Source of the DNA: Vulcanimicrobiota bacterium
GTDB lineage: Bacteria > Vulcanimicrobiota > JAJTBE01
Assembly (NCBI GenBank): GCA_021107945.1
Contig: JAIORV010000081.1
Coordinates: 1 to 47,010, forward strand
Reading direction: 5' to 3'
DNA length: 47,010 nt
Positions within the stretch are counted from its first letter, which is position 1. Each line of letters opens with the position of its first letter. A program made the position numbers and the translations under genes. Under the pieces are notes generated by a model, which saw only the letters and a program-made list of their open reading frames with translations, searched no databases and was not told the DNA's origin. Positions 1 through 47,010 of the stretch are shown piece by piece.

Positions 1-220
1 TTATAAGGCAATTAAAGATAGTAATTCAATCGCTTTTTTGACAAATTGAGTGATTTAATTAAAAGATGTCAGGCGTGCGAAATCTAAGAAGTAAGCTCCG
101 TCTTGAGGAAGTCATCGGATTAAAGCAAATCATTCTTGATCCGCTCAGAATGACAGTTTGCATGCCCATCCAGGTAAGAAAACGTTGATATCTCCGTGTC
201 CTCTGCGGTGAAATAATAAC
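1..220. other. gene-free left edge with interspersed repeat copies
   Basis: I see no gene here. Bases 103-156 are a copy of an intergenic repeat whose inverted partner lies at about 45653-45706 (about 50 bases, roughly five mismatches by eye). Bases 198-216 carry a fragment of the 'cctctgcggtgaa' repeat that recurs through the window. The DNA lies just beyond the 3' end of the minus-strand sugar porter gene. Confidence 0.7.
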
Positions 221-1603
221 CTATTTCAAATCCCTCGGATGGCCGCCTTTTATCCAGTGTTCCTCGATTTTCTCAAGTGAATGTCCTTTGGTCTCGGGGA
301 CATAACAATAGCAGAAAATCAGCCCGCCAACTCCTACCAGCGCATATAGCCAGAATGTGCTGGGGGCTCCTATTTTCTGAATCAGGGAAAGGAAAGTGAG
401 CGCAATAATGAAGTTGAATCCCCAGTTGGCAACCGTTGCGACACTCATCGCAAGCCCCCTTACTTTCAGGGGATAGATCTCGGAGATTATAAGCCAACAT
501 ATGGGTCCGAGGCTCACTGCAAATGAGGCGATGTACAAAATCAGACTACCGACCGCTACCCATTTCAATCCCGCTCCCAATGCCGCTGTCTCCTTGAACG
601 CAAATCCAAGCACACCCAGACTGATAATCATTCCGGTCAGTCCGACATAAAGCAGGGGTTTTCTTCCCACTCTGTCGATTAAAGCGATCGATACAACCGT
701 CATTAATACATTCACAATACCCACGCCGATTGTTGCCGATATTGCCGCCATGGCGGATTTGAATCCCGCCATCTGGAAAATGGTAGGTGCATAATAAATG
801 ACGGTGTTTATGCCTGTACATTGCTGAATTAACATCATCACCACACCAATAATCAGGGCGGGACGAAGCCAGGCAACTCCCAACTCGGACCAGGACGCCC
901 CTTTCTCTTTTGCAAAACTTTTCTTTATTTCTTCAATGTCCCCCTCAACTTGCTCCGCCGGTACAACCTTTTCAAGCACAAGGCGGGCTTCATCTTCACG
1001 CTTTTTCCCCAAAAGCCATCGGGGACTTCTAGGGAGAAAGAGCATGCCAAAACCAAGTATTGCGGAGGGTATAACTCCCACAAGAAACATGTATCGCCAA
1101 CCGTGGGGAAATGAAGCGAATCCCCTGTCAACGAGGTATGAAAGAACAATTCCTATTGTGATGGCAAGTTGATTCAGGGAAACAAGAGCCCCTCTGATCT
1201 TTGGCGGGGATATTTCTGATATATACAAAGGCACGGTAAATGACGCCACGCCTATTGCAAGACCGATGATGACCCTTCCAGCTATCAACCAGTCAACGGA
1301 ATGAGCAAGAGATGTGGCGAAAGAACCTGCGGCAAATATTATCGCCGTATAGATGATTAAGTTTTTTCTGCCTAATTTATCTGCAAGTTTTCCACTGAAC
1401 GCCGCTCCCAGAATTGCCCCGATAAGAACAGCGCTCACAACCATCTCCTGGCTCATGGGCATTAATGACCAATCTTTTTTAATAAACAAAAGCGCGCCCG
1501 ATATCACACCCGTGTCATAACCAAATAAAAGCCCTCCGGTAGCGGCAATTGCAGCTATGAAATAAACAAATCTGTTGTTCTGTTTACTTTTCTCATCAGA
1601 CAT
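221..1603 (-). CDS. sugar porter family MFS transporter
   Basis: This 460-residue protein is a 12-helix major facilitator of the sugar porter family (relatives include XylE, GalP, AraE and GLUT proteins), probably a sugar:proton symporter of the inner membrane. Visible signatures are GGLLFGYDTGVISGA in helix 1, the loop motif GKLADKLGRK after helix 2, the R-x-x-x-G-x-x-x-G motif of helix 4 (AGRVIIGLAIGV), PLYISEISP, PRSPRWLL before the central loop, QQCTGINTVIYYAPTIF in helix 7, RVGRKPLL, and PETKGHSLEKIEEHW at the C-terminus. These cover the whole family pattern, so the gene looks intact. GAGG lies 9 nt before the ATG. The rhomboid-like gene ends 31 nt upstream on the same strand, so the two may be co-transcribed. 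The sugar cannot be told from sequence alone. Confidence 0.95.
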   Translation of the reverse strand: MSDEKSKQNNRFVYFIAAIAATGGLLFGYDTGVISGALLFIKKDWSLMPMSQEMVVSAVLIGAILGAAFSGKLADKLGRKNLIIYTAIIFAAGSFATSLAHSVDWLIAGRVIIGLAIGVASFTVPLYISEISPPKIRGALVSLNQLAITIGIVLSYLVDRGFASFPHGWRYMFLVGVIPSAILGFGMLFLPRSPRWLLGKKREDEARLVLEKVVPAEQVEGDIEEIKKSFAKEKGASWSELGVAWLRPALIIGVVMMLIQQCTGINTVIYYAPTIFQMAGFKSAMAAISATIGVGIVNVLMTVVSIALIDRVGRKPLLYVGLTGMIISLGVLGFAFKETAALGAGLKWVAVGSLILYIASFAVSLGPICWLIISEIYPLKVRGLAMSVATVANWGFNFIIALTFLSLIQKIGAPSTFWLYALVGVGGLIFCYCYVPETKGHSLEKIEEHWIKGGHPRDLK

Positions 1604-1634
1604 ATCAGTTTACCTCTTTCATAAATATTTATTA

Positions 1635-2390
1635 TTAATTCTCCGGATCATCTTCCACGGTTTCAATAATATCAAAATCAGGCCTGGTTCCATCCACATC
1701 CGCCTGATCCTTCTCCCTGTGCCAATAGACCTTCTTTACTCCGAGCATGACCAGTATCCCCGTAATAACAATACCTGTTATGAAGCCTGTAATATGAGTT
1801 GAATATATGTAATTTCCATATAATGCATTGCCGGCAACGAAGAAAAGGCCAATAAGGTTTATAGCGAACCAGAAGACAATTGCAACTATTGAAGGAAGCT
1901 CGAACGGCAAAGCCTCGAACTTTGGATTCCATCTTGTACCCAAATCTAAATATATGAATCCGATCTTATTCCGTGGGTACAATATTATATATGCGGCAAT
2001 CACCGCGCTTACGGCCTCGTATGATCCTATTACATGGTCGCTTGCTCCGGGAAAAGCTCTGGTATATATGAACCCCACAAGCGCGCCCGATAGTATATAG
2101 AAAAACAGGAAGCCTATGTGTCCGAATTCATCTTCGATATTATCTCCCATCATATAAAGGAAGAGCATGCTGAAAATCGCAATTACGGGGAATTTATGAA
2201 GAAACATGTATGTGAAATATGTATATGGCTGTGGATTGGAAGTGGATAGCCCAAATGATTGAATAGCATTATCAATCTGATTTGTAATAATCAGTGTCAG
2301 GAATATCATCACATTCAGGGTAATGAGAAGGTAAGTTACATATGGATGTCTCTTTGTCGGATTTTTATCACCCACGGGAAATAAGCACAT
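1635..2390 (-). CDS. rhomboid-family membrane protein, apparently protease-dead
   Basis: This 251-residue polytopic membrane protein has the family layout of a bacterial S54 rhomboid. It opens with the typical FPVGDKNPTKRHPYVTY, continues with MFLH and MLFLYMMGDNIEDEFG, and ends with a helix carrying HITGFITG. The catalytic GASG motif is replaced by G122-S123-Y124-E125, so the nucleophilic Ser is Tyr. The oxyanion Asn of the usual H-L-x-x-N segment is Ser74, and the second His of that segment is Ile70. Only the active-site His (His199) remains. Active rhomboids cleave transmembrane substrates; by inference this one binds but does not cleave. The reading frame is intact and ends in an acidic tail. 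It probably forms an operon with the sugar porter, 31 nt downstream. The start ATG has a weak GGCGGTG upstream. Confidence 0.88.
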   Translation of the reverse strand: MCLFPVGDKNPTKRHPYVTYLLITLNVMIFLTLIITNQIDNAIQSFGLSTSNPQPYTYFTYMFLHKFPVIAIFSMLFLYMMGDNIEDEFGHIGFLFFYILSGALVGFIYTRAFPGASDHVIGSYEAVSAVIAAYIILYPRNKIGFIYLDLGTRWNPKFEALPFELPSIVAIVFWFAINLIGLFFVAGNALYGNYIYSTHITGFITGIVITGILVMLGVKKVYWHREKDQADVDGTRPDFDIIETVEDDPEN

Positions 2391-2656
2391 ATAAACACCG
2401 CCATGTAAGATTTAGATTTTTCTTCACTTTTTATATTTATTCAGACTAATCATTGTGGGAAAGGCAGATAGCCTCGATTTCGTAGCTCCCGGAGGGAAAA
2501 ATGAATGTTTACTAATTATTCTTTGGTTTCACTGCCTACCTTCCGTCCATCTTCATAACCGCCGTATTCAGTCTCCTCGTTTGCAGGAGAACATCTCGTA
2601 ACGAAAATCGATAGATCCCCTATATATTACAGTGGGCGGTCTGAATGTCTCCAGAG
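2391..2656. other. gene-free spacer between hicA and the rhomboid-like gene
   Basis: I find no gene. The stretch holds degenerate hairpin-type repeat fragments (for example around 2460-2500 and 2570-2610), resembling pieces at 15150-15180. It would contain the promoter of the rhomboid/sugar-porter pair, but I see no confident -35/-10 match. Confidence 0.5.
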
Positions 2657-2875
2657 TTAGAGCCTTTCCCATATATCCCGCTCAATTCCTGCCTGTTTTA
2701 ATATTCTGGCGAGAAGTCCTTTTCCTATATTGCTCTGATGTGGATTTGGCACACGAATGGTAATATCCCCCTTATTCATAAACTGGTGCTTACCACCTGA
2801 ATATGGCCCCAAAAAACCCATTTTTCTTAAATGTCGAATGAAATCCTTTCGCTTTATGGGACCAAAGCGAGGCAC
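2657..2875 (-). CDS. hicA: HicA-family mRNA interferase toxin
   Basis: This 72-residue protein matches the HicA/YcfA double-stranded-RNA-binding fold: an N-terminal K-R-K-D-F helix, L-R-K-M-G-F, then G-G-K-H-Q-F-M containing the catalytic His and I-T-I-R-V-P-N-P before a C-terminal helix typical of the family (L-A-R-I-L-K-Q-A-G-I). HicA toxins cut mRNA and are held inactive by HicB. The gene starts with GTG, whose G is the last base of the upstream hicB stop codon (TAG overlapping GTG), so translation is probably coupled. Here the antitoxin gene comes first, which is the reverse of the E. coli hicAB order but common for this subfamily. Confidence 0.9.
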   Translation of the reverse strand: MPRFGPIKRKDFIRHLRKMGFLGPYSGGKHQFMNKGDITIRVPNPHQSNIGKGLLARILKQAGIERDIWERL

Positions 2876-3117
2876 TATGCTACCTCTCTTATGGACAGTT
2901 CAATTCCGTCAACAACAGGTAATGACAAATTTCTTGAAACCCGGAATAAGATCCACTCTTCCAGAACCTCTTCAAGTTCGTCCCGACATACTTCAAGGGT
3001 TTCCCCGTTGGCATAAACGCCCCGAAATCCTGGAATTTCTCCATAAAATGAGCCGTCTTCAGGTAGGATCTCATATTTGGCAAGATGCATGGTTTTTTGA
3101 ATGTATTTTAATAACAT
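2875..3117 (-). CDS. hicB: HicB-family antitoxin (short form)
   Basis: This 80-residue protein has the partial RNase-H-like fold of HicB antitoxins: A-K-Y-E-I-L-P-E-D-G-S-F-Y-G-E-I-P-G-F-R-G-V-Y-A-N-G-E-T-L-E, followed by an acidic helix (C-R-D-E-L-E-E-V-L-E-E-W). The last residues (L-P-V-V-D-G-I-E-L) are typical of the short subfamily, which lacks a recognisable C-terminal DNA-binding domain, so autoregulation may need another element. AAGGAG lies 6 nt before the ATG. The stop codon overlaps the hicA start by one base. The pair sits alone between the molybdenum hydroxylase and rhomboid-like genes. Confidence 0.88.
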   Translation of the reverse strand: MLLKYIQKTMHLAKYEILPEDGSFYGEIPGFRGVYANGETLEVCRDELEEVLEEWILFRVSRNLSLPVVDGIELSIREVA

Positions 3118-3236
3118 AGGTTTCTCCTTGTTTTGATATTGGTAAAACTGCTAACCTCATTTGAATCTCTGCGCATGCCCTGCCTGCCCTGAATTTATTT
3201 CAGGGAAGTTGTTTCAGTGTCCTCTGTGGTGAATAA

Positions 3237-5522
3237 TTACCCGCCTTTTTTCTCAATCCATTCCAGGATTCTCTCGGGGATCATCGGTGTTCGATCCGGA
3301 TGCGCTCCTGTTGCATGCGCCACCGCACAGGCTATAGCCGGAGCTACTCCCATGAGTGGCTGTTCGCCGAATCCCTTTGCTCCGTATGGTCCCTCCGGGA
3401 ATTCTTCCTCTACAATAATAGGAACCATCTCCGGGGCATCAATTATGGACGGAATGATATATGTTGAGAGTCCGGTGTTGACAATGCGTCCTTTCTCATC
3501 ATGCAGTATATCTTCCATAACGCCGTATCCCATCCCCTGAAGCGATCCTCCCTCGATCTGCCCTTCAACCAGTTGAGGATTGATTGCCTTGCCCACATCG
3601 TGAGCCGCTGTTATCCTGTCAACCGTGATTTCACCCGTTTTCAGATCAATCGTGATTTCCGCCACATTGCAGGCATAAGCATATACGAAATATGCCCATC
3701 CCTGGCCGTTTTCTTCGTTGTAGCTTACAAAAGGAGTGTCAAACCATCCCTGGGCGGTCATATGTACTTTTTCCATCGCACAGCGTTTTGCAAGATCCTT
3801 GAATAGAATAAAGATATCAGGAATTCTCCTCACGAAAACCTTGCCGTCTTCAAACTCAAGCTCGTCGGGCTTTGCCTCGAGGATCCTTGCCGCCATAACG
3901 GCCATCCTCTCTTTAATTTGCGTGCAGGCATCAATAATCGCATTCCCGGACATTGTTGTGGCTCTTGAAGCCACTGTGGGGCCGCTGTCCGGTATCCTGC
4001 TGGTATCAGTACTTTGACAATAGATCTCTTCAATTGGAATGCCCATTTCGTCCGATGCAATCTGGGACAAAACCGTTCTCATACCCTGTCCCATATCCGT
4101 CGTACCCACGGCAAATGACAGTGATCCGTCCCCGTAAATCTGGACGAATGCACCGGCTTTGGCCATATTTTTTCCTCCCGCTCCCAGACCCACTCCGTAA
4201 AATATTGATGAGACGCCTATTCCCTTTCTTATATCTCCTTCACCATGCTCAAACCCCCACATCGGCCTTTTCTCCGCCCATCCCGATTTTTCGAAGGCTT
4301 CATCCATTACTTTATGGAGTCCGAAGCTCTGGTTCAATTTCTGACCTGTTATCGTTTCTTCGCCTAAATTAAGTGCATTCTGTTTTCTTATTTCAAATGG
4401 ATCCTTGCCCACCTTTTCCGCCAGTATATCCATCTGTGCCTCCGAGGCGAATATAATCTGTGGGGAGCCGAAACCGCGAAATGCCCCGCATGGGACTTTA
4501 TTTGTGGCGACAGCGTAAGTTCTTACTCTCACATTTTCACATCTGTAAGGTCCGAGAGCATGAACCGTGCCTCGCCATAAAACGACAGGGCTCAGTGTGG
4601 CATAAGCTCCCGCATCCATGTAGAAATCAACGTCAATTCCCAGTATGTTACCTTCTTTATCAGCCGCTGTCCTGTACTTCATCCATGCGGGATGGCGTTT
4701 GCTTGTGCTGATAATATCCTCATTCCGGTGGAGCATGAGTTTGCAAGGTCTCCCTGTTTTATATGCGGCAACCGCGGCAACACTGGCAACCAGAGAAGGC
4801 ACATCTTCCTTTCCACCGAATGCGCCGCCCGTAACCGTCTGGACAATCCTGACCTTGCTCGCAGGCAAATTCAACACTTTCGAAACCATATCATGAACAT
4901 AAAACGGACATTGCATCGCTCCATAGACAATCATCGAACCGTCATGCCCGGGAACCGCCATCATACCCTGTGTTTCTATGTAGGCATGCTCCTGATAACC
5001 TGTATAGTATTCATTTTCAATAATTATATCGGCCTCTTCAAAAGCTTTTTTAAAGTCACCTTTAACAATACGGTATCTCTTGAAAATGTTGTCCCCGGAG
5101 TAGATTAACGGAGCCCCTGGAGCAATGCCTTCCTGGATTGTTAAAACAGGCTTTTCCTCTTCGTATGTAATACTAACGGCATCTCTCCCCATGTCGGCAG
5201 ATTCCGGTGTTTCACCAAGCACAACCGCCACAATTTGCCCGGCAAACTTTACCTCGCCGTCTGCAAACAGGGGGTAATCATCATATATTATATGTGTCAT
5301 ATTATTACCCGGAACATCATCGACGGTTATAACATCAACCACGCCATCGATTCTTAATGCCTCCGAGGTGTCTATCGACTCAATCTTACCACGGGCAACC
5401 CTGGAAAATACCACCTTGCAGTGAAGTTGTCCCGAAAAATGAAGATCATCCACATATTTAGATTTCCCGGTTACTTTTTCAATTGCATCAACTTTAATTT
5501 CATTTACTCCGACTGACGGCAT
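3237..5522 (-). CDS. molybdenum hydroxylase (xanthine dehydrogenase family), molybdopterin-binding subunit
   Basis: This 761-residue protein is the large, molybdenum-cofactor-binding subunit of the xanthine oxidase family. An N-terminal a/b-hammerhead domain (V-D-A-I-E-K-V-T-G-K-S-K-Y-V-D-D-L) is followed by cofactor segments G-G-A-F-G-G-K-E-D, G-A-F-R-G-F-G-S-P-Q and G-T-T-D-M-G-Q-G-M-R-T, and by G-F-G-E-Q-P near the C-terminus, whose Glu720 corresponds to the catalytic base. Such enzymes hydroxylate purines, nicotinate, aldehydes or related substrates. The usual FAD and [2Fe-2S] partner genes are not beside it. I chose ATG at 5522 over the ATG at 5543 because AAGGAGG lies 7 nt before it. 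Upstream on the same strand, 456 nt away, is etfBA. The substrate cannot be assigned. Confidence 0.92.
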   Translation of the reverse strand: MPSVGVNEIKVDAIEKVTGKSKYVDDLHFSGQLHCKVVFSRVARGKIESIDTSEALRIDGVVDVITVDDVPGNNMTHIIYDDYPLFADGEVKFAGQIVAVVLGETPESADMGRDAVSITYEEEKPVLTIQEGIAPGAPLIYSGDNIFKRYRIVKGDFKKAFEEADIIIENEYYTGYQEHAYIETQGMMAVPGHDGSMIVYGAMQCPFYVHDMVSKVLNLPASKVRIVQTVTGGAFGGKEDVPSLVASVAAVAAYKTGRPCKLMLHRNEDIISTSKRHPAWMKYRTAADKEGNILGIDVDFYMDAGAYATLSPVVLWRGTVHALGPYRCENVRVRTYAVATNKVPCGAFRGFGSPQIIFASEAQMDILAEKVGKDPFEIRKQNALNLGEETITGQKLNQSFGLHKVMDEAFEKSGWAEKRPMWGFEHGEGDIRKGIGVSSIFYGVGLGAGGKNMAKAGAFVQIYGDGSLSFAVGTTDMGQGMRTVLSQIASDEMGIPIEEIYCQSTDTSRIPDSGPTVASRATTMSGNAIIDACTQIKERMAVMAARILEAKPDELEFEDGKVFVRRIPDIFILFKDLAKRCAMEKVHMTAQGWFDTPFVSYNEENGQGWAYFVYAYACNVAEITIDLKTGEITVDRITAAHDVGKAINPQLVEGQIEGGSLQGMGYGVMEDILHDEKGRIVNTGLSTYIIPSIIDAPEMVPIIVEEEFPEGPYGAKGFGEQPLMGVAPAIACAVAHATGAHPDRTPMIPERILEWIEKKGG

Positions 5523-5978
5523 ACGGATTCCTCCTTTATACAAGCTGTTTCCGGTAGTTTTAGTGAAAATTGTTAATTATTTACTGATTAGTGAAATATT
5601 CAGTTTTAACCCCCAATTATCCTTCGAAAAAGTTTTTCGCCTTTAATAAATATTCAGGGTTTATGCAATTGTTATATGAGCGGATGAAGAATGATATATT
5701 TGATCCCGACGATTTCTTCAAGATGGAGTTTACTTGATGTTCGTGGAATCACACAGCGGAGAATCTCATAAATATTGGATAGTAGGAGATCCTTCGCTTT
5801 GTAATACATCGGAAGAATGGAACGCTCAATCCTGCCAAGGTTTAATTCATTAAGGTAGAGTGATCGTATTCCACTCAGGATGACATTTTGAAGGATGTTG
5901 GATGTATTGCCTCCAAAATAAATAATTCTCCATGCAAGTTTCCTCAATGGAGAATTATATATAAAAAAGTTCCTTTGC
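5523..5978. other. spacer with a copy of a roughly 95-bp interspersed repeat
   Basis: I see no gene. A 91-codon open frame on the minus strand (5672-5947) is built from repeat DNA and has no ribosome binding site or recognisable protein. Bases 5785-5880 closely resemble 45871-45966. A short perfect inverted repeat, CGAAAAAGTTTTTCG, lies at 5625-5639. The promoter of the molybdenum hydroxylase gene should be here but is not obvious. Confidence 0.6.
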
Positions 5979-7064
5979 TTAATTCTCTATATTTTTCTCT
6001 TTTTTAAGATACTCGATCATTTTCGGAAGTACCTCAAATACATCCTCTGTAAGGCCGTAATCTGCATATCTGAATATGGAGGCATTTGAATCCTTGTTTA
6101 TCGCTATTATCATTTTTGCCCCGGACATTCCCGCTATATGCTGTACCGCCCCGGATATTCCACAGGCAATATAGACCTCGGGTTTCACCGTCTGCCCGGT
6201 TTGCCCCACCTGATGCCCGTGATCAATCCAGCCGCTGTCAACCGCTCCTCTTGACGCTCCTACTTCACCACCGAGAAGATCCGCCAATTCCTTGATCAGC
6301 TTGAATCCCTTCTCAGACTGCTTATAAAGGCCTCTTCCTCCACTGACAATAATCCTTGCCTTTTTAAGATCAACGGTCTTTTTGGTCTGCCTTATTATCT
6401 CCTCAATTGATAAACACAAGTCGGGTCCGGTAATATTAGACTCAAATTTGATTATTTCTCCTTTTCTCGACTTGTCTTCCGGCGGAACTTCGAACACATT
6501 CCTGCGAACTGTTGCCATCTGGGGATAATGATCAGGACTCACAATTGTCGCCATTACATCGCCGCCGAATGCAGGTCTGATCTGGAAGAGGACTTTTTGA
6601 TATTTATTCTTACTTATTGGGTCATCAAAGTCATCAATGACAAGGTTCGTGCAGTCTGCGGTCAGGCCTGTCTGGATCCTTGCCGCTATCCTGGGCGCCA
6701 TGTCTCTTCCGGAAGTTGAAGCGGAAAAAAGCACTATCTCTGGTTTTATATCTTTTATCAAATCCGCAACCACTCTCACATAAGGCAGTGTGGTATATTC
6801 GGCAAGCTCCTTGTGCTGAGAAATATAAACAATATCTGCGCCATGAGATATAAGATCCGCAGTCATCTTGTTCAGCGATTCTTCATTCTCTCCAATCAGA
6901 ACTGTCATAAGTTTTTTGTTGATTTGATCCGCCAATTCCCTTCCCTTGCCCGTGAGCTGAAGAGAGGAAGGGGATACCTCGGCCCCGACATGCTCGACGA
7001 CAACAAGAACGCCGCTAAGTTCTCCCTTGGTATCATGTGATAATTTATTTTCATTATTTTTCAT
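5979..7064 (-). CDS. etfA: electron transfer flavoprotein alpha subunit
   Basis: This 361-residue protein is the FAD-binding alpha subunit of an electron transfer flavoprotein, a soluble carrier between flavin dehydrogenases and quinone, ferredoxin or NAD partners. The C-terminal FAD domain is clear: I-V-S-G-G-R-G-L near residue 245, G-A-S-R-G-A-V-D-S-G-W, Q-V-G-Q-T-G-Q-T-V-K-P, Y-I-A-C-G-I-S-G-A-V-Q-H and A-I-N-K-D. It carries an unusual N-terminal extension of about 15 polar residues before the first beta strand (V-L-V-V-V-E-H). I chose ATG 7064 over the in-frame GTG at 7073 because AAAGGTG is correctly spaced for it. The gene lies 46 nt downstream of etfB and forms an operon with it. No acyl-CoA dehydrogenase or quinone oxidoreductase partner is nearby. 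Confidence 0.95.
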   Translation of the reverse strand: MKNNENKLSHDTKGELSGVLVVVEHVGAEVSPSSLQLTGKGRELADQINKKLMTVLIGENEESLNKMTADLISHGADIVYISQHKELAEYTTLPYVRVVADLIKDIKPEIVLFSASTSGRDMAPRIAARIQTGLTADCTNLVIDDFDDPISKNKYQKVLFQIRPAFGGDVMATIVSPDHYPQMATVRRNVFEVPPEDKSRKGEIIKFESNITGPDLCLSIEEIIRQTKKTVDLKKARIIVSGGRGLYKQSEKGFKLIKELADLLGGEVGASRGAVDSGWIDHGHQVGQTGQTVKPEVYIACGISGAVQHIAGMSGAKMIIAINKDSNASIFRYADYGLTEDVFEVLPKMIEYLKKEKNIEN

Positions 7065-7110
7065 CTGTATCACCTTTGTTTTGATTGTTTATTATTTAAT
7101 ATGCAAATAT

Positions 7111-7926
7111 TCAGTCAGTTGAAAGTGAATTGATTTTCGAGTGCTCCATGAGGCTTTCAATTTTTTCCTCAACATTGCCGTCTTCCATCACCCGGCAGGG
7201 TTCCTTGCCGGAATTGGGTCTTTCAATCTTCTTCACTCGTGTAGGCGATCCTGACATTCCGAATTTATCATGTTGATTCTCATCAGGCTCGATATCCTTC
7301 ACGCCCCATACAGGGATTTTTGCTTTCTTTGCCTTGAATTTTCCGGTAATCTTCGGAAGCCTGGGTTTCTTTGCCGTGTTGGTAATCGTTATAAGCATGG
7401 GACACTCGGTTATGGGAAGATTGCTTTTAACTATTTCATGTCCACCCTCTATAACCCTTTTGAAAGTGGCTGTCATATCCTCATTAAAATTTATCTCCTC
7501 CACAAATGTAACCTGCGGTATGTTCAGTCTTTCCGCTATTTGTGGTCCCACCTGTGCAGTGTCGCCGTCAATAGCCTGCATTCCGCAAAATATAAAACTA
7601 AAGTCGCCAATTTTTTCTATCGCCTTACTCAGGGTAAACGCCGTTGCCAGAGTATCGGACGCCGCCATTTTTCTGTCGCTTAAAAGAACACCCTCATCCG
7701 CCCCCAGTGTTATCGCCTCTCTCAGCACTTCATCAGCTTTGGGAGGACCCATTGACAGGACTGTGATTTTTCCGCCATATTTATCTTTTATAGACAAAGC
7801 CGCCTCCAGGGCGAATGCGTCAAAGGGATTCATTATAGGAAGTGATTTCGTCCGATCAACGGTTCCCTGCTCTGTCATGCCGACCTTTTTGCTGGGATCG
7901 GGAACCTGTTTTACTAAAACTATCAT
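7111..7926 (-). CDS. etfB: electron transfer flavoprotein beta subunit
   Basis: This 271-residue protein is the beta (AMP- or second-FAD-binding) subunit. Hallmarks are the start I-V-L-V-K-Q-V-P-D-P, I-M-N-P-F-D-A-F-A-L-E-A-A-L, the V-L-S-M-G-P strand-loop, E-A-I-T-L-G-A-D, and A-I-D-G-D-T-A-Q-V-G-P-Q-I-A-E-R-L. The last segment is well conserved in anaerobe-type ETFs, including electron-bifurcating ones, but sequence alone does not prove bifurcation. I preferred ATG 7926 to the in-frame TTG at 7932 because it puts the family motif at the usual distance from the start; a GGTGGAAG lies upstream. The C-terminal 40 residues are polar and variable. It is the first gene of the etfBA operon. Confidence 0.95.
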   Translation of the reverse strand: MIVLVKQVPDPSKKVGMTEQGTVDRTKSLPIMNPFDAFALEAALSIKDKYGGKITVLSMGPPKADEVLREAITLGADEGVLLSDRKMAASDTLATAFTLSKAIEKIGDFSFIFCGMQAIDGDTAQVGPQIAERLNIPQVTFVEEINFNEDMTATFKRVIEGGHEIVKSNLPITECPMLITITNTAKKPRLPKITGKFKAKKAKIPVWGVKDIEPDENQHDKFGMSGSPTRVKKIERPNSGKEPCRVMEDGNVEEKIESLMEHSKINSLSTD

Positions 7927-8193
7927 GTTCAATTTCTTCCACCTGCCTTATTTGATAGTGATATTATTCACTGTGAATATATTTTTCTATAAAATCATAA
8001 AAAAATATCTAATATTCTTCGAGGAGGGTTCTTTCCTTCAACATAGGTTTGAGAATTTCCTTTAAAACCAAACGTAGTCGTTCCATTCTCGCAAAAAAAA
8101 TCTAACGCAAAAAAAAGTCAGCAAATCGAAAGAAATGCAGTGACCTGTATTTGATTCATAATTTCCTGCCTTTTTGCAAATCATACCTTGGGA

Positions 8194-8299
8194 AGCCACT
8201 AAAGTGGCTGAGGACTTGAGAGAGTCTGTGGTGATGGTATTTCTCCTGCCCCCCGGGATGAATCCGGGGGATAATCTCATGGGAGGTTTAAAAACCTCC
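8194..8299. repeat. cluster of three short palindromes (REP-like element)
   Basis: Three hairpins follow one another: AGCCACTAAAGTGGCT (8194-8209), a 7-bp CCCCCGG/CCGGGGG stem with a GATGAAT loop (8250-8270), and GGAGGTTTAAAAACCTCC (8282-8299), followed by GCTACC. Related hairpins with different stem sequences occur near 35461-35520, 39213-39294 and 46138-46205. The stems vary while staying paired, which is typical of mobile palindromic intergenic elements. Confidence 0.7.
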
Positions 8300-8354
8300 G
8301 CTACCAATAAATCAGAGGTTAGAAATGGGAAACGTGAAACTGGATCCGGACTAA

Positions 8355-8665
8355 GTGTTCTGTCATCCACCATCCTTGTCCATTTTCCTTATTTCCTCAT
8401 TTCCTTAGAGAATAATCCCTGATTTCATCATCCGTTCTCCGTTCTCCGCCATCCATCTCCATTATCCATTATCCATTTTCCTTATTCCATTTTCCGTCAT
8501 CCGACCTCTGATCTCCGTGTTCTGTCATCCGCCATCCTTATCCATTTTCCTTATTTCCTCATTTCCTCAGAAAATAATCCCTGATTTCATCATCCGTCTC
8601 CGTTCTCCGCCATCCATCTCCATCATCCATTTTCCTTATTCCATTTTTCATCATCCGGCCTCCGT
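8355..8665. repeat. tandem duplication of a 162-bp pyrimidine-rich unit
   Basis: The segment beginning GTGTTCTGTCATCC at 8355 begins again at 8517, and the following bases match with few changes and one small deletion to about 8665. The plus strand is almost free of G and is made of short words such as CCATTTTCC, CATCC and TTATTTCC. Similar low-complexity words occur at 24930-24960, 35560-35580, 39100-39130 and 45720-45790. Confidence 0.8.
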
Positions 8666-8747
8666 TTTTTTTATCCCCATGTTTTCCCCAAGGATAAAAA
8701 TTTTTGTTTATGGAAATATACATTATTATAATTAGGGAGAGATAATC

Positions 8748-11700
8748 ATGGTGGATTTTGTACATCTTCATACACATAGCGAATACAGTCTTCTGGACGG
8801 GCTGATCAGGATAAAGGGGATGGTAAAGAGAGTTAAGGAAATGGGTATGTCAGCCGTTGCGCTTACCGATCATGGTGTTATGTGCGGGACAATTGAGTTC
8901 TATAAAGAGGCGACGGCGGCGGGGATCAAACCTATTGTAGGCGTTGAGATATACGTTGCAAAACGCTCACTTTACGATAAAACACCGGAGGATTCATCTT
9001 CCTACCACCTTGTACTCCTGGCAAAGAACGCTCTGGGATATAAGAATCTTTGCAAGCTTGCCAGCATAGCATCACTTGAGGGTTTTTATTACAATCCCAG
9101 AATAGACCGGGAATTACTCCGTAAATATTCAGAAGGACTTATCGGGCTTTCAGGGTGTCTTAAAGGGGAAGTACAATCCTTTTTACTCAAGGGAGAATAT
9201 GAAAGAGCGAAGGAAATTGCTCTCGACTATAAATCAATATTCGCTCCCGGCGATTTCTATATTGAATTAATGGATCATGGCATAATGGAGCAGAAGAAAA
9301 TTTTACCAATGCAGGTACAGTTGGCAGGGGAGACCGATATCAAGTTAGTCGCCACGAATGATGCTCACTATATAAAACAGAAAGATTCCATTGCCCATGA
9401 TGTGCTTCTTTGTATCCAGACTGGAAAAACTCTTGACGATCCAAACAGAATGAGATACAGCAAGGACCAATTCTACTTGAAATCGCAGGAAGAGATGAAG
9501 ATGATATTCCCGGATTATCCCTCGGCAATTACAAATACCGTAGAGGTTGCCGAGAAGTGCAACCTTCAACTTGATTTGAACAGAAACATTCTCCCTGACT
9601 TTGATGTCCCGGAGGGATTCACAAAAGAGAGTTACCTGGAGCATATATGCAGAGAGGGCACCAATGAAAGATATGGCGGAATGACTCCCGAGCTTGAAGA
9701 GCGACTTAAAACCGAGCTTGAAGTCATCAATGGAAGGGGATTGGCGGCATATTTTCTTATTGTATGGGATTTTATTAAATATGCCAAGAAACACAAGATC
9801 CCCGTCGGACCAGGGCGCGGATCCGCCGCAGGGTCCCTTCTTGCTTATACAATGGGTATCACCGATGTTGACCCTATAAAATACGGACTTATTTTTGAAC
9901 GGTTCCTGAACCCGGAGCGTAAGTCACTTCCCGATATTGACATCGACTTCTGCAAGGCACGTCGTGAGGAAGTGATAAAATATGTAACCAATAAATATGG
10001 AAGTGAAAATGTCTCACAGATTATAACGTTCGGGAGAATGAAGTCAAGGGCGGCAATCAGGGATGTGGGAAGAGTTTATGGCATAAACTTGGGCTTCGTT
10101 GACAAGCTTGCAAAAATGGTTCCATTAGGCGCCGATCTCCAATCCGCCCTCGAAACCCCCGAATTAAAGGCAATTTATCAGGATGAGGCAAATGCGAAGA
10201 AAATCCTGGATATGGCGATTGAGCTTGAGGGCATCGCAAGGAATGCCTCAATTCATGCCTCAGGTGTTTTGATCTCCAAGGATCCTATAACCGATTGCGC
10301 CCCGTTATACAAGATGAAGGGCGATGAAGTCGTTGTTCAGTATGATATGAATTACAGTGCTGATGTGGGACTTTTAAAAATGGACTTCCTCGGACTTCGA
10401 AACCTCACCACTATTGAGGATGCCCTTAAAATGATCAAGAAGAATTATGGAGTGGAACTTGACCTGTCGAAGATTCCTCTCGAGGATGCCGCTACATTTC
10501 AGATTCTGCAACAGGGAAAAACAGCCGGCGTTTTCCAGCTTGAGTCGGCAGGCATGACAAGATACCTGGTGCAATTGAAACCTGGAAGCGTGGAGGATAT
10601 TATCGCTATGTGCGCTCTGTACCGTCCCGGCCCCTTGAAAGGCGGAATGGTTGAAGAATTCATAAAAAGAAAACATGGTATCACAAAAACGAAATACCTC
10701 CATCCGATTCTTGAGCCTATCTTGAAAGAGACTTATGGCGTTATTATCTATCAGGAACAGGTTATGAAAATCGCCAATGAAGTCGGAGGCTACTCCATGG
10801 GAGAAGCTGACCAATTAAGGCGTGCTATGGGAAAAAAGAAACCTGAACTCATGGCGAAGCAAAGAAGTGTTTTCCTTGAGAGGGCGGTAAAAAAAGGATA
10901 TGATAAAAATCTTGCAAGTGAAATTTTTAATTATATGGAAAAGTTCGCTTCGTATGGATTCAATAAATCTCATACTGCATGCTACGGAGTAATTGCTTAT
11001 CAGACAGCGTACCTCAAAACGCATTACCCGAAAGAATATATGGCGGCGGTTCTGACAAGCAATATGGAAAGCACGGAAAAGGTAAGCTTCTTTATCAAGG
11101 AATGCAAAAATATGGGCATCCCGGTGCTTCCTCCCGATGTCAACGAGTCGAACGCCAAGTTTACAGTCACAAAAAAGGGTGTCAGATTCGGGCTTGCCGC
11201 AATAAAAAATGTAGGAATTGGCCCCATAGAATCAATCATCAAAGTGCGGGAGCAGGAAGGACCTTTTACAGACTTGCATGATTTCTGTTGTCGTGTGGAA
11301 GGCGCAAACAGGAAAGTCATTGAAAGCCTGATATTATCCGGTGCAATGGATAGCTTCAATGAAACCCGCGCAACACTTTTACATAACCTTGACGGATGCA
11401 TGGAATTCGGGCATTGCAGAAGAAAAGAAAAACTTACCGGGCAAATTTCATTCTTTCATGATATGTTTGATCAAAATTCGGTGACGCCTGCTCTGAAAAA
11501 AATGCCGGAACTTGAAATGAGAACATTATTGTCCAAAGAGAAAGAACTTCTTGGAATCTATGTAACAAGTCATCCTTTGGATGCGTGCAAAGAGATTCTT
11601 GGCAATGAATCCATAATACCTGTTTCAAATTTATCCAAATTCGAAGGCGGGCAGAAGATAACAATCGCCGGGATCATCAATAGCGTGAAGAAAAAAGTTA

Positions 11701-12227
11701 CAAAAAACAATAAGCTAATGGCATTCCTTGAAATCGAGGATCTATCAGGAGGGATTGAAGTAACTGTTTTTCCCCGGACATTTGAAGAATGTCAGTCTCT
11801 TATTGTCACCGATGGAATTGTCCTTATCACGGGCAAACTGGAGCTTGAAGAACCTTTTATCAAGGATGATGATGAAGCGACGGAGATAGAATTGGTCCCA
11901 AAAATCATGGCAAATAAAATATCTGAATTAAAAAGATCCAATTTACCCAAGAGAAAGCCTAAATTAAGAGTTGTCGAGGAAAGGAAGACTGAAAAGCGAA
12001 TGAGAGGAATACATATAAAACTTGAGAATGACGGTTTTGATTTCAGTAAGCTCAAGCAGATAATAAAAAACGCTCCTGGTGAGGAACCCGTCTATTTCCA
12101 TTGTGAAACAGGCTCAAAAACAACAATTCTTCAGGTTGACTCCCGTTATTATGTTCATAGCCTGGAAAGAGTTAAGGGCGATGTGGAAGGATTATTAGGC
12201 GGTGGAACGACATGGACGGCAACATAG
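8748..12227 (+). CDS. dnaE: DNA polymerase III subunit alpha
   Basis: This 1159-residue protein is the replicative polymerase subunit of the DnaE1 type, of normal length. It begins with a PHP domain (F-V-H-L-H-T-H-S-E-Y-S-L-L-D-G, then L-T-D-H-G). The C-family catalytic core shows G-P-G-R-G-S-A-A-G-S and P-D-I-D-I-D-F, with Asp398 and Asp400 as probable metal ligands, and the third acidic site in K-M-D-F-L-G-L. Downstream are the helix-hairpin-helix region, a Q-I-S-F-F segment at residue 899 that may be the sliding-clamp-binding motif, and an OB-fold (I-T-I-A-G-I-I-N-S-V). AGGGAGAG precedes the ATG. The metallophosphoesterase gene follows after 37 nt. A long repeat array lies immediately upstream. 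Confidence 0.98.
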   Translation: MVDFVHLHTHSEYSLLDGLIRIKGMVKRVKEMGMSAVALTDHGVMCGTIEFYKEATAAGIKPIVGVEIYVAKRSLYDKTPEDSSSYHLVLLAKNALGYKNLCKLASIASLEGFYYNPRIDRELLRKYSEGLIGLSGCLKGEVQSFLLKGEYERAKEIALDYKSIFAPGDFYIELMDHGIMEQKKILPMQVQLAGETDIKLVATNDAHYIKQKDSIAHDVLLCIQTGKTLDDPNRMRYSKDQFYLKSQEEMKMIFPDYPSAITNTVEVAEKCNLQLDLNRNILPDFDVPEGFTKESYLEHICREGTNERYGGMTPELEERLKTELEVINGRGLAAYFLIVWDFIKYAKKHKIPVGPGRGSAAGSLLAYTMGITDVDPIKYGLIFERFLNPERKSLPDIDIDFCKARREEVIKYVTNKYGSENVSQIITFGRMKSRAAIRDVGRVYGINLGFVDKLAKMVPLGADLQSALETPELKAIYQDEANAKKILDMAIELEGIARNASIHASGVLISKDPITDCAPLYKMKGDEVVVQYDMNYSADVGLLKMDFLGLRNLTTIEDALKMIKKNYGVELDLSKIPLEDAATFQILQQGKTAGVFQLESAGMTRYLVQLKPGSVEDIIAMCALYRPGPLKGGMVEEFIKRKHGITKTKYLHPILEPILKETYGVIIYQEQVMKIANEVGGYSMGEADQLRRAMGKKKPELMAKQRSVFLERAVKKGYDKNLASEIFNYMEKFASYGFNKSHTACYGVIAYQTAYLKTHYPKEYMAAVLTSNMESTEKVSFFIKECKNMGIPVLPPDVNESNAKFTVTKKGVRFGLAAIKNVGIGPIESIIKVREQEGPFTDLHDFCCRVEGANRKVIESLILSGAMDSFNETRATLLHNLDGCMEFGHCRRKEKLTGQISFFHDMFDQNSVTPALKKMPELEMRTLLSKEKELLGIYVTSHPLDACKEILGNESIIPVSNLSKFEGGQKITIAGIINSVKKKVTKNNKLMAFLEIEDLSGGIEVTVFPRTFEECQSLIVTDGIVLITGKLELEEPFIKDDDEATEIELVPKIMANKISELKRSNLPKRKPKLRVVEERKTEKRMRGIHIKLENDGFDFSKLKQIIKNAPGEEPVYFHCETGSKTTILQVDSRYYVHSLERVKGDVEGLLGGGTTWTAT

Positions 12228-12264
12228 AAAATTCAAATATAATCGGAAGAGAGGTTAGTACAAA

Positions 12265-13434
12265 ATGATGAGAAACTGGAAAAGAAATGTATATTCAAGG
12301 GCGGCATTAATTATTCTGTTTATTTTTTGCTTATTTACCGCGCAGGTTGTTGTCTTTGCAAGTGATTATACATTTTCGGCAATGTGTGACTCAAGGGGAA
12401 ATGATGATGGTGTGAATAAAAAAGTATTAAGCTTACTTTTAAATCATCTTGTAAAGAACAATCCGTCAAACAAATTCATACTTTTTCCCGGTGATATGAT
12501 TTCAGGAAAACGCGGGGACCCGACTGCTCTTCGAAAGCAACTTATAAAATGGAAACAGGTGATGTCTCCGATATATGATAATATTCACATGGAATGGCCT
12601 TACGTCTGGCCTTCAATTGGAAATCACGAGACTATAAACAAGGAAGATATGACTACATACCTAAACTTTTTTAATGATGTGTACATGAATGGGCCAAAGG
12701 ACGAGAGAGGGCTTACATATTCATTCGATTATAAGAATAGTCATTTTGTTTCTGTCCAGACTAATCATTATGTTAAAAAAACTAAAAATGATCCATATGG
12801 TTTAATGGAGCAGTATATCAAAGACCTTGACTGGCTTGAGAAAGACCTTTCATCTGCAAGAAAAAGGGGAATAAAACATATTTTCGTATTCGGGCATATG
12901 CCTGCTTTCCCCATAGGTGCGCATCTTGCCGATAGTCTTCCCAATGCGAACATGATATTAAAAAATCCCAAAGATCCATCTGCAAGACGGTATTTGAAGC
13001 AAAGGGATAAATTCTGGGATGTACTTGTGAAGTATAAGGTCTCCGCATATATATGTGGACATGAGCATTGTTACGGAAGACAACGCATAAGGGGCGTATA
13101 TCAGATTCTTACCGGTGGAGCCGGCGCACCTCTTTGCCACCTGAATCCGTTGCCTGGGGATAATAAAGCAAAAGATCCCGACTGGCCGCCGGAAAGGTTT
13201 GATGAGGCGAAACCCTTTTATGAAATTCTCGGCTATCCCCACGGACCCAAGGACAAATGCCAGGCTTCAAATAATTTTGTTGGAGGCCGTTTCTTTGAAT
13301 ATGTAATCTTCAATGTAAGCGACAATGCGGTATTGATTCAAACATGGGGAATTGATCCAAAAGAGGGATCCCGGGATCAAGTTAAACCCGGAGCAAAAAT
13401 TGAGTTGAAAGATGAGTTTATTATCAGAAATTAA
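12265..13434 (+). CDS. secreted calcineurin-like metallophosphoesterase
   Basis: This 389-residue protein starts with a signal peptide (basic M-M-R-N-W-K-R-N, then a hydrophobic run ending near A-S at residue 32-33), so it is probably exported. The metallophosphoesterase motifs appear in order: C-D-S-R-G (Asp42, in place of the usual D-x-H), P-G-D-M-I, G-N-H-E-T, F-G-H-M-P-A-F and C-G-H-E-H-C-Y-G-R. These bind a dinuclear metal centre that hydrolyses phosphate mono- or diesters. The first motif having Arg where His is usual is seen in several extracellular members. A GAGAGG sequence lies before two tandem ATG codons; I use the first. The gene is probably co-transcribed with dnaE, 37 nt upstream. 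The substrate is unknown. Confidence 0.88.
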   Translation: MMRNWKRNVYSRAALIILFIFCLFTAQVVVFASDYTFSAMCDSRGNDDGVNKKVLSLLLNHLVKNNPSNKFILFPGDMISGKRGDPTALRKQLIKWKQVMSPIYDNIHMEWPYVWPSIGNHETINKEDMTTYLNFFNDVYMNGPKDERGLTYSFDYKNSHFVSVQTNHYVKKTKNDPYGLMEQYIKDLDWLEKDLSSARKRGIKHIFVFGHMPAFPIGAHLADSLPNANMILKNPKDPSARRYLKQRDKFWDVLVKYKVSAYICGHEHCYGRQRIRGVYQILTGGAGAPLCHLNPLPGDNKAKDPDWPPERFDEAKPFYEILGYPHGPKDKCQASNNFVGGRFFEYVIFNVSDNAVLIQTWGIDPKEGSRDQVKPGAKIELKDEFIIRN

Positions 13435-13460
13435 AATCTGACACTATCATTATAAAGAAG

Positions 13461-13503
13461 CAAAGAACGCAAAGGTTAGAAATAATTTTCCTTGCGTTCT
13501 TTG
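13461..13503. terminator. bidirectional terminator-like hairpin made from an interspersed repeat
   Basis: Between the convergent metallophosphoesterase and lysS genes, CAAAGAACGCAAAGG (13461-13475) pairs with CCTTGCGTTCTTTG (13490-13503), with one bulged A, followed by TTTGTTTG. The stem sequence is that of the 'caaagaacgcaaag' intergenic repeat found elsewhere, here arranged as an inverted pair. It could end transcription from both sides. Confidence 0.55.
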
Positions 13504-13560
13504 TTTGTTTGCGGTGAAAAAATGTCATTAATAACTATAAATATCTAATATGACAACCGA

Positions 13561-15072
13561 TTAATCTTTTTGCTTCATCAACGGGAATAAAATAATATCC
13601 CTGATTGACGGTGAATCTGTCATCATCATTACCAGCCTGTCTATTCCTATCCCTATTCCACCGGTTGGGGGCATTCCATATTCAAGCGCCATTATGTAAT
13701 CCTCGTCAAGGGGATGCGCCTCTTCATCGTGGAATAGTTCCTTTTTCTTTAACTGATCAAGGAATCTATTCTTTTGATCAACCGGATCGTTCAACTCTGA
13801 GAATGCGTTGACAATCTCGGAATTAGCCATAAAAAGCTCAAACCTGTATGTGAGCGATGGATCATCTTCTTTTTTCTTGGCAAGTGGAGATATTTCAATG
13901 GGGTAATCCATAACAAAAGTTGGTTGAACAAGGTGGGGCTCCACTGATACATCAAAAATCTTGTTAATGATATATCCCACATCTTCTTTTCTTTCCAGGT
14001 TAAGCTCATATTTCTCGGCGATATCTCTTGCATAATCGAGCTCTCTGAGCTTTTTCATGTCAATGTCCGCGTATTTTCTAAAAGCTTCCTCCATCGTTAT
14101 TCTTGCAAAAGGAGGTTTTAAATTCAGTTTCTTGCCGTCGAATTCAACTTCATGTGTTCCCAGTATCTTCTCACAAAGATGTGAAATCAGTTCCTCGCTG
14201 AGATTCATCATATCGGTATAATCCGCATAAGCCCAGTATAGCTCCAGCATTGTGAATTCCGGATTATGCTTTGTGTCGATTCCCTCGTTGCGGAATATCC
14301 GTCCAATTTCGAAGACCCTGTCCATGCCTCCCACAATAAGTCTTTTTAGATAAAGTTCGGTTGCAATACGGAAATACAGGTCCATATTGAGGGCATTATG
14401 ATGTGTGGTGAAGGGTCTTGCATTTGCTCCGCCGGCTATCAGGCTCATTGAAGGTGTTTCTACCTCCGTGAAATCTCGTGATTCCAGGTAGGATTTCATT
14501 TCCGAGATTATTTTTGACCTGATGAGGAATTTTCTTCTCACATCCGGATTTGAAAGAAGATCCACATATCTGCGCCTGTATCTTATCTCCACATCTTTTA
14601 ATCCATGGTATTTTTCCGGCGGCGGACGAAGTGACTTTGTAAGAAATGTGAAATCTTCGAGGAATACCGTGAGCTCCCCGCGTCTTGTTCGGGCAATCTT
14701 ACCTTTGACACCGATAAAGTCACCTATGTCAACAAATTTTAGTAATTTGTATTTATCCTCGCCAATTTTGTTCTGTTTTAAGTATATCTGGATTGAGCCG
14801 GTTACATCTTCAATATCGCCGAATGAAGCTTTGCCATGTCCTCTGAGGGCCATAAGCCTTCCAGCTATCGAAACTTCCTCGCCTTCTTCCGATTCTTTGA
14901 GGTCTTTATGTTTTTCTACGACCTCACCAATTGTGCCGGTTGTGGGGTAACGGGATCCATAGACATTCACTCCCAATTGAGTTAATTGATCCCTATTTTT
15001 AATTCTCATTTCCATATGCTCTGAAATCGATTCGTTGCCCGATTCCGTTGCATTTATAACTTCAGCTTTCAT
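13561..15072 (-). CDS. lysS: lysyl-tRNA synthetase, class II
   Basis: This 503-residue enzyme charges tRNA-Lys with lysine. An N-terminal OB-fold anticodon-binding domain (V-S-I-A-G-R-L-M-A-L-R-G-H-G-K-A-S-F) is followed by the class II core: motif 1 around R-S-K-I-I-S-E-M, E-T-P-S-M, A-R-P-F-T-T-H-H-N-A-L-N-M-D-L-Y-F-R-I-A, motif 2 F-R-N-E-G-I-D-T-K-H-N-P-E-F-T-M-L-E, and motif 3 G-I-G-I-G-I-D-R-L-V-M. The length is normal for bacterial LysS, with a slightly long N-terminus of about 20 residues. AAAGGAG is 7 nt before the ATG. The gene stands alone and faces the metallophosphoesterase gene across a hairpin. Confidence 0.98.
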   Translation of the reverse strand: MKAEVINATESGNESISEHMEMRIKNRDQLTQLGVNVYGSRYPTTGTIGEVVEKHKDLKESEEGEEVSIAGRLMALRGHGKASFGDIEDVTGSIQIYLKQNKIGEDKYKLLKFVDIGDFIGVKGKIARTRRGELTVFLEDFTFLTKSLRPPPEKYHGLKDVEIRYRRRYVDLLSNPDVRRKFLIRSKIISEMKSYLESRDFTEVETPSMSLIAGGANARPFTTHHNALNMDLYFRIATELYLKRLIVGGMDRVFEIGRIFRNEGIDTKHNPEFTMLELYWAYADYTDMMNLSEELISHLCEKILGTHEVEFDGKKLNLKPPFARITMEEAFRKYADIDMKKLRELDYARDIAEKYELNLERKEDVGYIINKIFDVSVEPHLVQPTFVMDYPIEISPLAKKKEDDPSLTYRFELFMANSEIVNAFSELNDPVDQKNRFLDQLKKKELFHDEEAHPLDEDYIMALEYGMPPTGGIGIGIDRLVMMMTDSPSIRDIILFPLMKQKD

Positions 15073-15514
15073 CTCATACTCCTTTGGTATTTATTCAACT
15101 CCCTCAATACAGGAGAAGCTTCCATCCTCGATATTCTTCATAGCAAGTTGCCATTCCTACAAGGGGAGGCTGAATGTTTACTTCCTTTATTTTCAATAAA
15201 AAATATTATCGGCATATATTTTTTGTTTCCTAAAATAATCCTTTTTTACTTTATTTTTTACCTGATATTTCTAAACTCCTTTATTTACAATGTTTATTGT
15301 ATGGATATCAAAAATTTTTGTAAATGAGTCCATTTTTATATAATTCAGGAAGGAATAAATCAATTTAAAGAGAACATTTATTCAGTTACCACAAGTTTTA
15401 GTTGCAATTCACATAATTTTTTAATCCCCAATATTGACACGATCTATTTCTATCAACGATAATTAAAGATATCCCCAATTGTGTAAAATTTATCCACAGG
15501 AAATGGTGATAACC
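15073..15514. other. A+T-rich divergent promoter region
   Basis: No gene is visible between lysS and the secreted-protein gene. The first 90 bases carry repeat fragments. The remainder is strongly A+T-rich and should contain the promoters of both divergent genes; one good candidate is listed separately at 15434-15463. Confidence 0.6.
15434..15463 (+). promoter_or_regulatory. candidate sigma-70-type promoter
   Basis: A perfect TTGACA (15434-15439) is followed by an 18-bp spacer and GATAAT (15458-15463), one base from the consensus -10. Transcription would start near 15470, giving a leader of about 45 nt before the ATG at 15515. This is the best promoter match I see in the window. Confidence 0.6.
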
Positions 15515-16051
15515 ATGAAAAAAATGGTTAGATGTTTGTTCCCGGTTTTGTTGTTATCCTTCATTTTGACTTGCTTTTTATTCTCAAAAATCACCGCTAA
15601 ACAGAAAAAATGGGTCGTTTATCATGGTGATTTTTGCAAGTTCAAAATCAGGTATGATTACGAGCTTGATTATAAAGAATCGGGAGGCAGTTTTACTTAC
15701 ACGATTTACGACCCGGAAAATAAAGATAAAAAGCTTATCATGTCAAGCCGCCATATGAAAATGAAATTCCATCTCCCCGGAAAAAATGGCTATAAAACTC
15801 AGTATTCCGGCGCGCTGAAAGTCGGGAATACCAGGGGCATTGAAAAAAAAGGATTAACAAAGAACGAGACACATTGGAGAGAAGTATATCTTTACCACTC
15901 GATTCGCGGTCCCATGGGTCCTGACACATCTTTAATTCATATATATTATGACGATGTCGATGGACCTCAGAGCGTTGCTTTCAACGAAATAATTAATTCA
16001 ATTGAAGTCAATAATCCTTATAAGATAAAAATAACGCCTACGTATCCGTGA
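15515..16051 (+). CDS. small exported protein of unknown function
   Basis: This 178-residue protein begins with a clear signal sequence (M-K-K-M-V-R, then a hydrophobic stretch of about 17 residues ending near I-T-A). The mature part is basic and beta-rich, with repeated Tyr/Lys pairs and the segments C-K-F-K-I-R-Y-D-Y-E-L-D-Y and I-H-I-Y-Y-D-D-V-D-G. I do not recognise the family. The frame can be extended to a TTG at 15479, but ATG 15515 is preferred: it starts directly at the signal peptide, a GGTGAT lies just before it, and a good promoter sits at the right distance. The gene ends facing the UPF0489-TPR gene. Confidence 0.75.
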   Translation: MKKMVRCLFPVLLLSFILTCFLFSKITAKQKKWVVYHGDFCKFKIRYDYELDYKESGGSFTYTIYDPENKDKKLIMSSRHMKMKFHLPGKNGYKTQYSGALKVGNTRGIEKKGLTKNETHWREVYLYHSIRGPMGPDTSLIHIYYDDVDGPQSVAFNEIINSIEVNNPYKIKITPTYP

Positions 16052-16090
16052 TAATGATGAGTACGGTGAATAACTCCCCACCTGATGGAA

Positions 16091-17572
16091 TTATCTCATA
16101 TACCTCCCCAACCTTGCTTTCATGGAATAAAACCCCGTTGTATCGTCTTTCAATATCCTTCTTACTTCCCTCATCTCCATTCCCTTTTTATCCAGACTTC
16201 GATAGGTAAAAGCAAGGAGAAGACGTACTTCCATTGATTCAAGCCTGTCTGGTTTTTTACGCAGATATTTCCTGAAATCCCTTGCGGCATTCTCATATTT
16301 TTCCATTTTCAGGTAAATCCGTCCCCTCTGTGAATATACCCCGGCATTATCAGGATTAATATCAATCGATTTATTCATAAGCTCGAGGGCTTTTTTGTAT
16401 TTTTCACCCTTCAAATAAGTTGATCCCGCTATAAATAAAACATGCGCCCTTATGCTGTTGTTCCAGTTGTCGAAATGTTTTAATTCTATTATTGTCTCAA
16501 GATGTAACGCCGCAGTGGCGTATTCCTCTTTCTTGATATAGATGACCGCCGATATAAAATGGCTCATGAGGAAATGGGTTTCATCAATATCTGCAGTCTT
16601 TTTGAGTAATGACAAAGCCTTGTCATAATCTTTTCTCCGGAAATGAATCATGGCAATGTCATATGCCGGGAGAATAAGGATCGGCTCAAGTCGCCTTACT
16701 TCCTCCATATATTTTCTCTCAAGCTCGGTCTCGTTCTTCATTCTGCATAATTCCGCCAACCTCAAGTTCAAATAAGGAGTGTAGAAAGACTCGGTTTTGC
16801 ATTTATTATAGTACCACTTCGTCCCGTGATGATATTTCTGCAATATCGCCCTGTCGCCATCCATCAAGTATTGATAGCATTCCCTCAGTGAGTCCGTCAT
16901 TTGTCCCTTTATCGTTTTCTCAATAAGATCACCCAGGTATTTTTGCTCCGGTGGGAGGTATCCGCCGTTTACCGAGTATGCAGTTGTTATCATGAGTGGA
17001 TTGGGAGCGATGTGATAGAGATGATGAATAAGATCCATCGGTGAGATCCACGGTATATCGTCTTCATCAATTAAATAATCTGTATCAATATCCCAGACGT
17101 AATTGGCAGAACCAACCCTGAGATCCTTTAAGAAGCATATCTCGAAATCTATCCCCTTCAGTTTTCCCACAACCCTGTTATCCTCATAATGAAGACTATC
17201 ATAGTCGGCAAGTGAAAGATCCACCCATTGCATCACTTCCTGCCTTGCCCAGAGGAGCAGTTTCTCCTTGCCGGGGAGATGATCCGGTATAACCCATATC
17301 AAGTGTGAAACAGTGCCGTCGTACATCGCGGGATACAAGTAATTACCCGGGTGAAATCCACCCCAGAGGACATCCTCGTTTTTTCTGAATTTTTCAAGGT
17401 TTTCAACCGACTTGCAACACCGGATCTTTTCCAGGATTGCATCATCCAGTCCCTCGTCGGCAACATCCAGATGAGCGTCAATATGGATAACACATAGATC
17501 TTTCAGTCCCATCTCACGCCACCTGATATAAGATTCACAATGATCTTCAAAGATAAAAAACGGAACTTTCAT
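16091..17572 (-). CDS. UPF0489 domain protein with C-terminal TPR repeats
   Basis: This 493-residue protein joins two parts. The N-terminal 230 residues match the UPF0489 family (F-x-E-D-H at residues 8-11, V-I-H-I-D-A-H-L-D at 28-36, and V-W-D-I-D-T-D-Y-L later). These His and Asp clusters resemble the metal site of the arginase/deacetylase fold, so a metal-dependent hydrolase is plausible, but the family's reaction is not established to my knowledge. From about residue 265 onward helices repeat every 34 residues (for example A-L-E-L-M-N-K-S-I-D-I-N-P-D-N-A-G-V-Y and Y-E-N-A-A-R-D-F), giving about five TPR units for protein binding. ATG 17572 is preferred to the GTG at 17584 because GGGTGGGG is well spaced for it. 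There is no signal peptide, so it should be cytoplasmic. Confidence 0.82.
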   Translation of the reverse strand: MKVPFFIFEDHCESYIRWREMGLKDLCVIHIDAHLDVADEGLDDAILEKIRCCKSVENLEKFRKNEDVLWGGFHPGNYLYPAMYDGTVSHLIWVIPDHLPGKEKLLLWARQEVMQWVDLSLADYDSLHYEDNRVVGKLKGIDFEICFLKDLRVGSANYVWDIDTDYLIDEDDIPWISPMDLIHHLYHIAPNPLMITTAYSVNGGYLPPEQKYLGDLIEKTIKGQMTDSLRECYQYLMDGDRAILQKYHHGTKWYYNKCKTESFYTPYLNLRLAELCRMKNETELERKYMEEVRRLEPILILPAYDIAMIHFRRKDYDKALSLLKKTADIDETHFLMSHFISAVIYIKKEEYATAALHLETIIELKHFDNWNNSIRAHVLFIAGSTYLKGEKYKKALELMNKSIDINPDNAGVYSQRGRIYLKMEKYENAARDFRKYLRKKPDRLESMEVRLLLAFTYRSLDKKGMEMREVRRILKDDTTGFYSMKARLGRYMR

Positions 17573-17864
17573 TTTTAACCCCACCCTTTTTTATATAAAT
17601 CCCACAAACATTGAGTAAGAAGGGGCAAATACCCCTTTTATTACGCCGGGGACGGTTGTCCTCGACTACCCGAGCCGAATATATACTTTCTTTTTAAGCA
17701 TAAATCTCCTGCATTTTTAAGATTGTATGTCTATTTGAACATCTTATGCCCGCCATTCTCCGGAAAATAGCAAATCAAGTAATATATTACAATGGACATA
17801 ATACAGGCTGAACCTATGATATTCAGGCGTAATTTATTTTTCATATTCTCTTCCTATTCTATTT
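17573..17864. other. spacer with a repeat fragment
   Basis: I see no gene. Bases 17643-17672 resemble 39362-39392 (shared core GCCGGGG, TTG, CTC and CTACCC). The region near 17760-17860 is A+T-rich and lies just downstream of the PP2C-like stop codon. Confidence 0.45.
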
Positions 17865-19232
17865 TTATCTTTCTATTTTTATCTGGAATTTGACAGGTGT
17901 TCGCGTGTTTACCTGGATTTTCCCCTTCATATCCCCAATCAGAATCCTGGTGTCCCGGATTTTTCCGGATTTTGAATCGAAATTTTTTACCTCAACCGTA
18001 CTTTCACTTTCCATCCAGATATTTATCATTCTATCTTCGATAATAATAATATTTTCTATACCGAAATTAATTTTTGTATCAAATGGACGATCAGTCAGAA
18101 GGGATATGGAGTATGTGCCTTCAGGGGAGATCATGAAAGAATTGTTTTCACTTTTGGGCCTGATAAAGCCTCTGTTGTTTTTCAGAAACTCTGTTTTTTC
18201 AACTCCGTTGTGAAAGAAGCTTCTTATGGGTACATCTGATTCTAATGTAAAACGTGAGCCCGTCTTTCGTCTCCCATTGTTCGCTTTTCGGATATATTCC
18301 CCGATAGCCAGGAATCCAACCGCCAGGACAATTAAAATTATAATAACGGCAAAAGCTCCCCTGGCCATTTTTTCCATTGATATGGGTAATTTATGTTTCC
18401 CTGGCTTGTTTTCCCCAATCTCCCCGGCTTTCTTTCCGTCTTTAGATTTAACTTCAATTACTATTACGGTTACATCTTCGTCAACATCCCTGAGTCTTGC
18501 CTGGTCAATAAGCTGGTCGCTTATTATGTTGACGTTTCTCCCCGTAGCAAGCACATCAGCTATTTCTTTGTCCAGGAGTACTGCCGGGAGGCCGTCGGAG
18601 CACAGGAGAATCATATCCCCCGGTTGCACATCAAAATGATAGTATGAAGGAGGGGAGAGGTCTTCGCTCCCCAGTTTTCTTGTTATGACTTTATTCATCC
18701 CCACAGGTCCCGAAGTAGTTTCAAGAGGTCTGATGACCAGAGATTGATCGACGGTTATTTGTTCAAGATTATTGTCTCTACATCTGTAAACACGACTACC
18801 ACCCACATGCTCCACGAAGAATTGATTGTTGTGAAAAAGAGCGGCAGTAAGAGTGGAGCCAAGGTCAACTGCAAGTTCGGTTCCTTTTTTAAAAACCGCA
18901 GTATTTGCCTGGTTAAAGAGGTCATAGAGAGAGTTCTCGATTTTCTTATCATCGGAGAAAGTAGCGGTTTGGAAAAATTTCTCACATCTTTCAATAGCTG
19001 TCCCGGATGCTGAATCGGCCACAGATTTATAAAACTCGGCTTTACCATCCGCAATTGCAAAAAAACAGACTTCTCCACTGTCTTTTATGCTTCTACGGTT
19101 CGTATAAAAATTATCTTTCTGGAAAAGTTCAATTTCTCCGGGCAATTTTAGCCTTTCGTTATGAAACACCCTTGATGACCAATTAAGTTTCAATCTCTCT
19201 TTTGTCGTCTTGATTTCCACATAAAACTCCAT
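17865..19232 (-). CDS. membrane-anchored PP2C-like protein with altered metal motifs
   Basis: This 455-residue protein has an N-terminal PP2C/PPM phosphatase-like domain, one transmembrane helix at about 293-313 and a beta-rich C-terminal domain of about 140 residues that should lie outside the membrane. Family motifs are recognisable: A-I-A-D-G (Asp62), L-G-S-T-L-T-A-A, L-L-C-S-D-G-L (Asp213) and D-E-D-V-T-V-I-V-I. However, the R-x-N-E-D motif is missing, D-G-M-G-G is D-G-K-A-E, G-D-S-R is G-G-S-R (144-147), and the final D-N is E-D. It may be a weak phosphatase or a pseudophosphatase that senses something and signals through its domain. Neither ATG 19232 nor the in-frame TTG at 19253 has a clear ribosome binding site. 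It is divergent from the glycerate-kinase-like gene. Confidence 0.75.
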   Translation of the reverse strand: MEFYVEIKTTKERLKLNWSSRVFHNERLKLPGEIELFQKDNFYTNRRSIKDSGEVCFFAIADGKAEFYKSVADSASGTAIERCEKFFQTATFSDDKKIENSLYDLFNQANTAVFKKGTELAVDLGSTLTAALFHNNQFFVEHVGGSRVYRCRDNNLEQITVDQSLVIRPLETTSGPVGMNKVITRKLGSEDLSPPSYYHFDVQPGDMILLCSDGLPAVLLDKEIADVLATGRNVNIISDQLIDQARLRDVDEDVTVIVIEVKSKDGKKAGEIGENKPGKHKLPISMEKMARGAFAVIIILIVLAVGFLAIGEYIRKANNGRRKTGSRFTLESDVPIRSFFHNGVEKTEFLKNNRGFIRPKSENNSFMISPEGTYSISLLTDRPFDTKINFGIENIIIIEDRMINIWMESESTVEVKNFDSKSGKIRDTRILIGDMKGKIQVNTRTPVKFQIKIER

Positions 19233-19515
19233 TTGTTTAGGTCGTGTTTTCAAAGTCGTTACTTTTCAGCCCCTGTGTTTTTTCTACCACAGAGAACACT
19301 GAGATAAATAAGATAGTATTTGCGCCTTATGAATTGGAAGGATTTTCTCCATTGCTCAAATTCTTATGTTTGCATTATTTCTCTTTCATTTATTACTATC
19401 ATAGTTTAAAAACAGCTCATAGGCATATCTTCCTTGTTAAAATTGATTTTCCTACCGGTATAAACATACTTGCGGTGAAGGACTCCTCAATGTTTTATCG
19501 TAATAATGATAAGAT
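19233..19515. other. divergent intergenic region
   Basis: No gene is visible between the PP2C-like gene and the glycerate-kinase-like gene. Bases 19279-19305 contain a fragment of the 'accacagagaacactgag' type repeat and 19469-19480 a 'ttgcggtgaag' fragment of the other common repeat. The promoters for both genes should lie here but I see no clear match. Confidence 0.5.
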
Positions 19516-20844
19516 ATGACCGGACAGATGAAATCTCAAATCGATTTCCTACAGGGCATATATTATCGCGCTCTGGATAAAGCGGATATTGCGGGAATTA
19601 TCCGGAAAACTGTCAAAGTTGAAGGTGAATCGCTTTTCATATCCGGTGTTGAATTCCCACTGGAGAAATACAGCAGGATTCTTGTTGTTGGAGTTGGCAC
19701 CGCCGCTTCCGTTACCGGCAGGGCTCTTGAGGTCATATTGGGGGACAGGATAAGCCAGGGCATTGTTATTGTGCCACTCGGTTATGGTGAAAAATTGGAA
19801 AAAATTCGGGTAAGGGAGGTTACAAGTCCTCTTATTGACAAGACAAGTAGTCGAGCGGTTTCAGATTTATTATTTATCGCTGAAAAAGCCAAGAAAGATG
19901 ACCTTGTTCTTTTTATTCTTTCTAAGGGGGCTTCAGAACTTTTTGAGAAATTACCGGATATGGTATCAATTATGGATTACCGGAAACTTATCACGAGATT
20001 ACAATCGGTGGGAGCCAGGAAAGACGAGATAAATGCTGTCAAAATGCATATTTCCAGGATAAAGGGAGGCCAATTTATAAATTATGCATTTCCTGCAACG
20101 CTCGTCACTTTGATAATTTCTGACGAACCTGGAGGAGACCTATGGAGAACCTATCAGGCACCGACCTACTTTGATCCTACAACTTATGATTATTGCAGAC
20201 AGGTATTGATTAAATACAGACTGCCGCTGAAATTGCCTACTTCAATACTGAATTATTTTGAAAAAGGAATCAGGAAAAAGATATCCGAGACAATCAAGGA
20301 AGATGATGAAAAGCTTAAAAATGTATATAATTTTGTAATCAAGGATTCTTCTTCTTTTACAATGGATGCTAATAATATCGCGGTTAGTATGGGCTATTCG
20401 TCATCAATTTTATCCACCTGCATCGACGGTGATGCGGTGCAACTGGGAAGGTTTTTTGGTGGTATCATATTGAATATAACAGAAACAGGACATCCTATAG
20501 GACCTCCCTGTACATTAATTGCATCCGGCAGATTGGAGAACTCGGAAATGGATCGGCTTGAAAAGAATTGTGCCCTTGCTCTTTCCTGTGCCTCAATTAT
20601 CGAGGGACTCGATTCAGCTTATTTCCTGGCAGGGTCCTCTTTTCACTTCGAAAAAGGTGGCTTTTCCGGATGTATGGTTGATGGAGATACAGTCACAAAA
20701 ATTAAGGACTTGAATATTGACCCAATGGATCTTATCAGAGAGAGAAAAGCAAAAAAAGTTCTCGATAATCTTGGACAACTATTACCTGCTAAATTCAATG
20801 CAGTGGATTGTGGAGATCTATTTGTGATGATGGTGGTGAAATAA
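19516..20844 (+). CDS. glycerate 2-kinase family (DUF4147/MOFRL) protein lacking key residues
   Basis: This 442-residue protein follows the type-2 glycerate kinase pattern along its length: an N-terminal I-L-V-V-G-V-G-T-A strand-loop, V-K-M-H-I-S-R-I-K-G-G-Q-F, I-S-D-E-P-G-G-D, A-P-T-Y-F-D-P-T-T-Y-D and a MOFRL-like end (F-N-A-V-D-C-G-D-L-F-V). Normal enzymes have Lys in G-x-G-K-A, a glycine-rich S-G-G-G-S, and an Arg in G-G-R-N-Q-E. Here these are Thr62, S-K-G-A-S (136-140) and an unrelated N-S-E-M-D-R-L-E, so kinase activity is doubtful. It is full length and in frame, hence not a recent pseudogene. No ribosome binding site is obvious; the ATG at 19528 is an alternative. The HEAT-repeat gene starts 4 nt after it, so the two are surely co-transcribed. 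Confidence 0.75.
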   Translation: MTGQMKSQIDFLQGIYYRALDKADIAGIIRKTVKVEGESLFISGVEFPLEKYSRILVVGVGTAASVTGRALEVILGDRISQGIVIVPLGYGEKLEKIRVREVTSPLIDKTSSRAVSDLLFIAEKAKKDDLVLFILSKGASELFEKLPDMVSIMDYRKLITRLQSVGARKDEINAVKMHISRIKGGQFINYAFPATLVTLIISDEPGGDLWRTYQAPTYFDPTTYDYCRQVLIKYRLPLKLPTSILNYFEKGIRKKISETIKEDDEKLKNVYNFVIKDSSSFTMDANNIAVSMGYSSSILSTCIDGDAVQLGRFFGGIILNITETGHPIGPPCTLIASGRLENSEMDRLEKNCALALSCASIIEGLDSAYFLAGSSFHFEKGGFSGCMVDGDTVTKIKDLNIDPMDLIRERKAKKVLDNLGQLLPAKFNAVDCGDLFVMMVVK

Positions 20845-20848
20845 AATA

Positions 20849-22309
20849 ATGGATAGAGTTACCAGTGAGATAGAAGCACTAGGCAGTGACGAGGAAAAAG
20901 TAAGACTGGGAGCCATTTCCCGATTAAGTGAGGACGAGAATAAGAGAGTTATCAATGCATTAATTGAAGCGTTAGCGCATGAAACCCCTCTCATCCGTAT
21001 AGGAGCATGCACCGTCCTGGGGGCGAAACAAGCTATAAAGGCATTGCCTGGACTGGTCAGGTTGCTGGAAGATGATAACACAGGGGTAAGGATAGAAGCC
21101 CTGAAAAGTCTGGATCAATTGAATGACCCCGGGATTGTCAATCCCCTTATCATCGCTCTAGGTAATTCATGCAGGGAAATAAGAGCCTCAGCGGCGCAAA
21201 TGCTCAAGAGGTGGGGGGTTAATTTTGGAGAAGTTGTGAGTGACGCTCTTGAGAAAAAATCCGAAGCTATAATGACACTGATGGAAATGGAAGATCCGAG
21301 GGTTATCGCTCCTCTTTTAGTAGCTAGAACCGGTAAATTAATTGAATATAGGTGGGCGGCGCATGAAGCTCTTTCTCAAATGGGAGATTTTGCGGTTGAA
21401 ACATTTATCCAGGTGTTATCCAGTAATAATTATCATATCAGGATCCAGGTTGCAGGTTACCTGGGTAAGCTTGGAGACATTCGCGCCCTCAAACCGATTG
21501 AAAGATTACTTGACGATGAAAAAGTTGAGGTAAAGAAGTCCGCTCTTATTGCCCTGGGAGCCTTGGGTGAACCGGAGTCTTTTGGAAAAATTGCCGGGGC
21601 AATAGAGGATGAAAAGCTGAGGATTAGCGCAGTTGAAGCCCTTGGACTTTTTGGCAGTTACAGGGCACTGGAATTCCTCATAAAATTGCTTCAGATGGAT
21701 AATAATGAGGTCAGGAAAGCTGTATTGCAAGCTCTCATCAATATTGGGGATACACGCGCCCTGGAGCCTATGTTCGAAAGGGAGAAAATTGAAAAAAACA
21801 ATATAGTAAGAGATGAGATACACCTGGCAATAGAAAGCATAGTTCGTGCAAATGAGAGTCTTGAGGAAGATTGTAGAATTATGCGTTGTGCTCATTGCTT
21901 TGCCGGATTTGCAAAATATATCCTTAAGTATTCATTCTTTAAGAAATATTCTTACTTTGCCTGCTCTTGTTGTAAAAGCTCAAGAGGAATAAGAAATCTT
22001 GAGGAAGTTGTGGCGGTTCTTGACAAAATGATGTCTGAGTCGGAGAGATTTCAGGAAGGCTATATGTTTGTTAATTTTTATCAGCGCAAACATCCTTTTT
22101 CTTTCGAGAGGCTAATGTTGAGAGGGGCCAATGACGCAGAGGTGGATGAGTTTCTGTCTGTTGTTGTTGACAACAATACCGATGAGAATTTCATCAAGAA
22201 AATAAAGAACATACCGGTGTTTATTTTCCCTTCATGTAACCTGAATCCTAACACCGTTGAAAAGTTGGAGAGAAGACTCGGCAACATTGAAAAGGTAAAA
22301 ACAGAGTAG
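20849..22309 (+). CDS. HEAT-repeat protein with a C-terminal Cys cluster
   Basis: This 486-residue protein contains about nine HEAT-like helical repeats across residues 1-330, seen as recurring D-x-x-V-R/K-x-x-A-x-x-A-L-x-x-L-G-D units (for example D-N-T-G-V-R-I-E-A-L-K-S-L and E-K-V-E-V-K-K-S-A-L-I-A-L-G-A-L-G). Such solenoids bind proteins, or occasionally act as phycobilin-lyase-like scaffolds. After them come C-A-H-C and C-S-C-C about 25 residues apart (near residues 346-374), which could hold a zinc ion, and a mixed 110-residue tail. There is no signal peptide. The gene begins 4 nt after the glycerate-kinase-like gene, suggesting the two products work together. The function is unknown. 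Confidence 0.8.
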   Translation: MDRVTSEIEALGSDEEKVRLGAISRLSEDENKRVINALIEALAHETPLIRIGACTVLGAKQAIKALPGLVRLLEDDNTGVRIEALKSLDQLNDPGIVNPLIIALGNSCREIRASAAQMLKRWGVNFGEVVSDALEKKSEAIMTLMEMEDPRVIAPLLVARTGKLIEYRWAAHEALSQMGDFAVETFIQVLSSNNYHIRIQVAGYLGKLGDIRALKPIERLLDDEKVEVKKSALIALGALGEPESFGKIAGAIEDEKLRISAVEALGLFGSYRALEFLIKLLQMDNNEVRKAVLQALINIGDTRALEPMFEREKIEKNNIVRDEIHLAIESIVRANESLEEDCRIMRCAHCFAGFAKYILKYSFFKKYSYFACSCCKSSRGIRNLEEVVAVLDKMMSESERFQEGYMFVNFYQRKHPFSFERLMLRGANDAEVDEFLSVVVDNNTDENFIKKIKNIPVFIFPSCNLNPNTVEKLERRLGNIEKVKTE

Positions 22310-22656
22310 TAGAGGAATGCATGAAAACTATTCTTTGATATTGGCATATATTGGATGGAATCTAATATTTAGAAATAATTTTTAAACAGTTTTAGACTTA
22401 TAGAAGGATTATCTTTTTGGAAATGCAATTATAAGTTGATAGGATTAAATACTGAGGTTCGGTATCTTTTTTTTTGTCCAAATTTTTGGGACTTACATAT
22501 TTCCAGGAAAGAAATACATAAAAAGTCATCGAAATCGATTTTTTTCTTTCTTATAACACTCAGCAACCCATGCTTAACCCCGGGGCAGTAAGTCCTGATT
22601 TTTATAACCATTCACAGTAGAATAATAAGAAATAAAACAAACAAGGAGGAATTATT
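22310..22656. other. leader region of the carbamoyltransferase cluster
   Basis: I see no gene. The region contains a terminator-like hairpin at 22449-22475 (listed separately) and a run near 22500-22560 with ATCGAAATCGATTTTTT. It ends in a perfect AGGAGG before the first carbamoyltransferase. I checked by eye for known riboswitch patterns and recognise none. Confidence 0.5.
22449..22475 (+). terminator. rho-independent terminator or attenuator
   Basis: ATACTG (22449-22454) pairs with CGGTAT (22460-22465), with one G-U pair and an AGGTT loop, followed by C and nine T. It lies 140 nt after the HEAT-repeat gene and 180 nt before the first carbamoyltransferase. The simplest role is to end the upstream transcript; attenuation of the downstream genes is also possible. 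Confidence 0.6.
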
Positions 22657-23721
22657 ATGAAAACATACGGATTCAGAGGACGCGATTTCATCAATGCAGA
22701 ACTGGATTATACTAAAGAAGAGTGGGAAACTCTTATTGAAGTTACACTTGATTTGAAGAAAAGATTCTTGATGGGCGATAATCATGCTCATTTGCTTCTA
22801 AACAAGACACTTTTTATGATATTCTACAACCAGTCTCTTCGCACACGGAACGCCTTCGAAACCGGTATGACACAGCTTGGAGGCCATGGAAACAGCCTGG
22901 AACCCGGAAAGATTTACACTCCTGCTCTCGAGGGAGAGGAAGAAGCATATTCGACGGAGAGAATATCCGATGTTGCCAGAGTACTCAGCAGAATGGGGCA
23001 TGGAATTTCAATTCGCGCATATGGCGATCCGGTCAATTGGGTATATGGAAAGAGCAACCGCGTTATCAATGAGTTCGCCAAGTTCTCCGATATTCCCGTG
23101 ATAAACATGGAATGTGATAAGTATCATCCCACACAGGCTCTCGCCGACCTGGCCACAATCAAAGAGAAATTCGGTCAATTCAAGGGCGTGAAATTCACCA
23201 TGTCATGGGCATATTCCTCAAGTCCCCATAAACCGCGCGCAGTACCGCAGTCGCTGATTCTTGCTCCCTGCAAGATGGGTATGGATGTAACATTTGCCCA
23301 CCCGAAGGGATTTGAATTGGACCCCGCTGTCATAGCGCAGTGCAAGAAATGGGCTGAAGAGAACGGCTCCCAATTTAACATGACCAACAGCATGGAAGAG
23401 TCATTTGAGGACGCGGATGTTGTATATCCCAAAGCCTGGTGTCCTGTGAACATGCTTTCGTTCCCCGAAGAGGGCAAGGTGTTCGATCCTGAAGCGGCGG
23501 CAAAGATGATGGATGCAAATAGTAGCTGGATATGCGATGAGAAAAAGATGAAACTCGCAAACAAGAATGCTTATTATATGCACTGTCTGCCTGCCGATCG
23601 TGGAATGGAAGTGTCCAACGAAGTTATAGACGGACCACAGTCCATTGTATTTGACGAGGCCGAGAACAGAATGCATTCCATCAAGGCGATACTTGCCCTT
23701 GCAATGGGAAGCAGGATGTAA
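22657..23721 (+). CDS. YgeW-like (probably knotted) carbamoyltransferase
   Basis: This 354-residue protein belongs to the aspartate/ornithine carbamoyltransferase superfamily. Carbamoyl-phosphate ligands are visible: S-L-R-T-R (60-64), H-P-T-Q (157-160) and H-C-L-P (309-312). The segment W-A-Y-S-S-S-P-H-K-P-R-A-V-P-Q (184-198) resembles the proline-rich loop that makes the knot in YgeW and N-acetylornithine carbamoyltransferases. D-V-V-Y-P-K-A-W and H-C-L-P-A-D also fit YgeW better than ArgF. Known relatives move a carbamoyl group between carbamoyl phosphate and an amino acceptor; the acceptor here is unknown. It is followed by a paralogue and carbamate kinase, so the catabolic direction is likely. 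A perfect AGGAGG precedes the ATG. Confidence 0.88.
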   Translation: MKTYGFRGRDFINAELDYTKEEWETLIEVTLDLKKRFLMGDNHAHLLLNKTLFMIFYNQSLRTRNAFETGMTQLGGHGNSLEPGKIYTPALEGEEEAYSTERISDVARVLSRMGHGISIRAYGDPVNWVYGKSNRVINEFAKFSDIPVINMECDKYHPTQALADLATIKEKFGQFKGVKFTMSWAYSSSPHKPRAVPQSLILAPCKMGMDVTFAHPKGFELDPAVIAQCKKWAEENGSQFNMTNSMEESFEDADVVYPKAWCPVNMLSFPEEGKVFDPEAAAKMMDANSSWICDEKKMKLANKNAYYMHCLPADRGMEVSNEVIDGPQSIVFDEAENRMHSIKAILALAMGSRM

Positions 23722-23757
23722 CAATTTAACTTCTAAATGATAATTCATATATGGGTA

Positions 23758-23779
23758 GCGAGGGGTAATTACCCCTCGC
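23758..23779. terminator. perfect 22-base palindrome between the two carbamoyltransferase genes
   Basis: An 11-bp perfect inverted repeat (GCGAGGGGTAA and its complement) lies 37 nt after the first carbamoyltransferase stop codon and 52 nt before the next start. There is no T-run behind it, so it may act as an RNA-stabilising or processing hairpin, or it may be one of the palindromic repeat elements common in this DNA. Confidence 0.5.
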
Positions 23780-23830
23780 ACTATACCCCTTAATTAGAAC
23801 CGGAAATAATTTATCAAGGAGGGTCTATAT

Positions 23831-24901
23831 ATGACCTCAACAGTATTAAAAGAAAAAATACTCGGGTTATTTGAAGGGATGAGGGGAAAAAGTCTGATCA
23901 CAACCCAGGACTGGAGTCTCGATGAGCTTATTGCGACACTGGAATTGGCGGAGGATATGCAGAAATACCGGTTCACCGATAAGTATGCTTATATCTTAAA
24001 AGATCGTTCATTCATGATGTTCTTTTATAATCCGTCAGTCAGGACAAGACAGAGCTTCGAAGTTGCCGCGACAGAGCTTGGCGGACACGCGCTCTTCCTG
24101 GAGCCGAAGTCAATGAGGCTAAAGACAGCAAAAACCGCAGGCGAGACAGTAGAGGACGCGGCAAAAGTAATGAGCCGTTATGCTTGTGGTATCGGAATCA
24201 GAATTCTTGAAGATAAGGTATCCTGTTATGGACAGGGAGAAGAGCTTTTAAGGGAATATGCAAAATGGTCTGAAGTTCCCATTGTCAGCATGGCACATGA
24301 TACATTTCATCCATGCCAGGGACTTGCGGATGTTATGGGATATAGAAAACACATTGGAAAGAACCTGAAAGGCAAAAAGCTTCTCCAGGTATGGGGACAT
24401 GGCGCACTCTGCCGTTCATGGTGCTCGGTGCAGGAATCACTTCTCATCGGTTCCAGGTTTGGAATGGATGTAACAGTTGCCTCTCCTCCGGGATATGATC
24501 TGGATCCTAAAGTCATTGAAATGACGAAGAAAAATTGTAGTCTGAACGGCTCGAAATTTGAAATTTCACATGATCCCGTTGAATGCTATGATGATGCAGA
24601 CATCGTCTATTCACGCAACTGGATGAGCCCGAATGCTTATAGAGATGGTGAATACCATAAGCAGGAAGAGATTGAGAAAGCCATGAAGCATACGGATTGG
24701 ATCTGTGATGCCCAGAAGATGAAACATACGAATAATGCAGTATTTATTCACCCCATGCCTATCGACCGTGGAAACGAAGTTACAGACGAAGTCGCATCAG
24801 GTAAAAGATCAATCATATATGATGTCGCCGAAGACAGGCTTCATGTCCAAAAAGCGGTTATGGCATTAACAATGTCGAAATTTTTTGCAGATAACAGATA
24901 A
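23831..24901 (+). CDS. second, paralogous carbamoyltransferase
   Basis: This 356-residue protein is related along its whole length to the preceding gene product. It has S-V-R-T-R (69-73), H-P-C-Q (160-163) and C-Y-D-D-A-D-I-V-Y. Two differences stand out. The usual H-C-L-P is H307-P-M-P310, so the conserved Cys is Pro, as in aspartate carbamoyltransferase. The region matching the knot loop (G-H-G-A-L-C-R-S-W-C-S-V-Q) is shorter and has no prolines. A different acceptor or a structural or regulatory role in a mixed complex are both possible. AGGAGG precedes the ATG. The gene is 109 nt after its paralogue and 192 nt before carbamate kinase. Confidence 0.85.
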   Translation: MTSTVLKEKILGLFEGMRGKSLITTQDWSLDELIATLELAEDMQKYRFTDKYAYILKDRSFMMFFYNPSVRTRQSFEVAATELGGHALFLEPKSMRLKTAKTAGETVEDAAKVMSRYACGIGIRILEDKVSCYGQGEELLREYAKWSEVPIVSMAHDTFHPCQGLADVMGYRKHIGKNLKGKKLLQVWGHGALCRSWCSVQESLLIGSRFGMDVTVASPPGYDLDPKVIEMTKKNCSLNGSKFEISHDPVECYDDADIVYSRNWMSPNAYRDGEYHKQEEIEKAMKHTDWICDAQKMKHTNNAVFIHPMPIDRGNEVTDEVASGKRSIIYDVAEDRLHVQKAVMALTMSKFFADNR

Positions 24902-25093
24902 CGGATTATGTAAACCGGAGGATAGATCCCGTTTCTCGCTTCTCATTTCTCACTTCCCGATTTGTAGGAGGGATGTCCCCATCCCGATAAACGATAAACG
25001 GAAAACAGACGACAGATGCCGGAAGTGAAAAATCTTGTCTCTGGTATCCATTTTCCAATTTCTTTTTTCTTTTAACTTTAAGGAGGAAATAAT
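24902..25093. other. spacer with low-complexity repeat before arcC
   Basis: No gene is visible. Bases 24925-24960 contain 'tttctcgcttctcatttctcac', and 24985-25035 contain purine-rich words, both of the low-complexity repeat kind found at 39060-39125 and 45720-45790. A small GGGATG/CATCCC hairpin lies at about 24970-24985. The segment ends in a strong AAGGAGG for arcC. Confidence 0.5.
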
Positions 25094-26035
25094 ATGTCAA
25101 AAGTTGCAATTATTGCAGTTGGCGGAAATTCACTTATAAAAGACAAGGAACACAGAAGTGTTCCTGATCAATATAAAGCTGTTTATGAAACCTCTCTCCA
25201 TATTTGTGATATGATTGAGATGGGATATAATGTGGTAGTTACCCATGGAAACGGTCCACAGGTCGGATTCATCCTTCTTCGCTCCGAGGCGGCAAAGGAC
25301 CAGTTGCACCAGGTTCCCCTCGATTCTTGCGGGGCAGATACACAAGGCGCTATAGGCTACATGTTCCAGAAAGCGCTCCATAATATCTTCCTGGACAAAG
25401 GAATTGACAAGAGCGTTGCGACAGTGGTAACACAGGTTGTAGTTGATAAGGAAGACCCGGCTTTCCAGAATCCCTCAAAACCCATAGGTCCTTTTTACCT
25501 GGAGAAAGAAGCCCGGGAAAGACAGGAAAAAGAAGGATGGGACGTTGTCGAAGATGCCGGAAGAGGCTGGAGAAGAGTTGTGGCGTCTCCAATCCCGAAA
25601 GAGATTGTCGAGGAGAAAGCTATCACAAAATTGATCAACTCCGGATTTACCGTAGTCGCAGTAGGCGGCGGCGGAATCCCCGTTTTAAAAGATGAAAATG
25701 GTCATCTGGATGGAACGGCGGCTGTAATCGACAAGGATTTCGCTTCATCATTACTTGCAAGTAATATAAAAGCAGATCTTTTCCTGATCTCCACAGCAGT
25801 TGAAAAAGTTTTCCTGAATTTTGGAAAACCCAATCAAAAAGCACTTGATAAAATGACACTTGACGAGTGCAAAAAGTATGTGGAAGAGGGACATTTCAAG
25901 CCAGGAAGTATGCTGCCCAAGATCAAGGCTGTAATTAAATTTATCGAAAATGGTGGCGAAAAGGCCATAATCACCAACCCTGAAAATATCAGAAAAGCAC
26001 TTGAAGGAAAAACCGGAACGCATATTACGAAGTAG
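25094..26035 (+). CDS. arcC: carbamate kinase
   Basis: This 313-residue enzyme converts carbamoyl phosphate and ADP to ATP and carbamate, the energy-yielding last step of several anaerobic pathways. Family marks are the start A-I-I-A-V-G-G-N-S-L, V-V-V-T-H-G-N-G-P-Q-V-G, P-L-D-S-C-G-A-D-T-Q-G-A-I-G-Y, R-R-V-V-A-S-P-I-P, V-A-V-G-G-G-G-I-P-V, D-K-D-F-A-S-S-L-L-A and S-M-L-P-K-I-K-A near the end. The gene is of normal length and looks fully functional. It is the third gene of the carbamoyltransferase cluster. AAGGAGG precedes the ATG. The source of carbamoyl phosphate is expected to be one or both upstream carbamoyltransferases. Confidence 0.97.
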   Translation: MSKVAIIAVGGNSLIKDKEHRSVPDQYKAVYETSLHICDMIEMGYNVVVTHGNGPQVGFILLRSEAAKDQLHQVPLDSCGADTQGAIGYMFQKALHNIFLDKGIDKSVATVVTQVVVDKEDPAFQNPSKPIGPFYLEKEARERQEKEGWDVVEDAGRGWRRVVASPIPKEIVEEKAITKLINSGFTVVAVGGGGIPVLKDENGHLDGTAAVIDKDFASSLLASNIKADLFLISTAVEKVFLNFGKPNQKALDKMTLDECKKYVEEGHFKPGSMLPKIKAVIKFIENGGEKAIITNPENIRKALEGKTGTHITK

Positions 26036-26077
26036 CAGAATAGAATCTAAAATTTCCTGCTACCTCTATATAAGGAT

Positions 26078-26089
26078 GTTCCCGGGAAC
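26078..26089. terminator. short palindrome between convergent genes
   Basis: GTTCCCGGGAAC is a perfect 12-base palindrome, extended by flanking AAG and CTT, in the 65-nt gap between convergent arcC and the ferredoxin gene. A T-rich stretch (ATTTTATT) follows on the plus strand. It may help end both transcripts, but the stem is short. Confidence 0.35.
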
Positions 26090-26100
26090 TTACGATTTTA

Positions 26101-26451
26101 TTATAATTCCTTTTTCATTTTTTCAAGAAGTTCCAACGTCTTTTCAGCAATGGTTATCATGAGTTTGAAGTGGTTCATGCTTCTCTTGAGACACTTCCGA
26201 CTATCTTTTTCGTTATCATAATGTTTCAGATACCCTTTAACTTTTTCTACATTTGCTTCTATTTCCTGCGATATCCTCTCAGAGTCATGCCTTACAGCGT
26301 TTTGGGGGCATATCTCGTGACATATTCCACAACGGATACATTCGTCCATATTGATTTCCGCCAGAGTTTCAATCAATGAGATTGCGTCTGCCGGGCATTC
26401 CTTTACACATATACCACAGCCTATACAGTCATCCTTATTTACCCATGGCAT
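26101..26451 (-). CDS. 2x[4Fe-4S] ferredoxin with helical C-terminal extension
   Basis: This 116-residue protein has two complete C-x2-C-x2-C-x3-C-P clusters (Cys 9, 12, 15, 19 and 38, 41, 44, 48), typical of a low-potential bacterial ferredoxin. It is followed by about 65 residues of charged helix (R-I-S-Q-E-I-E-A-N-V-E-K-V-K and L-M-I-T-I-A-E-K-T-L-E-L-L-E-K-M) that normal ferredoxins lack and that may bind a partner or make a dimer. I prefer ATG 26451 to the in-frame GTG at 26460 because AAGGAG is 10 nt from the ATG but only 1 nt from the GTG. It lies downstream of a second ferredoxin on the same strand. Confidence 0.88.
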   Translation of the reverse strand: MPWVNKDDCIGCGICVKECPADAISLIETLAEINMDECIRCGICHEICPQNAVRHDSERISQEIEANVEKVKGYLKHYDNEKDSRKCLKRSMNHFKLMITIAEKTLELLEKMKKEL

Positions 26452-26580
26452 TTTTTTCACACTCCTTCTTTATTTTTTAACGGATAATTTTTCTCACCGG
26501 CATGGATTGGAACCTTGAGCCAATTTTCAGGCGGTACAATCAGATACTTCCATAATTTTTTTCCTCCTTATAATTAATAC

Positions 26581-26901
26581 TTATCCCTTTCTACCTCTAC
26601 CTCTACCTCTTCCGTCACGAGGACCTATTCCTAAGCCTCTCCCTGAACCTTTCCCTATACCTCTTCCCATACCGGAACCGGAATCAGGAAACCCCGATAT
26701 TTGATTCAGTGGGGGACTTTGCTGTATTTTTTCGTCAGGATAAATTGCGCCCTGGGGACATACCTGAGCACATCTTCCACAATCAACACACTTATCTCCA
26801 TCAATTTGAGCCTTATCATCATCCATTGATATTGCCCCCGTAGGACAAACATTAACACAGACTCCACATCCTACACATTTTTCTTCATCTACTTGAAACA
26901 T
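26581..26901 (-). CDS. 2x[4Fe-4S] ferredoxin with Gly/Arg-rich tail
   Basis: This 106-residue protein has two [4Fe-4S] binding motifs (Cys 9, 12, 15, 19 and 38, 41, 44, 48). From residue 74 to the end the sequence is almost only Gly, Arg, Lys, Ser and Pro ([13 protein letters not shown], ending [10 protein letters not shown]). Gly/Met/Arg-rich tails occur in small metal-centre proteins related to iron-molybdenum cofactor chaperones, which may be relevant. The tail is strongly basic and could bind nucleic acid or an acidic partner. AGGAGG lies 6 nt before the ATG. The gene is divergent from the flavin oxidoreductase at 27152 and shares its control region. Confidence 0.88.
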
Positions 26902-26980
26902 ATCACGCCTCCTGTCAGGTTACGAAAAATTATGAGCATATTCTCAAAACGAATTGTAATAGATAGAATTGCTTTTGTCA

Positions 26981-27014
26981 ATACCATAAATTGCAAATGG
27001 TATCAAATGGTATC
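26981..27014. promoter_or_regulatory. candidate operator: three ATACCAT half-sites
   Basis: ATGGTATC occurs at 26997-27004 and again at 27007-27014, exactly 10 bp (one helical turn) apart. The complementary half-site ATACCAT lies at 26981-26987, forming an inverted pair with the first copy. The block sits in the 250-bp region between the divergent RG-tailed ferredoxin and flavin oxidoreductase genes, a good place for a regulator binding site. Confidence 0.5.
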
Positions 27015-27114
27015 AAACGTTATATTAAATATTATATACTTTGGCAAGGAATAAGTGGTTTTGTATCGTAAAGAAATATGAAAGCTAATGAAGGTAAAAA
27101 TATTATATATTTTG

Positions 27115-27133
27115 CCGTTCAGGCACTGAACGG
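27115..27133 (+). promoter_or_regulatory. hairpin in the 5' leader of the flavin oxidoreductase gene
   Basis: CCGTTCAGGCACTGAACGG forms a perfect 7-bp stem with a 5-base loop. It ends 8 bases before the AGGAG ribosome binding site of the gene starting at 27152. It could be an operator palindrome or an RNA hairpin affecting translation. Confidence 0.45.
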
Positions 27134-27151
27134 TATAGACAGGAGAAAATA

Positions 27152-28519
27152 ATGAAACAAATAAAAAATATCGTAGTCATCGGAGCTTCTGGAACGGGAG
27201 CTTTAGCGGCACTCATGGCAAAGAAGCTTAATCCTTCCCTTGATGTAACTATTATCAGGGAACGGGAGGAAAGGGGGCTTCTGACCCGGTGCGCAACTCC
27301 TTATATATGTTGTGGAGAGGTATTGGTTAATCCCTCATATAAGGATGATAGCATTTTTACAGATCAGGGAATAACTCTGATAGATTCCAGGGCTATATAT
27401 ATTGACAGAAAAGGGGAAACAGTAACCACTGAAGACGAAAAGATATACCCTTATGACAAGTTGGTTCTTGCCACCGGGGCAAAACCGGCGGTTCCCCCCA
27501 TTTCAGGTAGCGGTTTACCCGGTGTTTTCACCCTGCGAACCAGCGGAGACGCTGTGAGTATTCATCACTGGATAAACACAAGGCGGGTAAGAAATGCTGT
27601 TTTGATAGGCGCAGGCGCTATCGGAATAGAAATTGCATACCTGATTGCAAAGCGGGAAGTGAAAGTTGCGGTTGTGGAAATGCTTGATCACATCCTGCCG
27701 CAGGCGCTGGACAAGGATATGACCGCAGGGGTAGAAGTATATGTTAAAGACCGGGGGATAGATTTACGATTGAATGAGCGGGTAAATGCAATCACCGGCA
27801 AGGATCAAGTCGATGGCGTGCTACTGTCATCCAATGACCGGATCAAAGCAGAATTAGTGATTATTTCGGCAGGAGTTCGATTGCGGAGTGAACTTGCTAA
27901 AAAAGCGGGACTCGAAATGGGAAGACTGGGATTAAAGGTCAATAGTTATCTTCAGACTTCCGACCCCGATATCTATTCCGCTGGGGATCTGATCGAGTAT
28001 CCCAGCCATGTTATGGGCAAGCCTATCCTGGGACAACTCCGACCCAATGCGGTTATCGGCGGCAGAATAATAGCTAAAAATATTCTTGGATATAAAATAA
28101 AGTTTCCCCCCCTGGTTAACAGTTTCGCCACCAAGTTTTTTGACAAATCCATCGCCGGAACCGGGATTACAGAAGTCCAGGCAAAGAATGAAGGCATTGA
28201 TACAGTGAGTGCTATCCAGTCTTCCACAGACAAGCATTCCATGGTATGGACAAGGAAACCCTATACGGTAAAGCTTATATTCAATAGAGAAAACGAAAAG
28301 ATTATCGGTGGACAGATCGTCAGCGACAGTGAATGCCCGATAAAGCATATTGACGCCATAGCGATTGCCATAAGATCGGGTTGGACAGCACTTGATCTTA
28401 CCACCCTGCGATGCGCAGGACAACCGGAATTGTCTCCGGACCCGGGAAAGGAACCCATAGCACTGGCGGCAGAAGCGGCATATATTGAGCTTCATCAGGA
28501 AAATATCTCGAGGAATTAG
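27152..28519 (+). CDS. FAD-dependent pyridine nucleotide-disulfide oxidoreductase (CoA-disulfide reductase / NADH oxidase type)
   Basis: This 455-residue flavoprotein has an N-terminal FAD site (V-V-I-G-A-S-G-T-G-A), L-V-L-A-T-G-A-K-P, a second NAD(P)H-binding fold (A-V-L-I-G-A-G-A-I-G-I-E-I-A), I-Y-S-A-G-D and a C-terminal dimer domain ending C-A-G-Q-P-E-L-S-P. The position of the single redox Cys of CoA-disulfide reductases and NADH oxidases is filled by Cys47 in T-R-C-A-T-P-Y. A Cys53-Cys54 pair follows closely, where most relatives have a Gly-rich turn. It probably reduces a disulfide, polysulfide or oxygen using NAD(P)H. AGGAG precedes the ATG. It is divergent from the ferredoxin genes; dxr, 136 nt downstream, may have its own promoter. 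Confidence 0.88.
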   Translation: MKQIKNIVVIGASGTGALAALMAKKLNPSLDVTIIREREERGLLTRCATPYICCGEVLVNPSYKDDSIFTDQGITLIDSRAIYIDRKGETVTTEDEKIYPYDKLVLATGAKPAVPPISGSGLPGVFTLRTSGDAVSIHHWINTRRVRNAVLIGAGAIGIEIAYLIAKREVKVAVVEMLDHILPQALDKDMTAGVEVYVKDRGIDLRLNERVNAITGKDQVDGVLLSSNDRIKAELVIISAGVRLRSELAKKAGLEMGRLGLKVNSYLQTSDPDIYSAGDLIEYPSHVMGKPILGQLRPNAVIGGRIIAKNILGYKIKFPPLVNSFATKFFDKSIAGTGITEVQAKNEGIDTVSAIQSSTDKHSMVWTRKPYTVKLIFNRENEKIIGGQIVSDSECPIKHIDAIAIAIRSGWTALDLTTLRCAGQPELSPDPGKEPIALAAEAAYIELHQENISRN

Positions 28520-28655
28520 AAAGTGAGGGTTAATATTCAGCTCCCTCCCATTAATGTCATTACGAGGAGCGAAGCGATGAAATAATTGACAGGATTTATC
28601 TAAAAAAGCTTAAAAAGAGTAATTTACCGGAAAAATATTATAACGGAGTAAATTT
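28520..28655. repeat. intergenic repeat fragment upstream of dxr
   Basis: Bases 28554-28580 read 'tgtcattacgaggagcgaagcgatg', a form of the 'gtcatt...gagcgaagcga' repeat seen in many environmental bacterial genomes; other forms occur near 45966 and 46930. Behind it a TTGACA (28586-28591) could be a -35 element for dxr, but the matching -10 is poor. No gene is present. Confidence 0.5.
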
Positions 28656-29810
28656 ATGAAAAGCTTAATAATACTTGGATCAACCGGGTCAATCGGAACA
28701 CAGACATTACAGATTGTTGAGAGGTTTCCCGATAAATATAAAGTTTTGGGTTTATCCGCTAATCATTCTTGGGAATTACTTGCAAAGCAGGCGAAAAAGT
28801 TTGATGTAAAAACGGTTGCAATAGGTAATGAGAAATATATTCCAGTTCTACAAAACGCACTTGCAGGCACAGGTATCAACATACTGCAGGGTAGGGGAGG
28901 GATCGCTGAGCTTGCCGGGATGGAGGCTGATGTTGCCGTTGTCGCCCTGGTGGGAATATCCGGTCTTATCCCCACATTGAAGGCGATTGAAACAGGCAAG
29001 ACAATTGCCCTTGCGAACAAGGAAACTCTTGTTGTGGGTGGAGAGTTGGTTATGAAGACCGCCAGAGAAAAGGGAGTTTCAATTCTTCCCATCGACAGCG
29101 AGCATTCCGCCATATTTCAATGCCTGAACGGTGAAGATAGAAAAGAAGTAAAAAAGATTCACCTCACATCATCGGGAGGCCCGTTCAGGAAGATTCCTTC
29201 AGGTGAACTTGCATCAAAAACCGCTTCCGACGCTCTGAAACATCCCACCTGGGACATGGGGAACAAGGTTACGATAGATTCATCAACCCTCATGAACAAA
29301 GGGTTCGAGGTTATCGAAGCCAAATGGCTGTTCGATGTTTCACCCGATATGATAAATGTGATTGTACATCCTCAATCGATCATACATTCTATGGTCGAGT
29401 TTATTGACGGCTCAATTATCGCACAGTTATCACTTCCGGACATGAGAATTCCCATTCAATACTCACTTACATATCCTGAAAGATTTCCCGCTCAATATGT
29501 AACTACTGATTTCATGAAAATCGGGAGCCTCACATTTGAAGAGCCAAGGATTGATGTGTTCAAATGCCTCCAATACGCATTTGATGCCATTAAAACAGGT
29601 GGAACAATGCCGGCGGTTTTAAACGGTGCAAATGAAGTAGCGGTTGAGTTGTTTTTACATGATAAAATAGGGTTCCTGGATATTCCACGGATCATAAGGG
29701 AAACGATGGATTCACATGAGACGATTTTATCGCCGGATCTTGAGGATCTTCTTTTGGCGGATAAATTTGCAAGAAATAAAGCATACGAAATTGCGGGTGT
29801 TAGTGTTTAG
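28656..29810 (+). CDS. dxr: 1-deoxy-D-xylulose 5-phosphate reductoisomerase
   Basis: This 384-residue enzyme makes 2-C-methyl-D-erythritol 4-phosphate, the first committed step of the non-mevalonate isoprenoid pathway, using NADPH and a divalent metal. Motifs are L-G-S-T-G-S-I-G for NADPH, A-L-A-N-K-E-T-L-V, the metal/substrate site I-D-S-E-H-S-A-I-F-Q-C-L, S-S-G-G-P-F-R-K, W-D-M-G-N-K-V-T-I-D-S-S-T-L-M-N-K-G-F-E-V-I-E-A and V-H-P-Q-S-I-I-H-S-M-V-E. The length is normal. Its stop codon overlaps by three to four bases with the stop of the convergent ankyrin gene, so there is no room for a terminator between them. The rest of the pathway is not in the window. Confidence 0.98.
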   Translation: MKSLIILGSTGSIGTQTLQIVERFPDKYKVLGLSANHSWELLAKQAKKFDVKTVAIGNEKYIPVLQNALAGTGINILQGRGGIAELAGMEADVAVVALVGISGLIPTLKAIETGKTIALANKETLVVGGELVMKTAREKGVSILPIDSEHSAIFQCLNGEDRKEVKKIHLTSSGGPFRKIPSGELASKTASDALKHPTWDMGNKVTIDSSTLMNKGFEVIEAKWLFDVSPDMINVIVHPQSIIHSMVEFIDGSIIAQLSLPDMRIPIQYSLTYPERFPAQYVTTDFMKIGSLTFEEPRIDVFKCLQYAFDAIKTGGTMPAVLNGANEVAVELFLHDKIGFLDIPRIIRETMDSHETILSPDLEDLLLADKFARNKAYEIAGVSV

Positions 29811-30805
29811 ATTAAGCGTGACTTCTTCCTTACTCTTCGGATTTTCCATATAAAAAATGAAACAATAAGGATGATGAGAAGGAGTATAGATCCCCCAAAA
29901 TAAAAAGTCCCGGACTTTCCCTTTTTCATACTTTTCATGACTAAATTATATTCTTCTATAAAACCCATTTTTCCACTTATATAATCCCTGGGTGTCACCA
30001 TATCTTTATTATTTATATTTAAATCCGCACCGTTCTCCACGAGTATATGGATAGTCTCACTATTCCCCTTATCGGCAGCTTCATGAAGGGGAGTTATATG
30101 ATTGATATCTTCTGCATTTACATCAGCCCCGTTCTTTATCAAATACTTTACAACATCATTCATTCCATTGTATGATGCCAGATGGAGGGGTGTTCTTTTT
30201 AAGTTATTTTTTACATTTACATCAGCCCCGTTCTTTATCAAATCTATTACAGCATCATTCTCGCCATGTAGTGAAGCTATATAGAGGGGTGTTCGTCCCG
30301 ATTTATCTTTTACATTTACATCAGCCCCGTTCTTTATTAGATATATTACAACATCATTCATACCACGGAATGAAGCTTCATGGAGGGGTGTTTGCCCCGA
30401 TTCATCCTTTTTATTCACATCTGCGCCCTTCTTTATCAAATACTTTACAACATCATTCATTCCATAGAATGATGCTATATGAAGGGGTGTTCCTCCCCAT
30501 TCATCTTTTGCATTTACATCAGCCCCTTCCGATATAAGGAAAGCGGCGATTTTATTCTGACGATATCTACATGCTGAATGTAATAGTGTTTCTCCTGAAT
30601 AAGATTTGCTGTCAAGTATGTTTCTGTCATTCTTAATGGACTCAGCTAATCTTTCCAGATTTCCCTCTCTGATTTCGTGTTTAATTCTTCTATAACTTTC
30701 TCTTGCCGCTCTTCCTTCGTATTTCACTTCCACCTGTGCAATTGCCTGGAATTGCAAGACAAGGATTATCATAATTGTGATTATAATTATTAATGCTTTC
30801 CTCAT
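29807..30805 (-). CDS. exported, membrane-anchored ankyrin-repeat protein
   Basis: This 332-residue protein has an N-terminal signal sequence (M-R-K-A-L then a hydrophobic run to about residue 23) and, near residues 304-322, a transmembrane helix followed by a basic tail (W-K-I-R-R-V-R-K-K-S-R). The ankyrin domain should therefore face the periplasm or outside. From about residue 68 to 275 there are about six to seven ankyrin repeats with the consensus G-x-T-P-L-H-x-A-S-x-x-G-M-N-D-V-V-x-Y-L-I-K-x-G-A-D-V-N. Ankyrin repeats mediate protein binding. The gene starts in a 4-base ATGA overlap with the phosphodiesterase gene upstream, implying translational coupling, and ends overlapping the dxr stop. 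Confidence 0.9.
   Translation of the reverse strand: MRKALIIIITIMIILVLQFQAIAQVEVKYEGRAARESYRRIKHEIREGNLERLAESIKNDRNILDSKSYSGETLLHSACRYRQNKIAAFLISEGADVNAKDEWGGTPLHIASFYGMNDVVKYLIKKGADVNKKDESGQTPLHEASFRGMNDVVIYLIKNGADVNVKDKSGRTPLYIASLHGENDAVIDLIKNGADVNVKNNLKRTPLHLASYNGMNDVVKYLIKNGADVNAEDINHITPLHEAADKGNSETIHILVENGADLNINNKDMVTPRDYISGKMGFIEEYNLVMKSMKKGKSGTFYFGGSILLLIILIVSFFIWKIRRVRKKSRLI
30115..30510 (-). repeat. four DNA-level 99-bp repeats inside the ankyrin gene
   Basis: The plus-strand words CATTTACATCAGCCCC (or close variants) begin at 30115, 30214, 30313, 30412 and 30511, exactly 99 bases apart. The whole units are similar at DNA level, not only in protein, including the GGAGGGGTGTTC segment. 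This indicates recent duplication or gene conversion of single ankyrin units. Confidence 0.85.
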
Positions 30806-32241
30806 TCCAATCCACCCCTTTCAATAACATCCCCATCCACATTCTCCATTTCAAAATCCATCAATGAAGCGACGGTCGGAGCGATATCGACAATTGATAT
30901 AGGTTTATTACTCTGCCCTTTTTTTATTCCGTTTCCCGCGAATATCAGTGGAATTGCCATGTCTCCCGGGTTGATATTTCCATGCATTGCGTTGATGGGT
31001 TTTTTGAAGAAGTGATATCCCTTATTGTAATTTGAAAATATCATAATATCCGGCGCGCCCGGATGAATATACTCTCTGTTTATCTTTCTTACAGTCTCTT
31101 CGAGATCAATATCCATGGGGTTTTCGCCAGGATATAAAGCAAATTTTCCGTCTTCACTATTTCTATAAACAATTGCCCCCAGGCGATTTCCCAGGTGTCC
31201 GGAAAATCCCCTGCAAATCGGCGACAGATTCTCCGGCGGAGGAAAATCTTTCCAGCTTCCATTGGGAGTATCTTTTAAATATAGTCCTGCCATTCCACCT
31301 TCCATCCCTATAACAACATCATTGCCAACGGATTTTCTTGTGGATATTTTAGTATATTTTGAAGATTTTCTTATTATATCGGAAATCCATTTCAATGAAA
31401 TGCAATGCTCTTGATCCTGCGCAACATCCGAATGTCCATGATCACTGAATAGAACAAAGAGTGTAGTCTCCATAACAGACTTTTTTTTCAGTAAATCAGT
31501 GATTCTTTCGAGTTTGTCTTCAACTATGTGAGAGAGATACCATCGCTGACCGTCCGCGCCCCACCAGTGCCCCGCGCCGTCGGAGGGAGCGAAATAGATG
31601 AATAGGATTTCAGGTGGATCGTTTTTCTTCATTTCATTAATTAGCCTGACTGTCATGGATTCGTCGAAAACAGAGAATTGCCCCGGAAAAATATTGCCAA
31701 AAAAATACCTTATCATATCCAATGGCTTAGGGCGGATTCGTTTCTCGGCTCCCCTTGCAAACTGATGAAAAGCGACAACAGACCGCATGTTTTTTCTTCC
31801 CGCGGACTGATAAATCGTTTCGATTTCTTTGGAAAGATGCCTGTCTGCAAGTCCGGGTTTGTTTGTATTTGAAAAGAATATCCGCGGAAGCCCTATGAGT
31901 GAGTATCCATAAACATCCGCGGCGTGGAAAAAATTATCGGTATAATTATATATAGGTGGGTCCGTCTTCCCTCTGTCCATCCACATATTGGAAAGAATTC
32001 CATGATTAGCGGGATATGCCCCGGTAATCCCCGATGCCTGTGCGGCGAAAGTTATTGTGGGGAAAACCGTTGTAGCATTTGTAAACCTGAGCCCATGTCC
32101 AAACAAACGTCCGAACACAGGCAACTCTCCCGAATCAATCATTTCATAAAGGAGATCCCGCCTGCATCCATCTATATTTATCAGAACGCAATGTTTGAAA
32201 ATTTTATTTGATATACTCTTTTCTTCTAACCCGGCGGCCAT
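30802..32241 (-). CDS. type I phosphodiesterase / nucleotide pyrophosphatase (alkaline phosphatase superfamily)
   Basis: This 479-residue enzyme has the metal sites of the phosphodiesterase/NPP family: I-N-I-D-G-C (Asp24), V-F-P-T-I-T-F with Thr64 as probable nucleophile, T-G-A-Y-P-A-N-H-G-I, A-P-S-D-G-A-G-H-W-W-G, F-S-D-H-G-H-S and N-A-M-H-G-N near the C-terminus. Such enzymes cut phosphodiester or pyrophosphate bonds, or transfer phospho-groups. I see no signal peptide, which is unusual because relatives are often exported. GGAAGAG lies 7 nt before the ATG. Its start overlaps the HIT gene by 16 bases, and its stop overlaps the ankyrin start (ATGA), so the three genes form one tightly coupled operon. 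Confidence 0.9.
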   Translation of the reverse strand: MAAGLEEKSISNKIFKHCVLINIDGCRRDLLYEMIDSGELPVFGRLFGHGLRFTNATTVFPTITFAAQASGITGAYPANHGILSNMWMDRGKTDPPIYNYTDNFFHAADVYGYSLIGLPRIFFSNTNKPGLADRHLSKEIETIYQSAGRKNMRSVVAFHQFARGAEKRIRPKPLDMIRYFFGNIFPGQFSVFDESMTVRLINEMKKNDPPEILFIYFAPSDGAGHWWGADGQRWYLSHIVEDKLERITDLLKKKSVMETTLFVLFSDHGHSDVAQDQEHCISLKWISDIIRKSSKYTKISTRKSVGNDVVIGMEGGMAGLYLKDTPNGSWKDFPPPENLSPICRGFSGHLGNRLGAIVYRNSEDGKFALYPGENPMDIDLEETVRKINREYIHPGAPDIMIFSNYNKGYHFFKKPINAMHGNINPGDMAIPLIFAGNGIKKGQSNKPISIVDIAPTVASLMDFEMENVDGDVIERGGLE

Positions 32242-32567
32242 TCAAAATCTCTTCCGGCAAGTATGTGGAAGTGGAGGTGAAATACTGTCTGTCCCGCTCT
32301 TTTTCCACAGTTACTTACGATACGAATGCTGTCTTGGGGTATGTCATTTTCTTTGACAATATCAGAGATTTTGGACATCATATACCCGACCAAATCGGCG
32401 TCTTCATCCGTAAGATCCAGGATTGAATTAATGTGTTTTTTAGGAATAACCAGGATGTGAATTGGAGCCTGGGGATGAATATCTTGAAAAGCATATATTC
32501 TATCATCCTCGTAAACCTTTTTTGAAGGAATCTCACCTTCGAGTATTTTACAAAACAAACAGTCCAT
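32226..32567 (-). CDS. HIT family protein (HinT type)
   Basis: This 113-residue protein is a histidine-triad nucleotide-binding hydrolase. The start D-C-L-F-C-K-I, the A-F-x-D-I-x-P-Q-A-P-x-H-I-L-V-I-P-K-K-H segment and the triad H97-L-H99-F-H101 are all present. HinT proteins hydrolyse phosphoramidates such as aminoacyl-adenylates and AMP-lysine. ATG 32567 is preferred to the ATG at 32573 because the GGGGG sequence is 8 nt from the former and too close to the latter. It is the first gene of a three-gene operon with the phosphodiesterase and ankyrin genes, both linked by overlaps. Confidence 0.95.
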   Translation of the reverse strand: MDCLFCKILEGEIPSKKVYEDDRIYAFQDIHPQAPIHILVIPKKHINSILDLTDEDADLVGYMMSKISDIVKENDIPQDSIRIVSNCGKRAGQTVFHLHFHILAGRDFEWPPG

Positions 32568-32655
32568 GTACATTTCCCCCTTTTTATTACTGGTTTCAAC
32601 TAGTCCCTTTGAGATTCTCCATGTTTTAATAATCCCTGCGGTGAATGGTTATACT

Positions 32656-33477
32656 TTATTCATAAGGCAGGTGAGGACGGTACGCCACCTTGAAATAACG
32701 CTTGTGGTTTTTGAAAAAAGTATCCATGAAGCCATACCTGTTTTTATAAAGGGTCTTTCTACCCAGGAAATTCATGATATTCTTTTTATCATCACCCGTT
32801 AAAATTGTTTGTTTATAACGAATGATTAGTGAATCTTTCTTGTTAATATATTTCCGCAGATCAATTTTTTTCACTTTCCATTTCACAATTATTGAATCCT
32901 TTGGCATCATCCCGGGCGTTACCCCATGCACATAAAGGGAGATTTTCTTCGGAATATATTCCTTCTCATCTTCCCTTGCAAACTCGTTTAACTTGCGGTG
33001 GATATTCACCAGTCCTTTTGGAAGCATTCTTTGTTTTAATGCAAGCGTTAAACCATAAACTGTTATAGTTCTTTTTTTATCACGAAGGTTGACTGTGATG
33101 TATGTTGTGGGAAGGTCTTTTATCGTGAGGTTGAGGTAATTGTCATTCATATCGAAAAAGCCTTCCTGCTCAAAGAAATTCAGGAGAAACTCGATATACT
33201 TGGGGGACATTTTCGCCTCCATAAGCTGACATGTTTGATCCGGCAGGTATCTTGTATATATGACTTTGCCATTCCCATAGAGTGTGAAATCGGGGGTTTT
33301 TGTTTTGTTGTAAATATCGGAGGCTATAGCTTCCTTTGTAAACATCTGGATAACGACGTCCCTGGGCGAGTCCCTGTATGGGAGTATTTCAGAGTTTACT
33401 GAAACGGATTTCACGAAAACGAACAGGCAAAATGCAATTAATAATATCAATATCGTTTTTGATAATTTAAACTTCAA
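32656..33477 (-). CDS. anchored or exported protein of unknown function
   Basis: This 273-residue protein starts with a signal anchor (M-K-F-K-L-S-K then about 17 hydrophobic residues). The mature part contains F-T-L-Y-G-N-G-K-V-I-Y-T-R, a pattern like the small DUF6438-type domain found in uncharacterised lipoproteins, followed by beta-rich sequence. I do not know its function. The frame extends to a TTG at 33528, but I prefer the TTG at 33477: GAGAGG lies 8 nt before it, and the hydrophobic segment then begins where expected. It is upstream of the HIT operon on the same strand with an 88-nt gap, so it may be co-transcribed. Confidence 0.7.
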   Translation of the reverse strand: MKFKLSKTILILLIAFCLFVFVKSVSVNSEILPYRDSPRDVVIQMFTKEAIASDIYNKTKTPDFTLYGNGKVIYTRYLPDQTCQLMEAKMSPKYIEFLLNFFEQEGFFDMNDNYLNLTIKDLPTTYITVNLRDKKRTITVYGLTLALKQRMLPKGLVNIHRKLNEFAREDEKEYIPKKISLYVHGVTPGMMPKDSIIVKWKVKKIDLRKYINKKDSLIIRYKQTILTGDDKKNIMNFLGRKTLYKNRYGFMDTFFKNHKRYFKVAYRPHLPYE

Positions 33478-33740
33478 TTTAAAAACCTCTCTTGATTTGT
33501 TAATATGTAACTTACAAGCTATTTTCAAAGTAAGATGCTTATTTCCTGTTGATTTAAAGTAAAAACACCACCTATATATAAGAAAAAGGATATAGTTCCG
33601 GTATGGGGAAACTTTTATTTAAATGACAACATTCCCGCAATTCTTTGTGTAAATCCTGTTGTTATTAACCTCTGTGGTCTTTGCGGTGAAAATTAATGTC
33701 ATCAATAACTGGAAATAACTTATTAACAGGGGGGAAAACT
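33478..33740. other. divergent region with an interspersed repeat
   Basis: No gene is visible between the anchored protein and the CocE-type hydrolase. Bases 33668-33710 carry the 'cctctgtggtctttgcggtgaa...tgtcatca' repeat, closely matching 44310-44342 and partly 13505-13535. The ATG at 33696 lies inside this repeat, which argues against its use as the hydrolase start. Confidence 0.6.
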
Positions 33741-35447
33741 GTGATACCGATAGCGATATTGGCGATTCTGATATTAGTTGTTCTTATTCTCTATCTCTGC
33801 AGGGGATTCCTGATTGCACGCTTACTTGGGTTGCCGCCGCCACAGAACAAGGTTAGTGTTACAAAAGATATAAAAATAGCAATGCCCGACGGCGCAGAGC
33901 TTATGACAGACCACTACGCCCCAAAAGGAGAGGTGCCCTGTCCAACCATACTCATCAGGACACCTTATGGAAAAAGTGGACTCTCAGTCTTTGTCTATCG
34001 TTTCGCCGAGAGGGGCTACCATATTATTGTCCAGGATGTGCGAGGCCGCTTTGACTCCGGGGGTACATACAGCCCTGAGATTAATGAAGCCGTGGACGGC
34101 AAAGCCACATTAGACTGGATCGCCAAACAGCCCTGGTTCAACGGAGCGCTCGGAACCTGGGGCTTGAGTTATCTCGGCTATGTTCAATGGGCGATCACCG
34201 GAGATGCTCCCCCTTTCTTGAAAGCAATGGTCCCGATTATGTCCTCTCCCCAGCATTTCAGCCATACACACCCGGAGGGTGCATTTGCCCTTGAGTTGAG
34301 GCTATACTGGATACTCGCCCTTAAGCTCAAGGAAGAATGGTACAAGCTGTCATTCATGGAGAAAATTATGAGAATGTCGTCCACACTTTCCGGGAAAGAA
34401 TTCGAAAAGGCAAAGCAGGCTTTCATGCACCTCCCACTATTGGAGGCTGATGTGGAAATAACAGGGGAGGAAGTCCCCATTTATCGTGAGATGATTTCAA
34501 ACACAAACCCGGATCTGCCATACTGGAGAGAAAGAGATCACAGCGCAAATGTTTCTCAGATTAACGCGCCTGTTTTCCTCATCGGGGGTTGGTATGACAT
34601 TATTCTGCGATGCGTCCTCGATAACTATGCCACCTTGAAAGCCGCCGGAAAAAATCCATATATCACAATCGGCCCCTGGACTCACTCCCAGCCACAACCC
34701 ACAATAGTCGGATTGAAAGACGGATTGATCTGGTTTGATGCGCATCTGAAAGGGGACCGGAGCCGATTGCGGGGCAAGCCTGTGCGGATTAATGTAATGG
34801 GCGTAAATGAATGGCGTGAAATGGATGAATGGCCGCCGAAATCGCAAAAAACTCAGTATTTTCTCCATTCCGATGCAAAATTGCTTCCGGAAGAGCCTTC
34901 ATCGGAATCAGTCCCGGACAGTTACAAATATGATCCTGCCGATCCAACCCCGTCGATCGGGGGAGCACTCATCGAGATGAAGGGTGGGGGACCGAAAGAT
35001 AACAGTGAGCTTGAAGCCCGCTCCGATGTTCTTTGCTATACAACTCCACCGCTTGAGGAGGATCTGGAAGTCATCGGGTTTGTAAGTCTGAATCTATTTG
35101 TCCGCTCAAGCTTGCCCCATACCGATTTCTTCGGCAGGCTTTGCGATGTGGACCCGAAGGGTCGATCAATTAATGTCTGTGACGGATTATGTCGGATTGA
35201 GCCCGGCAAGGGTGAACCTCAAGAGGACGGCAGTCTGAAGATTGAAGTGGATATGTGGGCGACGGCATACCGTTTCCGAAAGGGCAACAGCCTGAGGCTT
35301 CAGGTATCATCGGGAGCACACCCCAGATGGAGCCGGAATCTCGGAACAGGTGAACCTGTCCCCACCGGAACGCGAATGGAAGTAGCCGAGCAGACCATCT
35401 ATCACGATGCAGAGCACGCCTCGGCGCTGATACTACCGGTAACGTAG
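33741..35447 (+). CDS. CocE/NonD family serine hydrolase, membrane-anchored
   Basis: This 568-residue protein starts with a transmembrane anchor (about residues 3-20) and then an a/b-hydrolase of the cocaine esterase / X-Pro dipeptidyl-peptidase family. The nucleophile is Ser143 in G-L-S-Y-L-G, the acid is probably the Asp of G-G-W-Y-D and the base the His of I-G-P-W-T-H-S. The C-terminal 200 residues match the jelly-roll domain of the family (L-F-V-R-S-S-L-P-H-T-D-F-F-G-R-L-x-D-V, and L-R-L-Q-V-S-S-G-A-H-P-R). It likely hydrolyses esters or amides outside the cytoplasm. I prefer GTG 33741, preceded by a run of G (GGGGGG) 7 nt away, to ATG 33696, which lies in repeat DNA and has no ribosome binding site. 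Confidence 0.88.
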   Translation: MIPIAILAILILVVLILYLCRGFLIARLLGLPPPQNKVSVTKDIKIAMPDGAELMTDHYAPKGEVPCPTILIRTPYGKSGLSVFVYRFAERGYHIIVQDVRGRFDSGGTYSPEINEAVDGKATLDWIAKQPWFNGALGTWGLSYLGYVQWAITGDAPPFLKAMVPIMSSPQHFSHTHPEGAFALELRLYWILALKLKEEWYKLSFMEKIMRMSSTLSGKEFEKAKQAFMHLPLLEADVEITGEEVPIYREMISNTNPDLPYWRERDHSANVSQINAPVFLIGGWYDIILRCVLDNYATLKAAGKNPYITIGPWTHSQPQPTIVGLKDGLIWFDAHLKGDRSRLRGKPVRINVMGVNEWREMDEWPPKSQKTQYFLHSDAKLLPEEPSSESVPDSYKYDPADPTPSIGGALIEMKGGGPKDNSELEARSDVLCYTTPPLEEDLEVIGFVSLNLFVRSSLPHTDFFGRLCDVDPKGRSINVCDGLCRIEPGKGEPQEDGSLKIEVDMWATAYRFRKGNSLRLQVSSGAHPRWSRNLGTGEPVPTGTRMEVAEQTIYHDAEHASALILPVT

Positions 35448-35454
35448 CGATCCA

Positions 35455-35534
35455 CGTAGCGCGGGTCTTTAGACCCGCTGAAATATTAGAATAGACGGCA
35501 AACCTGAAGGTTTGAGCTACAAGGCTTGAGCTAC
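35455..35534. repeat. palindromic repeat cluster between convergent genes
   Basis: Two hairpins, GCGGGTCTTTAGACCCGC (35461-35478) and AAACCTGAAGGTTT (35500-35513), are followed by two copies of TTGAGCTAC (35512-35520 and 35526-35534). They resemble the 8194-8299 and 46138-46205 elements, where a variable stem also ends in a 'GCTAC' or 'CCTAC' word. The cluster separates the convergent hydrolase and transglutaminase genes and may help terminate both. Confidence 0.6.
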
Positions 35535-35604
35535 GTTGTTGTTTGGTCTGCAATCCGTTCTCCATTTTCCCGGTTTCCTGATTTCCTAAGCGGAATAAAA
35601 ACTC

Positions 35605-37719
35605 CTATCTTCCTAGCCGAAGGAGTTTTTCGTTCAAAATCTTCAGATCCGATTCCTCGATTTTTTCCTTTTCATACCGAATATGCCAATATGCAAGGAT
35701 AAACTCTCGGCAATTTTTCAGTATTTCTTCCTCGATTTCTTTATCCCCCAGGAAATCTGCGAATTCCATGAGGGTAAGGTGAAGTGGTCTTTTTATTTGC
35801 ATTTTTTCTATTTTTTTGTCAAATTCATCTAACAAGAGCCAAGCTTGCTCCGCGTTCTCGCTTTCCGGGATCATTCCAGATTTTGTTTTCCCCGGGCTGA
35901 TTCTCATGAAAAGTCTGAATATTCTTTTTCTTAACACAATGAGTCCGATAATGATAACGATGAGGATTACAAAGGACAGGAAGTATTTCTGATTTATGAG
36001 GGTTTTCAGGGATGTAACAACCTCGGACAGGAGCTTTTTATATTCCCCTGATTTGAAGTAATATTGCAAAAGTCCCGCTTTCATTTGTATAAAATCCATC
36101 CAGTCGGTTTTCGTGGTTCCGATTCCTCCGCCGGGTCTGGATGACGGGGGCGTGGGGTCAAATTCCATCCATCCTTTTTCCGGTATATATGCAATTACCC
36201 ATGCGTGGGCGTCCTTTTCCCTTGCCACATAATAATCCCCCGGCATTCTCTTCTCATGTGCAATATACCCGACGACATACCGTGAGGGAATGTCAATGGA
36301 GCGGAGCAGAAGCACCATAGCGGAAGCGAAATATTCACAATGGGCATCCCGTTTATATTGCAGGAATTCCATTATGGGATCCATCCCTCTTTTCTCAAGC
36401 TTTATCCCGGTTTTGTATTTAAAATTTTTCTGCAGGTACTGTTCAATGGCAAATATCTTTCCAATCCTTGATTTTCTTCCTTTTGTTACTTCTTCTGCAA
36501 TTTCTTTTAAATCGCCCCGCATCTCATCCGGCACAATCATATCTTCTCTTGTATTTTCGTTGATGTCGGTTGGAATTTTTCGCATCGAATTTGGAGATAA
36601 AGCGGCATAATTATCCACAGGCACGCCGGGGCATTCAACATTACCCAGGGAGTCTTTCTTCAGGAAACCTGTTTTTAGCGATGCGAATCCGGATCCACGC
36701 GGAAGATAAAGGAGGTTATTTCTTCTAAGGGACACAAAATATGTGCCCAAATTCCAGGAATAATCGGGAATGTTTGCAAGCTTTTCCGGGGGAGCAAGGG
36801 GGAAAATGGGATTGTTTCCCGGAATAATTTCCCTGTTAATTCCCTCCGGCAGGGAATCCCCGGCTGTCATTTCTTCATATTTCGACTGAGTTGTCCAGGC
36901 GCCTTTTCCATATCTGTTATAAACACGCCCTCTTAATACCGATATATTTCCCTTACTCAAAATCCTTATTACTACTCGTTTCGATTGGAGCATATCCTCC
37001 ATGGTGCCAAGTTGAGATGAAGAAGAGAACGAAGCTGGAGACATAACCATATTCATTTTTTTCATCAAGTATTGCAGCGCGGTGCCTTCATAGTTCTTTG
37101 TAACTACACCCACAACCAGGCTTACAATTAAAACCGTAATGATACTTATTAATAACGGAGCGGATTTAAACTTAATAAACGGGGTGTCGGACTCAACTTT
37201 GTAATACGAAAGTTTCATAATATCAATGAAGTAAAATATGGAAGCAATCGCGAACATACAGAACAGGACACCATTGATAATATTCACCCTCCACGGGGAA
37301 AGAACCGATGAGAAGACCACGATAATAATCGAAGACACATATGCAAGGTAAAGCTCACTGGTTTTTTTCACCTTATAGACTGTAACAAGAATCATAAAAT
37401 AGAGCATGAACGCCAGAAAATTAATAAGCAAGCCAAGCATATTCGCCTTGCTGAAATCATGGAATATCTGTCCCCATTGAAAGACTATAAGAAAAACAAG
37501 AGAGAGGGAAAAAGGAACAAGAATCTCAAGGAATCTTGGAATACGGACTCTGAATTTCACTAATTTTGAAAGAAAAAGCAAAGCCGGGAATATAAATGCA
37601 AGGATGTAGAACTTTGTATTGATCGCAAACAATATCGAAGCAATACTGAAGACAACGAGACCCCAGAACGGTGTATCCGTATGCTTTTGCTTTAAATAAT
37701 CCTTCTCGTACCGGTGCAT
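35605..37719 (-). CDS. transglutaminase-like membrane protein (second copy)
   Basis: This 704-residue protein has several N-terminal transmembrane helices (about residues 18-205), an extracytoplasmic transglutaminase-like domain and, near residues 575-595, a further helix followed by a cytoplasmic DUF4129-like tail. The papain-like triad is complete: Cys in A-H-C-E-Y-F-A-S-A-M, His in K-D-A-H-A-W-V and Asp in W-M-E-F-D-P-T-P-P. Proteins of this layout usually sit in operons with MoxR ATPases and DUF58 proteins, and are thought to act in the cell envelope as peptidases or crosslinkers; the substrate is unknown. The gene is 41 nt downstream of the DUF58 gene. It is clearly a paralogue of the protein at 39457-41607. 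Confidence 0.9.
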   Translation of the reverse strand: MHRYEKDYLKQKHTDTPFWGLVVFSIASILFAINTKFYILAFIFPALLFLSKLVKFRVRIPRFLEILVPFSLSLVFLIVFQWGQIFHDFSKANMLGLLINFLAFMLYFMILVTVYKVKKTSELYLAYVSSIIIVVFSSVLSPWRVNIINGVLFCMFAIASIFYFIDIMKLSYYKVESDTPFIKFKSAPLLISIITVLIVSLVVGVVTKNYEGTALQYLMKKMNMVMSPASFSSSSQLGTMEDMLQSKRVVIRILSKGNISVLRGRVYNRYGKGAWTTQSKYEEMTAGDSLPEGINREIIPGNNPIFPLAPPEKLANIPDYSWNLGTYFVSLRRNNLLYLPRGSGFASLKTGFLKKDSLGNVECPGVPVDNYAALSPNSMRKIPTDINENTREDMIVPDEMRGDLKEIAEEVTKGRKSRIGKIFAIEQYLQKNFKYKTGIKLEKRGMDPIMEFLQYKRDAHCEYFASAMVLLLRSIDIPSRYVVGYIAHEKRMPGDYYVAREKDAHAWVIAYIPEKGWMEFDPTPPSSRPGGGIGTTKTDWMDFIQMKAGLLQYYFKSGEYKKLLSEVVTSLKTLINQKYFLSFVILIVIIIGLIVLRKRIFRLFMRISPGKTKSGMIPESENAEQAWLLLDEFDKKIEKMQIKRPLHLTLMEFADFLGDKEIEEEILKNCREFILAYWHIRYEKEKIEESDLKILNEKLLRLGR

Positions 37720-37760
37720 ATTTTTTCTCGTCTTTCATGACATTTTTTATAAGAAAATCG

Positions 37761-39035
37761 CTAAAGGTAATCAAACCCTCTCTTGATCGATTCCGAATCC
37801 AGAACCTGCACGGATCCGAATACTCCCTCAATGTAGCCTATGTCAATATCTTCTTTCCTGTTCGAAACCAGGAAAACTTTCATTTCCACTCCCATCTCTT
37901 TTAATCTCAGGAGGAATTCCTTTCTCTCCTCGTCCCATCCCAGGAGGAGGACAACCACCGCGGAGATTCTTGATAAATCATCCATAAGCAATGGTTCAAT
38001 CTCGCCATAAGGTTTTTTGCGGCAGACATCTAAACAGGCAAGGATATCCAATATCTGGTCGAGATACGCAAGCGCCCTGCCTGCCTGAAGATAATAGATG
38101 TTCGGCCCGGCGGCAATGAGGTCTATGATATATTCCTGCCTTTCCAGGTAATCGGATATGGATGCGGCAAGTGATAGCGAGGATTCCATCGCCTCATAGT
38201 CGATATCGGGTGAATTATCCGGGATATATGTGTCAATCAAAAGAGCGAGCCTGCAGTAATACTCTTCCTGGAAGACTTTTACAATAGGCTTGTTGAGTCT
38301 TGCCCATGATTTCCAATGGATATGACGAAGTGAATCGCCGTCCCGGAATTCCCTTGTTCCCACAAATTCCGTAGATTCACCGATGTTGGAGGCGAGTGCT
38401 ATTCCTCCAGGCTGCAGTTTTCTGCTAACGGGGATATTGAACCCGATCAGTGGCTTGAATTGCGGATAGACCAGGATTCTTCTCTCCTTTTTATACCGGT
38501 ATCCCCATTTCATCACGCCCAGGGGAAAAGGTGAATCCACCCGCAGAGATTTTAGCCTGTAGTCGCCCCTTTTTTGGGCAATGAGATTAAGTCTGAATTT
38601 TATCTTTCCGCCTTTTTTCAGTATAGGTAACATGATTCCCTGATCCTGCTCCTGGACAATCATCGGGTGGAGTTTCACTTCCCTGAAAAATGTGAAATAA
38701 GCATTTTTGTTCGAGATGTTTTTTATGATTATCTCCTCCGCCACCGAGGATCCCGATGAAGTTCTCGTGGGAGTGGTTATGGTTATATCAAGGCGTGGTC
38801 TTAATATTCTCTCAAGAAACGGGGACATGATGAATACGACCATCAGGAAGAGGACAAGTGAATAGAGCAGAAAAGTACCGTAAAATACTACACTGCTTAA
38901 AAGTCCAAAGACAAGCCCCATTATGAACAGGTATCTGCCTGTATATGTGAGGCGATAAACATAGAACTCCCGGAGGAATGCGATTATAATTGATTTGAAT
39001 TTTCTTTTTTTATTGTTTTTGTTAAACATCTTCAT
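37761..39035 (-). CDS. DUF58 domain protein
   Basis: This 424-residue protein has two hydrophobic helices near the N-terminus (about residues 34-72), a beta-rich middle region and the DUF58 signature F-V-G-T-R-E-F-R-D-G-D-S-L-R-H-I-H-W-K-S-W-A-R, followed by a von Willebrand A-like fold (L-A-L-L-I-D-T-Y). DUF58 proteins are membrane-associated partners of MoxR-type AAA ATPases and transglutaminase-like proteins. No strong ribosome binding site is seen at this ATG. It is flanked by two paralogous transglutaminase genes on the same strand, and the MoxR partner is absent from the window. Confidence 0.9.
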   Translation of the reverse strand: MKMFNKNNKKRKFKSIIIAFLREFYVYRLTYTGRYLFIMGLVFGLLSSVVFYGTFLLYSLVLFLMVVFIMSPFLERILRPRLDITITTPTRTSSGSSVAEEIIIKNISNKNAYFTFFREVKLHPMIVQEQDQGIMLPILKKGGKIKFRLNLIAQKRGDYRLKSLRVDSPFPLGVMKWGYRYKKERRILVYPQFKPLIGFNIPVSRKLQPGGIALASNIGESTEFVGTREFRDGDSLRHIHWKSWARLNKPIVKVFQEEYYCRLALLIDTYIPDNSPDIDYEAMESSLSLAASISDYLERQEYIIDLIAAGPNIYYLQAGRALAYLDQILDILACLDVCRKKPYGEIEPLLMDDLSRISAVVVLLLGWDEERKEFLLRLKEMGVEMKVFLVSNRKEDIDIGYIEGVFGSVQVLDSESIKRGFDYL

Positions 39036-39456
39036 TTTTCGTTTCTATTCACTGCAAAGACCACAAAGGATAACGGAGGACGGATAGCGGATGCCGGATT
39101 GTGGATCCCATTTCTCACTTTCCGTTTCTAATTATTGCATTCTTTGTGGTTTATTTAAAATTACTCCTTATATACTCTCGTGAATTTATTTTGACATCAT
39201 CTATAACCTCAAAATCTGGAAGCCTCTGAAGAGGCTAAGACGGCGTGGCTAAGCCATTCTCCTTCCACCACAATAAATTGTGGTGTTGTTCTAAGAAGTC
39301 AATTGTGGTGTTGTTCTATACTCTCGTGATTCTCTTTTGACATCTTCTAAATCCTTCTGGAATGCCGGGGGCAGTTGCCTCTCGGCTACCCACTTAATGA
39401 CGATTTATTTTCATGAGAGCATAATAGAGTTGAGATAAGCAGAATCTCATGATTTC
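39036..39456. other. 420-bp spacer rich in repeats inside the transglutaminase-DUF58 set
   Basis: No gene is visible. Near the DUF58 start, 'gcaaagaccacaaagg' (39051-39066) pairs imperfectly with 'ttctttgtggttt' (39139-39151). An 82-base three-hairpin repeat follows at 39213-39294. Bases 39300-39317 repeat part of it again, and 39362-39392 match a fragment at 17643-17672. The repeats may separate the upstream transglutaminase gene from the DUF58 transcript. Confidence 0.6.
39213..39294. repeat. 82-bp three-hairpin repeat, copy 1
   Basis: The unit contains AGCCTCTGAAGAGGCT (39221-39236), TGGCTAAGCCA (39246-39256) and CACCACAA/TTGTGGTG with a TAAA loop (39266-39285). Copy 2 at 46423-46504 matches at 78 of 82 positions by eye; one difference lies in the first loop. 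Flanking bases are also similar on both sides, so the element is somewhat longer than 82 bp. Confidence 0.85.
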
Positions 39457-41607
39457 TTATTCGATAATATCAAGTTTATCTTTTAAATCCCGGATGTCAT
39501 CTTCCTCCACATTTTCCCTCGCATAGCGTAAATTACAGTATGATTTCAGGAACAACCTGCATTTCTCCATTTCCTCTTCTCCAATATTATTGTCGCCCAA
39601 AAAGCTTATTAATTCCGTCAGTGTAAGGTTTTTGGGACGGAGAATACGACGTTTTTCAAGGTATTCATCGAATCGGGAGATAATATGTCGAAATTTCACT
39701 TCAATTTCATCTTCCTGTTTAAATGAATCCTGCGATTCGCTTTTTCTCAGAAAGGAAATGATCCCGAGAATTCTTTTCCTCCCGATTAATATTATAGCAA
39801 AAAGCACAAAAATTATTATCATATTTCTGGAAGCAGGATTTTTCAGAAGCTCGGTGGAAAGCGAAAGAATCTCGGAGAAGAACATTCGTATGGAGCCTGA
39901 TCGCAAGGATAAAAAAAGTGAATAGAATTTTGTGTAAAGGAAGTCAATCCAGTCATTTTTTGGTGAATTATCACCATAGCCTGGCATGGACGTCGGGGGA
40001 GTGGGATCGAATTCTACCCATCCCTTTGCCGGTAAATATGCAAGAACCCAGGCGTGGGCATCTTTTGCACGCACAACATAGTATCTCCCCGGGAGCTTGT
40101 ATTCATGCACGATGAATCCGACAACATACCTGGACGGAATGTCGATTGAGCGAAGCATAAGCACCATTGCCGAGGCAAAATATTCACAATGCGCCGATCT
40201 TTTATGGACCAGAAACTCTTTCACGGGATCCATTCCCTTTTTAGTGAGCTTTATTCCCCTTTTGTATTTGTAATTCTCCTGCAGGTATCTCTCCACACTA
40301 AATATTTTCTGAAGCCGGGTTTTATCTCCCTGTGTAATATCAAGGGCAATATCCCTCACTTCCGGGAAAAGCTCATCGGGGACGGACAAGTCATACGAAT
40401 CGGGAGCCCCGCCGGGAATGCCTGATGATGTCGGAGATTCACCCGGTTTTATAATATTATATCCGCTCACCGATCCTTCCGCAATCTCGATATTCCCCTT
40501 GCTGTCTTCTGATAAGACAGGTGAGTTTATAGAAATACATCCGTTTTTTTCTGGTAGAAAGACAATATTGTTTCCCTGAAGAAAAATCATGTAACGGGAT
40601 ACGGAGAAAATGCCTGGATCCTGAGTCTTCATGGTTTCTTGTCGGAATGGGGCGAAAATATTCTCATATAAACCTTCCGATCGCGCTTTTTTCACAATAT
40701 TCGAGTCGGCGGGTAACGGGGAAATCTGCATTCTTTTCGAGTTTATCTTCCACCGGCCTTTTTTATACTTGTTATAGATTCTGCCCCGGACATTTGAGAT
40801 ATTTCCCTTTTCGAATATCCTCATTACAACCTTGCGGGATTGGAACATGTTTTCCATTCTGCCCAGGTATGTCGTTGACGGAAATATGGATGAGGGAAGC
40901 ATTCTGCCAAGGCGTGAAAGGTAACTCTCTATTCTTGACTCGAATCTTTTTGCCGATCTTCCCAGAAAGAAAATTGCAAATATAAGAACGGGAAGGAGGA
41001 TTATGAGGGGAATCACTCTGTATTTTTTGAAAAGCGTTTTGGAATTAGCTATGGGATATGCCAGCAAAGAAAGATCGATAAACAGGAAGATTGATGAAAG
41101 CATGTATAGCGAAAGAAAAAGAACATTCAACATCTGACTCATATCCACCGGGTAAGAGGAAATGAACACGATGAGAAAAGACAGCAGGTAAGTGATGTAT
41201 ATCTCAAACCTGCTTTTCATCTTGTAGCATTTAAGCAAAATCAGGAGCGCAAGGAAATTCGCAAGCTCATAAAAAAAGTAATTTCCAAGTGTACTTATGG
41301 AATAATTATACGGAACCGGCAGGATAACTCCCATGATTATTGCAACGACAAGAAAAGCAACCGCAATCAAAGCTTCAATCCCAAGGCCTATTTTAACCCG
41401 CCATTTCAGAAAAAATGAGAGGACCACAAGTGGGAGAACAACCATCATCAAGTATGCTTTGAAATTTATTCCCAACATTAACAGGGCGACAATAACCGCA
41501 ATAAGCCCCCAAGTGGGAATATCGGCACTTACCGGGGGATCCTTTTCCCGGATATAATTGTCTATTCCGGTAAGAATATTTTGTTTTCCGGTATCAGATG
41601 ATTTCAT
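39457..41607 (-). CDS. transglutaminase-like membrane protein (first copy)
   Basis: This 716-residue protein has the same design as the product of 35605-37719: N-terminal transmembrane helices (about residues 27-215), a transglutaminase-like core with Cys in A-H-C-E-Y-F-A-S-A-M, His in K-D-A-H-A-W-V and Asp in W-V-E-F-D-P-T-P-P, one more helix near residue 600 and a charged C-terminal tail ending with a DUF4129-like F-L-K-S-Y-C-N-L-R-Y-A-R segment. The two paralogues share the catalytic region almost word for word but differ strongly in the N-terminal half. It lies 421 nt upstream of the DUF58 gene with repeat DNA between. The start ATG has no clear ribosome binding site. Confidence 0.9.
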   Translation of the reverse strand: MKSSDTGKQNILTGIDNYIREKDPPVSADIPTWGLIAVIVALLMLGINFKAYLMMVVLPLVVLSFFLKWRVKIGLGIEALIAVAFLVVAIIMGVILPVPYNYSISTLGNYFFYELANFLALLILLKCYKMKSRFEIYITYLLSFLIVFISSYPVDMSQMLNVLFLSLYMLSSIFLFIDLSLLAYPIANSKTLFKKYRVIPLIILLPVLIFAIFFLGRSAKRFESRIESYLSRLGRMLPSSIFPSTTYLGRMENMFQSRKVVMRIFEKGNISNVRGRIYNKYKKGRWKINSKRMQISPLPADSNIVKKARSEGLYENIFAPFRQETMKTQDPGIFSVSRYMIFLQGNNIVFLPEKNGCISINSPVLSEDSKGNIEIAEGSVSGYNIIKPGESPTSSGIPGGAPDSYDLSVPDELFPEVRDIALDITQGDKTRLQKIFSVERYLQENYKYKRGIKLTKKGMDPVKEFLVHKRSAHCEYFASAMVLMLRSIDIPSRYVVGFIVHEYKLPGRYYVVRAKDAHAWVLAYLPAKGWVEFDPTPPTSMPGYGDNSPKNDWIDFLYTKFYSLFLSLRSGSIRMFFSEILSLSTELLKNPASRNMIIIFVLFAIILIGRKRILGIISFLRKSESQDSFKQEDEIEVKFRHIISRFDEYLEKRRILRPKNLTLTELISFLGDNNIGEEEMEKCRLFLKSYCNLRYARENVEEDDIRDLKDKLDIIE

Positions 41608-41644
41608 ATTATTCAGGTTATATTCAAATGAAAAAATTGGAATT

Positions 41645-41682
41645 ATTCACCGCAGAGGACGCAGAGTTTTTAATGAAGTAAA
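41645..41682. repeat. 'ttcaccgcagaggacgcagag' interspersed repeat
   Basis: This segment upstream of the first transglutaminase gene matches 44213-44250, where one internal GGAGGACGC word is added. The reverse-strand form (CTCTGTGGTCTTTGCGGTGA) appears at 33668 and 44310, and shorter fragments near 205, 3217, 13515, 19470, 32635 and 41795. Confidence 0.7.
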
Positions 41683-41833
41683 CACTCTTAATCTTTATTG
41701 ATTTCATGAAAAAGGGGCTGAATAGTTATAAGAATTATTCCTATGAGTAATAATACATCGAAATCATCAATAAACCTTTTGTTTTCTCTGTGTTCTCCGT
41801 GACTCCGTGGTAAAAAAATCCGCCCTCAATATC

Positions 41834-44128
41834 TCAATTTCTCAGGCGTAATGAATTACTTACAACCGATACCGACGAGAACGCCATTGCCATCGAGGCG
41901 AACACCGGTTGCAGAAGGATCCCGAAGAACGGATACAAAACACCGGCCGCTATGGGAATACCGATAACATTATAAACAAACGCCCAGAAGAAATTCTGGT
42001 ATATGATTGCGACGGTCTTCTTGCTCAATTTTATCGCCTGTACCACTTTCAATGGATCATCCTGAATAAGAGTAATATCAGAAGCTTCTATGGCAATATC
42101 GGATCCCGCGCCCATGGAAATTCCCACATCAGCCTGCACCAGGGCGGGGGCATCATTCACGCCGTCGCCGACCATCGCCACCACATGCCCCTCTTCCTGT
42201 AATTTCTTGATCGATTCTGCTTTTTGATCAGGGAGAACCTCCGCAATCACCCTGTCAATCCCCAATCCCGATGCTATTGAGTGCGCGGTTTTTTCCGTGT
42301 CGCCGGTCAACATCACAACTTCAATCCCCATGTCTTTAAGCATCCTGACAGCTTCCCCCGATGATTTACGAGGCGTGTCGGAAATAGCGATTACACCCGA
42401 GAAAAGACCGTCAGAGGCAACATATATCAATGTTTTTCCATCGTTCTCAAGGGATTCAATCCTGTCGTCAAACACATTGGTTTCTATCCCTTTTTCATTC
42501 ATAAATGCCTGTTTTCCAACCAGAATATTCCTGCCGTCTATATTGCCCTCAACTCCCTTTCCGGGGACGGATTCAAAATTGGTAACATTTGAAAAATTAA
42601 TGGAGTTTTCATTTGCAAATTGGACTATAGCTTCTCCCAGGGGATGCTCCGACAACTTCTCTATGGATGCAGTCAGTTGAAGAAGCTTGTCTTTATCTCC
42701 ATCAACGGGAAATACCCCGACAACTTCAGGTTTGCCCATTGTCAATGTCCCGGTTTTATCAAATACAACCGTATCAATCTTGCCCGATCTCTCCAGACTT
42801 TCGCCTCCCCTTATGAGTATGCCGTTTTGCGCTCCATTGCCCGTGCCGACCATAATGGCCGTGGGAGTGGCAAGCCCAAGGGCGCAGGGGCATGCAATTA
42901 TAAGAACCGATATGAAACTCATAAGGGCAAGAGTCAAAACAGGCTTGGGTCCGAATATCATCCAGACGATAAATGTAATAATAGCCAGTACTATAACGGT
43001 GGGGACGAAATATGACGCAATTACATCAGCTATCCTCTGGATGGGAGCTTTTTTGGATTGAGCTTCTTCAACTATTTTTATAATTTGTGAAAGGGCGGTA
43101 TCTTTCCCCACTCTGGTTGCCCGGAACCTGAAACTTCCCGATTTGTTTATAGTTGCGCCTATCACTTCATCTCCGATGCCTTTGTCAACAGGTATCGATT
43201 CGCCGGTAAGCATCGACTCGTCTATGGATGAATTACCGCTGATTATAGCACCATCAACAGGAATCTTATCTCCCGGACGGACTATTATGACATCGCCCGG
43301 TTCAACATCTTTAACAGGTATGTCCATCTCCTCATCATTGCGAATTATCCGGGCAGAGTCAGGTTTTAGATCCATCAGCTTCAATATCGCCTCCGATGTT
43401 TTTCCCTTTGCCCGCGCTTCAAGCATCTTGCCAAGGAGTATTAGGGTGATTATCATAACAGCAGTGTCAAAATAAACATGCACTTCCATGCCCGTTGATG
43501 TGATGAACTGAGGGTAAACAGTTACAACAACGCTATACAAATATGCCGAGAATGTTCCCACCGCCACGAGGGTGTTCATGTCCGCGCTAAAGTGTTTCGC
43601 GGATTTTATAGCACCGATATAAAACTGCGACCCGGCTATGAATAAAACCGGTGTTGCAAGCACAAGGAGTATGTAATGCCGTATCCATGCCGGTATTACA
43701 TTGATAAAAGGGAATAACCCCGGCATACTGCCGATGAATATGATAACTGACATTATGAGGGAGAAAATGAATTTATTGCGAAGCTTTTCAATCTCTTCTT
43801 CTTTTTTCTTCATCAGGTCTTCCGGGGTGGACACCTGCCCTTTTTCCTCACCCACTTCATCTTCATGCTCAACTTCACCGGGTTCGTATCCTGAATCGGT
43901 TATCATCTTTTTTATTGCATTTATTTCGCTGATTTTGGGATCAAAAATAATTGACGCTTTTTCCGTCGCCAGGTTCACGGATACCGATTTGACACCGTCA
44001 ACTCCGTCGATGGCATCTTCAACCCTTTTAACACAGGAAGCACAGGACATGCCTGATATAGGTATTGTGATATTATTGTAATCCGTTTTCCCGGTAAAAG
44101 TTTTTTTATTATCAATATTAGCTTTCAT
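41834..44128 (-). CDS. copA: copper-type P-type ATPase (P1B)
   Basis: This 764-residue pump exports monovalent copper or silver from the cytoplasm using ATP. One N-terminal heavy-metal domain carries G-M-S-C-A-S-C (Cys29 and Cys32). The membrane metal site is C413-P-C415 in [13 protein letters not shown]. Also present are the phosphatase motif L-T-G-E-S, the phosphorylated Asp457 in [14 protein letters not shown] and [19 protein letters not shown] in the seventh helix and M-A-x-S-S-V-S-V-V-x-N-S in the eighth fit the Cu(I) class. ATG 44128 is preferred to an in-frame GTG at 44164 because GGAG lies upstream and the extension has no family match. No copper chaperone or regulator is adjacent. 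Confidence 0.95.
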
Positions 44129-44212
44129 TATAATCGCATCTCCATTTACATAAACAGTTTTCACAGGTATATCATTCCATTTCCAATGATTGATTAAAAT
44201 TTTTTCAACTAT

Positions 44213-44345
44213 TCACCGCAGAGGACGCGGAGGACGCAGAGTTTTAAATGAAAAAGAAATTTTACAAATCGGAAATACGACCGTTGGTCTATCAATCCCT
44301 TGAACCCTCTGTGGTCTTTGCGGTGAGAAGAACTGTCATCAAAGA
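44213..44345. repeat. paired interspersed repeats between copA and the glycosyltransferase gene
   Basis: Bases 44213-44250 are the 'ttcaccgcagaggacgc...cagagtttt' form, and 44307-44345 the opposite 'cctctgtggtctttgcggtgagaag...tgtcatca' form, about 60 bases apart in inverted orientation. The two could fold together (CACCGCAGAGGA with CTTTGCGGTG). The segment lies in the divergent promoter region of both genes. Confidence 0.6.
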
Positions 44346-44428
44346 TTAGCCTGCAGTGAGAGGTATTAAGAGTTATAAAAATCCGGTTCCTCAAAGGGAT
44401 AATCATCGTTTTAAAAAATAAATAATAG

Positions 44429-45622
44429 ATGAACGAAAAGAATCTTAAAATGATCCTGAAAAAAGAAGACCTCTCGATATTAATTGCACGGATTGATCAC
44501 GTGGGGGATACTCTTTTATATACTCCAGCTCTTTCTGCGTTGAGAATGAAATATCCCGACGCTAATATTACAGTGCTGTCAAGCCCCCTTACTCATGAGG
44601 TGCTCCGGGGGAATACGGATATCGATGAGATTATCTGTTATAATGAAGCTTCCGGGGAATTTTATGACAATATTAGATCCCGTAAATTTGATGTAATCCT
44701 GAATTTTTCAGCGGCAGTCAAGGATTTTATTGAAGCTTATAAATACGGCGGAAGGTTCAGAATCGCCCCGTTGTATAAAAATATGCTGGTATCACAGGTT
44801 GTGGGAAGGATACTTCTTCACAGGGCGATAATATGCGAGGATGATCCCGGTGCATATATGAATAATCCCGATTCAACAACACTTCTTCATGAGGTTGAGC
44901 AAAACGGGAAAGTTGTATCTCATCTATATGCGGATCCTGTCGATACTTCCCTGGTACTCCCCGTTTTTCCCGAAGACGAGTCATTTGCCGATGATTTTAT
45001 TCATAACAAGATCAAGATTCCAGGAGACGGAAAAATAATAGCGTTGCAAATATCAGACAGGTGGTTTTATGAAGGGTACAGGGAAGAGGGACAGGCGAAC
45101 CTCATCAGAGAGTTAAACAGTAAATTCCCTGACTGTACTATTTTATGCCTTTCTTATCCCGGAGTGGAATCGATTGCTAATAAAGTGATGAAAAGTATTG
45201 CCGAGTGCTTTAATTGCAAAATTGATGAGAAGAAAGAAGAAATAAAGATAACGGGCAGTGACAAAACTGCACTCTTCTCTTTTACAAGTATAAGCGCCAG
45301 CTCAAATTTAAAAATATGCTTCGCTTCAAACATTCCTATGAAGAAATATACATCCATATTGAAACGATGCGAGATGCTTGTAACAATGCACTCCGGCGCC
45401 ACGCATATATCTGCCGCAGCAGGACTTCCGTCGGTGGTTGTTTTTAATCATGATTATTTCGAGTATTTCTCATACAGGGAGAGACCCTGGAAAGTGGAAT
45501 TCAGGGCGGTGAAAAAGAAACATAACGACAATGATTTCCATGAATTACAGGATAAAGGAAAAAAACGCTCTGTTGAGGGAAATATTGAAGATATTATTAA
45601 TGCATGCAAAGTTTTGCTGTAA
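44429..45622 (+). CDS. glycosyltransferase family 9 (heptosyltransferase-like)
   Basis: This 397-residue protein matches ADP-heptose:LPS heptosyltransferases and relatives. The N-terminal half has L-I-A-R-I-D-H-V-G-D-T-L-L-Y-T-P-A-L-S-A-L-R and V-L-S-S-P; the C-terminal sugar-nucleotide site shows M-H-S-G-A-T-H-I-S-A-A-A-G-L-P-S-V-V-V-F-N. The family usually has D-T/S-G-P-M-H; here it is M-H-S-G-A-T-H. Central residues 255-290 appear to be an extra insertion. It likely adds a sugar to a surface glycan such as lipopolysaccharide core. No other glycan genes are near. The start lacks a clear ribosome binding site; the ATG at 44450 is a possible alternative. Confidence 0.88.
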   Translation: MNEKNLKMILKKEDLSILIARIDHVGDTLLYTPALSALRMKYPDANITVLSSPLTHEVLRGNTDIDEIICYNEASGEFYDNIRSRKFDVILNFSAAVKDFIEAYKYGGRFRIAPLYKNMLVSQVVGRILLHRAIICEDDPGAYMNNPDSTTLLHEVEQNGKVVSHLYADPVDTSLVLPVFPEDESFADDFIHNKIKIPGDGKIIALQISDRWFYEGYREEGQANLIRELNSKFPDCTILCLSYPGVESIANKVMKSIAECFNCKIDEKKEEIKITGSDKTALFSFTSISASSNLKICFASNIPMKKYTSILKRCEMLVTMHSGATHISAAAGLPSVVVFNHDYFEYFSYRERPWKVEFRAVKKKHNDNDFHELQDKGKKRSVEGNIEDIINACKVLL

Positions 45623-46137
45623 TCAGAAGTTACACAAAATTAAGAGTAAGTCCCGTTATTCTGAGCGGATCAAGAATGAGTTGCTTTAATCTAACGACTT
45701 CCTCAAAAAAAGAATAAGGAAGATGGAAAAAGGAATAAGGATAAAGAATCTCACTCCCATTTCTCTTTTCTTTTGTCCATTATCCTTTAGCGAAAAATCT
45801 CAACCCAAACGGTATAGAGGAGGCAAGTTTTGAAAGGAATGAGGATTATTTTGAAGTAGAACCCCGGAGAGGAGATCCTTCGCTTTGTATCATATCGGAA
45901 GAATGCAAAACTCGCTCTTGCCAAGGATTCATTCATTTAAGTAAACTGATCGTATTCCACTCAGAGCCTGTCCTTGAACGAAGTGAAGGAATGACAGCCC
46001 GCGAGGGATTAACATAACGAAGAATCATAAAGAGATTGGTGAAGAGGTTTTTAACTGAGGTCTTCTTCTGTCCTCTATGTTCGTGGCAAGATGCCGGTCC
46101 TACAGGGATGAGGACTGAATACTTACCATGAGATTAA

Positions 46138-46205
46138 CCCCCAACTTCAGTTGGGGGCAAAAAAAGACAACCCCTCCTCTTTGAGGTTTAGCCGTTTAAA
46201 CGGCT
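46138..46205. repeat. palindrome cluster (REP-like)
   Basis: CCCCCAACTTCAGTTGGGGG (46138-46157), a small CCTC/GAGG hairpin (46175-46186) and the perfect palindrome AGCCGTTTAAACGGCT (46190-46205) lie side by side, followed by TCCTAC. The layout is the same as at 8194-8299, with different stem sequences. Confidence 0.65.
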
Positions 46206-46422
46206 TCCTACTGGGAATTTGGCATGGGAAAATTATGAAACTAAACCCCCGGCTGAAGCCCTAATCCTTCATGACATCTCCTCAACCTCCGATGGGGACT
46301 GGATTTCAGAGGACAGGAGATGTCCCGGGATAAGGTCTTCAAGCTCCGTTGCTTTGCCTCGGGCCTCCGGCTTAGAAGTTTTTCTTGTGTGTTCTTATTT
46401 CCACCACATCATTAACCTTCAG

Positions 46423-46504
46423 AATCTGGAAGCCTCTAAAGAGGCTAAGACGGCGTGGTTAAGCCATTCTCTCTCCACCACAATAAATTGTGGTGTTGTT
46501 CTAA
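46423..46504. repeat. 82-bp three-hairpin repeat, copy 2
   Basis: This is the direct-orientation partner of 39213-39294, with the same three hairpins and four differing positions by eye. It sits outside any gene and again is followed by a diverged second copy of the 'caattgtggtgttgttc' tail (46508-46525). Confidence 0.85.
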
Positions 46505-47010
46505 AAAACAATTGCGATGTTATTCAAAAATTAATAGTTGCATTATTGTCAATGCACTCTAAATATCACATCCATTTCCATGTAAATGTATATAAAGATT
46601 AGGGCTGAAGCCGGGGGATAATCTCATGGGTGGCTTTGGGACAATCTCTTGGATGGCATTTGGGATAATCTCTTGGATAGTATTCTGGATTATGTTGCTT
46701 AGGCAGGAGTTATACCAAATGAAGAGTGAGTCCTATCATTCTGAATATGTTAACATTGTAATAGAGTATGTTAACATACTAAGGATGACAAGCCCCGCCA
46801 GGATAACGCTGACAAAACATGTAAGTCCTGAAAATGATATGGGTGCACATGTTTCCTGTCAAAAATATTTATTACTATTCAGATCCCACCACCATGTCAT
46901 TCTTTCACGAAGCTTGCCCTCGAGCGGAGCGAAGGATCTCCCGCAAGAGAGTCGCCCACGCTGTCATCCTGAGCGGAAAAAGATCATCTTACTTTATTCG
47001 ATCAATCCCG

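Follow-up and report, generated by a model that had tools for sequence, protein, structure and literature searches.

A rhomboid-family protein lacking the catalytic serine and oxyanion residues, encoded before a sugar porter in a Vulcanimicrobiota bacterium

The window (the whole 47,010-nucleotide stretch of DNA that was analysed, which is an entire contig) carries near one end a gene for a rhomboid-family protein. This gene precedes that of a sugar porter on a common strand; the porter starts 31 bp after the rhomboid stop codon and ends 221 bp from the end of the contig. The features of the locus are as follows:

221–1603, minus strand: MFS sugar porter, 460 aa (TIGR00879, SP family, 422 bits)
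1604–1634, minus strand: 31-bp gap between rhomboid and porter, with AAAGAGGT before the porter ATG
1635–2390, minus strand: probable rhomboid-family pseudoprotease, 251 aa, ATG to TAA, with six predicted transmembrane helices
1794–1796, minus strand: His199, kept at the alignment position of the catalytic TM6 His (alignments with relatives)
2016–2027, minus strand: G122-S123-Y124-E125 in place of GxSG, with Tyr for the catalytic Ser and Glu for Gly (S and G in 41 of 41 relatives)
2169–2183, minus strand: I70-A71-I72-F73-S74 in place of HLxxN, without either oxyanion residue, His or Asn (41 of 41 relatives have H and N)
2196–2198, minus strand: His65, at the position of GlpG H145 and kept (alignments with GlpG and relatives)
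Residues about 17–36, 68–89, 91–112, 124–137, 167–187 and 191–215: transmembrane helices of the rhomboid (predicted model)
Residues 216–251: acidic tail of the rhomboid, of low confidence (predicted model)

Promoter-like matches in the rhomboid–porter region were at chance level only, and an RNA family scan of the whole window gave no match. Upstream of the rhomboid gene lies a HicAB-like toxin–antitoxin pair (2657–3117, minus strand). Its first member, on the rhomboid strand across a 266-bp gap, is a 72-aa ORF (2657–2875) that we take to be HicA-like, and beyond this is a gene for an 80-aa UPF0150/HicB-like protein (PF21748, 102 bits). Elsewhere in the window, two carbamoyltransferase-like genes are followed by a carbamate-kinase-like gene (22657–26035, plus strand; names from reading the sequence), near which are a DUF4147 gene, found by the scan, and a HEAT-repeat-like gene, named by reading. 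Two similar membrane proteins of 704–716 aa (35605–37719 and 39457–41607, minus strand) flank a DUF58 protein (37761–39035); the former has a transglutaminase core and the latter appears alike by eye.

The 1635–2390 frame is assigned to the rhomboid family by its PF01694 score of 61.9 bits (cut-off 22.6), the direct alignment with GlpG being weak (E 0.05, phmmer). The predicted model consists of six long helices, with a mean pLDDT of 66.7 obtained from a shallow alignment of 7 rows. The first helix begins at about residue 17, and the model has no N-terminal cytosolic sensing domain. GlpG is its best structural match (Z 17.0, rmsd 3.0, 167 aligned residues), followed by iRhom1 (Z 14.7), iRhom2 (13.2) and a chain of the human ERAD complex (12.1). 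As modelled, the protein retains a GlpG-like rhomboid fold.

Alignments with relatives place H150, L151 and N154 of GlpG at I70, A71 and S74, G199-L200-S201-G202 at G122-S123-Y124-E125, and H254 at His199 (outside the phmmer-aligned segment, the GlpG numbers are those we take to be correct). The 41 relatives were chosen for closeness at a profile cut-off of 200 bits, the profile being built mostly from active proteins and giving the window protein itself 188.6. The two copies of the window sequence (L003 and L004), a partial sequence (L035), one containing an X (L036) and a dead distant paralogue (L029) were excluded. Across the complete listing, all remaining rows above 143 bits keep the Ser, and keep the His wherever the column was read (L035 has a gap there and L036 an X). 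A preliminary description of this DNA had read GxSG as G122-S123-Y124-E125, with Tyr for Ser, and HLxxN as an unrelated segment ending in Ser74, with the oxyanion Asn gone. Both readings are borne out by the alignments and by the DNA, in which bases 2016–2027 translate to Gly-Ser-Tyr-Glu and bases 2169–2183 likewise read directly as listed. Its further statement that only His199 remains is correct for that residue and too narrow overall, as His65 and Gly122, the first Gly of GxSG, are kept too.

A shifted register that makes Ser123 the Ser of GxS was rejected: Ile121, and not Gly, stands two residues before it, so Ser123 cannot take that place. No GxSG or dyad appears in any register. Around both motifs no other frame contains a rhomboid motif, and HxxxN is present in no frame, both other frames of that segment containing stops. 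A compensating frameshift hiding HLxxN or GxSG, or an assembly error, was rejected because the other frames have stops or no motif and because the substitutions are spread over the entire protein. The rhomboid is almost certainly catalytically dead, and is probably a genuine pseudoprotease.

In a 42-row tree the window rhomboid is sister to L005, an active rhomboid of genome G017 (support 97/91; the tree tool flags the placement of so long a row as unsure). It is a dead rhomboid that arose inside a bacterial subfamily whose members are otherwise active. Its end branch measures 1.82 changes per column, against 0.61 for L005, and carries no stop. The 149 genomes of the phylum yielded no close orthologue, and in a scan of 84,980 species nothing exceeded about 38% identity over a segment (single-sequence patterns, with which distant relatives may be missed). 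A search of viral contigs with the single window protein returned no relative; a search with the alignment returned one, L136, in which the catalytic motifs are present.

Of 25 non-catalytic positions with at least 90% conservation, the window rhomboid keeps 16 and loses 9, whereas active relatives keep a share of 0.85–1.0 (leave-one-out, median 0.96). Since the model is GlpG-like and yet only 16 of these 25 positions are kept, the fold has been retained while constraint on the sequence has relaxed. The claim of the preliminary description that the fold is otherwise well preserved thus holds for the predicted structure and fails for the sequence. Clustering of the lost positions around the motifs was considered and is unsupported: 10 of 13 lost conserved positions lie within 8 residues of the motifs, as against 10 of 19 kept (Fisher p 0.27, not significant).

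The lost positions and the long branch, together with the redundancy provided by two other rhomboids of the genome that keep catalytic motifs, are consistent with a recently inactivated gene that is free of selection and decaying, intact by chance and accidentally co-transcribed with the porter. This explanation is nevertheless unlikely. The 251-codon frame has neither stop nor frameshift signature, third-position GC is ordinary, and synonymous codon use is normal (0.060, within the range of −0.009 to 0.084 for 19 other window genes). The helices are kept, as are the scaffold residues E86, G90, G202, F203 and G206. In a neutral mutation simulation 25% of runs were free of stops at 10% amino-acid change, 3% at 30% and 0.7% at 40%, so stops are expected once change exceeds about 30%. 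As neutral change produces stops quickly and the window frame stays open, long maintenance is favoured, and the protein is probably maintained and functional, not the product of a gene in decay. The stop-codon argument cannot date the catalytic loss because the long branch includes time before it; the enzyme was probably still active along part of that branch, and selection after the loss is therefore unproven. With catalysis lost and the ORF intact along a long branch, the non-proteolytic role put forward in the preliminary description is the likelier reading.

The two other rhomboids with catalytic motifs lie on other contigs of the genome, which also encodes one FtsH, so that proteolysis is covered elsewhere. 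One paralogue, on contig C71 of the window genome (G000; L001, L047:1342–3846, minus strand), has a GASSA motif, with Ser for the second Gly, and is joined in one 872-codon frame to a long tail with what appear by eye to be TPR-like repeats. The presence of such paralogues would suit an iRhom-like decoy or dominant partner of the active rhomboids of the cell, which would bind common substrates without cutting them. The match of the predicted model to iRhom chains (Z 12–15) fits the same explanation, and iRhoms are reported to inhibit rhomboid-dependent signalling (PMC3149277). At 251 aa, however, the window protein is without iRhom-type extra domains, and its gene shows no link to the paralogues on their separate contigs, which makes a decoy distinctly unlikely.

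The close spacing of the two genes on one strand, with the rhomboid first, and the lack of a second copy of the porter in the window genome at E 1e-5 would be expected if the rhomboid were a dedicated chaperone or subunit that stabilizes the porter instead of delivering it to degradation. At E 1e-40, however, 46 of the 149 genomes of the phylum have a porter relative (that of the window counted), yet at the 19 porter-centred loci whose flanks were checked the porter never has a rhomboid as its neighbour, and a chaperone of this kind is very unlikely. Similarly, no ORF matching the porter occurs in any of 19 rhomboid-centred loci, among which a porter could go undetected because ORF picking missed the ORF of the rhomboid itself in several (for example L035, L039, L041, L043, L044 and L048); some are also short (L045, 3130 bp). 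Among the matches listed, porter and rhomboid on one contig are by eye far apart (about 58 kb on contig C9 of G017 and about 47 kb on contig C9 of G118). The conserved linkage to sugar porters that had been suggested was not borne out, the pair occurring in the window genome only. In what was searchable it is no conserved system, and linkage seen in a single genome counts for little. Continued proteolysis through another nucleophile (Ser123, Ser128 or Tyr124) is extremely improbable: His199 is kept and Ser123 adjoins the catalytic position, but both oxyanion residues, His and Asn, have been lost, all 41 relatives have Ala at position 123, and Ile121 leaves GxS unmet in the shifted register.

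If the protein is indeed maintained and functional, a role as a membrane-protein adaptor is somewhat favoured. The combined reading of a dead rhomboid that serves as a functional adaptor, with its client unspecified, is put forward tentatively. Such a protein could still recognize, by way of the rhomboid cavity and lateral gate, the transmembrane helices of clients, which might then be held, or handed to the single FtsH of the genome, without cutting. A precedent comes from Bacillus subtilis YqgP, which presents the transporter MgtE to FtsH; it does so without need of its own activity but with its active site unobstructed, and the activity-independent role was shown with the dead mutant S288A (PMC7231995). 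The most available client would be the sugar porter, whose gene begins 31 bp further on, also on the minus strand, although its assignment as the client is doubtful. A still more specific proposal, that the protein is a non-cutting quality-control receptor dedicated to the co-transcribed porter, an independently evolved bacterial counterpart of Derlin-type ERAD handling with a Tyr-Glu-His cavity tuned for binding, is improbable. The loss of 9 of the 25 conserved non-catalytic positions, more than in any active relative, speaks against an adaptor, and early decay would give the same picture. The proposed function, though plausible, is unproven, and the window gene alone is weak evidence because it has no close relatives.

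The phylum was surveyed for rhomboids in 15 genomes, chosen for many rhomboid matches or for earlier hits of interest, in which PF01694 gave 71 places, 70 of them read. Both Ser and His are present at 52, one or both are lacking at 11, and 7 are unreadable at one of the two columns. Nine of the 11 are without Ser and two have Ser but no His. Dead rhomboids are thus a regular feature of these genomes. The window protein differs from the other dead ones in belonging to an otherwise active subfamily, and scores 61.9–62.9 bits against PF01694, compared with at most 47.3 for the nine Ser-less rhomboids of the survey. A dead group in genus g15 (L127, L129, L132, L134 and L135; 46–87% identity) is syntenic in five genomes, each of a different species, directly before a protein of 766–774 aa that is itself 92–98% identical between genomes. 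The loci are:

L158, 5805–6617 (G016): g15 dead rhomboid
L159, 5602–6414: g15 dead rhomboid
L160, 5595–6407: g15 dead rhomboid
L161, 5866–6675: g15 dead rhomboid
L162, 5711–6526: g15 dead rhomboid

Four pairs within this group give dN/dS values (NG86) of 0.08, 0.125, 0.137 and 0.30, and the active rhomboids of the genus give 0.05–0.065. PF01694 scores of the group are only 21.7–36.1 bits, with L135 just under the family cut-off, and no catalytic His is present where the position was read. With the reservation that these scores are weak, the g15 group shows that a catalytically dead rhomboid-like protein can be maintained in bacteria by purifying selection.

Rhomboid pseudoproteases have mostly been studied in eukaryotes. 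In the literature searched, no paper dealt with a bacterial rhomboid that is naturally a pseudoprotease, or with a rhomboid–sugar porter gene pair. The view that such a pair is not a described system therefore stands for the exact pair in that literature; it does not extend to rhomboid–transporter links or to an activity-independent bacterial role, both of which are published (PMC7231995). The nearest relatives are the bacterial rhomboid proteases of the DNxED subfamily, which have family and fold in common with the window protein (the sister L005 at 32% identity) and share with it a conserved N-terminal P, D, P and the DN-ED-G motif. Active members keep the H, N, GxSG and H, whereas the window rhomboid keeps the last His only; compared with its alignment partners its L1 is shorter and its L5 longer by a few residues.

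The likeness to YqgP, also called GluP, would lie by analogy in a rhomboid handling a polytopic transporter, as is proposed for the window protein. The same source (PMC7231995) cites an earlier study, performed without rescue, in which YqgP/GluP was reported to affect glucose export. YqgP/GluP is, however, proteolytically active and has a metal-sensing domain at its N terminus, whereas the window protein is naturally dead and lacks this domain. The adaptor role of YqgP requires its N-terminal cytosolic domain (PMC7231995), and the analogy is incomplete because the 251-aa window protein has none.

The iRhoms and Derlins resemble the window protein, to judge from its model, in combining a rhomboid fold with the absence of catalytic residues (Z 12–15 for iRhom and ERAD-complex chains). 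They differ in being eukaryotic, the iRhoms with extra domains; in sequence, no relation beyond common membership of the superfamily was found, and the losses presumably occurred separately. The g15 dead group is, like the window protein, bacterial and without the catalytic residues, but belongs to another lineage, with weak PF01694 scores, no catalytic His where read and a 766–774-aa neighbour, and is a better subject than the window gene for the study of bacterial pseudo-rhomboids. Natural dead bacterial rhomboids such as these would allow the question of why non-cutting rhomboids persist to be tested in simple organisms.
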